Shown piece after piece: positions 1-41,263 of a stretch of DNA of 41,263 bases (within the stretch, counting starts at the first letter, position 1; the number at the start of each line of letters is the position of its first letter). Origin of the DNA: Chloroflexi bacterium bin125. Its GTDB lineage: Bacteria; Chloroflexota; Dehalococcoidia; Bin125. The notes under the pieces are model-generated. The model had not been told where the DNA came from, made no database searches, and saw nothing but the letters and a program-made list of their open reading frames with translations. Location: positions 1 to 41,263 of the forward strand of contig MPNM01000026.1 of the NCBI GenBank assembly GCA_002239025.1, written 5' to 3'. The position numbers and the translations under genes are program-made.

Positions 1-177
1 AACCACCACGTCGCCGCAGCAGGCGGGAGGTGAGGCCTAGCAACCACCATCGGGAGAGACCACGTCCGCCTCCGAGTGGCCTAGTCTTAGACCGATCAAC
101 TGGCCTAGATCAAGAGCGATCAAAACAGACGGAGTCGGAACCCGCTCTCGTGAGCGGATGAAGCAAGTTGCGGTGTC
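1..177. other. Window edge without recognisable gene
   Basis: Stops occur in all frames at short intervals. The word GGCCTAG occurs three times (about 33, 78 and 102), and GATCAA/GATCAAG recur between 94 and 122. The stretch is downstream of the terminase stop; no terminator-like hairpin with a T-run is apparent. Confidence 0.4.
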
Positions 178-2025
178 TCATGTCGGTCTCCAGCGGGCAT
201 CTATGCCGCGGGGCGAGTGGATGAGCTGGATTCCGGGACGACCGGTGGGGTGGGGCACTTGTTGGAGGAGTTCGTGCATGTAGCGGTCGGCGTCGAGGAG
301 GTCGTCGTTCTTTTTTCGGGGTTTGGGATCGGGATCGTCGCCGGTTTGCCAGACGTACTCCTGCATGCGCTTGGGGAAACTGGTGAGGTTCTCGGTGTAG
401 AACGATGCGGGCGGTTCGGCGGCGAGAGGTTCGTGGACGAGGTTGATGCCGTAGAGCACGGAGCCGGGGTTGCCGGCGGCGGGGACGACGTGGATGCCCT
501 GCCGCCGCTGGTGGTCGATCCAGGCGGATTGCGAGCGGTCGGCGGCCCAGCGGATGGGACCGAAGCGCTGCTGGCATTGTCGCTGCCATTGTTCGAGCCG
601 TTGGATGACGCCGGGGCCGCGGTCTTCGAACTCGGCGAGTCGGATGAGGGTGAAGGGATGGGCGACCCCCCCTCTGCCTGCGGGAAGGACCCCCCCTCTG
701 CCTGCGCCATCTCCCCCCGCAAGGGGGGGAGAGGGGAAGGGGCGGGTGGGGCCGGGACTGGGAAGAGAGGGAGGGGGGGGGCCGGCTCCGCTCCCCCCCG
801 CCCCCACCACCGCCCCGCGCGCGGGGGCGGGGGGGGGGGGGGTGGGGGCGTGACGGGGAAGAGAGGGAGGGAGCCCCCCTCTGTCACTCCGTGACATCTC
901 CCCCCGCGGAGCGGGGGGAGATGGGAAGGGGCGCGGCATTTCACCTGCAAGGGGGGGAGAGGGGATCGCGTGCCGACGGCTGGGGGACGGCTGGCGGGTG
1001 GTGTCGTTGATGGGCTTGGGCGGTTCGTGATTCCTGCCTGCGCAGGAATGAAGGAGGGGGGAGACCCCCCCTCTGCCTACGCCATCTCCCCCCGCAAGGG
1101 GGGGAGATGGCAAGGGGGAGCGGGTGAGGCCGGCGATGATTCCGGCGGTGTGGTGGGAGGTGTCGGTTTGGCCTCCGAAGTCGAGGCCGCCGATGATGTG
1201 GGTGAATGGTGGGAGGGGGCCTGGCCAGCAGTGGCGGTTGGGGTCGAAGTCGGGGTAGACGCGGCCCATGAGGGCGTTCCAGCGGCCGTCGATGAAGCGG
1301 TCGCGCCATTGTTGGGGGAGGAGGGCGTGGTTGAGCTGGGCGTAGTTGTCGGGCAGGTGTGGGTTGTCGGCGATTTTGGCGGGGATGAAGGCGACCTGTC
1401 CGCTGGCTTCGCGGAGGGCGTCTTCGGGTAGTTCACGGTGGAGGAACCAGCGCTGGAACCAGCCGGGCCAGGGGTTGGAGGCGGCGACGAACCAGCGCTG
1501 CGGCTGGGCCGGGTGGCGCAGGCGGGTGAGCAGCATCAGGGCGGCGTCTTCGTCGACCTGACCGGCTTCGTCGATCAGGACGGCGCCGTACTGCTGGGAG
1601 CCGAGGCCCTGCCAGTCGGAGAGGTGGCGGAAGTTGACGGTTGAATGTTGGTTGCGCGCCCAGCCGGGCAGGCGGAGCTGGACGAGCGAGGTCGGGGCCT
1701 GCTGGCGTCGCTGGATCAGTTCGGGCGGACAGACCTGGAAGAACTCCTTCATAGTGGTCGAGGAGAGGTCGGAGAGGTGGTGTCGGGCGACGAGGATGTT
1801 GTTGCCGGGGTGCATGAGCGCGGCGTCGATGGCAAGTTCGGCGATGGCTCTGGTTTTGCCGCCGCCCATGGCGCCGCCGTAGCCGAGCAGGGTGAGGCCG
1901 GGATCCGGACCGCCAATCAGCGCTTCGTACAGCTCGCGCTGCCGCTCCGTCGGTCGAAATCCCCGACCTGCGCGGAAATCCGCCAGCCGCCTCAACATCC
2001 GCTTCCGCATAGTCGCTGCTCGCAT
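178..2025 (-). CDS. Phage-type terminase large subunit with in-frame repeat insertion
   Basis: 615 aa. The N-terminal half is a terminase/packaging ATPase: a Walker A-like GGAMGGGKT stands near residue 55 and a Walker B-like VLIDEA near 150. The C-terminal half is an RNase H-fold nuclease: GGLDFGG opens the domain near residue 280, WAADRS follows and DLLDADRYM lies near the end, which supplies the expected acidic residues. The family cuts and pumps phage DNA into procapsids. Between GIIAGL (about 1,122) and HPFTLIRL (about 660) lie roughly 155 residues of Pro/Gly-rich sequence encoded by dispersed palindromic repeats, all in frame without a stop. An AGAAGG lies 11 nt before the first ATG; a second ATG follows five codons later. 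No portal, capsid or integrase gene is visible, so this is an orphan or a prophage remnant. Family call is firm; activity is doubtful because of the insertion. Confidence 0.85.
   Translation of the reverse strand: MRAATMRKRMLRRLADFRAGRGFRPTERQRELYEALIGGPDPGLTLLGYGGAMGGGKTRAIAELAIDAALMHPGNNILVARHHLSDLSSTTMKEFFQVCPPELIQRRQQAPTSLVQLRLPGWARNQHSTVNFRHLSDWQGLGSQQYGAVLIDEAGQVDEDAALMLLTRLRHPAQPQRWFVAASNPWPGWFQRWFLHRELPEDALREASGQVAFIPAKIADNPHLPDNYAQLNHALLPQQWRDRFIDGRWNALMGRVYPDFDPNRHCWPGPLPPFTHIIGGLDFGGQTDTSHHTAGIIAGLTRSPLPSPPLAGGDGVGRGGVSPLLHSCAGRNHEPPKPINDTTRQPSPSRRHAIPSPPLAGEMPRPFPSPPAPRGEMSRSDRGGLPPSLPRHAPTPPPPAPARGAVVGAGGSGAGPPPPSLPSPGPTRPFPSPPLAGGDGAGRGGVLPAGRGGVAHPFTLIRLAEFEDRGPGVIQRLEQWQRQCQQRFGPIRWAADRSQSAWIDHQRRQGIHVVPAAGNPGSVLYGINLVHEPLAAEPPASFYTENLTSFPKRMQEYVWQTGDDPDPKPRKKNDDLLDADRYMHELLQQVPHPTGRPGIQLIHSPRGIDARWRPT
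661..965. repeat. Cluster of dispersed palindromic repeats inside the terminase gene
   Basis: Several copies and partial copies of the GC-rich element CATCTCCCCCC-GCAA-GGGGGGGAGA, with its lead-in CCCCCCTCTG, are stacked here. They alternate with long G and C runs (about 770-845). The same element occurs at 10,517, 33,562 and other intergenic places in the window. Here it sits within the reading frame of the terminase gene. Confidence 0.8.
1023..1115. repeat. Two different dispersed repeats abutting inside the terminase gene
   Basis: Positions 1,023-1,051 are a copy of the ATTCCTGC-CTGC-GCAGGAAT hairpin element, which also occurs at 2,813, 26,092, 26,575 and 26,709. Positions 1,064-1,115 are a copy of the CTCCCCCC-GCAA-GGGGGGGAG element. 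Their juxtaposition inside one gene suggests repeated targeting of the same spot. Confidence 0.8.
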
Positions 2026-2217
2026 CGAATCCGATCCCTTCTCGCCTCGGCGGACGCCCGTCGCTTCGTTCAGATCAGCAACAGTACATATGAGCGGATG
2101 CCCTTCGCCAGTCCTGCTCCCCCCATCATGTGGACCTCCGTCAACTCAGCAACTGAAAAAGAATGTATGTTCTCATACCGTCAACCTCAGAGACACGACC
2201 GCCGAACGGATCAGCCC

Positions 2218-2619
2218 ATGCCCATCCCGCAAACCGCCCCGCAGGCCATACCTCACGCCCTGCCTCAAGCGTCTCCGCAGGCCATCCATCAGCGCTATTG
2301 GCAAATCGCCAACAGCTCCGATGAACGTGGCTACGTCCAGGTCCGCGCCCTCGATTCCCTCGCCCGGCTCCTCGACCTCTTCCCCCGTCCTGACCACCCC
2401 GGTTTCTTCGCCTGCGACCCCGAACCCCCGCAATCCGCGATCCCGGACGGCCCCTACGCGATCGCCAGCTTGAGCGACGAAGACCTCGATGCCCTGATCG
2501 AGAGGGAAGAAGCCGCGGCCAAAACCCAGACCGACACGGAAGCGGAAGCCAACACTGAATCTGAGCCCGACGACGAAGACGAGGAAGGATCCAACCAGGA
2601 TGAGGACGAACCTCCCTAA
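2218..2619 (+). CDS. Small acidic protein, possibly terminase small-subunit-like
   Basis: 133 aa from the ATG at 2,218; an in-frame ATG at 2,167 would give 150 aa, and neither has a strong ribosome binding site. A Pro/Gln-rich start is followed by a helix-forming segment (RALDSLARLLDL, about residues 42-53). Then come SLSDEDLDALIEREE and a strongly acidic tail of Glu, Asp, Thr and Asn. The helix followed by an SDEDL segment recalls C-terminal parts of some phage terminase small subunits, and the gene lies next to the terminase large subunit, divergently transcribed. No helix-turn-helix is evident. The small-subunit idea is inference; the safe description is hypothetical protein. The longer open frame upstream of 2,167 is antisense to the terminase and is not considered coding. 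Confidence 0.45.
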   Translation: MPIPQTAPQAIPHALPQASPQAIHQRYWQIANSSDERGYVQVRALDSLARLLDLFPRPDHPGFFACDPEPPQSAIPDGPYAIASLSDEDLDALIEREEAAAKTQTDTEAEANTESEPDDEDEEGSNQDEDEPP

Positions 2620-2812
2620 TACCCCAGCTGCGCCCGTTTTTCTTCGTGCGAGCATTCCCAATCCCCGACCAGCGTGGGGACCGGCCCCGCACACCCGCAA
2701 CCAGCCCCCAAACCCAGACAGGGGCCAGATCCCCCTGCAAGAGAGGAGAAGGCACGCTCGCCGCGGTTGGGTGGGACGCCTGCCCAGTTTTGCTGGGGCC
2801 GTTGGTTGGTTG

Positions 2813-2846
2813 GTTCGTGATTCCTGCCTGCGCAGGAATGACGGAG
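2813..2846. repeat. Dispersed ATTCCTGC hairpin repeat
   Basis: A copy of GTTCGTGATTCCTGC-CTGC-GCAGGAATGAC with perfect 8-bp arms. It lies in the gap 2,620-2,873 between two genes facing each other. The gap also contains a fragment of the CCCCCTGCAAG-type repeat near 2,730. The hairpin might act as a bidirectional terminator, but no T-run follows it. Confidence 0.75.
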
Positions 2847-2873
2847 GTGGAGGGGGCTAGGAGTCGAGATTGG

Positions 2874-3446
2874 TTAGATGGGGCCGATGCACTTTCCGAT
2901 GTTTTCGAGGAACTCGATTGGTGCGCACTTGTCGAACCACTTGCCCGTGTGCAGCGTGTACTCGTGGAAGATCTTGAGGGCGGCTAGGAAGAGCAGCCAG
3001 CGGATGGCCTCGGGTCGGGTCAGTGGCGCGGGTGTTCCGTCGGCGGCCTGGGCCCAACCGGGGCGCAGCTTTACGGGCCAGTGTGGTCTCGCGGCGACGA
3101 AGAGGAACCAGAACTCGAAGACGTGAGGGAAGTAGATCAGGATCTCGCGTCCAGCTCCGGCGGTGAAGGCGACGAACCCGATTAGCCGCCAGCCGAACAG
3201 ACCCAGTGCGACTCGGCGTTCCCAGCCCGACCATCGCAACGCGACCACGAGGAAGAGCCAGATGTAGACCTGGTCGACCCACTTGTCCCACTCCTGGTAG
3301 TTGGAGAGCCCGCCGAGGTCGATGGCCTGTCGGAGGAAGAGGTCGGAGAGGTCGATGAAGACGGCGATCAAGCCGCCGACAAAGGCCCAGCGCAAAACCG
3401 GCAACGAACCGGCGACGCGAATCAGGGCGATGACCAGAGCTTCCAT
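2874..3446 (-). CDS. Conserved integral membrane protein of unknown function
   Basis: 190 aa with about four to five hydrophobic segments: residues 1-30, about 60-75, 80-105, 108-120 and 148-162. Hydrophilic loops are rich in Trp and Arg, and the C-terminus holds KIFHEYTLHTG. I do not recognise the family. It begins 35 nt after the stop of phoU on the same strand, so it may be the last gene of the phosphate operon, although no strong ribosome binding site is visible. A role in phosphate physiology would be inference from position only. Confidence 0.6.
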   Translation of the reverse strand: MEALVIALIRVAGSLPVLRWAFVGGLIAVFIDLSDLFLRQAIDLGGLSNYQEWDKWVDQVYIWLFLVVALRWSGWERRVALGLFGWRLIGFVAFTAGAGREILIYFPHVFEFWFLFVAARPHWPVKLRPGWAQAADGTPAPLTRPEAIRWLLFLAALKIFHEYTLHTGKWFDKCAPIEFLENIGKCIGPI

Positions 3447-3481
3447 GTCCGAAGGCTAGGACGATCAAGCCGCTCGTGACG

Positions 3482-4174
3482 TCAGGAGTCTGGGTCGTAA
3501 TCGGGACCGTGGACTCGCTCGAATCTTCCGGTGACCTGGAAGATGGTGCGCTCGCAGATGTTGAGCGCGCGGTCGCCGATTCGCTCGAGGTTGTGCGAAC
3601 ACCAGAGGACGTGGGTGATGGCGTCGGACTCGTCGGCGTCGCCTTCCGCGTCGGCGATGCGTGCGATCAAGCGCTCATGGATGTCGCCATAAATGTCGTC
3701 GACTTCGTCGTCTCGCTCGACCGTCAGGCGGGCGAGGTCCTGGTCTCGATCGAGGAATGAACGCGTTGCCGACTGCAGCATCTCGCGGACCACGTCGGCC
3801 ATTCGCCAGAGGTCGGGTTCGGTCGCGGCGACGGGATTGTCCTCGAGGAAGATGGCGTTGCGGGCGATGCCCTCGGCGTGCCCGGCGATCCGTTCAAGAT
3901 TGAGCGCGATCGCAACGATCGACATCAACTCGCGCAGATCACCTGCGACCGGCTGTTGCAACGCGATGATGCTGGTGACCGCTTCTTCGATCGCGTAGCG
4001 AACTGTTTTGGCATCATGGTCGGCTTCGCAGACCTGTCGTGCGAGCACCAGATCACGGCGCAAGAGGGCCTGCATCGCGTCCACGATGGAGCGGTCGGCT
4101 CGTGCATGCTGCAGGCGCAGGCGATCCAAGACCTCAGCGCGATCAGCGGAGTACGTCACCCGGACGGTTGACAT
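3482..4174 (-). CDS. phoU: Phosphate-specific transport system accessory protein PhoU
   Basis: 230 aa, the usual PhoU length, made of two related three-helix halves. Family-typical segments are visible: RDLVLARQVCEADHDAK and LRELMSIVAIALNLERIAGHA in the first half, and ITHVLWCSHNLERIGDRALN in the second. The acidic D/E-xx-D clusters that bind metal in PhoU structures are in these helices. PhoU couples PstSCAB to the PhoR kinase and keeps the Pho response off when phosphate is plentiful. It is the last recognised gene of the pstS-C-A-B-phoU run, 62 nt after pstB. GAGGGG stands 4 nt before the ATG. Assignment is secure from sequence and neighbours. Confidence 0.95.
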   Translation of the reverse strand: MSTVRVTYSADRAEVLDRLRLQHARADRSIVDAMQALLRRDLVLARQVCEADHDAKTVRYAIEEAVTSIIALQQPVAGDLRELMSIVAIALNLERIAGHAEGIARNAIFLEDNPVAATEPDLWRMADVVREMLQSATRSFLDRDQDLARLTVERDDEVDDIYGDIHERLIARIADAEGDADESDAITHVLWCSHNLERIGDRALNICERTIFQVTGRFERVHGPDYDPDS

Positions 4175-4236
4175 ATACCCCTCACTCTTCGGGCCGCTTG
4201 CAAGATTGCCCTGACAACATTGCCTTAAGTGGCAGG

Positions 4237-5178
4237 TTAGCCATACCTGCCGGTAATGTAATCTTCGGTCCGCTGATCGAGCGGATTCGTGAAGATATCT
4301 TGCGTCGGCCCAAACTCAACCAGGCGTCCCACGCGCTCCTCGCCGGCCAGCAGAAACGCCGTGTAGTCGGATACGCGGCCGGCTTGTTGCATGTTGTGGG
4401 TGACGACGACGATCGTGTAGTCCTCGGCCAGTTCGCGCATGAGGTCCTCGATCTTGAGCGTGGCGACGGGGTCGAGGGCAGAGGCGGGTTCGTCCATGAG
4501 GATGATCTCGGGCTGCACAGCGATGGCTCGGCCAATGCAGAGTCGTTGCTGCTGACCACCGGAGAGCGCCAGACCAGATTTGTCCAGCTCGTCCTTGACC
4601 TCATCCCAGAGCGCGGCGCGGCGCAGCGAGTCCTCGACGAGGCGATCCATGTCTCCGGAGTAACCGTTGATCCGGGCTCCGAAGGCGACATTCTCGTAGA
4701 TCGACTTGGGGAATGGGTTTGGTTTCTGGAAGACCATGCCGATCCGTCGGCGGACCTCGACGGCGTCGACGTTGGGATCGACCAGGTTGCGTCCTCCGAA
4801 GTCGATTCGGCCTGTGATTCGGGCGCCGGGGATCAGGTCGTTCATGCGGTTGAAGCAGCGCAGCAGGGTGGACTTGCCGCAGCCGGAGGGGCCGATCAGG
4901 GCGGTGACTCGGTTCCTGGGCACTGGCAGTGTGATCCTGTCGATCGCCTGGAAGGAGCCGTAGAAGGCGGAGACATCACGCAGTTCGAGCGCCATTTCGA
5001 CTTCTTCGGTGAAGTCGTGTCGGACGGCTTCGAGGGTGGGGTCGAGATGGACTCCGACTCCGGCGGCGGCGTCTTGTTTCATGCTTGGCGGGGGCGGCGC
5101 GACTGTTCGCTCGGCGGTCGAAGGTTCGGTGGCGCTGGGCGCAGTCGACTTCATCATGGTGAAGAAATTGCGTGCCAT
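4237..5178 (-). CDS. pstB: Phosphate ABC transporter ATP-binding protein PstB
   Basis: 313 aa. The core from about residue 62 is a standard PstB: Walker [11 protein letters not shown]-loop VFQKPNPFP, signature [14 protein letters not shown], Walker [15 protein letters not shown] and the H-loop in VVVTHNMQQ. It powers high-affinity phosphate import through PstC/PstA. The core alone (252 aa) matches the usual family size, so there is a 60-residue N-terminal extension rich in Ala, Thr and Pro. The long start is favoured because AAGGAG stands 6 nt before the ATG at 5,178, while no such site precedes the internal ATG. It lies 48 nt after pstA. Confidence 0.96.
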
Positions 5179-5226
5179 CAGAGGCTCCTTGTCCCGAAGG
5201 CCGGCGTCGTCGGGTGCACTATGAAT

Positions 5227-6597
5227 TTACCAGTCGGTGCGGGTGCGTTGGCGCATGATGATCGCTGCGGCGTTCATCAGGAGCAGGATGACCATCAGGA
5301 CGATGATGGCGGAGGCGGCGATCTCGTGGAACCCGGCCTGGGGACGGGCGACCCAGTTGAAGACCTGGATGGGGAGGACGGTGAAGTCGTCGGTGGGTGA
5401 GTCGGCCAGGAAGGCGATGAATGTGAGGGCTCCAATGGCGATCAGTGGAGCGGTCTCGCCGATGGCTCGGGACATGGCGAGGATGTTGCCGGTCAGCATG
5501 CCTCCGAAGGCGTAGGGCAGGACGTGGAAACGGATCACCTGCCAGCGTGTGGCGCCGACGGCGTAGGCAGCTTCTCGCATGGAGGGTGGGACGGTTCTCA
5601 GGGCTTCCTGGGCGGAGACGATGATGATCGGCATGACGAGGAGGGCCATAGTGCAGGCTCCGGCGAGGACGGAGCGTTCGAACTCGAGGACTCGGACGAA
5701 GACCTGGAGTCCGAGCAGTCCGTAGATGATCGATGGCACTCCGGCGAGGTTGGAGACGTTGATCTGGATCATTCGTGAGAACCAGTTGCGTCTGGCGTAT
5801 TCCTCGAGGTAGATAGCGGCGCCGACGCCGAGGGGGAAGGCGATGGCGGCGGTGATCACCATCATGTAGAGGGTGCCGGTGACGGCGGAGAAGATGCCCG
5901 CATCGGCGGGTTTGCGGGAGGGGAAGGAGGAGAGGAACCAGGGGTCGATGAAGAGGTAGACGACCCAGGCAATGATCATGATCGCTGGGATCAACATGGA
6001 GGGCTTACGCATCCGCTGCGACCAGAACCAGCCGGCTGCCAGGATCCCGAGCGGCAGGAGGATGCCGATGACCAGCAGGCGGACGATCTGGAAGCCTGAC
6101 GCCTCGCCGAATAGCTGGAGGAGGTTGCCGCTAGCGCCATCGATGCCGACGGCCCTGGCGTAGTCGATCAAGTAGGCCGACTCGAAGCGCACGTAGAGAA
6201 TGTGAATGAAGACTGCGGCCGGCGCGAGGACGATCAGACCGATGAGCCGTTCTGCGAGCCGGGGCAATCCGGGTACGAGGCTGTTTAGCAGTCGCGGACC
6301 GATGAAGGGCAGGAGGATGGCGACGGGTAATGCCCAGGTCATCCAGGCCATGCCGACGGGCGTGGGCAGATCGGTGACGATGCCGCCGCCGCGCGCTTCT
6401 CGCTCGACGGCGGTGCCGTCGGTGAAGAGCCGGGCGGCACCGTCGACGGCGATCTCGACCACCAGCGCGCCGAGCATGATCATGGAAATGGCGATGGCCA
6501 ACAGCGCGGCCACCATGAAGCCGACCGAGAAACTACGGCGAATGCGGACCCGGGGCGAGAACGCAGTCAGTTGAGCTGACGGAGCAGCAGCGCTCAT
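5227..6597 (-). CDS. pstA: Phosphate ABC transporter permease PstA, N-terminally extended
   Basis: 456 aa from the ATG at 6,597, which overlaps the pstC stop (ATGA) and has GGAGG about 6-7 nt upstream. The last ~230 residues are a normal PstA permease core, including the [12 protein letters not shown] coupling region and [10 protein letters not shown]. Typical PstA is about 280-300 aa. Here about 150 extra residues, with roughly three additional hydrophobic segments (around residues 95-115, 130-150 and 180-235), lie between the first membrane helix and the core. PstA forms the membrane channel with PstC. Function is clear; the role of the inserted membrane block is unknown. Confidence 0.93.
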
Positions 6598-7589
6598 TCG
6601 TATTCCTCCCGGAAGCGGCGCGAGACCCACTGGGCGACGATGTTCATCACCAGGGTGAGGACGAAGAGGGTCATCGCGACGGCGAACAGGACCTTGAACT
6701 CGATGGAGGTGGTCGGAGTGTCGCCGAGCGAGAGCTGGACGATCATGGCGGTCATGGTCTGAACTGCTTCAAGCGGGTTGACACCAAACTGGGGGTTGCC
6801 TCCGCCGGCGATGGTCACGGCCATGGTTTCGCCGACGGCGCGTGATGCGGCGAGGATGATTGAAGCGACGACGCCAGAGAAGGCCGCCGGCAGGACGACG
6901 CGGAGGGAGACCTCCATGCGGGTTGAGCCGAGCGCGTAGGCGCCTTCGCGCAATGAGCGGGGGACGGCCCTCATGGCATCCTCGGAGAGTGAAGCGATGA
7001 TCGGCACGATCATCAAGCCGACCACGATGCCGGCCGAGAGCGCGTTGTAGATGCCGACGTCCTGGCCGAAGATGTCGCGAATCACCGGAGACACCGAAAC
7101 CAAGGCGAAATAGCCGAAGACGACGGTCGGCACGCCGGCGAGGATTTCCAGGATGGGTTTGACGATCGCACGAACCCGCGGCGGCGCGTACTCGCTGAGG
7201 AACACGGCGGCCATTAGCCCAAGGGGAATGGCCACCACGAGGCCGATCAAAGCGATCATCCCGGTGCCCCAGACAAGCGCCCAGACGCCGAACTGTTTCT
7301 CGGCGAACAGGGCCGACCATTTGGTCGAGCCAAAGAAGTCGAGGAACGGAACTTCGCGGAAGAACTCGACCGTCTCGAAGATCAGGACCAGGACGATGCC
7401 GATGGTGACGAAGGCGGAGAGGGTAGCGGTCAGGAACAAGGCAGCGTGAATGACTCGGCCGGCCGAGGTCTCTCGGCCACTGCCAGGGCGCGAGGGTTGC
7501 AGTCGGTCGCGCCAGAGCTCGGCCAGGAGGGAGCGGACGGTGTCCTGCGGTGGTTGCGCTTGCGGCTCGTTGGGCTGCCGTGCTGCCAT
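6594..7589 (-). CDS. pstC: Phosphate ABC transporter permease PstC
   Basis: 331 aa with six hydrophobic segments. Family signatures include [17 protein letters not shown], the [13 protein letters not shown] coupling loop and [12 protein letters not shown]. The first ~45 residues are a hydrophilic cytoplasmic lead rich in Gln and Pro. PstC pairs with PstA to form the phosphate channel. Its stop codon overlaps the pstA start by 4 nt, which implies translational coupling. It follows pstS after a 225-nt gap that contains a strong hairpin, a common arrangement where the binding protein is made in excess over the permease. Confidence 0.95.
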
Positions 7590-7737
7590 GTTGAGTCTCG
7601 CTACCGATCAGGCAGGGTGTGCCCGGTGGTGGGAAGGCAGGTGATGGGAGCAAATTATTTGCTCAACCAGATATCAGGGTTAACAACCAGTAAGTCAGCA
7701 GGGGAACCGCGTCCGGGGATGCACTGCAGCCGCTGCG

Positions 7738-7780
7738 GCGCCCCGATCGGTCTGCAAAGGATGCAGATCAATCGGGGCGC
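7738..7780 (-). promoter_or_regulatory. Hairpin in the pstS-pstC intercistronic gap
   Basis: Perfect 10-bp outer arms GCGCCCCGAT (7,738-7,747) and ATCGGGGCGC (7,771-7,780), plus inner arms TCTGCA/TGCAGA and a small loop. It lies 35 nt past the pstS stop. No T-run follows in the minus direction, so it is more likely an mRNA-stabilising or processing hairpin, or a partial attenuator, than a full terminator. Confidence 0.6.
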
Positions 7781-7814
7781 GCAGATGTAGAGACTATGTC
7801 TCGCCGGGCTGCGG

Positions 7815-9675
7815 TTACTCCGCGCCGTAGATTGCCGCCAGGGCGGCGTCTTCGGCTTCGGCCATTGCGGAGCCCACGACGCCGTTCTGCACTCGGTCGA
7901 GTGCGGCAGCGTAGATCGGCTCAGGCAACTGGACGTAGCCAACCTCAGGAGTGTCGACGAGCCAGGTCCCGTCGGTCAGGAAGTACTCGACGAACGCGGC
8001 AACTTCCTCACGCTCGAGCGAGGCGACCGAGACGTAAATGAACAGCGGTCGCGAGAGCGGGTTGTAGGAGCCGTCGTTGATCGTCCCGTTGGACGGCGTG
8101 ATGGCGTCGCCGGAAGCATTCACGACTGGTACGGCCCTGAGCAGATCGGCGTTGTTGGCGTAGTAGCTGAAGCCGAAGTAGCCGATGCCGCCGCGGTCCG
8201 AGGCCACACCCTGGACGAGCACATTGTCGTCTTCAGAGAAGGTCGTGTTGTCGGAGCGGTGGACACCACCATCACCGTTGATCGCCTCGGTGAAGTAGTC
8301 GAAGGTGCCGCTGTCGGCGCCCGGAGCGTAAAGCGAAATCTCCAGGTCGGGGAAGCCGTCGCGGACGTCGGCCCACGAGGTGGCGTAGTCGTCCGGGCGG
8401 AAGATGTGGTTCAGTTCCTCAACCGTGAGGAAGTCGACCCAGTCGTTGTCGGGGTTGATCACGACGGTCAGACCGTCAAAGGCGACCGGGACCTCGACGA
8501 ACTCGATGCCGGCCTCGGTGCAGAGCTCGACTTCGGAGTCCTTGATCGGGCGGGAGGCGTCGGAGATGTCGGTCTCGCCGGCGCAGAAGCGCTTGAAGCC
8601 GCCGCCGGTGCCAGAGACGCCGACGGTGACGCGCACGCCGCGGTCGGTGAGGATGCCGAACTCTTCGGCCATGGCCTCGGTGATCGGGAAGACGGTCGAG
8701 GAACCATCGACCTGGATTTCGCCTTCGAGTGCTGAGAGATCAGCGACCATTGACTGCGAACCTTCGACGCCGAAGATTTGGCCCAGGGAAGCGCCTTCCA
8801 CGGCGGCGGCCATGGCCGAGCCGCTGACGCGGCCTTGCACTCGGTCCAGCGCGGCGGCGTAGATGTCAGCCGGTAGCTGGACGTAGCCAACCTCAGGCGT
8901 GTCGACCAGCCAGGTCCCGTCGGTCAGGAAGTACTCGACGAACGCGGCAACTTCCTCACGCTCGAGCGAGGCGACCGAGACGTAAATGAACAGCGGTCGC
9001 GAGAGCGGGTTGTAGGAGCCGTCGTTGATCGTCCCGTTGGAGGGGGTAATCGCCTCGCCGGCGTCGTTGACGACCGGAACCGCCTTGAGCGCGTCAGCGT
9101 TGTTCGCGTAGTAGCTGAAGCCGAAGTAGCCGATGCCGCCGCGGTCCGAGGCCACACCCTGGACGAGCACATTGTCGTCCTCGGAGAAGGTCGTGTTGTC
9201 GGAGCGGTGGACACCGCCATCGCCGTTGATCGCCTCGGTGAAGTAGTCGAAGGTGCCGCTGTCGGCGCCCGGCGCGTAGAGCGAAATCTCCGTGTCGGGG
9301 AAGCCGGCGCGGACGTCGGCCCACGTGGTGGCGAAGTCGTCGGGACGGAAGATGTGGTTCAGTTCCTCAACAGTGAGGAAGTCGACCCAGTCATTGTCGG
9401 GGTTGATCACGACGGTCAGTCCGTCGAAAGCGACCGGAACCTCGATGAAGTCGATGCCGGCCTCGGTGCAGAGTTCGACCTCGGAGTCCTTGATCGGGCG
9501 GGAAGCGTCGGAGATGTCGGTCTCGCCGGCGCAGAAGCGCTTGAACCCGCCGCCGGTGCCGGAGACGCCGACAGTGACGCGCACGCCGCGGTCGGTGAGG
9601 TTGCCGAACTCTTCGGCCATGGCCTCGGTGATCGGGAAGACAGTCGAGGAACCGTCGACCTGGATTTCACCCTCG
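7815..9675 (-). repeat. 948-bp tandem duplication within pstS
   Basis: Copy 1 spans about 8,763-9,675 and copy 2 about 7,815-8,727, with a period of 948 bp (316 codons). Substitutions are scattered (for example [14 protein letters not shown] versus [14 protein letters not shown] at protein level). The duplication is therefore not a simple assembly echo, but it is young or kept alike by gene conversion. Confidence 0.9.
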
Positions 9676-9980
9676 ACCCCTGACAGCTGTTCGCGGGTTT
9701 CCTGTTGCTGTTGCTGGGTCGGCGCCGCAGTGACGGCCGCCTGCTGTTGCTCGGTCTGTTGCTGGTCCTCGGCGGCGCTGGTTGGCGCGGGCTGATCCTG
9801 CTGCTGGTCCTCGGCGGCGCTGGTTGCCGCGGGCTGATCCTGTTCCTGGTCCTGTTGGGCCACTGTTTGCTGTTGCTCGTCATCTCCGCTGCAGGCGACG
9901 AGCAGCATGGCTCCTGCCAGCAGGGCGACGATCAACAGCGGCAGCCACCGCGTTGACAGCCTGTTGTTTGCGATTTCCAA
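7815..9980 (-). CDS. pstS: PstS phosphate-binding lipoprotein with two tandem PstS domains
   Basis: 721 aa from a TTG at 9,980 (AGGAG 10 nt upstream); a GTG at 9,989 is possible but too close to that AGGAG. A 30-residue lipoprotein signal ends in LLVAC, with the lipidated Cys at 30. About 70 Gln/Asp-rich residues follow as a linker, containing a repeated TSAAEDQQQ unit. Then come two complete PstS domains, about 103-405 and 419-721. Each has [34 protein letters not shown] and [10 protein letters not shown], the loops that bind phosphate in this family. The copies are offset by exactly 948 bp and are nearly identical, with stretches of about 100 nt unchanged. A normal PstS has one domain (~300-350 aa). 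It heads the pstSCAB-phoU run and is preceded by a PHO-box-like array. Confidence 0.93.
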
Positions 9981-10075
9981 GACGATCACGCTCCTCTCGC
10001 TCTGTGACCGGCGAGTCTCGATGCCGGACACACCACTTGTGGCTCGCTCTTCCTGAGCGCTCGCCACACTGCGCA

Positions 10076-10106
10076 CCAGGCGCGATGCACGCCAGGCGCG
10101 ATGCAC
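10076..10106. repeat. Tandem 15-bp direct repeat in the pstS leader
   Basis: CCAGGCGCGATGCAC occurs at 10,076-10,090 and again at 10,092-10,106, a 16-bp period, between the PHO-box-like array and the pstS start. It could be a regulator site or simple slippage; nothing further can be said from sequence. Confidence 0.6.
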
Positions 10107-10132
10107 AGCTTCAGTCCTGTGACCGGGTTCGC

Positions 10133-10171
10133 GTTAACCATGCGGATAACGGGCAGTTAAGAGTGGGTTAT
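10133..10171 (-). promoter_or_regulatory. PHO-box-like direct-repeat array upstream of pstS
   Basis: Four related pentamers occur in line on the plus strand: GTTAA at 10,133, GATAA at 10,145, GTTAA at 10,156 and GTTAT at 10,167, with starts 12, 11 and 11 bp apart. Read on the pstS strand they are TAAC, TTAAC, TTATC and TTAAC. One-turn-spaced direct repeats of TTAACA-like hexamers are how Bacillus PhoP sites look, and PhoB/PhoP boxes in general have 11-bp repeats. The array is about 150 nt before the pstS start. The regulator at 11,878-12,555 is the obvious candidate to bind it. Confidence 0.6.
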
Positions 10172-10257
10172 TGCCGAAAGGAGACCTGTGCGCAAATGGT
10201 TGAGTTGCGCCTGATTGTTGACTCCCTCTCCCAGAGACTGATGCACATCTCAGTCTC

Positions 10258-10402
10258 CCGTCCCCGCCACCGAGCGGGGACCCGCTTTGGCCCGCACACG
10301 GCAGCACCGACTTGCTCCAGGTGACCAGATGCAGGCGGTCAGGATGATCTCCGTGCAGGAGCAGGGGAAGGAGCGGGCCCCCGCTCGGTGGCGGGGGCGG
10401 TT
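10258..10402. repeat. Inverted pair of dispersed GC-rich elements in the phoR-pstS gap
   Basis: CCCCGCCACCGAGCGGGG near 10,262-10,279 and its near reverse complement around 10,379-10,397 face each other about 100 nt apart. Related sequence (GGGTCCCCGCG...GCGGGGAC) lies at 32,686-32,705. The phoR-pstS gap (9,981-10,606) holds, in order, the direct repeat, the PHO-like array, this pair and another palindrome; no gene is seen in it. Confidence 0.55.
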
Positions 10403-10516
10403 GAGAGGTTTTGCATCGGTCTCCTTGCGGGGGAGATGCCGAAAGCCTTCCCCGGGCTTGACCCGGGGGCAGAGGGGGGTTCCCTGCCTCTTGGCCCTAT
10501 CTGGTCGTCGCCAGCT

Positions 10517-10569
10517 GACCCCCCCTCTGTCACTCCGTGACATCTCCCCCCGCAAGGGGGGGAGAGGGG
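10517..10569. repeat. Dispersed palindromic repeat after the phoR-like gene
   Basis: GACCCCCCCTCTGTCACTCC, then a CATCTCCCCCC-GCAA-GGGGGGGAGA hairpin. It is nearly identical to the copies at 871-930 and 33,562-33,613. It lies 37 nt past the stop of the sensor kinase gene, where a strong hairpin may help end the phoBR transcript. Confidence 0.75.
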
Positions 10570-10606
10570 AATTGGAGGTTACGCACCGGTCTCCCGCGGG
10601 CCGGGC

Positions 10607-11875
10607 TCAGCTCTGTTGCGCGAGCGGCACACTGAAGCCGAAGGTCGATCCGATGCCGGGCGCACTCTGCAGCGAGACCGCGCCTCCGTGGACCTCGGCG
10701 ATGTGCCGGACGACTGCCAGGCCGAGGCCGGTGCCGCCGCCCGACTGTCGTGCGCGGTCGACGCGGTAGAAGCGCTGAAATATGCGTGATTGCTCAGTCG
10801 GCTCGATCCCGACTCCGGTATCCCGTACCTGGATCCAGACCATGGGCGCAGGATCAGAGGCATCGCCCATCTCGGAGAGCACTTCAATCGATCCGCCCTT
10901 CTCGGTGAACTTGACGGCGTTGTGCAAGAGGTTGAGTAGCGCCCGCTCGACTAACTCGGGATCGGCGACGATCATCGTCTGGTCTGCGCCGTTGGGACCG
11001 GAGTACAGCAGCGAGAGGCCTTCGCGCTCGGCCTGCGGCCTGATGATCTCGACGGCGTCTTCCAGCAACGTCTCCATGCCGACTACTTCGATTTCCGGTT
11101 CGGTCAGGCCCGATTCGAGCCGCGCCAGGGCCAACATCTCCTCGACCAGCTGGTTCATGCGCTCTGCTTCGGACTGGATGATCTTACGGAAGCGCTCCGA
11201 GTCTTCGGGACGCCGAGCCACCTCGAGAGTCTCGGCTGCTGCCGATATTGACGACAGCGGTGTCCGCAACTCGTGCGAGGCGTTGATGAAGAAGTCGCGT
11301 CTGGCGATTTCTGCCTCATAGAGGTCCGAAAGATCGTGCATTGCGAGCACGACGGACCAGGGCCCCGATTCGGCAACGTCGGCGACCGGAGCGACCACAG
11401 TGCGGAATCGTCTGCGATCTCGCAATACGACCAGGACGGCAGGTGTGCCTTCGTCAATCGCAAGTCGCACAGCTCCGTACAGGTCGGGGTCTTCGACTGC
11501 TTCCAGCAACGGAGAGCCGATCGTGTCGCGCTGACCGGAACGCAGCGTGAGTTCGGCGATGGGATTGAGGTATTGGATCCTGGCATCGGAGTCGAGCGCG
11601 ATCACCATGTCGCCGGTGGAGGCGAGGGCGCGCCCCAGTTGATCTCGTTCCGCCGTCCGCGAGGAGAGTTCGTCGCGCAATCGCTCTGCGGCCTGCGATT
11701 GGCCAGCGGATTGTTCGCGTAGCAGCGCGGCGGAGCGAGCGCTCATTCTGAGTCCAGCGGCGCACAACGCGATTCCCGACGCCAGAGCGATCCCACCGCC
11801 GACCGTCGATGCTTCCGAGGCGAGCAGCCCAACTGCCAGCAACAGTGCAATGACACCGACTACGACCGTGCGCAC
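10607..11875 (-). CDS. phoR: PhoR-like phosphate-responsive sensor histidine kinase
   Basis: 422 aa from a GTG at 11,875. Two N-terminal membrane helices (about 3-20 and 25-42) with almost no periplasmic loop are followed by a coiled segment, then a PAS domain (about 80-180). HisKA has the phospho-acceptor H201 in NASHELRTPLSS. The ATPase domain has N319 (NLLHNAVKF), DTGVGI (352-357) and GTGLGLAVV (381 on). The absence of an extracellular sensor domain is typical of PhoR/SenX3 kinases, which read the Pst-PhoU complex rather than phosphate itself. It starts directly after the regulator stop and precedes pstS on the same strand. Kinase identity is certain; the PhoR role is supported by context. 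Confidence 0.9.
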   Translation of the reverse strand: MRTVVVGVIALLLAVGLLASEASTVGGGIALASGIALCAAGLRMSARSAALLREQSAGQSQAAERLRDELSSRTAERDQLGRALASTGDMVIALDSDARIQYLNPIAELTLRSGQRDTIGSPLLEAVEDPDLYGAVRLAIDEGTPAVLVVLRDRRRFRTVVAPVADVAESGPWSVVLAMHDLSDLYEAEIARRDFFINASHELRTPLSSISAAAETLEVARRPEDSERFRKIIQSEAERMNQLVEEMLALARLESGLTEPEIEVVGMETLLEDAVEIIRPQAEREGLSLLYSGPNGADQTMIVADPELVERALLNLLHNAVKFTEKGGSIEVLSEMGDASDPAPMVWIQVRDTGVGIEPTEQSRIFQRFYRVDRARQSGGGTGLGLAVVRHIAEVHGGAVSLQSAPGIGSTFGFSVPLAQQS

Positions 11876-11877
11876 GC

Positions 11878-12555
11878 TTACCGCTCGAATCGATACCCCG
11901 CTCCGCGCACCGTGATCAGGTGGCGCGGCGGTCCGTCGGGCTTCTCGATCTTCTTGCGCAACCAGCGTACGTGGACATCCACTGTGCGTGTCCCGCCGGC
12001 GAACGAGATGTCCCAGACATCATTCAGCAACTGGTCACGAGTGAACGCTCGACCATCGCGCTGCGCCAGGTAGGCGAGCAACTCGTACTCCTTAGGCCGC
12101 AGGGCGATCGGTTCGCCGTGTTTGGTCAGCAAGCGGCGGTTCAGATCCAACTTGAACTCGCCGAACTCCAGCTCTCGAACGTCCACCGAAACATCCTGCT
12201 TGCGGCGCAGGTGCACACGCACACGAGCCTTGAGTTCGGCCAGGGAAAACGGTTTGGTGATGTAGTCGTCGGCGCCCAGGTCGAGTCCCTTGACGCGGTC
12301 TGCCTCGGAGGTTCTTGCAGTGAGCAAGAGGACCGGCGCTTGCGAGGTTTCGCGGATGCCGCGCAGTACGTCGAGTCCGTCCATGCGCGGCAGCATCAGG
12401 TCCAGCAAGACCAGGTCGGGCTGTAGCGCGCGGGCCATCGAGAGTCCCTCGATGCCGTCCTCGGCGGTGCGGACCCGGTAGCCCTCCATCTCGAGGTTAA
12501 ACCTCAGCGTTTCCGCTAGCGGGCGTTCATCTTCCACGACCAACAACGTGCGCAT
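11878..12555 (-). CDS. phoB: PhoB/RegX3-like OmpR-family response regulator
   Basis: 225 aa from the ATG at 12,555. The longer frame upstream encodes no conserved sequence, and GAGAGG stands 7 nt before this ATG. The receiver domain has acidic E8-D9, phospho-acceptor D52 (LLDLMLP) and K in YITKPFS. The C-terminal winged helix has RPKEYELLAYLA and the GTRTVDVHVRWLRKKI recognition region, ending in VRGAGYRFER. It likely activates pstS under phosphate limitation. It is followed at once by its cognate kinase gene, and a possible PHO-like repeat lies about 110-135 nt upstream, suggesting autoregulation. Confidence 0.93.
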   Translation of the reverse strand: MRTLLVVEDERPLAETLRFNLEMEGYRVRTAEDGIEGLSMARALQPDLVLLDLMLPRMDGLDVLRGIRETSQAPVLLLTARTSEADRVKGLDLGADDYITKPFSLAELKARVRVHLRRKQDVSVDVRELEFGEFKLDLNRRLLTKHGEPIALRPKEYELLAYLAQRDGRAFTRDQLLNDVWDISFAGGTRTVDVHVRWLRKKIEKPDGPPRHLITVRGAGYRFER

Positions 12556-12663
12556 GACACGGCCTCTCAACCGAACGCTGTTTGAAGGCCATGAACGCGG
12601 CAACCGCCTCGGTTGCCCGCAATCCGCCGACACCATGCTACGCGCTTTGTCTACCTGCCTGTC

Positions 12664-12690
12664 GTTGACTGCTGTTGCCATTCAGTTAAC
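12664..12690 (-). promoter_or_regulatory. Weak PHO-box-like repeat upstream of the response regulator
   Basis: GTTGAC at 12,664, GTTGCC at 12,674 and GTTAAC at 12,685 on the plus strand, spaced 10 and 11 bp. On the regulator strand they read GTTAAC, GGCAAC and GTCAAC. The spacing matches the array before pstS, but two of the three units diverge. The site lies between divergent genes (regulator minus, LLM oxidoreductase plus, start 12,779) and could serve either. Confidence 0.35.
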
Positions 12691-12778
12691 CGACCGCGCT
12701 CCAACGACTGACTGTGAACTCGCTAATCTGCGCTCACAACCGGCAATCGAGCGAACGTATGACGAAGGATCATTCACT

Positions 12779-13690
12779 ATGCGATTCGGATTCTGGCCAG
12801 CCGCATCCAACCCCTGGGCCGAGGTATTGACCGTCGCTCGGCACGCCGAGCGCACCGGCTGGGACCGGATCTGGTTCGCCGATCACTTCATGCCCAACAA
12901 GCCGGTCGGCGAGGATGCCTCCGACGGAATGGTCCACGAGTCGTGGACGACGCTGGCCGCATTCGCCTCGCGCATTCCTCGGGTCAAGCTGGGACACATG
13001 GTCTCGGGCAACACGTATCGTCACCCGGCGGTGACCGCGAAGATGGCGGCGCAGATCGACATCATCTCGGGTGGACGGTTCATTCTCGGTCTGGGCGCGG
13101 CCTGGCAAGAGAATGAGCATCACTACTACGGCATCCATTTCGGCACGCTCAAGGAGCGGATGGACCGCTTCGAGGAAGCCTGCCACGCTGTGACCGAGCT
13201 GTTCCGCTACCAGAAGACCAATTTCACCGGCGAGCACTACCAGTTCATCGACGCGCCGCTGGAGCCGAAGCCGATCCAGACGCCTCTGCCCCTGATGATC
13301 GGTGGCGGCGGCGAGAAGCGCACCCTGCGGATTACGGCGCAATACGCCAACGAGTGGAATGTCTGGGGCACACCTGAAGTGCTGGTCCACAAGCAGTCGG
13401 TGCTGGACGCACATTGCAGCGACGTGCACCGCGATCCGGCCGAAATCCAGCGCTCCGCGTGCACGCTGCTGATGATGACTGACAACGACGATGTCCTCGG
13501 TCCCGTGCGAGCCAGCGGACGTCCGGTGCTGGGCGGCTCGAACGACGAGATCAAGCAAACCGTTCAGGCCTACATCGATGCGGGCGTCGACGAAATCATC
13601 ATTCCCGACTTCACGCTGGGGTCGAACGCATTCCAGCGGACGGAGCAGATGGATCGCTTCATCGAGGAGATTGTGCCGGAATTCCGTTAG
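12779..13690 (+). CDS. Luciferase-like (LLM) F420/flavin-dependent oxidoreductase
   Basis: 303 aa from the ATG at 12,779, with GAAGGA about 10 nt upstream; the longer open frame runs into the regulatory region and is not used. The TIM-barrel bacterial-luciferase fold is shown by MRFGFWPA at the start, HAERTGWDRIWFADH (about 22-36), VKLGHMVSGNTYRHPA, GGRFILGLGAAWQENEH, PLPLMIGGGGEKRTL and a C-terminal VDEIIIPDF. The pattern is that of F420-dependent LLM enzymes, which move hydride to or from organic substrates. The substrate cannot be read. It is single, divergent from the phosphate regulator. Confidence 0.88.
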   Translation: MRFGFWPAASNPWAEVLTVARHAERTGWDRIWFADHFMPNKPVGEDASDGMVHESWTTLAAFASRIPRVKLGHMVSGNTYRHPAVTAKMAAQIDIISGGRFILGLGAAWQENEHHYYGIHFGTLKERMDRFEEACHAVTELFRYQKTNFTGEHYQFIDAPLEPKPIQTPLPLMIGGGGEKRTLRITAQYANEWNVWGTPEVLVHKQSVLDAHCSDVHRDPAEIQRSACTLLMMTDNDDVLGPVRASGRPVLGGSNDEIKQTVQAYIDAGVDEIIIPDFTLGSNAFQRTEQMDRFIEEIVPEFR

Positions 13691-13760
13691 CCGAAACGTT
13701 CTGCAAACAACACCACCACGGCCTGAGCCATTCCTCAACCCAGTCTTACCCGTGTCCGAT

Positions 13761-13890
13761 CTTCGTCATACCCGCGCTTGTGGCGGAGCCTGCCCCCGGC
13801 TTGAACGGGGGTATCTCGCGGATTCGAGCACTCACGTCAGTCTCGGCATGCGGCGAGATTGCCGCGTCGGAGCGCGGCAATGACGAGGTG
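13761..13890. repeat. Dispersed repeats of the CGTCATACCCGCG family
   Basis: CGTCATACCCGCGCTTG and the closing GGGGGTATCTCGCG span about 13,764-13,820. A second hairpin, GATTGCCGCG-(TCGGA)-GCGCGGCAAT, lies at about 13,857-13,880. The first is shared with 35,474-35,508. They fill the 286-nt gap between the LLM gene and the isochorismatase-fold gene. Confidence 0.65.
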
Positions 13891-13976
13891 TACTCGAGCA
13901 GCGTATGAACGCCGAATAATCTGCGATGGACTGCAATAGCCTGTAGCAGTTCACACCACATGATCTGGATTGAGTG

Positions 13977-14609
13977 ATGCCCAGCAACCCTACGTTTCCA
14001 CCGTCTGAGACCGCCTTGCTACTCGTTGATGCGCTCAATGAGTTTCTCAAGCCTGGCGGCAAGCTTTATGAGATGACTAAAGGCACCGCCGAGTCTGCCA
14101 ACACCATTGCCAACTTGCAGCGGGTGACGGAAACAGCGCGGGCGGCGGGGATTCTCGTGGTCTATGCGAATCATCACAGCAATCGTGGCGGCGACTATGA
14201 CGGCTGGAAGCATCCGGCGCCTGGCCATGTCGGCATTCAACGCATGAACATCTTTGAGGCGGGCAGCTTCGGCGTCGAGGTGATCGACGAAGTCGCACCG
14301 CAACCTGGCGATGTGCTGGCACAGGAACACTGGACATCGAGCGGCTTCGCCAACACCGATCTCGAGTTCCTGCTCGGCCAGCGCGGAATCGAGCGTGTGG
14401 TTGTCGCGGGCAATCGGGCCAACACTTGCATCGACTCGACCGGACGCTACGCGGTCGAGCTGGGTTTCCACGCGACGCTGATCTCAGATGCGATCGCGGC
14501 ATTCTCGCAGGCCGAGATGGATGCGACGATCAACGTCAACTGGCCGGCCTTCGCACACGGCGTGGTGACCTCGGACGAGTTCATCGCGGCACTTGAGCAG
14601 GGCGACTAG
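13977..14609 (+). CDS. Isochorismatase-family cysteine hydrolase
   Basis: 210 aa from the ATG at 13,977; a GTG one codon earlier is possible. The fold is marked by ALLLVDALNEF (Asp18 of the catalytic triad) and VVVAGNRANTCIDSTGR (Cys151, the nucleophile). The region that usually carries the third triad residue, a Lys in a VKxxxSAF-like motif, reads VLAQEHWTSSGF, so that Lys is not evident. Members hydrolyse amides, imides or isochorismate. A 5-nt gap separates it from the DinB gene, so the two are probably one operon. Substrate unknown. Confidence 0.85.
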   Translation: MPSNPTFPPSETALLLVDALNEFLKPGGKLYEMTKGTAESANTIANLQRVTETARAAGILVVYANHHSNRGGDYDGWKHPAPGHVGIQRMNIFEAGSFGVEVIDEVAPQPGDVLAQEHWTSSGFANTDLEFLLGQRGIERVVVAGNRANTCIDSTGRYAVELGFHATLISDAIAAFSQAEMDATINVNWPAFAHGVVTSDEFIAALEQGD

Positions 14610-14614
14610 GCCTC

Positions 14615-15163
14615 ATGGCCGACCGCAGTGTCGATGGGTTCATGCAACGCAAACGCGCCGAGTTCCTCGACGGCGCTGAGACCTTGCCATGGGACCAGAT
14701 CTGGCTGCGCATGGCCAACGCGCGGTTTGCCTTGATCGACGCAATTCAGGACGTGAGCCAGGAACAGGCCGATTGGTCCCCTCACCCCAAGATCGATCCC
14801 GACGACGAAGGCACCTGGAGCATCGGTGAAATCATGCGCCACGTGATCACGGCGTCGCCGAATGTGGCCGAGATCATCGCAGCGACGGCCAATGGGAGCA
14901 CGGTGGTCAAGGGTCCGCCGGGGCAGATCACGGCTCCGGCGTCGGGTGTCGATGAGCTACGGGCGCAAGTGACGCGAGTCAGTGAGCGGCTGCTGAGCGT
15001 CGGTAATGCGCTGCCGGACGAGATCGATAACGAAACCACCGTCCCGCACGCATTCTTCGGAGACCTGCCGTCAATGGCCTGGCCGCTATTCCAGGCGTTC
15101 CACGACGGTGACCACACGGCTCAGATCGTCGCCCTCAAGTCGCACCCTGATTTCCCAGGATGA
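14615..15163 (+). CDS. DinB-family four-helix protein
   Basis: 182 aa. FALIDAIQDVSQEQADW, then WSIGEIMRHVITA (about 70-82) and a closing AFHDGDHTAQI give the helix pattern and the spaced histidines of the DinB/YfiT-like metal-binding fold. Such proteins include thiol-dependent transferases and hydrolases, but many have no known function. It follows the isochorismatase-fold gene by 5 nt. Its last 78 nt overlap the 3' end of the DUF429 gene on the other strand, so both reading frames are used there. Confidence 0.75.
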   Translation: MADRSVDGFMQRKRAEFLDGAETLPWDQIWLRMANARFALIDAIQDVSQEQADWSPHPKIDPDDEGTWSIGEIMRHVITASPNVAEIIAATANGSTVVKGPPGQITAPASGVDELRAQVTRVSERLLSVGNALPDEIDNETTVPHAFFGDLPSMAWPLFQAFHDGDHTAQIVALKSHPDFPG

Positions 15164-16087
15164 ACTGCCGTCCAGGCTGGAGACTTTGATGTCTAGCCCG
15201 CCTTGGATTCGCTTGACCGACCACTCCGGGTCGGATCGCAGCTCCGGGGGCTGTTCTCGCGGAAAGATTGAGGCTCTGTAGGAGACAGGAGGCTCTTGGA
15301 CCGGCTTAGCTTGGCTCTGAGACCTTTCGCTAGTGGTCCAATCGAGGTCTCTAGGGACGACGATGCAGCCGTTCTCGTCACCTATTCCCTCCCAGCGTTC
15401 AGGTTGATTCCACATCATCCAGGCTGATATGGCGCAGGTGAGACCGTCGAGCGCATCGTCAAGGCGCTTGTACGCAACACCTATCAGCGACTCGGTTACG
15501 GCGGGATCGAGTCGTCGCTGGACTCCAGGGTGTTCCAGGATCCCAGGCGCTTCTTTTGATATCAAGTTGCGTAAGTGTCGCTGGTATTGCCGCATCGCCC
15601 GTTGACAAAACTCCCAACTCCGCTGTTGCTTCTTCTTGTATGGAATGCGTTCCTGCAATCCAAAGAGGCGTACATGAATCGGGTGGGGAAAGACCTCAAC
15701 CACCGCCGGAACACGGCGATCGTCGTGCAGCATTGGCTTCGGATTGGTTGTGAATCCACGCGCATTGAGCGCCTGACCGAGATCAATGCCCGCCGTCCAG
15801 CCTTTTCGTACGGCCGCGTGCGATGAATGAGCGCCCGCCTTGTAGCGGCCAAAGATCTTGCTGATCTCCTTATCGGCCCAGCGCTGCGGCGTGTAGACAA
15901 GGGGAGCGTCAACAGTGACAACTGCAGGTTTTGCCGCGGCTACTTCCCCAGCCAGACTCTCTGTCCCACGGGGGGCAACCTCCAGCCGGGTGCAGTGCAG
16001 ATTCTCCCGCGAATCGCCCTCAAGCCAGCAGATGCCGCTTTCGTTCTTGGTTGTCCAGGCGAGGTCGAGTCCGATGAAGGTGGGCAT
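15086..16087 (-). CDS. DUF429 domain protein
   Basis: 333 aa. Opens with FIGLDLAWTTKNESGICWL and has VVTVDAPLVYTP, a RYKAGAHSSHAAVRKG region, PAVVEVFPHPIHVRLFG and KRLDDALDGLTCAISAWM: the RNase H-like acidic residues and layout of DUF429. The ~80 C-terminal residues lie beyond the domain. Function in the family is not established; the fold suggests a nuclease or nucleotide-acting enzyme. The start is 24 nt after the HAD gene on the same strand. The 3' end overlaps the DinB gene tail-to-tail by 78 nt. Confidence 0.8.
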   Translation of the reverse strand: MPTFIGLDLAWTTKNESGICWLEGDSRENLHCTRLEVAPRGTESLAGEVAAAKPAVVTVDAPLVYTPQRWADKEISKIFGRYKAGAHSSHAAVRKGWTAGIDLGQALNARGFTTNPKPMLHDDRRVPAVVEVFPHPIHVRLFGLQERIPYKKKQQRSWEFCQRAMRQYQRHLRNLISKEAPGILEHPGVQRRLDPAVTESLIGVAYKRLDDALDGLTCAISAWMMWNQPERWEGIGDENGCIVVPRDLDWTTSERSQSQAKPVQEPPVSYRASIFPREQPPELRSDPEWSVKRIQGGLDIKVSSLDGSSSWEIRVRLEGDDLSRVVTVVERLE

Positions 16088-16111
16088 TGGGGTGCACTGA
16101 GGTGGGTTCGT

Positions 16112-16969
16112 CTACAGGAGCGCGTGCGACGCGGCAAGTTGCAACTCGGCAGCCTTGGACACTGCTGCAATGCGCAAGATTTCGCCAAGCTCTGCGCCAC
16201 TTCGATAGTCCGGGTAGTGCATGCTCTTGACCCTGCCGGTAGTGAGCAGCTCTTGAAAGGAGCGCCTGGCAGTCTCCTCGCCACGCTTGAAGACGGCAAA
16301 CGACGACCCTCCCCCCTTTTCGACGAGCGAGAAACAAGGGATATCTGTCAAACCATCGCCGACATAGATCATGTTGGCGAACGGCACGCGACGTTGCGCT
16401 TCGTCGATCTTTCGATTGACTAAGTGCGGCTTGGTCTGCGCCTCTTCTGCGGCAATCCCTTTGCTAATCTCGAACAGAAATCGAGTCTTTTCAGTAAAGG
16501 TCACGCAACGTTGCACTTCAGCCAACATGCCAGTCTCCACACTTTCCGCAAGTTGGCAGCCATAGACGCCGTCGATGTGATTCTGAACTGTCAGACAGCC
16601 TTCGATCAGGGACTGCAGACCACCGGAGATGACGTAGAACTCGACGCTCACGTCTCGGTATTGCTCAATTTCAGCGCGGACTTCATCGAACATCTCCGGT
16701 AACCCTGGAAACCAGGTTTGCTCAACAACGTCACGGCCAAACTCCATGAGTCGTGTGTTCGTTAGGCCGTCAAGTGGCTTGCCAGGCGCAACTTCGCGAA
16801 GCAGCAGATTCAGATACGCCAAGGGCGGATCGTATCCTGCCTCTACCAGCTCCTTGGCACTCTGCGTCCAGAAGGTCCGTGAGTCGATTCCAGAGGCCTC
16901 GAGCAACGCAGTCGTGGAATCCGGCACTAGCGTGTCATCGAAATCGAAAACCATCGCTAGCACCGGCAT
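16112..16969 (-). CDS. HAD-superfamily phosphatase
   Basis: 285 aa. HAD motif I is FDFDDT (nucleophile D9, acid/base D11), motif II is the Ser of YVISGG (about S115), motif III is K161 and motif IV is VGDGLTD (D205, D209). A helical cap lies between residues about 20 and 90, like the phosphoserine-phosphatase-type HAD-IB group. The natural substrate is unknown. It sits between a small ORF (13 nt upstream) and the DUF429 gene (24 nt downstream). The cassette looks AT-richer than its surroundings, which hints at acquisition. Confidence 0.85.
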   Translation of the reverse strand: MPVLAMVFDFDDTLVPDSTTALLEASGIDSRTFWTQSAKELVEAGYDPPLAYLNLLLREVAPGKPLDGLTNTRLMEFGRDVVEQTWFPGLPEMFDEVRAEIEQYRDVSVEFYVISGGLQSLIEGCLTVQNHIDGVYGCQLAESVETGMLAEVQRCVTFTEKTRFLFEISKGIAAEEAQTKPHLVNRKIDEAQRRVPFANMIYVGDGLTDIPCFSLVEKGGGSSFAVFKRGEETARRSFQELLTTGRVKSMHYPDYRSGAELGEILRIAAVSKAAELQLAASHALL

Positions 16970-16982
16970 AGGTCGGCTCCGC

Positions 16983-17123
16983 TCACTTGTCCGGCGGCGC
17001 CGATGAGTCGTCCAGTTTCGGGTTCACAGCGTGGTCTTGCGCCTTCAGCGAGAGTTCGAGAAGTTTGCTCCTTGCCTTCTGCCATTCGCTGGCAGTCATG
17101 CGGGTTGGCTGCTCAGTAGCCAT
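16983..17123 (-). CDS. Small ORF upstream of the HAD phosphatase gene
   Basis: 46 aa, starting at the ATG at 17,123 with AAAGGG about 10 nt upstream; an ATG further upstream extends into unconserved sequence. It encodes a helix-prone segment (SEWQKARSKLLELSLKAQ) and a polar tail. The stop is 13 nt before the HAD gene. No family is recognised. It could be a leader peptide or a small partner of the HAD/DUF429 pair. Confidence 0.4.
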   Translation of the reverse strand: MATEQPTRMTASEWQKARSKLLELSLKAQDHAVNPKLDDSSAPPDK

Positions 17124-17202
17124 GCCACACGCCCTTTCTGGGTGAGGTGTAGTAGTTCGAGCCACCGACAACATAGCACATGCGTACGTCACACGGGTGA
17201 TT

Positions 17203-18093
17203 CTAACGACTGCGTGGGGCCTGCGAGTAGTCGCCGAAGGGGCCGTCTCTCCAGGCGAGGGCTCCCTTGAGGCCTTCGTCCCTCATTCTCCTTGACCACT
17301 CGTAGTGCTGGCTGGTGAAGGTTCCGACTGCGTCGAGGTCGGTTGAGGAGCGCAGCGATGAGTAGATGCCCATGTTTTCGTAGAAGCGGTTGACGTGGAC
17401 CTTGAGCTGGGCGAGGTGGTCGGCGGGTAGGTTAGAGATGCGCTCGGCGAGGGCGAGGGTCTTCTCTTCCAGCTCGTCGCGCGGGACGGCGTAGTTGATC
17501 AGGTTGAGCTCGGCGGCCTCGGTCGCGCGGATTGGGTCGCCGGTGTAGAAGAGCTCCTTGGCTTTGCGCATGTTGGTCAGCAAGGGCAGGATCGCCGAGG
17601 TCCGTGAGCCGGCGAAGCGCAGGCCGGGGTGACCGATCTGCGTGTCCTCGGCTGCCACAACGAGGTCGGCCATCATCGAGAGCTCAAAGCCGCCCGCGAT
17701 CGCGTAGCCGTGGAGCTGCGCGATGGTCACCTTCTGCATGTTCCAGAAGTACATCCAGATGTCCGTGACGCGGGCCATGCCGCCTCGAATACCCATGATC
17801 AGGCGGTTGCCGTCGTCGTCGACGGTGCGGAATCGCTTGTGCACGGCGTCGGCGCCGTAGCCGCCGGCGGGTGTGAGGTCATAGCCGGCGGAGAAGGTGC
17901 GCCCCGCGCCCTTGACGATCAGCACGCGCACGTCGTCGTCGGCCTCGAAGTACTCAAGCGCGTCGCGGAAGTCGTAGATCAGCTCCTGCGAAAGCGCGTT
18001 CATCTTCTCGGGCCGGTTCAGCGTGACCACACCGATGCGGTCGTCGGTGCCGGTGCGATCCAGCAGCACATTCTCAAATTCGGGCAAGGACAT
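17203..18093 (-). CDS. Enoyl-CoA hydratase/isomerase family protein
   Basis: 296 aa from the ATG at 18,093 (GGAG 9 nt upstream). The crotonase fold is clear: VVTLNRPEKMNALS, the oxyanion residues in TFSAGYDL and AIAGGFELSMMADL, and AELNLINYAVP. The family acts on acyl-CoA thioesters. The position matching Glu144 of rat hydratase lies in IGHPGLRF, where Glu is replaced by Gly. The second Glu (Glu164 equivalent, AKELF) is kept. That pattern fits an isomerase or other crotonase better than a classical hydratase. It stands alone, divergent from the solute-binding lipoprotein gene. Confidence 0.88.
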   Translation of the reverse strand: MSLPEFENVLLDRTGTDDRIGVVTLNRPEKMNALSQELIYDFRDALEYFEADDDVRVLIVKGAGRTFSAGYDLTPAGGYGADAVHKRFRTVDDDGNRLIMGIRGGMARVTDIWMYFWNMQKVTIAQLHGYAIAGGFELSMMADLVVAAEDTQIGHPGLRFAGSRTSAILPLLTNMRKAKELFYTGDPIRATEAAELNLINYAVPRDELEEKTLALAERISNLPADHLAQLKVHVNRFYENMGIYSSLRSSTDLDAVGTFTSQHYEWSRRMRDEGLKGALAWRDGPFGDYSQAPRSR

Positions 18094-18239
18094 GTTTGGG
18101 TTCTCCAGTGGTTGGCAGTCAGTCGGACTCAGCCTAGCCGACACCTAATCGTTGCCCAAACCGGATCGCGTCTTTGATCGAGAACGACCATCGTTCGTTG
18201 GTAAGATTCGTATGGCACCGGGAACAGCGGAGGTTTGGC

Positions 18240-20063
18240 ATGAGGCGATTGTTCGGTATCTCACTGCTGCTCATCGCAGTCTGGGCATTGGCGTTCACGA
18301 CGGGATGCGACGACGACATCCCTGCGACATCTGTCGACATCGACAGTCCTGCCGCTGACGAAGATGTAGTCGCGCAGCTTGGCGCGAACGCCGATGAGTT
18401 CGAGTATGAAGTGGGCGAGTACGGCGGAACGTTGACGTTTGCGACGATCTCAGAGCCATTGACCTTCAACCTGGCCCTGTCCAACGACGCCGGCTCGTCG
18501 GGCGTGCTGGGCTACCTGTTTGAAGGACTGACCGATATCTCCTGGCTCAGTGGCGAGCCGCAGCCGAACCTGGCCGAGTCGTGGGACGTATCGGCTGACG
18601 GACTGACCTGGACCTTCTATCTGCGTCGCGATGTCGTCTGGCACGACGGCGAGCCGTTCACGGCGGCAGATGTGGAGTTCACCTTCAACGAGATCATCTA
18701 CAACGAGGACATCCCGACATCTACGCGCGCGACATTCAACTTCCGTCTGCTGGACGAGGACGGCAACTGGCAACAAGTGCCCATGACTGTCACGGCAATC
18801 GATGACTACACGGTCCAGTTCGTGCTGCCGGTCTCGTTTGCACCATTCCTCCGCTCCATGGCCACGGCGATCTATCCGCAGCACACCCTGCAGACCTACG
18901 TCGACGCCGGGACCTTCAACGAGGTCTGGGACATCAGCACTGATCCGTCTGAGATTGTCGGCACCGGGCCGTTCCTGATCGATCAGTATGTGGCCGGCGA
19001 GCGTGTCGCGTTTCGCCGCAACCCTGACTACTGGATGACCGATGCGGACGGTAACCGATTGCCCTATCTCGACCGGATTGTCCAGGTGATCGTGCCGGAT
19101 CTGGAGAGTGAGCTGGAGGCGTTCCGATCAGGCCTGGCGGACATCCACGGGGTGCTTGGCCACGAGTTTGCGGAACTTGAACCCCTCGCCGACGACGAGA
19201 ACTTCACCATTCATCGCCGTGGGCCAACGTTTGGCTCGACGTTCGTGACCTTCAACCAGAACCAAGGCATAGATCCAGAATCCGGCGCGGCCTTTGTCTC
19301 TGAGGAGAAGTTCTACTGGTTCAGCAACCTGGCATTCCGCCGAGCGGTGGCTCATGCGGTGGATAAAGATGCGATCATCGAGCAGGTTCAGCATGGACTG
19401 GGCTATCCGCAGTGGTCGCCCATCAGTCCGGCGACCGGCGGGTTCCACAACTCCGACGTCGCTACCTACGAGTACGACCTCGAACAGGCCAATGCGCTCC
19501 TGGATGATCTGGGTTGGACTGACCGCGACAATGACGGCTTCCGCGAGGATGACCGAGGCAATGAGATTGCCTTCACGCTGGCCACCAATCAGGGCAATAC
19601 CGTTCGCGAACAGGTCACGGGCATCATCCACCAGGGGATGACCGAGAGCGGCCTGAATGTCGACTTGCAGGTCATTGACTTCGGCGAGCTCGTCGGCCAA
19701 TTGACCACGTCGTATGACTGGGATGCCATCGTGATCGGTTTCACGGGAGGTCCCGACCCGTACAGCGCCATCGTGCTCTGGCACAGCTCAGAGAGCCTGC
19801 ACCTCTGGTATCCAAACCAGTCAGAACCAGCGACAGCCTGGGAAGCAGAGCTGGACGACCTCTACGTCCGGGCCAGCCAGGAGTTGGATCGGGAGTTAAG
19901 GTTTGCCATGTATCACCAGGCGCAGGAGATCGTGGCTGAGAACCTGCCGCTGATCTATACGACACATCCCGAGCGTCTGAACGCGGTGCGAAACGTCTTT
20001 GGTAACACAACGGCGACGTTATACGGCCTGTGGGATATTCGGTATCTGTATCGGACTGATTAG
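18240..20063 (+). CDS. Family-5 ABC transporter solute-binding lipoprotein
   Basis: 607 aa from the ATG at 18,240 (GGAGG 7 nt upstream). A lipoprotein signal ends in FTTGC (Cys23). The SBP_bac_5 fold is shown by YGGTLTFATISEP, LAESWDVSADGLTWTFYLR, WHDGEPFTAADVEFTF, GTGPFLIDQYVAGERVAF and NLPLIYTTHPERLNAV. Such proteins deliver oligopeptides, glycosides, opines or nickel to an ABC importer. No permease or ATPase gene is adjacent, so it is an orphan binding protein or its transporter lies elsewhere. Ligand unknown. Confidence 0.92.
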   Translation: MRRLFGISLLLIAVWALAFTTGCDDDIPATSVDIDSPAADEDVVAQLGANADEFEYEVGEYGGTLTFATISEPLTFNLALSNDAGSSGVLGYLFEGLTDISWLSGEPQPNLAESWDVSADGLTWTFYLRRDVVWHDGEPFTAADVEFTFNEIIYNEDIPTSTRATFNFRLLDEDGNWQQVPMTVTAIDDYTVQFVLPVSFAPFLRSMATAIYPQHTLQTYVDAGTFNEVWDISTDPSEIVGTGPFLIDQYVAGERVAFRRNPDYWMTDADGNRLPYLDRIVQVIVPDLESELEAFRSGLADIHGVLGHEFAELEPLADDENFTIHRRGPTFGSTFVTFNQNQGIDPESGAAFVSEEKFYWFSNLAFRRAVAHAVDKDAIIEQVQHGLGYPQWSPISPATGGFHNSDVATYEYDLEQANALLDDLGWTDRDNDGFREDDRGNEIAFTLATNQGNTVREQVTGIIHQGMTESGLNVDLQVIDFGELVGQLTTSYDWDAIVIGFTGGPDPYSAIVLWHSSESLHLWYPNQSEPATAWEAELDDLYVRASQELDRELRFAMYHQAQEIVAENLPLIYTTHPERLNAVRNVFGNTTATLYGLWDIRYLYRTD

Positions 20064-20123
20064 GGTGTTTTACATGTGGGGCGCAACGGTAGATGCGCAG
20101 CGCCTGCTAGCCCGCTCGGGAGT

Positions 20124-20172
20124 GGGACCCCCTCAGCCTTCGGCAGCTCCCCCTGCAAGGGGGAGCGGGGAA
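20124..20172. repeat. Dispersed CCTTCGGCAGC palindromic repeat
   Basis: CCCCCTCAGCCTTCGGCAGC, then a CTCCCCCT-GCAA-GGGGGAG hairpin. It lies in the 335-nt gap between the lipoprotein gene and the first ferritin-like gene. Near-identical copies occur at 35,842, 38,494, 39,694 and 41,206. Confidence 0.8.
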
Positions 20173-20315
20173 TGCTGGCGCGCCAAGCATGGGTTGTCAG
20201 CATCCACGTGAAGACGTCCTGTTACAGATTCAATCACCTGGCTGGCTGCCGCACGACCGGCTGACTTCGGATCGGCAGCCCCCAGCCTCGACAATCTGGC
20301 TGTCAACCCCCTACC

Positions 20316-20333
20316 CTGTATCGGAATATACAG
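20316..20333 (+). promoter_or_regulatory. Operator-like inverted repeat upstream of the ferritin-like pair
   Basis: CTGTAT-(CGGAAT)-ATACAG, perfect 6-bp arms, 65 nt before the ATG at 20,399, in a short AT-richer stretch. It looks like a dimeric repressor site overlapping a promoter. No cognate regulator is adjacent. Confidence 0.4.
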
Positions 20334-20398
20334 TTGGCTGTGCGGCTGTGGCCGCAGCAATTTGGTGCGGCTTGGCCCGCTTTCTGAGGAGCCTGACG

Positions 20399-21466
20399 AT
20401 GGTCACCGTTGACAAACTTGAAGAACTGCGCTTGGAACCGGAGGCTCCCGACCTTGACCTGTCCTGGCTGGATCTGGACACCGAGTGGGGTGTCTCGGCC
20501 GAACCTGGACGCAAGGGTCTGACGCTGCAGCAGATCAACAAGTCGCTCTATGGCGAAGTGCCGGCGACCTCGACCGATAGCTCAGCCCGACCTCGGGGCG
20601 CAGCTCCCCCCGATGGCGCCGCGCCGCGGATGTCGGCCTGGGTGCTGGGTGACGCGACCGAGACGTTCTCCGATTCGGCAGGACTGCTCTACGACGAGGC
20701 CGTTTCGCGGCAGTGGTCGTCGGCCACCGACATCCCCTGGGACACGATGGATGAGCTGCCTGAGGACATCGAGCGCGCGATGGCGCAGCTCTGCACCTCG
20801 CTGACCGAGGTTGAGTTCATCGCTGGCGATGTACCAGGCAAGTGGTTGCCGCGCGTTGCCGCCGACCACTTTGAGTCAGGTCTGTTCCTCATGTCGCAGG
20901 TGATGGATGAAGCGCGTCACACCGATGTCTTCCGCAAGCGCGCGCTGGCCAACGGTGGCGGACTGCTGCTGCAGGGCGGCGGCGGTGGACTGCGTCAGAT
21001 CCTCGAGGCGGAAGACTTTACGCAGATGTCGTCGATGCTGCATATCCTCGGCGAGGGCTTTGTCCAGTCCTTGTTCCGGCTGGGCGAGCTGATCGCCCAC
21101 AACGAGGCCGAGAAACGGATCTTCCGTCTGGCCGCGCAAGATGAGTCGCGCCATGTCGCTTACGGCGTCACGCACCTGAAGTACACACTTGAGCACGACC
21201 CGGACAAAGCCGAAGAGGTTCACTGGTCGCTGGACATGTTCGAGCACACGCTGGTCGACCCGGACCAGCAGAACCCCGGGCTCGCCGGTGCGCTGGTCTA
21301 CCTGCTCGGCGACGGCGACGTGGACGAAGGCTGGCGGCTGTTCTGGCACGTGCGCCGCAAGCAAGTGCTCGAGTACCTGCACCGGCTCGACGTGGCGGGA
21401 CTTGGCGGACGGCTCGAAACCGGTCGGCTACATCCTTCATTGTCAGGTGCTCTGGACGAGAACTAA
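20399..21466 (+). CDS. Ferritin-like diiron protein (complete metal-ligand set)
   Basis: 355 aa from the ATG at 20,399 (GAGGAG 8 nt upstream). The ferritin-like/ribonucleotide-reductase-R2 fold is shown by two four-helix ligand pairs: E139, then E171-x-x-H174 in MDEARHTDVF, and E219 (LGEGF), then E249-x-x-H252 in QDESRHVAYG. That is a full diiron E/ExxH/E/ExxH pattern. The N-terminal ~80 residues are Asp/Pro-rich and carry LYGEVP. Diiron proteins of this fold activate O2 to oxidise organic substrates. It is followed by a paralogue at 21,634 that shares its length and DIPWDT, GKWL/GRWL, RKRALANGGG-type motifs. Substrate and exact family are not recognised. Confidence 0.8.
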   Translation: MVTVDKLEELRLEPEAPDLDLSWLDLDTEWGVSAEPGRKGLTLQQINKSLYGEVPATSTDSSARPRGAAPPDGAAPRMSAWVLGDATETFSDSAGLLYDEAVSRQWSSATDIPWDTMDELPEDIERAMAQLCTSLTEVEFIAGDVPGKWLPRVAADHFESGLFLMSQVMDEARHTDVFRKRALANGGGLLLQGGGGGLRQILEAEDFTQMSSMLHILGEGFVQSLFRLGELIAHNEAEKRIFRLAAQDESRHVAYGVTHLKYTLEHDPDKAEEVHWSLDMFEHTLVDPDQQNPGLAGALVYLLGDGDVDEGWRLFWHVRRKQVLEYLHRLDVAGLGGRLETGRLHPSLSGALDEN

Positions 21467-21488
21467 ACACCACCGACACAAGGAACTT

Positions 21489-21602
21489 TGCTCCCCCTTA
21501 CAGGGGGAGCTGCCGAAGGCTGAGGGGGGTTCGTCGGCCGAGGCACTTGCGAGCGGGACCCCCTCACCCGCTTCGCGGGAGCTCCCCCTGCGAGGGGGAG
21601 CG
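21489..21602. repeat. BIME-like inverted pair of palindromic repeats
   Basis: Two hairpins face each other: GCTCCCCCTTACAGGGGGAG with CTGCCGAAGGCTGAGGGG, then about 35 nt, then CCCCCTCACCCGCTTCGCGG with CTCCCCCTGCGAGGGGGAG. The same composite of about 112 bp recurs at 22,763-22,874, so it flanks the second ferritin-like gene on both sides in the same orientation. Confidence 0.8.
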
Positions 21603-21633
21603 CTTGTCTATGTAGCGATACACGGAGGACCGT

Positions 21634-22728
21634 ATGCCAGACAAGGATGTCGTCGCGGCAGCCAAGGAACGACTTGAGCAGTCGGGGCTGCCCTCCGATT
21701 GGCTCGATGTTCCGGTTCACTGGGGCGTAAAGGCGAAGGAGCAGGCCACGCCTGAGAATGGCGGTCTGCGTTTTGAGTACCTCAACGTCGATGTCTATGG
21801 CGAAGTGCCCGAGCACTGGGACAACAACACGGAGATTCCCAGGGGCGCGATTCCCGATACTCGTACGGAGCAGATGGGGTACTCGATCTTTGACAAGTCG
21901 GAGGTCTGGTCGGATCTGTGCGCCGAGCTGTACGAAGACGCGATCGCCGACCGCTGGAACTCGTCTTCGGACATTCCCTGGGACACGCTGACGCCGATCG
22001 GCTCCGACCTGGAGCGTGCCGTCTGCCAGCTCGCGACGTTGATGTCGGAGTATGGCTGGACGAAGGCGCAGACGACTGGTCGCTGGTTGCAGGAGATCTC
22101 GTACGGCTACATCGAGGTCAAACTGTTCCTCGGCACCGTGGTGTTTGATGGGGCGAGACTGTTCGAGGTCTGGCGCAAGCGGGCGTTGTCTAATGGCGGC
22201 GGACTTGGCCGCGGCGGTCGCAACTGGAAGTTCCTGCCGCTTACTCAGAGCTACACGTTCTCGGAGTTCACGGTTGCCTCGATCATGCACGACGCGATGC
22301 TGATTGCATTGCTCAACCACGGCGAGCAGCTCGCCCAGACAGAGGCCGAGCGCAAGATCTATGAGCTGTGCGCCAAGGACATCGAGCGGCACCTGAAGTA
22401 CTTCGTCGATCACATGCGCTACCTGCTGCTCAAGGAGCCGGGGCGTCGCGAAGAAATCCATCGCTACCTGAACAAGGCCGAGTGGTACCTGGCCAAGGAC
22501 GAAGACGACACGCTCTACAGCGCAATCGCCGTGATCATGGGAGAGGGCAGAGAAGGCGCCGGTGAGGCCATGGCCGACGTAGCCGAAATCCGCCGCGCGC
22601 AGGTCGAGACGTACCTCGGGTACTTGAGGGACTGTCACCTGTCGGATCGTGAGGGTCGGTTGAACGAGGATCTACGTAAGTGGGCAGGGATGGTTGAGCT
22701 CGAGCAAGAAGAGAAGATTCCGGTTTAA
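21634..22728 (+). CDS. Ferritin-like paralogue with degenerate diiron site
   Basis: 364 aa, homologous along its length to the protein at 20,399: LYEDAIADRWNSSSDIPWDT, GRWLQEIS, WRKRALSNGGG and the final helices all align. Most metal ligands are gone: E139 becomes G141, E171 becomes G173 and H174 becomes L176 (FDGARLF), E219 aligns near D220, E249 becomes I250, and only H252 is kept as H253. It is therefore unlikely to build a diiron centre. In bacterial multicomponent monooxygenases and in phenylacetyl-CoA epoxidase (PaaA/PaaC), a catalytic subunit pairs with such a degenerate paralogue. A structural-partner role here is inference. Confidence 0.78.
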   Translation: MPDKDVVAAAKERLEQSGLPSDWLDVPVHWGVKAKEQATPENGGLRFEYLNVDVYGEVPEHWDNNTEIPRGAIPDTRTEQMGYSIFDKSEVWSDLCAELYEDAIADRWNSSSDIPWDTLTPIGSDLERAVCQLATLMSEYGWTKAQTTGRWLQEISYGYIEVKLFLGTVVFDGARLFEVWRKRALSNGGGLGRGGRNWKFLPLTQSYTFSEFTVASIMHDAMLIALLNHGEQLAQTEAERKIYELCAKDIERHLKYFVDHMRYLLLKEPGRREEIHRYLNKAEWYLAKDEDDTLYSAIAVIMGEGREGAGEAMADVAEIRRAQVETYLGYLRDCHLSDREGRLNEDLRKWAGMVELEQEEKIPV

Positions 22729-22762
22729 GGCGTAAGACCAGACGTAGCGTTGGGGCTTGCTT

Positions 22763-22874
22763 TGCTCCCCCTTGCAGGGGGAGCTGCCGAAGGCTGAGGG
22801 GGTCCCACAAGCGAAGTGCGCGAGGGCAGAACCCCCTCACCCGCTTCGCGGGAGCTCCCCCTGCGGGGGGGAGC
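22763..22874. repeat. Second BIME-like inverted repeat pair
   Basis: The same two-hairpin composite as at 21,489-21,602, in the same orientation, with a diverged middle of about 35 nt. It lies between the convergent ferritin-like (plus) and MBL (minus) genes, where it could serve as a two-way terminator. Confidence 0.8.
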
Positions 22875-22903
22875 AAATTTGCTCGGCCACACTCCTCAAT
22901 ACA

Positions 22904-23854
22904 TCAGGCCAAACAGCGGAGCGGCTGACCCCCGTTGAATTCCAGCATCTGACCGAACGCGGTTGCCATGTCGATGTTGGCTCCCAGCTCTTCTCCTCGG
23001 AGTTCGCTGTAGGCACGGTGCAGGTTGCCGACGATTCGCTCTCCGTCTGTCCATTCGCCGAAGCGACCGAGATCGAGGTCTCGGGCGGCTTCGAGGGGAT
23101 CGACTCCTGCGTCGAAGGCGGACTTGGCCGAGTCCTGGACGAACTCCAGGTAGGCGTCGACTTCGTCTAGGACGGAGGCGTCGGCGACCGGACCGTGACC
23201 GGCGACGACTGTCTCGATCGGCAACTCCTTCAGGCGGACGAGCGCCGAACGCCAGCCGGCGACAGAGCCCATCAGCGCAAACGGCGTTCCCTGATTGAAG
23301 ATGATGTCGCCGGCGATGAGGACCTGCCGCTCGGGAATCCAGACCACTGCATCGGTGTTGGTGTGCGCAGGAGAAACGTAGATCAGTTGTAGCTCCAGGT
23401 CACCGGCGTACAGCGTCATGGTGTCGTCGAAGACGACGTTGGGCGCGACAGGTGTGACATCGCCCCACTCAACTGTGGGGAACATCACTTGCACTCGTTC
23501 TCGCTGGTCCGGTGCGTCGCGCAGGATGTCGTCACGGCAGTTGCGATGCCCGACGATCACCGCGTCATCGGCGAAGAGGCAGTTGCCGTATGTGTGATCC
23601 ATGTGCGAGTGGGTGTTGACCAGGGTTCGCACCGGATTACTGGAGATGCTGGCGATCGCTTCCTGGAAGAGCCGCGTGCGACGTTCGTTGGCACAGGCGT
23701 CGATGGCGATGACCTGGTCACCAACATCGACGAAGGCCGGATTGTTGAGGCACCAGGATCCGTCGTGCTGGATGTAGGCGTAGATGCCCTCGGAGACCTC
23801 GACGACCTCGGGGTCGGGCAGAACTTCGGTGTCGGTGGTGTGTTCGGTGCTCAT
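22904..23854 (-). CDS. MBL-fold metallo-hydrolase
   Basis: 316 aa from the ATG at 23,854; the much longer open frame runs through the SDR gene antisense-shifted and is not used. The metal-binding motif is THSHMDHTYGN (H82, H84, D86, H87). Further ligands are in SPAHTNTD, LIAGDII and AGHGPV, giving the two-zinc metallo-beta-lactamase core, with about 90 extra C-terminal residues. Related enzymes hydrolyse thioesters, lactones and similar bonds; this one has the SoxH/quinoprotein-relay-like layout without a signal peptide. It follows the SDR gene by 80 nt on the same strand. Confidence 0.87.
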   Translation of the reverse strand: MSTEHTTDTEVLPDPEVVEVSEGIYAYIQHDGSWCLNNPAFVDVGDQVIAIDACANERRTRLFQEAIASISSNPVRTLVNTHSHMDHTYGNCLFADDAVIVGHRNCRDDILRDAPDQRERVQVMFPTVEWGDVTPVAPNVVFDDTMTLYAGDLELQLIYVSPAHTNTDAVVWIPERQVLIAGDIIFNQGTPFALMGSVAGWRSALVRLKELPIETVVAGHGPVADASVLDEVDAYLEFVQDSAKSAFDAGVDPLEAARDLDLGRFGEWTDGERIVGNLHRAYSELRGEELGANIDMATAFGQMLEFNGGQPLRCLA

Positions 23855-23894
23855 AGGTATGTGCTCGCTCTCGCCTCTCTCATCTAGGCCAGCC

Positions 23895-23930
23895 CTCACC
23901 CTAACCCTCTCCCGGAGGGAGAGGGGACAA
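23895..23930. repeat. Dispersed CCCTCACCCTAACCCTCTCC hairpin repeat
   Basis: CCCTCACCCTAACCCTCTCC followed by an inverted GGAGAGGG. It lies between the SDR and MBL genes. A close copy with AGCCCTCTCCC-ACA-GGGAGAGGG is at 32,641-32,677 after the DNA methyltransferase gene start. Confidence 0.7.
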
Positions 23931-23934
23931 CGAG

Positions 23935-24756
23935 TCAGGCGTTGGCATAGAACTCGAAGTCGTCCATGATTCGTTGGTAGCGCCGCTCCACATGAGAGCG
24001 CAGTTCGGGGTGGGAGAAGATGAGCCAGCGGTTGGCTTTGACGCCTTTGACCACGATCCGGCCGACATCCTCGGGGTCCATCTGTTGCGACATCATGCCA
24101 GGACTGAAGCCGGATTCGGGACCGTCCTTGGGTCCGCCGAACTGATCGGGGCGGTTGCGTCCTGCTTCGCCGATTAGCGTGTCGACGCCGCCTGGACAGA
24201 GCGCCGAGACGCCGATGCCTTCGGCGGACAGCTCGTCTCGCAGCGACTCGGTGTAGGCGAAGGCGGCGTGCTTGCTGCTGCTGTAGACGCCCAGCGGGAC
24301 TACTTCGTTGAGTCGCAGGCCCGCCATCGACACGGTGTTGACGATGTGCGCCTCGCCGTCCTGCGAACGCATACGGGGCAAGAACGTCTGCACTCCGTTG
24401 ACGACGCCATTCACGTTGACCGCGAAGGTCCAGTCCCAGTCGGCCTGGGTTGCCTGACTCACGGGACCGGCGGTCATGACGCCTGCGTTGTTGATTAGTA
24501 GGTTCAGTTCGCCGAACTCGGCGTAGACCTGCTCGGCTAGCCATTCGTAGCCGACGGTGTCGGTGACGTCGAGGTCAACGGCCAGTGCCTGCACTTCCTT
24601 CGCCTCGACCTCGGCTGCAACGGCCTGGGCCGTGCCTTCCTGGACATCGGCGAGGATGACATGCATACCTTCGTCGGCGCAGGCGAGGGCGATCCCGCGG
24701 CCAATTCCACTGCCTGCCCCAGTCACCAATGCGACCTTGCCGCTCAGGTTCTCCAT
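23935..24756 (-). CDS. Short-chain dehydrogenase/reductase (SDR)
   Basis: 273 aa. Classical SDR: the nucleotide site GAGSGIG is near residue 13, ADVQ follows the second strand, NNAGV is near 90, and the catalytic Ser is in VNTVSMAG with YSSSK (Tyr-x3-Lys) and the following CPGGVDT. Cofactor is probably NAD(H), because an Asp (ADV) follows beta-2. It interconverts alcohols and ketones; substrate unknown. It is divergent from the CaiB-type CoA-transferase gene (71-nt gap) and precedes the MBL hydrolase gene on its own strand. Confidence 0.93.
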   Translation of the reverse strand: MENLSGKVALVTGAGSGIGRGIALACADEGMHVILADVQEGTAQAVAAEVEAKEVQALAVDLDVTDTVGYEWLAEQVYAEFGELNLLINNAGVMTAGPVSQATQADWDWTFAVNVNGVVNGVQTFLPRMRSQDGEAHIVNTVSMAGLRLNEVVPLGVYSSSKHAAFAYTESLRDELSAEGIGVSALCPGGVDTLIGEAGRNRPDQFGGPKDGPESGFSPGMMSQQMDPEDVGRIVVKGVKANRWLIFSHPELRSHVERRYQRIMDDFEFYANA

Positions 24757-24827
24757 GGGCCTCCTCCACTTCGCTGCGTCGAAACTGCCTGGTTTGCTGC
24801 ACAGAGGCTAGCGTTACCCTCACTCTC

Positions 24828-26069
24828 ATGACGACCGAATTGCATGAGCAAATCGCCACCGCTACGAACGGAACTGCCCTTGAGGGGATGACCGTGCTTG
24901 AGGATGGCGGCGGAATCGCCGCGTCATATGCGGGCAAGCTGCTGGCCGACCTTGGCGCGGACGTGATCAAGCTGGAGCCGCCGGGCGGAGACTCCGTGCG
25001 GCGAAAGCCTCCGTTTGCGGCCGACACGCCGGGTCGCGAGCGCAGTGGACTGCACCTGTTCCTGGACACGAACAAGCGCAGCCTGACCCTCGATGTCGAG
25101 TCGGCCACCGGGCGCCGAATTTACCGGCAGATCGCGAAGCATTGCGGGACAGTAATCACGTCGCGGCCGATTGCAGAGCAACGTCGGCTGGGACTGACCT
25201 GGGACGATCTTGCGGTGGATTCGCCAGAGTTGAATCAGGTCAGCATCACCGTCTTCGGCATTGATACGCAGCGCGAGGGTTGGCAATCGGAGTCGCTGAT
25301 CGCCTCGCTGGCGAGCGGGATTTCATACCGGATTGGCGACCCCGATCGCGCTCCCCTCGGACTGCCCTACGACGCGCCGCAGTTTCAAGGCGGGATCCAC
25401 GCCGCGATTGCGGCGCTGCTGGCGCGTCGGGCGACACGCGAGGATGGTGTGGGACAGCATGCCTGGCTGTCGATCGTCGACATCATTAGCAACGTGATGG
25501 CTGGCGCCGGCGTCGCCGCGTTTGTCTTCACCGGTCAGTCGCGCGGTCGGGCCGGGACGCACATGAACGCGTTCTATCCCTGGCAAGTGACGCCGGTGAA
25601 GGACGGCTACTACGAGGTGATCACGATGGTCGACCGGCAGTGGAACCGGTTCATGGAGCTGCTGGGCGACCCCGAATGGCAGTACGACGAGCGACTGAAG
25701 AATCGTTGGCTCGCGTTCCAACATGTCGAGGAACTGGACGCGTACTGGCATCCCTGGATGAAAGAGCGGACCAAGGCAGAGCTGATGCAGATCTTCGGCG
25801 AGAACCACATCTCATTCCAGCCGGTCCATACGATCGGAGAGGTGGCGGAGTCGGAGCATCTGGAGGCTCGTGAGTTCTGGTCGGAGATTGAGCATCCCAG
25901 TTTCGAGGAGCCGGTCAGGTTGCCGGGCGCGCCGTACAAGCTGAGTGAGAGTCCTTGGGCGATACGTCGCAGGCCGCCGCTGTTAGGGGAACATTCGGCG
26001 GAGGTGTTGTCGGAGGTTGGGGTTGTTGGGTTGAAACTGGCGCGGTTGAGGAGGAGTGGAGTGATCTGA
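24828..26069 (+). CDS. CaiB/BaiF-family CoA-transferase
   Basis: 413 aa from the ATG at 24,828. Family III CoA-transferase signatures: ASYAGKLLADLGADVIKLEPPGGD (about 32-55), NKRSLTLDVES (82 on) and the catalytic Asp182 in LPYDAPQFQGGIHAAIAALLAR. The C-terminal half has WNRFMELLGDPEW and the usual helical closing domain ending in LGEHSAEVL. These enzymes move CoA between carboxylates (for example carnitine, formate or mesaconate). Substrate unknown. The segment is shorter than in CaiB from Enterobacteria but normal for the wider family. Confidence 0.9.
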   Translation: MTTELHEQIATATNGTALEGMTVLEDGGGIAASYAGKLLADLGADVIKLEPPGGDSVRRKPPFAADTPGRERSGLHLFLDTNKRSLTLDVESATGRRIYRQIAKHCGTVITSRPIAEQRRLGLTWDDLAVDSPELNQVSITVFGIDTQREGWQSESLIASLASGISYRIGDPDRAPLGLPYDAPQFQGGIHAAIAALLARRATREDGVGQHAWLSIVDIISNVMAGAGVAAFVFTGQSRGRAGTHMNAFYPWQVTPVKDGYYEVITMVDRQWNRFMELLGDPEWQYDERLKNRWLAFQHVEELDAYWHPWMKERTKAELMQIFGENHISFQPVHTIGEVAESEHLEAREFWSEIEHPSFEEPVRLPGAPYKLSESPWAIRRRPPLLGEHSAEVLSEVGVVGLKLARLRRSGVI

Positions 26070-26091
26070 ACGACTCCACCGCTCACGATCT

Positions 26092-26128
26092 CCCTCCGTC
26101 ATTCCTGCGCAGGCAGGAATCACGAACC
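26092..26128. repeat. Dispersed ATTCCTGC hairpin repeat upstream of the GIY-YIG gene
   Basis: CCGTCATTCCTGC-GCAG-GCAGGAATCACGAACC, the reverse orientation of the copies at 26,575 and 26,709 on the far side of the GIY-YIG gene. The gene is thus flanked by inverted copies of this element. Confidence 0.8.
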
Positions 26129-26210
26129 ACCAAAGCCTGCTCGCTGCACGGAGCCTAGACGTACCTCGACAGGTTGAGCGCTGGGTCCCTTTGCGTCATC
26201 ATCCAGACTT

Positions 26211-26504
26211 ATGGCAAAACAACCCGCCGTCTACATGCTCATCAAGCGACCCCCGTTCGGTCCGATCTACACCGGAGTAATCTCCGATCTCGCCCAGCGC
26301 GCTCACCAGCACAGGCAACGGAGAGGCAGTCAGTTCGCCAGTCGCTATAACGTCACTCGACTCGTCTGGTACGAACTGCATGACACGATGGAGGAGGCGA
26401 TCACGAAGGAGAAGCGGCTCAAGCGTTGGATGCGAGACTGGAAGCTGCGGGAGATCCGGGAGATGAATCCGACGCTTCGCGATTTGTATGAGGACCTTGC
26501 TTGA
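26211..26504 (+). CDS. GIY-YIG endonuclease domain protein
   Basis: 97 aa, the size of the UvrC-like/YhbQ single-domain group. VYMLI and IYTGVISDL replace the canonical GIY and YIG motifs, followed by RAHQH, the LVWYEL strand and the conserved EEAITKEKRLKRWMRDWK helix carrying the catalytic Glu region. The family nicks or cuts DNA or is structure-selective; no cellular role is established for these small forms. It is flanked by inverted copies of the ATTCCTGC hairpin repeat. The recurring association of such nucleases with dispersed palindromes is my recollection from other genomes, not evidence from this one. Confidence 0.9.
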   Translation: MAKQPAVYMLIKRPPFGPIYTGVISDLAQRAHQHRQRRGSQFASRYNVTRLVWYELHDTMEEAITKEKRLKRWMRDWKLREIREMNPTLRDLYEDLA

Positions 26505-26518
26505 GCGGTCGGAAGAGG

Positions 26519-26765
26519 ACGGCGCGCGAGGTGTTGGGGTACGCCTTGGGTTCTTGGTGCGGTCGAGGTTGGGAGGTTCGTGATTCCTGCCTTCGCAGGA
26601 ATGACGGAGGGGGGGCGGGAGTGACGGAGAAGTGGGGTGGACTGTCGGACGGGGACGGCTCGCGGGGTGTTGGGGTACGCCTTGGGTCCTTGATGCGGTC
26701 GAGGTTGGGGGGTTCGTGGTTCCTGCCTTCGCAGGAATGACGGAGCGGGGGCGGGAGTGACGGAG
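26519..26765. repeat. Two tandem ~136-bp repeats, each ending in an ATTCCTGC hairpin
   Basis: GTGTTGGGGTACGCCTTGGG recurs at 26,531 and 26,667. Each unit continues through TGCGGTCGAGGTTGGG, the TTCCTGCCTTCGCAGGAATG hairpin and GGGCGGGAGTGACGGAG. The hairpin arms match the family at 26,092 except for a changed loop (CTTC). These units occupy the gap between the GIY-YIG and M28-like genes; no gene is seen in it. Confidence 0.75.
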
Positions 26766-26778
26766 GGGGGGCTTACGC

Positions 26779-27909
26779 CTACTTCAGCATGTGACGGACG
26801 ATTTGCTCGACGGCGTCTGTGTGCTTGGTTAGCGACTTGGGGTCGATGCAGCGGTCGTAGGTGTCTTGTGGGCTGTGGAAGTAGGGGTGGCCTCCGAGGA
26901 AGGAGGCGAAGCGGCCGTTGATTTCTCCGATGTTGCGGGCTTCTCCGAAGCCGGCGTTGCCGACGGGGAAGGCTCGACGTTCGAGGCCTTGCTCGTTCAG
27001 CGCGTTGGTGGCGACGTTGAAGAGTTCGTCGTCGGAGGCGGCGTAGCTGGGTTGGCCGTTGCGTGAGCCGATTGAAGCTCCGAGGTGCATCCAGGCATGG
27101 ACTTCGTGGGCGGCGTCTCCCAGTTCCTTGATGTAGTGGTCGAGGCCGAGGTGGTGGAGTTCGTGTCCGCTGGAAGCGACGAGGTTGAGCGTTCGGCGGC
27201 CCGGGTTGGCAGCGACTCGTCCGGCGACTTCCATCCAGATGGCGATGCCTCCGCCTCGCTCCGCGGCGCAGGTGTACCAGCCGGACTTGGGCGTCATCAG
27301 CACGACGGGCTCGGTGTCGGGATCGGTACCTGGGATCGTACCGACGACGTTGTCTGCGGGCGCGTCGACGCGTCCTCCGTCACTGATCATGGTGATCTCG
27401 GAGCCGACGGCGTCCAGCAGTGGTCCCGCGTCCATTGGCGCGACCTGGAGGACCGGCAGCTCGATGGGGTCGAGCGGACGCTCGGCGTTGCGCACGACGG
27501 GATAGCCCTCGGGATCGCCCATGATCATGATGATCGCGTCGGCGCCGTCGGCGCGGGCCAACTCGAAGGAGGTGTAGACGCCGGCCGCCATTCGCTCCTG
27601 GTCGTCGGGTGCGAACTGCCAGAGGACGAGTCCCGGACCGTTGTCGGTGCGCAGGGTTGCGGTGAGACCGTTGTGGTCGGTGAAGGCGCTGTCGAAGGTT
27701 GGGACGGCGGGAATGTCCCAGCCGCCGAAGCGGATCGAGGCGTCGTGGATTTCGACGCGCGGAAAGCGCCAGGTCTGGAAGTCAGCCTCGACGCCGACCT
27801 TGCGCAGCTCCTCCATCATCCAGAGGGTCGCGCGATTGTCGGCCTCGCGACCGGTGCGATGGTCGCCCATCTCCTCGTAGGCTCGGATGCGGCGTTCGGC
27901 GTCGTTCAT
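26779..27909 (-). CDS. M28-like peptidase-fold protein with degraded metal site
   Basis: 376 aa from the ATG at 27,909. Architecture is that of M28 aminopeptidases with a PA-like insert (about 85-165: ARADGADAIIMIMGDPEG, IELPVLQV). The M28 core follows: VVLMTPKSG at 202, GGGIAIWMEVAGR at 219, VASSGHELHHLG at 244 and YFHSPQDTYD at 343. Compared with zinc M28 enzymes, the first HxD ligand pair is absent (TPKS), the Glu-Glu pair reads GHEL with one Glu left, and the Asp after the next strand is replaced (AWMHLG). Only the last His (H345) is clearly kept. It may be a non-zinc or non-catalytic member. No signal peptide is seen. It follows the LLM monooxygenase gene by 20 nt. Confidence 0.72.
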   Translation of the reverse strand: MNDAERRIRAYEEMGDHRTGREADNRATLWMMEELRKVGVEADFQTWRFPRVEIHDASIRFGGWDIPAVPTFDSAFTDHNGLTATLRTDNGPGLVLWQFAPDDQERMAAGVYTSFELARADGADAIIMIMGDPEGYPVVRNAERPLDPIELPVLQVAPMDAGPLLDAVGSEITMISDGGRVDAPADNVVGTIPGTDPDTEPVVLMTPKSGWYTCAAERGGGIAIWMEVAGRVAANPGRRTLNLVASSGHELHHLGLDHYIKELGDAAHEVHAWMHLGASIGSRNGQPSYAASDDELFNVATNALNEQGLERRAFPVGNAGFGEARNIGEINGRFASFLGGHPYFHSPQDTYDRCIDPKSLTKHTDAVEQIVRHMLK

Positions 27910-27929
27910 GGTCAGGCTGCTTGGTCTAC

Positions 27930-29057
27930 TCAGTCGGCTACGGCTGTGGCCTCTTGTCGTTTGGTTTGTTCGGCGGCCGCTGCGTCGCGGCGGGCGACTT
28001 CGTCCTTGACCATCGGGATCAGCTCTCGGCCGTAGTCGATGGCGTCGGGGAGTGGGTCGAAGCCTCGGATCAGGATGGTCGAGACGCCGAGGTCGATGTA
28101 CTTGAGCAGGACTTCGGCGACCTGCTCGGGTGTGCCCACGAGGGCGGTGCTGTTGCCAGCGGCGCCGGTGGCTCCGGCGATGGGCATCCAGAGTCGTTCG
28201 TCGTGGATGTCGCCCTTCTCGGCGAACTCGAGCAGTCGCTGCGAGCCACGCGATTGCGGGCGGAAGTCGAGCGACTGCTTGCGCAGCTTGTTCACGGCGG
28301 CGAGGTAGTTGTGGGCCTTTTCCCAGGCCTGGTCCTCGGTCGGCGCGATGATTGGGCGGAAGGAGACGGAGAGTCGCGGGTCGCGGCCGTGCTCGGCGGA
28401 CATCTTGCGGACGCGATCGATGGTCGCGGCGATTGAGGCGCGCGGCTCGCCCCACATCATGTAGACGTCGGCGTGCTTGGTGCCGATTTCGAAGGCGATG
28501 TCGGATGCGCCGCCGAAGTAGAGCGGAATGCCGCCGGGCTGCGACGGCAGGACCTCGGGGTTCTGTCCGACGATGTTGTAGAACTCGCCCTCGAAGTCGA
28601 ACGGCTCGCGTCCGTGGGCGTCGTGCTCCCAGGTGCGGCGCATGACGGAGAGGTACTCGTCGGTGCGGCGATAGCGCTCGTCGTGGCCCTTCCAGTCGCC
28701 GTCGCGCTGCTGCTCGGTGTCGTGTCCGCCGGTGATGATGTGGACGGAGACGCGGCCCTTGGTGAAGAAGTCGAGCGTGGCGAACTTGCGCGCGGCCAGG
28801 GTGGGCGTGACGAATCCGGGCCGGTGGGCGATCAGGAACTTGATCCGCTCGCTACAGGCGGCGGCGGCCTGGGCGACGTGGAGTCCGTCGGCCGAGGCCG
28901 AGGTGTAGCCGACGAGCACGCCGTCGAAGTCGGAGTTCTCGTGGGCCATGGTGAAGTTACAGAGGTAGTCGTGGTCGATGCCGCCGCCGATGATGTGCAT
29001 CGCAGCGTTGGACTCGGACGGCTTGACACCGATCATTCCCAGAAATTCGACGGGCAT
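27930..29057 (-). CDS. LLM-class flavin-dependent monooxygenase, SsuD-like
   Basis: 375 aa; GAGGTG lies just before the ATG. Luciferase-like barrel with alkanesulfonate-monooxygenase features: DHDYLCNFTMAHENSDFDGVLVG, IKFLIAHRPGFVTPTLAARK, VSVHIITGG, RYRRTDEYLSVMRRTW, GIPLYFGGAS and TALVGTPEQVAEVLLKY with a closing STILIRGFDPL. This group uses FMNH2 from a partner reductase to oxidise sulfonates, dimethylsulfone or similar compounds. Substrate is not deducible. It is transcribed with the M28-like gene 20 nt downstream, so the two may act together. Confidence 0.92.
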   Translation of the reverse strand: MPVEFLGMIGVKPSESNAAMHIIGGGIDHDYLCNFTMAHENSDFDGVLVGYTSASADGLHVAQAAAACSERIKFLIAHRPGFVTPTLAARKFATLDFFTKGRVSVHIITGGHDTEQQRDGDWKGHDERYRRTDEYLSVMRRTWEHDAHGREPFDFEGEFYNIVGQNPEVLPSQPGGIPLYFGGASDIAFEIGTKHADVYMMWGEPRASIAATIDRVRKMSAEHGRDPRLSVSFRPIIAPTEDQAWEKAHNYLAAVNKLRKQSLDFRPQSRGSQRLLEFAEKGDIHDERLWMPIAGATGAAGNSTALVGTPEQVAEVLLKYIDLGVSTILIRGFDPLPDAIDYGRELIPMVKDEVARRDAAAAEQTKRQEATAVAD

Positions 29058-29630
29058 AGTTCACCTCACTTGGTTGAGTCGTGGACTCAGACCTTCAGGA
29101 TAGGGGTCGGGGAACGGGAGGAGAATTCGGGGCGGGATCGGCGATCTGCCGCTGTGGACTGGGGATTGGGCCGAGTTTTGTTCGGATTTGTTCGATTCTG
29201 GACGATCTGGGGCGATTTTGGGTTGGTTATGTGCTCGATTGTGTGCGTCTTGGAGTGTGCCGTTTGGTGGTTGTCGGTTGGTCGTGGTTTCAGTTGGGGA
29301 GCGGATGGCGTGCGCGGGTTTTGGTTCGCACGTTCATTCTACTGGGATTCTCGGAGGGGTGGGAAGCTGTCGAAGGAGTTTGTGGTGTCGGGCATCATGG
29401 TGGCGACGCCTTTGATGCTGGGTCCGGGCCGGAGTCCCCATATCGGCCACCGCTGCGGTATTGGCTAGCCTCGATGTGCAAGTTTAGATAGAGATACAGC
29501 TCTACGGAGCGTACAACGGGGCAATCGTAGCGAACATATGCGGGGCTGCAATGTATGCTTAACGTCAGATCGAGACCCAGTGACTAGCGGTGTCCGGTTG
29601 GCCGCATTCACATTGTAGAAGGGTTGACAC
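29058..29630. other. Non-coding GT-rich interval bordering the accessory island
   Basis: No credible gene in 573 nt. Open frames exist, but they have skewed compositions and no family motifs. The stretch 29,160-29,400 is rich in G and T on the plus strand. From about 29,490 the composition shifts towards AT, just before the HEPN-type gene. The interval must hold the promoters of two divergent genes; a plausible AAGGG ribosome site is at about 29,619. No repeat copy was seen. Confidence 0.5.
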
Positions 29631-30953
29631 GTGCTTGCAGACCTGTTGAGAAGCGCGATGAACGAAGTCACGGTAAAGAGCGATCCAAGGCTAGGTTCGC
29701 AGATCACCGTTGAGCAGTATCGATCTTGGATTCAGACCCGCATAACCCGGCGTCGATTGGATCTTTCTTCCGCGACTAGAATGATATCGCTACACCTCGC
29801 CAAAGGCAGCGTTCGCCGACTGCTAACGGACTTCATCTCGACACAGTTCTCGGATATCAGTGTCGACGGCCACGTTCTCTTCGGGGTGCACGAAGTGCTG
29901 GGAGGAATAGTAGGGCCAGCCTCTATCGACGAGATTACCGATAGACTCCTCGAACTTGCCCTCGTTTATGGTCCCGACTCTGCAGCCTCCATTTTCTTGC
30001 GTGCTATCGAGGACCCATCCTGTGAGTATCAGGCCTATACCTTGTTGGACGGCATTTCCGTTGAAGAACCAATTGAGATCTTTGACGGTGTAAGACTGTC
30101 TCCGCTGCCCCGCTCGACAGGAGACTTGCCTCCTCACCTTCCAGAATTCTGGGGCCACTCCGGAGTTTCCGACATCGAGCTACTAGGAGGAGTTTTGCTC
30201 GAGGTTGACCGTTTTCTGACGCCGCGATTCGCGCCTCCTGCTAAAGATTACGACACCCTCACGATGAATCGGAAGCACTTTAGCGCTGGGGTTAGAAGTT
30301 CCGATTTGGACGCGTTCTCGGTCCAGTGGTTCTGTCGAGCATTGTCGCTGGCAAGTCGGACCACCGTTCGAGATACGATTTCATGGAACCACGTGCCCTT
30401 CCAAGAGATCGGACAGAGGATCCACTCATCGCAGGGCTGGAGCAGCATACACCGATACGGACGTCTTTCGCGTGTACGACTCGAAGAAAGGGTGGGCGAA
30501 GTCGTGTCGGGTACAAGGTCGCGCTATCAGACCATCGCGGAAGCCAGTCCCGAGCTAATGGAACGGCTTAACATACCGATAGAACGATGGATGGAATCGG
30601 GAGCATCAAAAGGGATGCTCGATAGAGCTATAGATCTGGGAATTGCGCTCGAAAGCTTTTACGTAAACGATGGCGGAGAGTCTATTCAGTACAAGCTTGG
30701 TGTCCGAGCTGCGAGGCATCTGAGGGATAGCTTGGACGAAAGGAAGAAAGTGAAGTGGCAAATGACGCGTGCGTACGGGTTCCGGTCGGAAGCGGCGCAC
30801 GGCGGCACCATCTCGGGGAAAAAGTTAACGTATGATGACAAGCAGCACACCGTCGAGGAGCTGTTCGAAGAGGCGCGAGATCTGTGCGCAGAGGGTATTG
30901 ATAAAGCAATTTCCGAAGGAGTCCCTGATTGGGACGAGGTGATGTTTAGCTAG
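29631..30953 (+). CDS. HEPN (ApeA-like) domain protein of unknown function
   Basis: 440 aa from a GTG at 29,631 (GAAGGG about 7 nt upstream); an ATG at 29,658 would remove nine residues. The first ~320 residues match nothing I know. The C-terminal ~120 residues resemble HEPN/ApeA-type domains: RAIDLGIALESFYVND, YKLGVRAARHLRDS, then YGFRSEAAHGG. The last contains R385-x4-H390, the RX4-6H signature of HEPN ribonucleases. HEPN RNases are common in toxin-antitoxin and anti-phage systems; a defence role is inference. Arg AGA/AGG and Ile ATA codons are frequent and the gene looks AT-richer than its neighbours. It converges on the methyltransferase-HNH gene. Confidence 0.72.
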   Translation: MLADLLRSAMNEVTVKSDPRLGSQITVEQYRSWIQTRITRRRLDLSSATRMISLHLAKGSVRRLLTDFISTQFSDISVDGHVLFGVHEVLGGIVGPASIDEITDRLLELALVYGPDSAASIFLRAIEDPSCEYQAYTLLDGISVEEPIEIFDGVRLSPLPRSTGDLPPHLPEFWGHSGVSDIELLGGVLLEVDRFLTPRFAPPAKDYDTLTMNRKHFSAGVRSSDLDAFSVQWFCRALSLASRTTVRDTISWNHVPFQEIGQRIHSSQGWSSIHRYGRLSRVRLEERVGEVVSGTRSRYQTIAEASPELMERLNIPIERWMESGASKGMLDRAIDLGIALESFYVNDGGESIQYKLGVRAARHLRDSLDERKKVKWQMTRAYGFRSEAAHGGTISGKKLTYDDKQHTVEELFEEARDLCAEGIDKAISEGVPDWDEVMFS

Positions 30954-31125
30954 CCGGGCAAGGCGGAGTATGGAACCCTCACGAGGGGCTCGTTTGCCAA
31001 GGTGACCGCCCGGTGGACAGGTCAACCACAGCCGCTGATTGGAAATGACCGGTTCCGATGGGAGCAGTCGCCGGCGGAGGTCGAGGCTTTTGACGATGCC
31101 ATAGTCGCGTTTGGCGCCGGGAGCG

Positions 31126-32583
31126 TCAGTCACCGCGCTCCCTGACCGTGTCGTGTGGCAGCTTGGCTCGCTCTTCGTCTAGGAACAGACCCCAGGCCTT
31201 GCTGCCTTTGCGTCCGTTGCAGTTTCCGCAGAGGCCGATTCGATTCATTACGCCGTCTTCTCCGCCACGAACCTTTGGGATGCGATGATCAAGCTGCAAG
31301 TCGACCTTGCGGAGATTCTCTGAATCGCAGTATGGATTGGCGCATTGACGGCCTTGCCGGTTCCAGAGAGCGTCTCGCAATTTGTCATCCGGGACTCGCT
31401 CGACGTCCTGTCGGCGCGGCGGCGATTTCCGCACGGTGACCGGCTGTTCCGTCATGTTTAGCCCTGTTGCCTCGCGCAACCGAATGTACGTTGCTTGCTC
31501 GGCTACGGGATCGATGTCGATTCCGACCCACTTGCGCTGCAGGTCCTCGGCTGCGACACAGGCCGTTGCGCAGCCCGCGAATGGATCGAGCACCATGTCG
31601 CCTTCATTGGACCCACATTCGATCAGTCGTTTGTAGAGGCTGAGCGGCTTACGTGTGTCCCACTCCAGCTCGCTACTCTCCAAGCTCACGACATCGTCCC
31701 AGATATCGTCACGCTTGCGACCTGGTTGCTCATCCAGATAGCGCTTGAAGCGCGGAACATTACCAGGCGCAGTTTGTACGATCCGGCCCGCATCGAGTGC
31801 GGCCTCCATGCGCTCTCGTTCCCAGCGCCAGACTCGCGTGACTCCCAAGAACTCGTAGGTCAGGTTCGGACGGTTTCCTTCTGGATGCACCAAGTTGTCT
31901 AGGGTGTATCGGCGCGGGCCGTCCCACTTGTCGTATTGACGCTCCGTTTTCTCATCAAGATTGGCCATGTCGTAAGGTCTGTAGGACGAAGTCCACTTGT
32001 GCTCAGCCGTCTTACCGTAGGCCAGAATCGTGTCGCTGTTTGCTGGCAAGCGCCGCGTCGGGTAGCTCTTTGCTTCGGCGCGCCGGCGTGTGATCTCGTT
32101 GATGAGGTTGCGCCTCTTGAACACTGCATCGAGTACCAGTCTCAGATATGCATTGGCCTCCGTGTCGCACTGCATGAACAGCACGCCCGTCGGCTTCAAA
32201 ACGCGGTGCATCTCTACGACGCGCGGAGCCATGTAGGCCAGGTATGCGGCGATTGAATTCCTGACTCGGCCGGTGTCGATCTTACCCGTGCGTTGGTCAA
32301 TGCTTCCGCCTTCGATGATGACTGCTGCTTCGATGATTTCCTTGATCGCTGGATGGTCAGTCGCTATCAAGTCCTGCCATTCGTCCGTTACTTCGTCCCA
32401 GCGCCAGCGATCGTCGAAACGCTGCTTGGCCTGCCTGGAACCGAGCGGCGCGTTGAAGATGCGCTTCTTATTGAACGGCGGGTCGGTGGCGATGCAATCG
32501 ACGCTCTCCGAGTTCATGCCTCGGAGGATGCGGATGTTGTCCGCGACGAACAGTGTGCGATTGTCCCAGTTGGCCTCTGCCAT
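31126..32583 (-). CDS. DNA methyltransferase fused to a C-terminal HNH domain
   Basis: 485 aa. Motif IV TDPPFN (34-37) comes first and motif I DPFAGCATACVA (333 on), with VGIDID after it, comes last: the beta-class amino-methyltransferase order, probably N6-adenine or N4-cytosine. Residues about 160-310 would be the target-recognition region. From about 400 to 470 there is a Zn-type HNH nuclease: C414-x4-C419, LDHRIPKV (H433), N447, and C452-x2-C455 with NGRKGSK. A methylase and nuclease in one chain could be a one-protein restriction-modification enzyme, or a phage-type bifunctional protein. AAGGGG lies about 10 nt before the ATG. The gap to the HEPN gene is 172 nt, tail-to-tail. Confidence 0.9.
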   Translation of the reverse strand: MAEANWDNRTLFVADNIRILRGMNSESVDCIATDPPFNKKRIFNAPLGSRQAKQRFDDRWRWDEVTDEWQDLIATDHPAIKEIIEAAVIIEGGSIDQRTGKIDTGRVRNSIAAYLAYMAPRVVEMHRVLKPTGVLFMQCDTEANAYLRLVLDAVFKRRNLINEITRRRAEAKSYPTRRLPANSDTILAYGKTAEHKWTSSYRPYDMANLDEKTERQYDKWDGPRRYTLDNLVHPEGNRPNLTYEFLGVTRVWRWERERMEAALDAGRIVQTAPGNVPRFKRYLDEQPGRKRDDIWDDVVSLESSELEWDTRKPLSLYKRLIECGSNEGDMVLDPFAGCATACVAAEDLQRKWVGIDIDPVAEQATYIRLREATGLNMTEQPVTVRKSPPRRQDVERVPDDKLRDALWNRQGRQCANPYCDSENLRKVDLQLDHRIPKVRGGEDGVMNRIGLCGNCNGRKGSKAWGLFLDEERAKLPHDTVRERGD

Positions 32584-32640
32584 TCTCCAATTTCCCCTTC
32601 TGTGTTCCTGGGTCTGATTGTCGCACAGGTCGGGGGGCCG

Positions 32641-32705
32641 TCCTCACCCTAGCCCTCTCCCACAGGGAGAGGGGATGGAGCGGGTCCCCGCGTGAAGCGG
32701 GGACT
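32641..32705. repeat. Two adjoining dispersed hairpin repeats
   Basis: CCTCACCCTAGCCCTCTCCC-ACA-GGGAGAGGG (about 32,642-32,675) and GGGTCCCCGC-(GTGAA)-GCGGGGAC (about 32,686-32,705). The first matches 23,895; the second is related to the pair at 10,258-10,402. They mark the edge between the accessory island and the next catabolic genes. Confidence 0.7.
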
Positions 32706-32710
32706 GGGGG

Positions 32711-33517
32711 TTAGGCGTCTTGGAACTGGGGGGGGCGCTTTTGCATGAAGGCTTGGCGGCCTTCTTTGTAGTCTTTTGAGGCGAAGCAGGCTTGGACTAG
32801 GCGGTCTACTTCTTCGAGGTTTCGGTGGTTGGGGTCTTTGGGGATTTCCTGGATGGCTCGGCGGATGGCTCGGATGGTCATGGGGGCGTTCTGGGCGATG
32901 GTGGCGGCGAGGTCGTGGACGGTGGGTTCGAGGTCTTCTCGGGTGGTGACCCGGTTGATGAGGTTCCAGCGGGCGGCGTCGGTGGCGGGGAAGCGCTTGC
33001 CGGTGAGCAGGATTTCCTGGGCGGCGGCGAGGCCGACGAGGTCGACGAGGGTCTTGACGCCTCCGTATCCATAGCCGAGGCCGAGGCGGGCGGCGGGAAC
33101 GCCGAACTGGGAGTCGTCGGAGGCGATGCGCAGGTCGGCGCGCAGGGCGGTGAGCAGTCCGCCGCCCATGCAGAAGCCCTGGATCATGGCGATGATGGGC
33201 TTGTCGAGCTCGCCGTAGGCGCGTCCGGCGGCGGCGCCGATTTTGTCGTACTTGGCGATGGTCTCGGGGTTGGAGCGCTGGGCCTCGAACTCGGAGATGT
33301 CGGCGCCGGAGACGAAGGCACGGTCGCCGGCGCCTTTCATGACGACGACGCGGACGTCGGGGTCGTCGCGGAACGTGTGCATGATGGTGGGGATGGCGGC
33401 GTTCATGGCGACGCCCATGGCGTTGAGCTTGTCGGGGTTGTTGAAGACCATCCAGCCGATGCCGTCCTCGGACCAGGCGAGCATCTTGTCGGTGTCGAGG
33501 GGGATGTGGTTCTTCAT
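32711..33517 (-). CDS. Enoyl-CoA hydratase/isomerase family protein
   Basis: 268 aa from the ATG at 33,517 (GAGGAAG about 7 nt upstream); the open frame further upstream is translated repeat. Crotonase fold: WMVFNNPDKLNAMGVAM, oxyanion-hole residues in AFVSGADISEF and GFCMGGGLLTALRADLRIA, and ATDAARWNLINRV. The Glu144-equivalent site reads FGVPAARLG (no Glu); the Glu164 equivalent is kept (AQEIL). As with the protein at 17,203, a simple hydratase role is therefore uncertain. The CoA-transferase gene (33,617-34,804) lies upstream on the same strand, about 100 nt away across a repeat. Confidence 0.88.
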   Translation of the reverse strand: MKNHIPLDTDKMLAWSEDGIGWMVFNNPDKLNAMGVAMNAAIPTIMHTFRDDPDVRVVVMKGAGDRAFVSGADISEFEAQRSNPETIAKYDKIGAAAGRAYGELDKPIIAMIQGFCMGGGLLTALRADLRIASDDSQFGVPAARLGLGYGYGGVKTLVDLVGLAAAQEILLTGKRFPATDAARWNLINRVTTREDLEPTVHDLAATIAQNAPMTIRAIRRAIQEIPKDPNHRNLEEVDRLVQACFASKDYKEGRQAFMQKRPPQFQDA

Positions 33518-33561
33518 TTCGCGCTTCCTCTTTTCAAGAGCAACATGAGGGGTTTCACCGG

Positions 33562-33613
33562 GAGCCCCCCCTCTGTCACTCCGTGACATCTCCCCCCGCA
33601 AGGGGGGGAGAAA
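33562..33613. repeat. Dispersed palindromic repeat between crotonase and CoA-transferase genes
   Basis: GAGCCCCCCCTCTGTCACTC, then a CATCTCCCCCC-GCAA-GGGGGGGAGA hairpin. It is practically the same as the copy at 10,517. It starts 4 nt past the CoA-transferase stop (33,617). Confidence 0.8.
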
Positions 33614-33616
33614 ACT

Positions 33617-34804
33617 CTAGATCACGCCGCGTGCTCTCAAATCATCGATGGCTTCCCGGGTGTAGCCGAGGTCGGTGAGGACTTCGTTGGTGTGTTGTCC
33701 GAGGGCTGGGGTTCCGAGGCGCATTTTCTCGGGTTGTGGGGTTCTGGTGAGGTTGATGGGCTGTCCGACGAGGGTGACTTCGCCTCGCTCGGGGTGCGGG
33801 GCTTGTCGGGCGATGTTGAGGTGCTTGACCTGCTCGTCGTCGAAGGTGCCGGGGATGTCGTAGATCGGTCCGCAGGGGACGCCGGCCTCGTTGAGACGCT
33901 GGATCCAGTGCTCGGAGGTGTTGGTCCGGGTGCGCTGGTTGATGGCCTCGTTGAGGTCGACGCGGTTCTTGGACCGGCGTGACGAGGTGACGAAGTCGGG
34001 ATGGTCGATCAGCGCTTCGGCCTCGATTGCGCGGCAGAGTCGGGCGTACATGGCTCCACCGGAGGCGGCGATGTTGATGTGTCCGTCGGAGGTCTCGTAG
34101 ACGCCGGTGGGCATCAGCGTGGGGTGGTCGTTGCCGGCCTGGGGTGGGACTTCGCCGTCGATGGTCCAGCGGGTGACCTGGAGGTCGAGCATGGCGATCT
34201 GGGCTTCGAGCAGAGAGGTGTGGACCCATTGGCCTTCGCCGGAGCGCTCGCGTTCGAGCAGCGCGATGAGGATGGCCTGGGCGAGGAAGCCGCCGGCGGT
34301 GAGGTCGGCGATGGGGATGCCGACGCGGACAGGTCCGTCGCCGGGCATGCCGTTGACCGACATGATGCCGCCGAGTCCCTGGGCGATCTGGTCGACGCCG
34401 GCGCGCCAGGCGTACGGTCCGTCCTGGCCGAATCCGGAGATGCTGCCGTAGACGATACGCGGGTTGCGGGCGCGGCAGGCGTCGTAGTCGATGCCGAGTC
34501 GTCGCTTGACGTCGGCGCGGTAGTTCTCGACGACAACATCGGCGCGTTCGACCAGGGTGAGGAAGATCTCGACGGCCTCGGGCTCCTTGAGGTTGAGCGT
34601 GAGCGACCGCTTGTTGCGGTGCAGGTTGAGGAAGTCGGAGGATTCGCGTCCGCCGGTGACGCCCTCGGCCTGTCCGGGGACCTCGGGTTGCTCGACCTTG
34701 AGCACGTCGGCGCCCCAGTCGCCGAGCTGTCGCGTGGCGGTGGGACCGGCGCGGGCGCGGGTGAGGTCGAGGACGAAGAGGTGGTCGAGCGGGAGGTAGG
34801 TCAT
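33617..34804 (-). CDS. CaiB/BaiF-family CoA-transferase
   Basis: 395 aa from the ATG at 34,804. Family III signatures: GPTATRQLGDWGADVLKVEQP (20-40), LHRNKRSLTLNLKEP (61 on), SISGFGQDGPY, catalytic Asp167 in GIPIADLTAGGFL, and GVPCGPIYDIPGTFDDEQV in the closing part, ending LGQHTNEVL. It transfers CoA between acids. The start lies 10 nt after the stop of the unknown protein at 34,815 and has little ribosome site of its own, so the pair is probably translationally coupled. Substrate unknown. Confidence 0.93.
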   Translation of the reverse strand: MTYLPLDHLFVLDLTRARAGPTATRQLGDWGADVLKVEQPEVPGQAEGVTGGRESSDFLNLHRNKRSLTLNLKEPEAVEIFLTLVERADVVVENYRADVKRRLGIDYDACRARNPRIVYGSISGFGQDGPYAWRAGVDQIAQGLGGIMSVNGMPGDGPVRVGIPIADLTAGGFLAQAILIALLERERSGEGQWVHTSLLEAQIAMLDLQVTRWTIDGEVPPQAGNDHPTLMPTGVYETSDGHINIAASGGAMYARLCRAIEAEALIDHPDFVTSSRRSKNRVDLNEAINQRTRTNTSEHWIQRLNEAGVPCGPIYDIPGTFDDEQVKHLNIARQAPHPERGEVTLVGQPINLTRTPQPEKMRLGTPALGQHTNEVLTDLGYTREAIDDLRARGVI

Positions 34805-34814
34805 GGGCTGTGAA

Positions 34815-35405
34815 TCAGGCTGGGACTGGCACGGGAGCTGAGAGTTCTGAGGCGTAGCGCGTCTCGGCGTCGTCGCTGAGGAGGCCGGTGTTGGACCAGT
34901 GCTGGAGTCGCTCGGCGATTCTGGCGTTGGCTTCGAGTCGGACGCTGGCGGCGTTGTTGCGCAGGTCGAGGGCTTCGGGCAGTGGTTGGTCGATGCCCTG
35001 TTGGGCACGCTCGTGCATGGCACGATGGTCGTCGATGGCGTCGAGCGGTTGGAACTCTGCGCCGGGCTCGGCGGTGGTCGCCCAGAGGGTGTAGAGCGCG
35101 TTGTGGTTCCAGCTACAGGCCTCGCAGCGCCATTCCTCGAAGAGGTTGAAGGCTCGATGCGCGCCGCGCTGACTGGAACGCTCGATGCGCAGTGCGGTTT
35201 CGACGATCTCGCCGGCAAACGGGTCGTGCTCGCCGGAGCCGGAGCATCCGTGGGACTTCCAGACCAGCCCGTGGCTGGTGTAGAGCAGTGCCATGACTCG
35301 GCGCAGACGGTCGAGGTCGGGGCGCGGCGCGCGCCACTGGTCCTCGACTTCCTCATGGATACGTCGCAGGTAGCGGAGCTCGTTGAGTGATTCCTGGCTT
35401 CTCAT
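34815..35405 (-). CDS. Unknown protein coupled to a CoA-transferase gene
   Basis: 196 aa from the ATG at 35,405 (AGGA 8 nt upstream). Mostly helical and charged: RYLRRIHEEVEDQWR near the start, LVWKSHGCSGSGEHDPF and FNLFEEWRCEACSWNHNALYTLW in the middle (three Cys, several His and Trp), LEANARIAERLQHW near the end. A metal or cofactor site formed by the Cys/His cluster is possible. No family recognised. It shares an operon with the CoA-transferase. Confidence 0.7.
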   Translation of the reverse strand: MRSQESLNELRYLRRIHEEVEDQWRAPRPDLDRLRRVMALLYTSHGLVWKSHGCSGSGEHDPFAGEIVETALRIERSSQRGAHRAFNLFEEWRCEACSWNHNALYTLWATTAEPGAEFQPLDAIDDHRAMHERAQQGIDQPLPEALDLRNNAASVRLEANARIAERLQHWSNTGLLSDDAETRYASELSAPVPVPA

Positions 35406-35473
35406 GGGTCGGTTCCTGTCGTGTGGCGTCGGAGACAGGCTAGCTTGGCGAACGAAGGGGACGAGCACCCCCT

Positions 35474-35508
35474 CGTCGTCATACCCGCGCTTGCCGCGGG
35501 TATCTCGC
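35474..35508. repeat. Dispersed CGTCATACCCGCG hairpin repeat
   Basis: GTCGTCATACCCGCG-CTTG-CCGCGGGTATCTCG, related to 13,761. It lies in the 499-nt gap 35,406-35,904, which also holds a possible coding remnant (35,520-35,711) and another palindrome (35,842). Confidence 0.75.
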
Positions 35509-35519
35509 TTTCGCTCACC

Positions 35520-35711
35520 TCAACCCCGAGTTGCAGGCCTGACAAGTAGGCGGAACCGGGGCACTACCGATTGCCCAGCAGTTCGTCGTGAGGGGCGAAC
35601 AGTTCTCGGGCCGTCGGACAGATTGACTTCTATCTTGTCTAACTCCTCTTCGATGATCCTTGTGCAGAAGTGCTCAACCGATTTCTCACTTTGATGAGCA
35701 GTCAAGTCCAA
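35520..35711 (-). other. Possible coding remnant or very small gene
   Basis: 63 codons open on the minus strand from a TTG at 35,711, and the frame stays open upstream to about 35,815 without ATG or GTG. The segment SEKSVEHFCTRIIEEELDKIEVNLSDG looks protein-like and is AT-richer than its flanks, but there is no ribosome site and no known family. It may be the tail of a decayed gene. Confidence 0.25.
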
Positions 35712-35841
35712 CTGGCGATACGACTCGGAATGGAGATTGCGTGTCGGGGGATTGTTGTCTGTCGTGAACCTGGGGGATTTCGCGACGTTTCCAGTCGTCC
35801 TGCGGCCAGATTTCTACTGCACAACCGGCTCTGCGGGCCAG

Positions 35842-35893
35842 CCGCCCCCCTTCAGCCTTCGGCAGCTTCCCCCGCAAGGGGGGAAGCGGGGAG
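35842..35893. repeat. Dispersed CCTTCGGCAGC palindromic repeat
   Basis: CCCCCCTTCAGCCTTCGGCA, then a CTTCCCCC-GCAA-GGGGGGAAG hairpin, 12 nt beyond the stop of the crotonase gene at 35,905. It may terminate that transcript. Confidence 0.8.
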
Positions 35894-35904
35894 CGGAGTC
35901 GCTT

Positions 35905-36693
35905 CTACTCGCCTTTGAACTCGGGTTGGCGGCCTTCGGCGAAGGCTCTGGGGCCTTCCTTGGAGTCGGCGGTTTGGCCGACGATCCAGCGCAGGCTGCC
36001 TCCGAAGCGGTTGGCCTGGGCGAGGGTCATGTCTCCCTGGGCGTTGATGAGTTCTTTCATGGCGCGGACGGCGATGGGCGCGTAGCCGGCGACCTGGCCG
36101 GCCATTTCCTGTGCGGTGCCGAGCAGTTCGTCCTGGGGCACGAGGCGGGAGATCAGACCCCACTGCAGGGCTTCCTCCATGCTCAGGCGACGGCCGAGGT
36201 AGAGCATCTCGTTGGCGTAGGCCTGTGGGATGGCTCGTGGCAGGCGCATGGGGCCGCCGGCGAGGGGGAAGAAGCCGAGCGTAATCTCGGGCAGGCCGAG
36301 GCGGGCGCGGGCGTTTTCCGCGCCGATGCGCATGTCGCAGATGAGTGCGATTTCGAAGCCGCCACCGAGCGCGTGGCCGTTGATCGCGGCGATCAGCGGC
36401 TTCTTGGCGTCGAACTCGTCGAAGCGGTCAGCGGCATTGGTGGGGAAGTGTCCGGCCGGGCCGGCTGAGGCAGCTGGTCCGTCGCCCTGGGTGAGGTCTG
36501 CGCCGGCGCAGAAGGCGCGTTCGCCGGCGCCGGTGATCACGGCGCTACGAATCTCGTCGTTGTTGCGGACCTCGACCAACGCTTCGATCAGTTGCGATCC
36601 GAGGGCGCTGTTGATCGTGTTCATTTTGTCGGGGCGATTTAGGGTGATCGTGGCGACTCGCTCGGACACATCGAACAGGACTTCATCGGCCAT
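35905..36693 (-). CDS. Enoyl-CoA hydratase
   Basis: 262 aa with GAGGAG about 10 nt before the ATG. Crotonase fold with both catalytic glutamates of classical hydratases: LGLPEITLGFFP (Glu144 equivalent) and ANEMLYLG (Glu164 equivalent). Oxyanion residues are in AFCAGADL and GHALGGGFEIALICDMRIG. It likely hydrates 2-enoyl-CoA in fatty- or organic-acid breakdown. Of the three crotonases in this window it is the only one with both glutamates. It is divergent from the AtzG-like/amidase pair (135-nt gap). Confidence 0.93.
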   Translation of the reverse strand: MADEVLFDVSERVATITLNRPDKMNTINSALGSQLIEALVEVRNNDEIRSAVITGAGERAFCAGADLTQGDGPAASAGPAGHFPTNAADRFDEFDAKKPLIAAINGHALGGGFEIALICDMRIGAENARARLGLPEITLGFFPLAGGPMRLPRAIPQAYANEMLYLGRRLSMEEALQWGLISRLVPQDELLGTAQEMAGQVAGYAPIAVRAMKELINAQGDMTLAQANRFGGSLRWIVGQTADSKEGPRAFAEGRQPEFKGE

Positions 36694-36828
36694 AGTGGGG
36701 TCTCCTCAAGGGGGATTCCTGGTGTGCAATTCATGCAGTTTCCTGCAACAGGCAGGATAAGGGCAGCTCCCGGCCAGCCTAGAATGGCGGCCAACGCGGA
36801 CAGGTGAGCTATCGCGAGAGGAGCGGGC

Positions 36829-37056
36829 ATGGCTGGAACACCACTTGAGGCGCTGGAGGCGTTGGCCGAGACGCTAGGCGCAGAGGCGTCGGAAGCGCAG
36901 CTTGAACGCGCGCTGCCGATTGTGACTCGCATATTGAGATACGTGCTTGGCAACGACACCTTGCCCGATCTGGGGGAAACTGAGCCGGCACTCGGCCTGC
37001 GCTACGACGTAGGCGAGCTGCGTCGGGGAAGCGAGGGTCCTGATGGAACATCGTGA
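36829..37056 (+). CDS. Small GatC/AtzG-like protein upstream of the amidase
   Basis: 75 aa with AGGAG 5 nt before the ATG. One or two helices (LERALPIVTRILRYVLG) are followed by LPDLGETEPALGLRYD, reminiscent of the C-terminal acidic-Pro strand of GatC and of AtzG, the small partner of the AtzE amidase. Its last 14 nt overlap the start of the amidase gene in another frame. A stabilising-subunit role for the amidase is inference from this overlap and the sequence pattern. Confidence 0.65.
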   Translation: MAGTPLEALEALAETLGAEASEAQLERALPIVTRILRYVLGNDTLPDLGETEPALGLRYDVGELRRGSEGPDGTS

Positions 37057-38425
37057 ATCGTATGACCTGTCGATTGTGGAAGCAGGGGCGGCGCTCAGAG
37101 ATGGTTCGCTGACTGCGCTGGAGCTGACGGAATCGGTGTTATCTCGACTGGATGCGACGGAGCCGTTGTTGAACGCGTACATCACGGTGACGGCGGACCT
37201 GGCTCGGGAGCAGGCATCGGCAGCGGATGACGCATTGCGGGATGGCCGTGACCTTGGACCACTGCATGGCATTCCCATTGCGCTGAAGGACCTTGTCGAT
37301 ACGGCGGGGATTCCGACGACCGGCGGCGGTGGATTCCTGCGCAACCGGATTCCGGACAAAGATGCGACGGTCTACACGAAGCTCAAAGAAGCCGGCGCGG
37401 TGATGCCGGGCAAGCTCAACCTGCATGAGTTTGCGTTTGGCACGACCAGCCGGAATCCGCACTACGGAGCAGTGTGCAATCCCTGGGATGTGACGAAGTC
37501 GCCTGGTGGCAGCAGCGGCGGTTCGGGGGCGTCGGTGGCGATCGGATCGTCGCTGGGCGCGTTGGGATCGGACACGGGCGGCAGTATCCGGATTCCTGCG
37601 AGTCTGTGCGGGGTGACCGGTTTGATGGGGACGTATGGTCGGGTGTCGCGGACGGGGGTCCTGCCGCTGTCGTGGACGCTGGACCATGTTGGTCCGTTGA
37701 CCAAGACGGTCGAGGACGCGGGACTGGTGCTGAATGCGCTGGCCGGCTACGACCCGCAGGATCCCGGCAGCGCCGATGTTCCAGTCGGCGATTGCACCGA
37801 GACCTTGGTCGAAGGCGTGGACGGGATTCGGATTGGTGTTCCTCGCAAGATGCTCTGGCAGGGCTGCGAGGAGGATGTCGTTGAGCACTGTGAGATTGCG
37901 GTCGATCATCTGCGCAGCATGGGCGCGACGGTGACCGAGGTCGAGATGCCGCTGCAGACGGCTCGCCCTCGCGGGCTGACGATCATCGCCGAGGCGGCGG
38001 CATACCACCAGAAGTGGCTGCGAGAACGTCGTGATGAGTATGGCGACATCCTGGAGCGTGTCGAGGCTGGGCTGGGAGTGACGGCGGTTGAGTACATCAA
38101 CGATCAACGACTGCGGCGCAAGTTCATCGACGAGACGGTCAATGTGTTGCAAGAGGTCGATGTGTTGATCTCGCCAACTTGCTCGCGGACGGCGCCGCTG
38201 ATCGAGGAAGGCGACGATGGCGCTGAACTGGCCCGTATCACGGCTCCGTATGACGTGACGGGGATTCCGGCGATATCAATCCCGTGCGGTTATGACCGCA
38301 ACGGGATGCCGATTGGTTTGATGATTGGCGGTCGTCACTTTGACGAGGCGACGGTTTGTCGGGTGGCTCACGCCTACGAGCAGTCGACGGACTGGATCCT
38401 GCAGCGTCCTGAACTTGCGGTTTAG
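37043..38425 (+). CDS. Amidase-signature family hydrolase
   Basis: 460 aa. The Ser-cisSer-Lys triad is complete: Lys82 (PIALKDLVDT), cis-Ser157 (SPGGSSGGSG) and nucleophile Ser181 (GSDTGGSIRIPA); the 24-residue spacing between the two serines is the family norm. It hydrolyses an amide bond; candidates include aryl or aliphatic amides, carboxybiuret-like compounds or a GatA-like role. A GatA role is less likely because no GatB-like gene is near. The start overlaps the GatC/AtzG-like gene by 14 nt, so they are translated together. Confidence 0.93.
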   Translation: MEHRESYDLSIVEAGAALRDGSLTALELTESVLSRLDATEPLLNAYITVTADLAREQASAADDALRDGRDLGPLHGIPIALKDLVDTAGIPTTGGGGFLRNRIPDKDATVYTKLKEAGAVMPGKLNLHEFAFGTTSRNPHYGAVCNPWDVTKSPGGSSGGSGASVAIGSSLGALGSDTGGSIRIPASLCGVTGLMGTYGRVSRTGVLPLSWTLDHVGPLTKTVEDAGLVLNALAGYDPQDPGSADVPVGDCTETLVEGVDGIRIGVPRKMLWQGCEEDVVEHCEIAVDHLRSMGATVTEVEMPLQTARPRGLTIIAEAAAYHQKWLRERRDEYGDILERVEAGLGVTAVEYINDQRLRRKFIDETVNVLQEVDVLISPTCSRTAPLIEEGDDGAELARITAPYDVTGIPAISIPCGYDRNGMPIGLMIGGRHFDEATVCRVAHAYEQSTDWILQRPELAV

Positions 38426-38493
38426 GTGAAGGGCGCCTATCTCATGTTCACATGAATGGGGTGAGACAACGGAGGGAAACACCAATGACCTAC

Positions 38494-38543
38494 CGGGGGA
38501 CCCCCTCAACCTTCGGCAGCTCCCCCTGCAAAGGGGAGCAGGG
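38494..38543. repeat. Dispersed CCTTCGGCAGC palindromic repeat
   Basis: GGGGACCCCCTCAACCTTCG, CAGCTCCCCCT-GCAA-AGGGGAG, between the amidase and Gfo/Idh/MocA genes (gap 38,426-38,599). Confidence 0.75.
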
Positions 38544-38599
38544 AAAAGGGATGCACTCGACATGGGTTTGCTACGCCAAAGTGAATAGGCCCTAGTCCG

Positions 38600-39658
38600 A
38601 TGGCTACCAGGCCGCGACGCGTGGGAGTGCTGGGGACTGGTTGGGGCGCGCGAGTGTCGGTGCCGGCGTTTCGCGCCGCCGGCTGGGAGGTTGCAGGGCT
38701 CTGGAGCCGCCGTCCTGAGCGGGCGGCGGCTGAGGCGTCGCGATTGGAGATTCCGTTCGCCACCGACGGTTGGCAAGCGCTGATCCAGCGTCCCGAGATC
38801 GATGCGGTCGCGATCCATACTCCTCCGCACATGCATCTTGAGCTGTGCCGGGCGGCGTTTGCTGTTGGCAAGCATGTGCTTTGCGACAAACCGTTTGCGA
38901 CGACTGTCGCCGATGCGCGGGAACTGCTGGCTGCCGCGGAAGACTCCGACCGCACCGCGATGATCAACTACGAGTTTCGCTTTGCACCGCTTCGACTGCA
39001 GATTGCGAGCCTGCTGTCTGAGGGCGGAATCGGTGCAGTTCGTCATGTGAGCATGGATCTGCATACGACGAATCCGTTGGTACAGATGGATCGGGCGTGG
39101 CGGCTTGATCCGTCGCACGGTGGGGGATTGTTGAACGAGCTCGGGTCGCACGCGATTGACCGGTTGCGTCAATGGTTTGGGGAGCTGGAGACGGTGTCGG
39201 CTCGGCTGGGGTCGTTCCCGCCGCCCGGATTGGACCCGGCGTTCACGAGCGAGGACCAGATCAGCGCGACGCTCACGTTCGCCGGCGGTGGGGTCGCGAA
39301 CCTGTCGCTGTCCTGGGTGTCGGATCCTCCGGTGGGGCTGCGCATCGTGATCACTGGCTCGGAGGGTGTGATCGTGGCGACATCGCCGGGGAGCATGCTG
39401 ACTGAGGGTGAGGTGCTGCTCGGTCGGGTTGGGGAGGACGGCTTGAGCGCGGTCGATGCGCCCTCCGATGACGCAGCGGTCTCGGGAGGAGGCGCGGTGG
39501 ACGCGTCGGCTCGCTTGATTCGGGCCTTTGCACAAGGGATTAATGAGGGTCGCTCTCCGTCGCCGAACTTTGAGGATGGATTGCGGTCTCAGATTGCGTT
39601 GGAAGGCGTTCGGGAGTCGGCGGCGTCGGGTCGGGTGGTGGAGTTGTCGCGGGGTTAG
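38600..39658 (+). CDS. Gfo/Idh/MocA-family oxidoreductase
   Basis: 352 aa. An N-terminal Rossmann fold (RVGVLGTGWGARV, then GLWSRRPERA) is followed by AVAIHTPPHMHLELCRAAF and HVLCDKPFATT, which corresponds to the family EKP motif with Asp for Glu. The C-terminal sheet domain contains HGGGLLNELGSHAIDRLRQ with the HxxxD-type site residues. These enzymes reduce or oxidise sugars, inositols or related hydroxy compounds with NAD(P). No pathway partner is adjacent, so the substrate is unknown. The ATG follows the repeat by about 56 nt; no strong ribosome site. Confidence 0.9.
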   Translation: MATRPRRVGVLGTGWGARVSVPAFRAAGWEVAGLWSRRPERAAAEASRLEIPFATDGWQALIQRPEIDAVAIHTPPHMHLELCRAAFAVGKHVLCDKPFATTVADARELLAAAEDSDRTAMINYEFRFAPLRLQIASLLSEGGIGAVRHVSMDLHTTNPLVQMDRAWRLDPSHGGGLLNELGSHAIDRLRQWFGELETVSARLGSFPPPGLDPAFTSEDQISATLTFAGGGVANLSLSWVSDPPVGLRIVITGSEGVIVATSPGSMLTEGEVLLGRVGEDGLSAVDAPSDDAAVSGGGAVDASARLIRAFAQGINEGRSPSPNFEDGLRSQIALEGVRESAASGRVVELSRG

Positions 39659-39693
39659 GGGTGGGTTGGAGGATTGCCTTCGGTGGGCTGCGC

Positions 39694-39747
39694 CGGACCC
39701 CCCATCAGCCTTCGGCAGCTTCCCCAGCAAGGGGGGAAGCGGAGAAT
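39694..39747. repeat. Dispersed CCTTCGGCAGC palindromic repeat
   Basis: GGACCCCCCATCAGCCTTCG, CAGCTTCCCC-AGCAA-GGGGGGAAG, between two genes that converge on each other (Gfo/Idh/MocA plus, hydrolase minus), a place suited to a bidirectional terminator. Confidence 0.8.
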
Positions 39748-39766
39748 TGAGTCGATTGAAGCTGGA

Positions 39767-40564
39767 TCAGGTGGGCAGACCGTTCAGGAATGAGACGACT
39801 GCTTCCGCCACGGCCTGGGATTGTTCGACGACGAGGGCGTGGCCGGCGTTTGGAATCAGTTGGGCGTTGGCTCCTGCTGCGTCGGCGAGGAGTTGGGCGT
39901 GGTCAGTTAGGACGAGTACGTCTTCCTCTCCGTGGAGGATGAGAGTTGGGATGTCCAGGGACTTGAGGCGCTCGATGGGGTCGAAGATCAGGGCGGACTG
40001 TAGCGGTCCGAGAGTCGCGATCATGGGCGCGCCCTTAGTTCGCTTTTCGACGGCGTCGTCGAGCATGTCGGGGTGCTCGTCGATGAAGTCGGTGGCGAAG
40101 AGGATGTCCATCATCGCGGCGGCGGCCTGGGGCACCGGGAGCGAGGCTCCGCGCATCATGTACTGCATTGTCTCGGGCGGCGTTGGCGGTCCGGTCGGCC
40201 CCGCTGAGGCCGCGCAGATCACGAGTCCTCGGACCAACTCTGGCGCGGCGAAGGCGACGGCCATCGCGACCGTGCCGCCGAGCGAGTTGCCGACCAGCAC
40301 GGCCGGTCCTGCGTCGAGCGTGCGGATCAGGTTGACGGCGTCCTCGGCGAACTGGTCGACGGTGTAACCCTCGGTTGGCTGGTCGGACTCGCCGATGCCG
40401 CGCTGGTCATAGCGGACGACCCGGTACGAGTCCGACAGCGAATCGGCGACGGGCGCCCACTGATCCATATCCATGAAGCCACCGGCGATCATGAGGACGA
40501 GTGGTCCGTCGCCTTGCTCGGCGGTATCGAGGGCGAGGTCGGGAGCGATTTGTAGTCGAGTCAT
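39767..40564 (-). CDS. Alpha/beta hydrolase
   Basis: 265 aa. Alpha/beta-hydrolase fold with MIAGGFMDMDQW (HG-like oxyanion strand), VRYDQRGIGESD, nucleophile Ser94 in GNSLGG, Asp215 in LHGEEDVLV and His242 in NAGHALV, a complete Ser-Asp-His triad. It may hydrolyse esters, lactones or related bonds; a 3-oxoadipate-enol-lactonase-like sequence style is noted, but the substrate is not deducible. Divergent from the thermonuclease-like gene with only 32 nt between starts. Confidence 0.92.
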   Translation of the reverse strand: MTRLQIAPDLALDTAEQGDGPLVLMIAGGFMDMDQWAPVADSLSDSYRVVRYDQRGIGESDQPTEGYTVDQFAEDAVNLIRTLDAGPAVLVGNSLGGTVAMAVAFAAPELVRGLVICAASAGPTGPPTPPETMQYMMRGASLPVPQAAAAMMDILFATDFIDEHPDMLDDAVEKRTKGAPMIATLGPLQSALIFDPIERLKSLDIPTLILHGEEDVLVLTDHAQLLADAAGANAQLIPNAGHALVVEQSQAVAEAVVSFLNGLPT

Positions 40565-40596
40565 GGCAGCGATGCTACCGCAGGTATCCTCTCGCT

Positions 40597-41187
40597 ATGG
40601 CCGACGATTATCCGGTTGACGTTCTGCGAGTGATTGACGGGGACTCCGTCAAGGTGCGGCTGCCCGGGGGAGATGAGCACTCGGTGCGAATGTATGGGAT
40701 TGATGCGCCGGAGAAGGACCAGCGGTCGGGTGGCGACTCGCACGACTATCTGCAGCGGGTGGTGCGGAGTCGGCGCGAATGGCGATTGCGGGTGGTTGAC
40801 GTCGACCGCTATCAGCGGCTGGTCGGAGTGCTGTATCCGGAGGGCGGATCCGTGCGGGATTCAGCCAATCACGCGATGGTCGAGTCGGGCTTGGCGTACT
40901 GGTATCGGGAGTACGGCGGCGAAGAGTTGGGCTTTGACGACTCTGAACGTTATGCCAAGCGCGAGCGGGCTGGAGTGTGGGGCCAGAAGAACTCCGTCAA
41001 GCCCTGGGATCATCGACGGGCGAAGCGGGCTGATCAGAAGCGTCGTCGTGAGGCGGCGGAGTCGCCGTGGGTGGTGCTGATTGGTGGGATGTTCAAGCTG
41101 ATTGGGGCGATCTTGATGGCGTTGCTGAAGGCGTCGTCGAGTTCGGGTGGTCGTCGGCGACGTCGGCGTCGACGTCGGGGGTGGTGA
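40597..41187 (+). CDS. Thermonuclease-fold (SNase-like) protein with membrane tail
   Basis: 196 aa from the ATG at 40,597; the longer frame is antisense to the hydrolase. Staphylococcal-nuclease-like: VIDGDSVKV (D14, D16), R31 and E39 in VRMYGIDAPE spaced 8 apart as Arg35/Glu43 are, and R74 in DRYQRLVGVLY (Arg87 equivalent), so the catalytic set is present. No signal peptide. After residue ~147 come a basic linker, a hydrophobic helix (WVVLIGGMFKLIGAILMALL) and a tail with nine arginines in a row. The tail suggests membrane anchoring with a basic nucleic-acid-binding end; this is inference. Confidence 0.88.
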   Translation: MADDYPVDVLRVIDGDSVKVRLPGGDEHSVRMYGIDAPEKDQRSGGDSHDYLQRVVRSRREWRLRVVDVDRYQRLVGVLYPEGGSVRDSANHAMVESGLAYWYREYGGEELGFDDSERYAKRERAGVWGQKNSVKPWDHRRAKRADQKRRREAAESPWVVLIGGMFKLIGAILMALLKASSSSGGRRRRRRRRRGW

Positions 41188-41205
41188 GTCCTCGAGCAGG
41201 CGGGG

Positions 41206-41251
41206 AGGGACCCCCTCCGCCTTCGGCACCTCCCCCTGCGAGGGGGAGGAA
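41206..41251. repeat. Dispersed palindromic repeat at the window end
   Basis: GGGACCCCCTCCGCCTTCGG, CACCTCCCCCTGCGAGGGGGAGG. It follows the thermonuclease-like gene; the window ends 12 nt later. Confidence 0.75.
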
Positions 41252-41263
41252 AGAATGCGAGCC

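Follow-up and report, generated by a model that had tools for sequence, protein, structure and literature searches.

A HEPN-type protein gene and a methyltransferase-HNH fusion gene facing each other in a variable locus of a Chloroflexota genome

HEPN proteins near restriction systems and the convergent gene pair

At least 16 clades of HEPN proteins have been linked to restriction systems by Anantharaman et al. 2013 (PMC3710099). ApeA/BMEI1217 is embedded in restriction operons, and HEPN RNases have been proposed to act when restriction fails; HEPN families with an incomplete motif are considered non-catalytic (PMC3710099). The idea of HEPN-restriction coupling is therefore not new, as it was already proposed in 2013 (PMC3710099).

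The locus described here is found on contig MPNM01000026.1 of Chloroflexi bacterium bin125; the window is the whole stretch of DNA analysed, 41,263 nucleotides in length. A gene for a 440-aa HEPN protein with a GTG start (29631-30953, +) faces a gene for a 485-aa methyltransferase-HNH fusion, or MTase-HNH (31126-32583, -). This convergent arrangement of two real open reading frames had been reported in the initial annotation, and it was confirmed. Since both proteins have relatives in other genomes, neither gene is a mere chance ORF. The two were also said to be AT-richer than their surroundings, and this is the case: the overall GC content is 0.54 in the HEPN gene and 0.59 in the MTase-HNH gene, and in 1-kb windows it amounts to 0.54-0.56 and 0.58-0.59, respectively, vs 0.62-0.67 on both sides.

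On the left, the pair is flanked by a luciferase-like monooxygenase gene (27930-29057, -; PF00296, 5.5e-68), found in the same place in congeners, and on the right by an enoyl-CoA hydratase gene (32711-33517, -; PF00378, 3.3e-51) that is likewise conserved in congeners. Between these flanks, no Res-sized ORF is present besides the HEPN and MTase-HNH genes, and hence the Mod-plus-Res composition of a type III system was not found. The repeat assumed to mark one edge does exist at the right edge (about 32627-32720), but it is interspersed, with numerous copies across the genus, this genome included, and is not specific to the pair. It was ruled out as a boundary or signature of the two genes. 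The repeat search of the window gave just short, mostly imperfect two-copy pairs, and the tRNA search of the window gave none. The window also encodes a single-domain GIY-YIG protein of 97 aa (26211-26504, +; PF01541, 1.4e-10).

The HEPN protein and its relatives

The window HEPN protein had no match at E<=1 in Pfam, NCBIfam or PADLOC. Its C-terminal part is nevertheless a probable HEPN domain, as indicated by its motif, by the alignment of the family and by the fold prediction, and the initial claim of a C-terminal HEPN domain with an R385-x4-H390 motif thus stands on these grounds and not on a library match. The motif occupies positions 30783-30800 (+), with the R385 codon at 30783-30785 and the H390 codon at 30798-30800. 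The full-length AlphaFold2 (AF2) model has a pLDDT of 88.1 and a pTM of 0.87. Residues 304-430 (30540-30920, +) are predicted to form the HEPN helical bundle. Alignment of this part with VIA-align placed the HEPN protein 4nqf in the top row (Z 8.2, 3.6 A over 111 residues), AbiV 9bj7 had Z 7.2, and the top rows were HEPN structures, but Z values below about 13 may reflect a common helical-bundle arrangement. Foldseek alone gave nothing significant.

Residues 1-303 (29631-30539, +) form an alpha/beta domain in the AF2 model and are presumed to be a sensor. Modelled alone, this domain reached a pLDDT of 86.5 and a pTM of 0.84; searched alone against PDB, it gave a best Z of 3.7 with unrelated entries, which by itself does not make it a new fold. 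ABC or AAA matches were absent in Pfam for the window protein and its relatives; hence the ATPase of PrrC and RloC was not detected.

The single-protein scan of genome contigs revealed no relatives of the HEPN protein, and the query with a five-sequence alignment revealed 31. They were found in other genomes spread over many phyla, and several are full length at 26-31% identity; a close relative suited to dN/dS was not found. With the HEPN protein as query, tblastn hit annotated HEPN proteins carried by three plasmids. Neither the HEPN protein nor MTase-HNH had a relative in the viral contigs, and the phage records contained no match to the HEPN protein. When the relatives were compared with Pfam and NCBIfam, isolated weak matches to unrelated families were obtained, and PADLOC gave none; the HEPN family is unmatched by any model in the libraries searched. 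The genes of the relatives are usually AT-richer than their own locus. The records that bear them are often, as we take it from isolate names (jk18x..., APA, RHO1, COS, SB06..), sponge-associated bins.

In the alignment of 30 sequences, R319, L336, A339-L340-E341, R371, Y382 and H390 are invariant. H390 is thus present in 30/30 relatives, R385 in 11/30, and alanine, glycine or serine takes its place in the other 19. The R385 label requires two changes on the tree vs 9.2 in shuffles, meaning that the label clusters. The absence of R385 from these 19 proteins would agree with the domain being an RNA- or protein-binding part and not an RNase, as is assumed for families with an incomplete motif (PMC3710099). 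However, the window protein retains both R385 and H390, the latter being invariant, and the non-RNase reading seems improbable. With its intact Rx4H motif, the HEPN domain of the window protein is predicted to be an RNase; as most of the relatives are devoid of R385, the activity is not assured for the family as a whole.

The methyltransferase-HNH fusion, the hotspot and the recurrence of the pair

In MTase-HNH, DPPF (motif IV, residues 34-37) precedes DPFAG (motif I, residues 333-337). This is the beta order, which assigns the methyltransferase part (residues 1-385; 31429-32583, -; PF01555 N6_N4_Mtase, 1.2e-34) to the beta-class N6/N4 enzymes. The HNH part covers residues 400-470 (31174-31386, -; PF01844, 2.1e-7). 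DPPF and the motif I stretch DPF.GCAT are shared by 12 relatives, in which D432, H433, N447, N456 and the cysteines C414, C419, C452 and C455 are invariant, as expected for an HNH nuclease. The earlier description of this protein as a beta-order methyltransferase fused to a Cys4-type HNH domain is thus correct. Relatives at 82-92% identity are under strong purifying selection (dN/dS 0.03-0.07). Between the window copy and that of the congener G005, dN/dS was 0.058 in the methyltransferase part and 0.031 in the HNH part; with values this low, both parts appear to be maintained.

The MTase-HNH profile at E<=1e-60 had matches in 75 of the 400 genomes of the phylum, some of them reaching the profile end (HNH) and others stopping near position 350-380. 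Among the matches listed for the phage records, the methyltransferase matches extend to about residue 380 and do not include the HNH part. In the congener G014, contigs C17 and C23 (L064, L065) end within MTase-HNH genes near residue 302, perhaps owing to an assembly break in repeated genes.

The flanking genes are conserved at the DNA level in congeners, and 2.3-10.6 kb of differing cargo lies between them; the same flanks with different cargo were found in 12 congeners. Among the cargo genes are, in G007, a C5-methylase-BsuBI/PstI fusion accompanied by Vsr; in G009, a type ISP enzyme; in G012, MmeI-like enzymes, to which the G014 cargo is similar as judged by reading; in G008, two N6/N4 methylases; and in G001, a UvrD helicase with GajB as its best PADLOC matches. 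G010 (L054, 3106-5907) contains a small ORF, a ThiF-family protein matching the PADLOC E1-E2 models and an ORF of 328 aa with no Pfam match. G003, G004 and G006 (L053, 2202-6251; L059; L058) have a gene set almost without library matches apart from one weak PADLOC match, PDC-M33A, the likeness of G004 and G006 being judged by reading. Two adjacent genes resembling ImuB and DnaE2, by reading only, occupy the hotspot in G002 and G005 (L056, L061). Because congeners hold different cargo, often restriction-modification genes, between the same flanks, the locus is considered a defence hotspot, and the defence role suggested earlier for the two genes is supported by this location, which in related genomes is occupied by restriction-modification and other defence-like genes. 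The hotspot is thereby identified in this genus, and its other cargo is open to mining. In G003 (L067, 4207-8998), another HEPN-like protein lies next to a PIN-like ORF and to genes that look like type III Mod and Res, according to reading and tblastn.

The congener G005 carries MTase-HNH (92% identity) at the same locus, and no HEPN relative was found there or elsewhere in that genome. To assess recurrence more broadly, 33 MTase-HNH neighbourhoods were scanned for the HEPN family (profile E<1e-3). No HEPN relative was detected in 31 of the 33; only the window and L118 have one, L118 having originally been retrieved with the HEPN query. At least 28 of these 31 neighbourhoods are usable and non-redundant. 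L064 and L065, contig-end fragments of the G014 gene in which the MTase was not found, were left out, as was L161, centred on a paralogue that matches only residues 5-382 and may have no HNH. The 28 include L151 (G292:C301), a contig of 3,620 bases whose MTase occupies 2,215-3,579 and which is short on one side, and L083, one side of which extends over about 480 bases. Several of the neighbourhoods share a genome and represent separate loci, not independent genomes; some control neighbourhoods end at contig or extracted-region edges, so that a distant partner could be missed. The count supports the conclusion that there is no recurrent partner nearby, not that a partner is absent anywhere.

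Viewed from the HEPN side, one of 31 loci has MTase-HNH in reach, namely L118, where the genes are 3.5 kb apart and the HEPN protein belongs to a subclade without R385. The search for the same pair in other genomes, proposed with the initial annotation, thus returned this one co-occurrence and otherwise no recurrence in the neighbourhoods scanned. G144 possesses both families, separated by about 400 kb or placed on different contigs. A conserved HEPN/MTase-HNH two-gene system was rejected on recurrence, given G005, the neighbourhoods (at least 28) and the single case among the HEPN loci.

These data bear on the original proposal that the two genes constitute one module. In such a module, the HEPN RNase would be held off by MTase-HNH, or would watch it, and fire upon disturbed methylation or a disturbed enzyme, by analogy with PrrC and its restriction enzyme. 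The genes are adjacent and convergent inside a defence hotspot, and such coupling has a precedent in the literature (PMC3710099). However, convergent genes do not form an operon, the partner is missing at the same locus in G005 and in at least 28 usable neighbourhoods, and the two families are far apart or on different contigs in G144. Support for a link comes indirectly, from other members of the HEPN family. PF01555 methylases occur at 5 of 31 HEPN loci vs 0.64 expected from genome-wide counts, and three lie within 2 kb of the HEPN relative vs 0.26 expected, although the three close cases are all from Poribacteria (L095, L097, L099) and, being related on the tree, represent few independent events, so that the Poisson figures overstate the evidence. 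In L095 (6122-9431) and L097 (5716-11875), a type III Mod gene is directly upstream of the HEPN gene; L097 also has Res directly downstream, which gives the order Mod-HEPN-Res. In L099 (26-2199), the end of a methylase, truncated by the contig or region edge, lies beside the HEPN gene. There may be a functional HEPN-methyltransferase link in this part of the family. For the window pair, the single module is not supported, and we give it a low probability. A HEPN trigger tied to methylation would be better motivated by the Poribacteria operons than by the window pair. The Mod-HEPN-Res operon is also a cleaner setting for testing a guard role of a HEPN RNase towards a restriction enzyme.

A wider and rather doubtful proposal, somewhat less unlikely than the single module, concerns the HEPN family as a whole. 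It would be a new family with its own N-terminal sensor, distributed across phyla and often sponge-associated, with Poribacteria members in the Mod-HEPN-Res order guarding the restriction enzyme and with a large sister clade in which the arginine was lost and the histidine retained, pointing to an altered chemistry or a role without catalysis.

MTase-HNH could also be mainly a selfish mobile gene, spread by its HNH and protecting its carrier by its methyltransferase, with little antiphage benefit. Its single copies at unrelated loci in G006 and G004 and the lack of a recurrent partner at most loci are consistent with this. The window and G005 copies are separated by a dS of 0.78, higher than in the flanking genes (0.31, 0.40), which is compatible with separate arrival; the difference may, however, reflect codon bias, and as to whether the G005 gene is vertical or transferred it is suggestive only. 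The slot holds defence genes in relatives, which argues against a purely selfish gene, and we regard this explanation as unlikely.

The reading that we favour, with reasonable though not high confidence, is that the genes are two independently mobile single-gene defence modules sharing a variable chromosomal hotspot. The HEPN gene would encode a stand-alone sensor-effector, in which the 303-residue N-terminal domain senses an infection cue. Sensing would release the C-terminal HEPN RNase, with R385 and H390 in the active site and probably acting as a dimer, to cut cellular RNA and stop the infected cell, i.e., abortive infection. MTase-HNH would combine modification and cutting in one chain: a site in self DNA would be marked by the beta-class methyltransferase, and DNA without the methyl mark would be cut by the HNH domain. 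The data show the domain make-up, the conserved catalytic residues, the purifying selection acting on both parts of MTase-HNH, the position in the hotspot and the lack of a recurrent partner nearby; we infer the HEPN trigger, RNase activity and dimer as well as the target site and DNA-cutting rule of MTase-HNH from family knowledge. The candidate two-gene system is thus replaced by two better-defined objects: one is a HEPN family to which no model in three profile libraries corresponds, the other an MTase-HNH fusion with a wide distribution.

Comparison with known systems

MTase-HNH resembles type IIC restriction-modification enzymes in having a methyltransferase and a nuclease in one polypeptide. 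It differs in that its predicted nuclease is an HNH domain. The tail-activated HEPN system Tha (PMC11087260), compared by description only, also combines an N-terminal part with a C-terminal HEPN RNase bearing Rx4H; unlike the window protein, it is prophage-encoded and 301 aa long.

With PrrC and other restriction-linked HEPN proteins (PMC3710099), the window protein shares the C-terminal HEPN domain with Rx4H, relatives in or beside restriction operons and a presumed suicidal RNase. Unlike in these proteins, no ABC-ATPase was detected in the N-terminal domain, and the neighbour in the window is a lone MTase-HNH with no helicase or Res subunit. ApeA is similar in being a single protein with an N-terminal domain of about 300 aa and a C-terminal HEPN domain. 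The ApeA structure 9hxj gave a weak profile match at the motif (E 0.0034, alignment A1); the larger profile A3 had no PDB match, and PADLOC gave no match. ApeA-NTD1 is described as mostly beta (PMC3710099), whereas the N-terminal domain of the window protein is predicted to be mixed alpha/beta.
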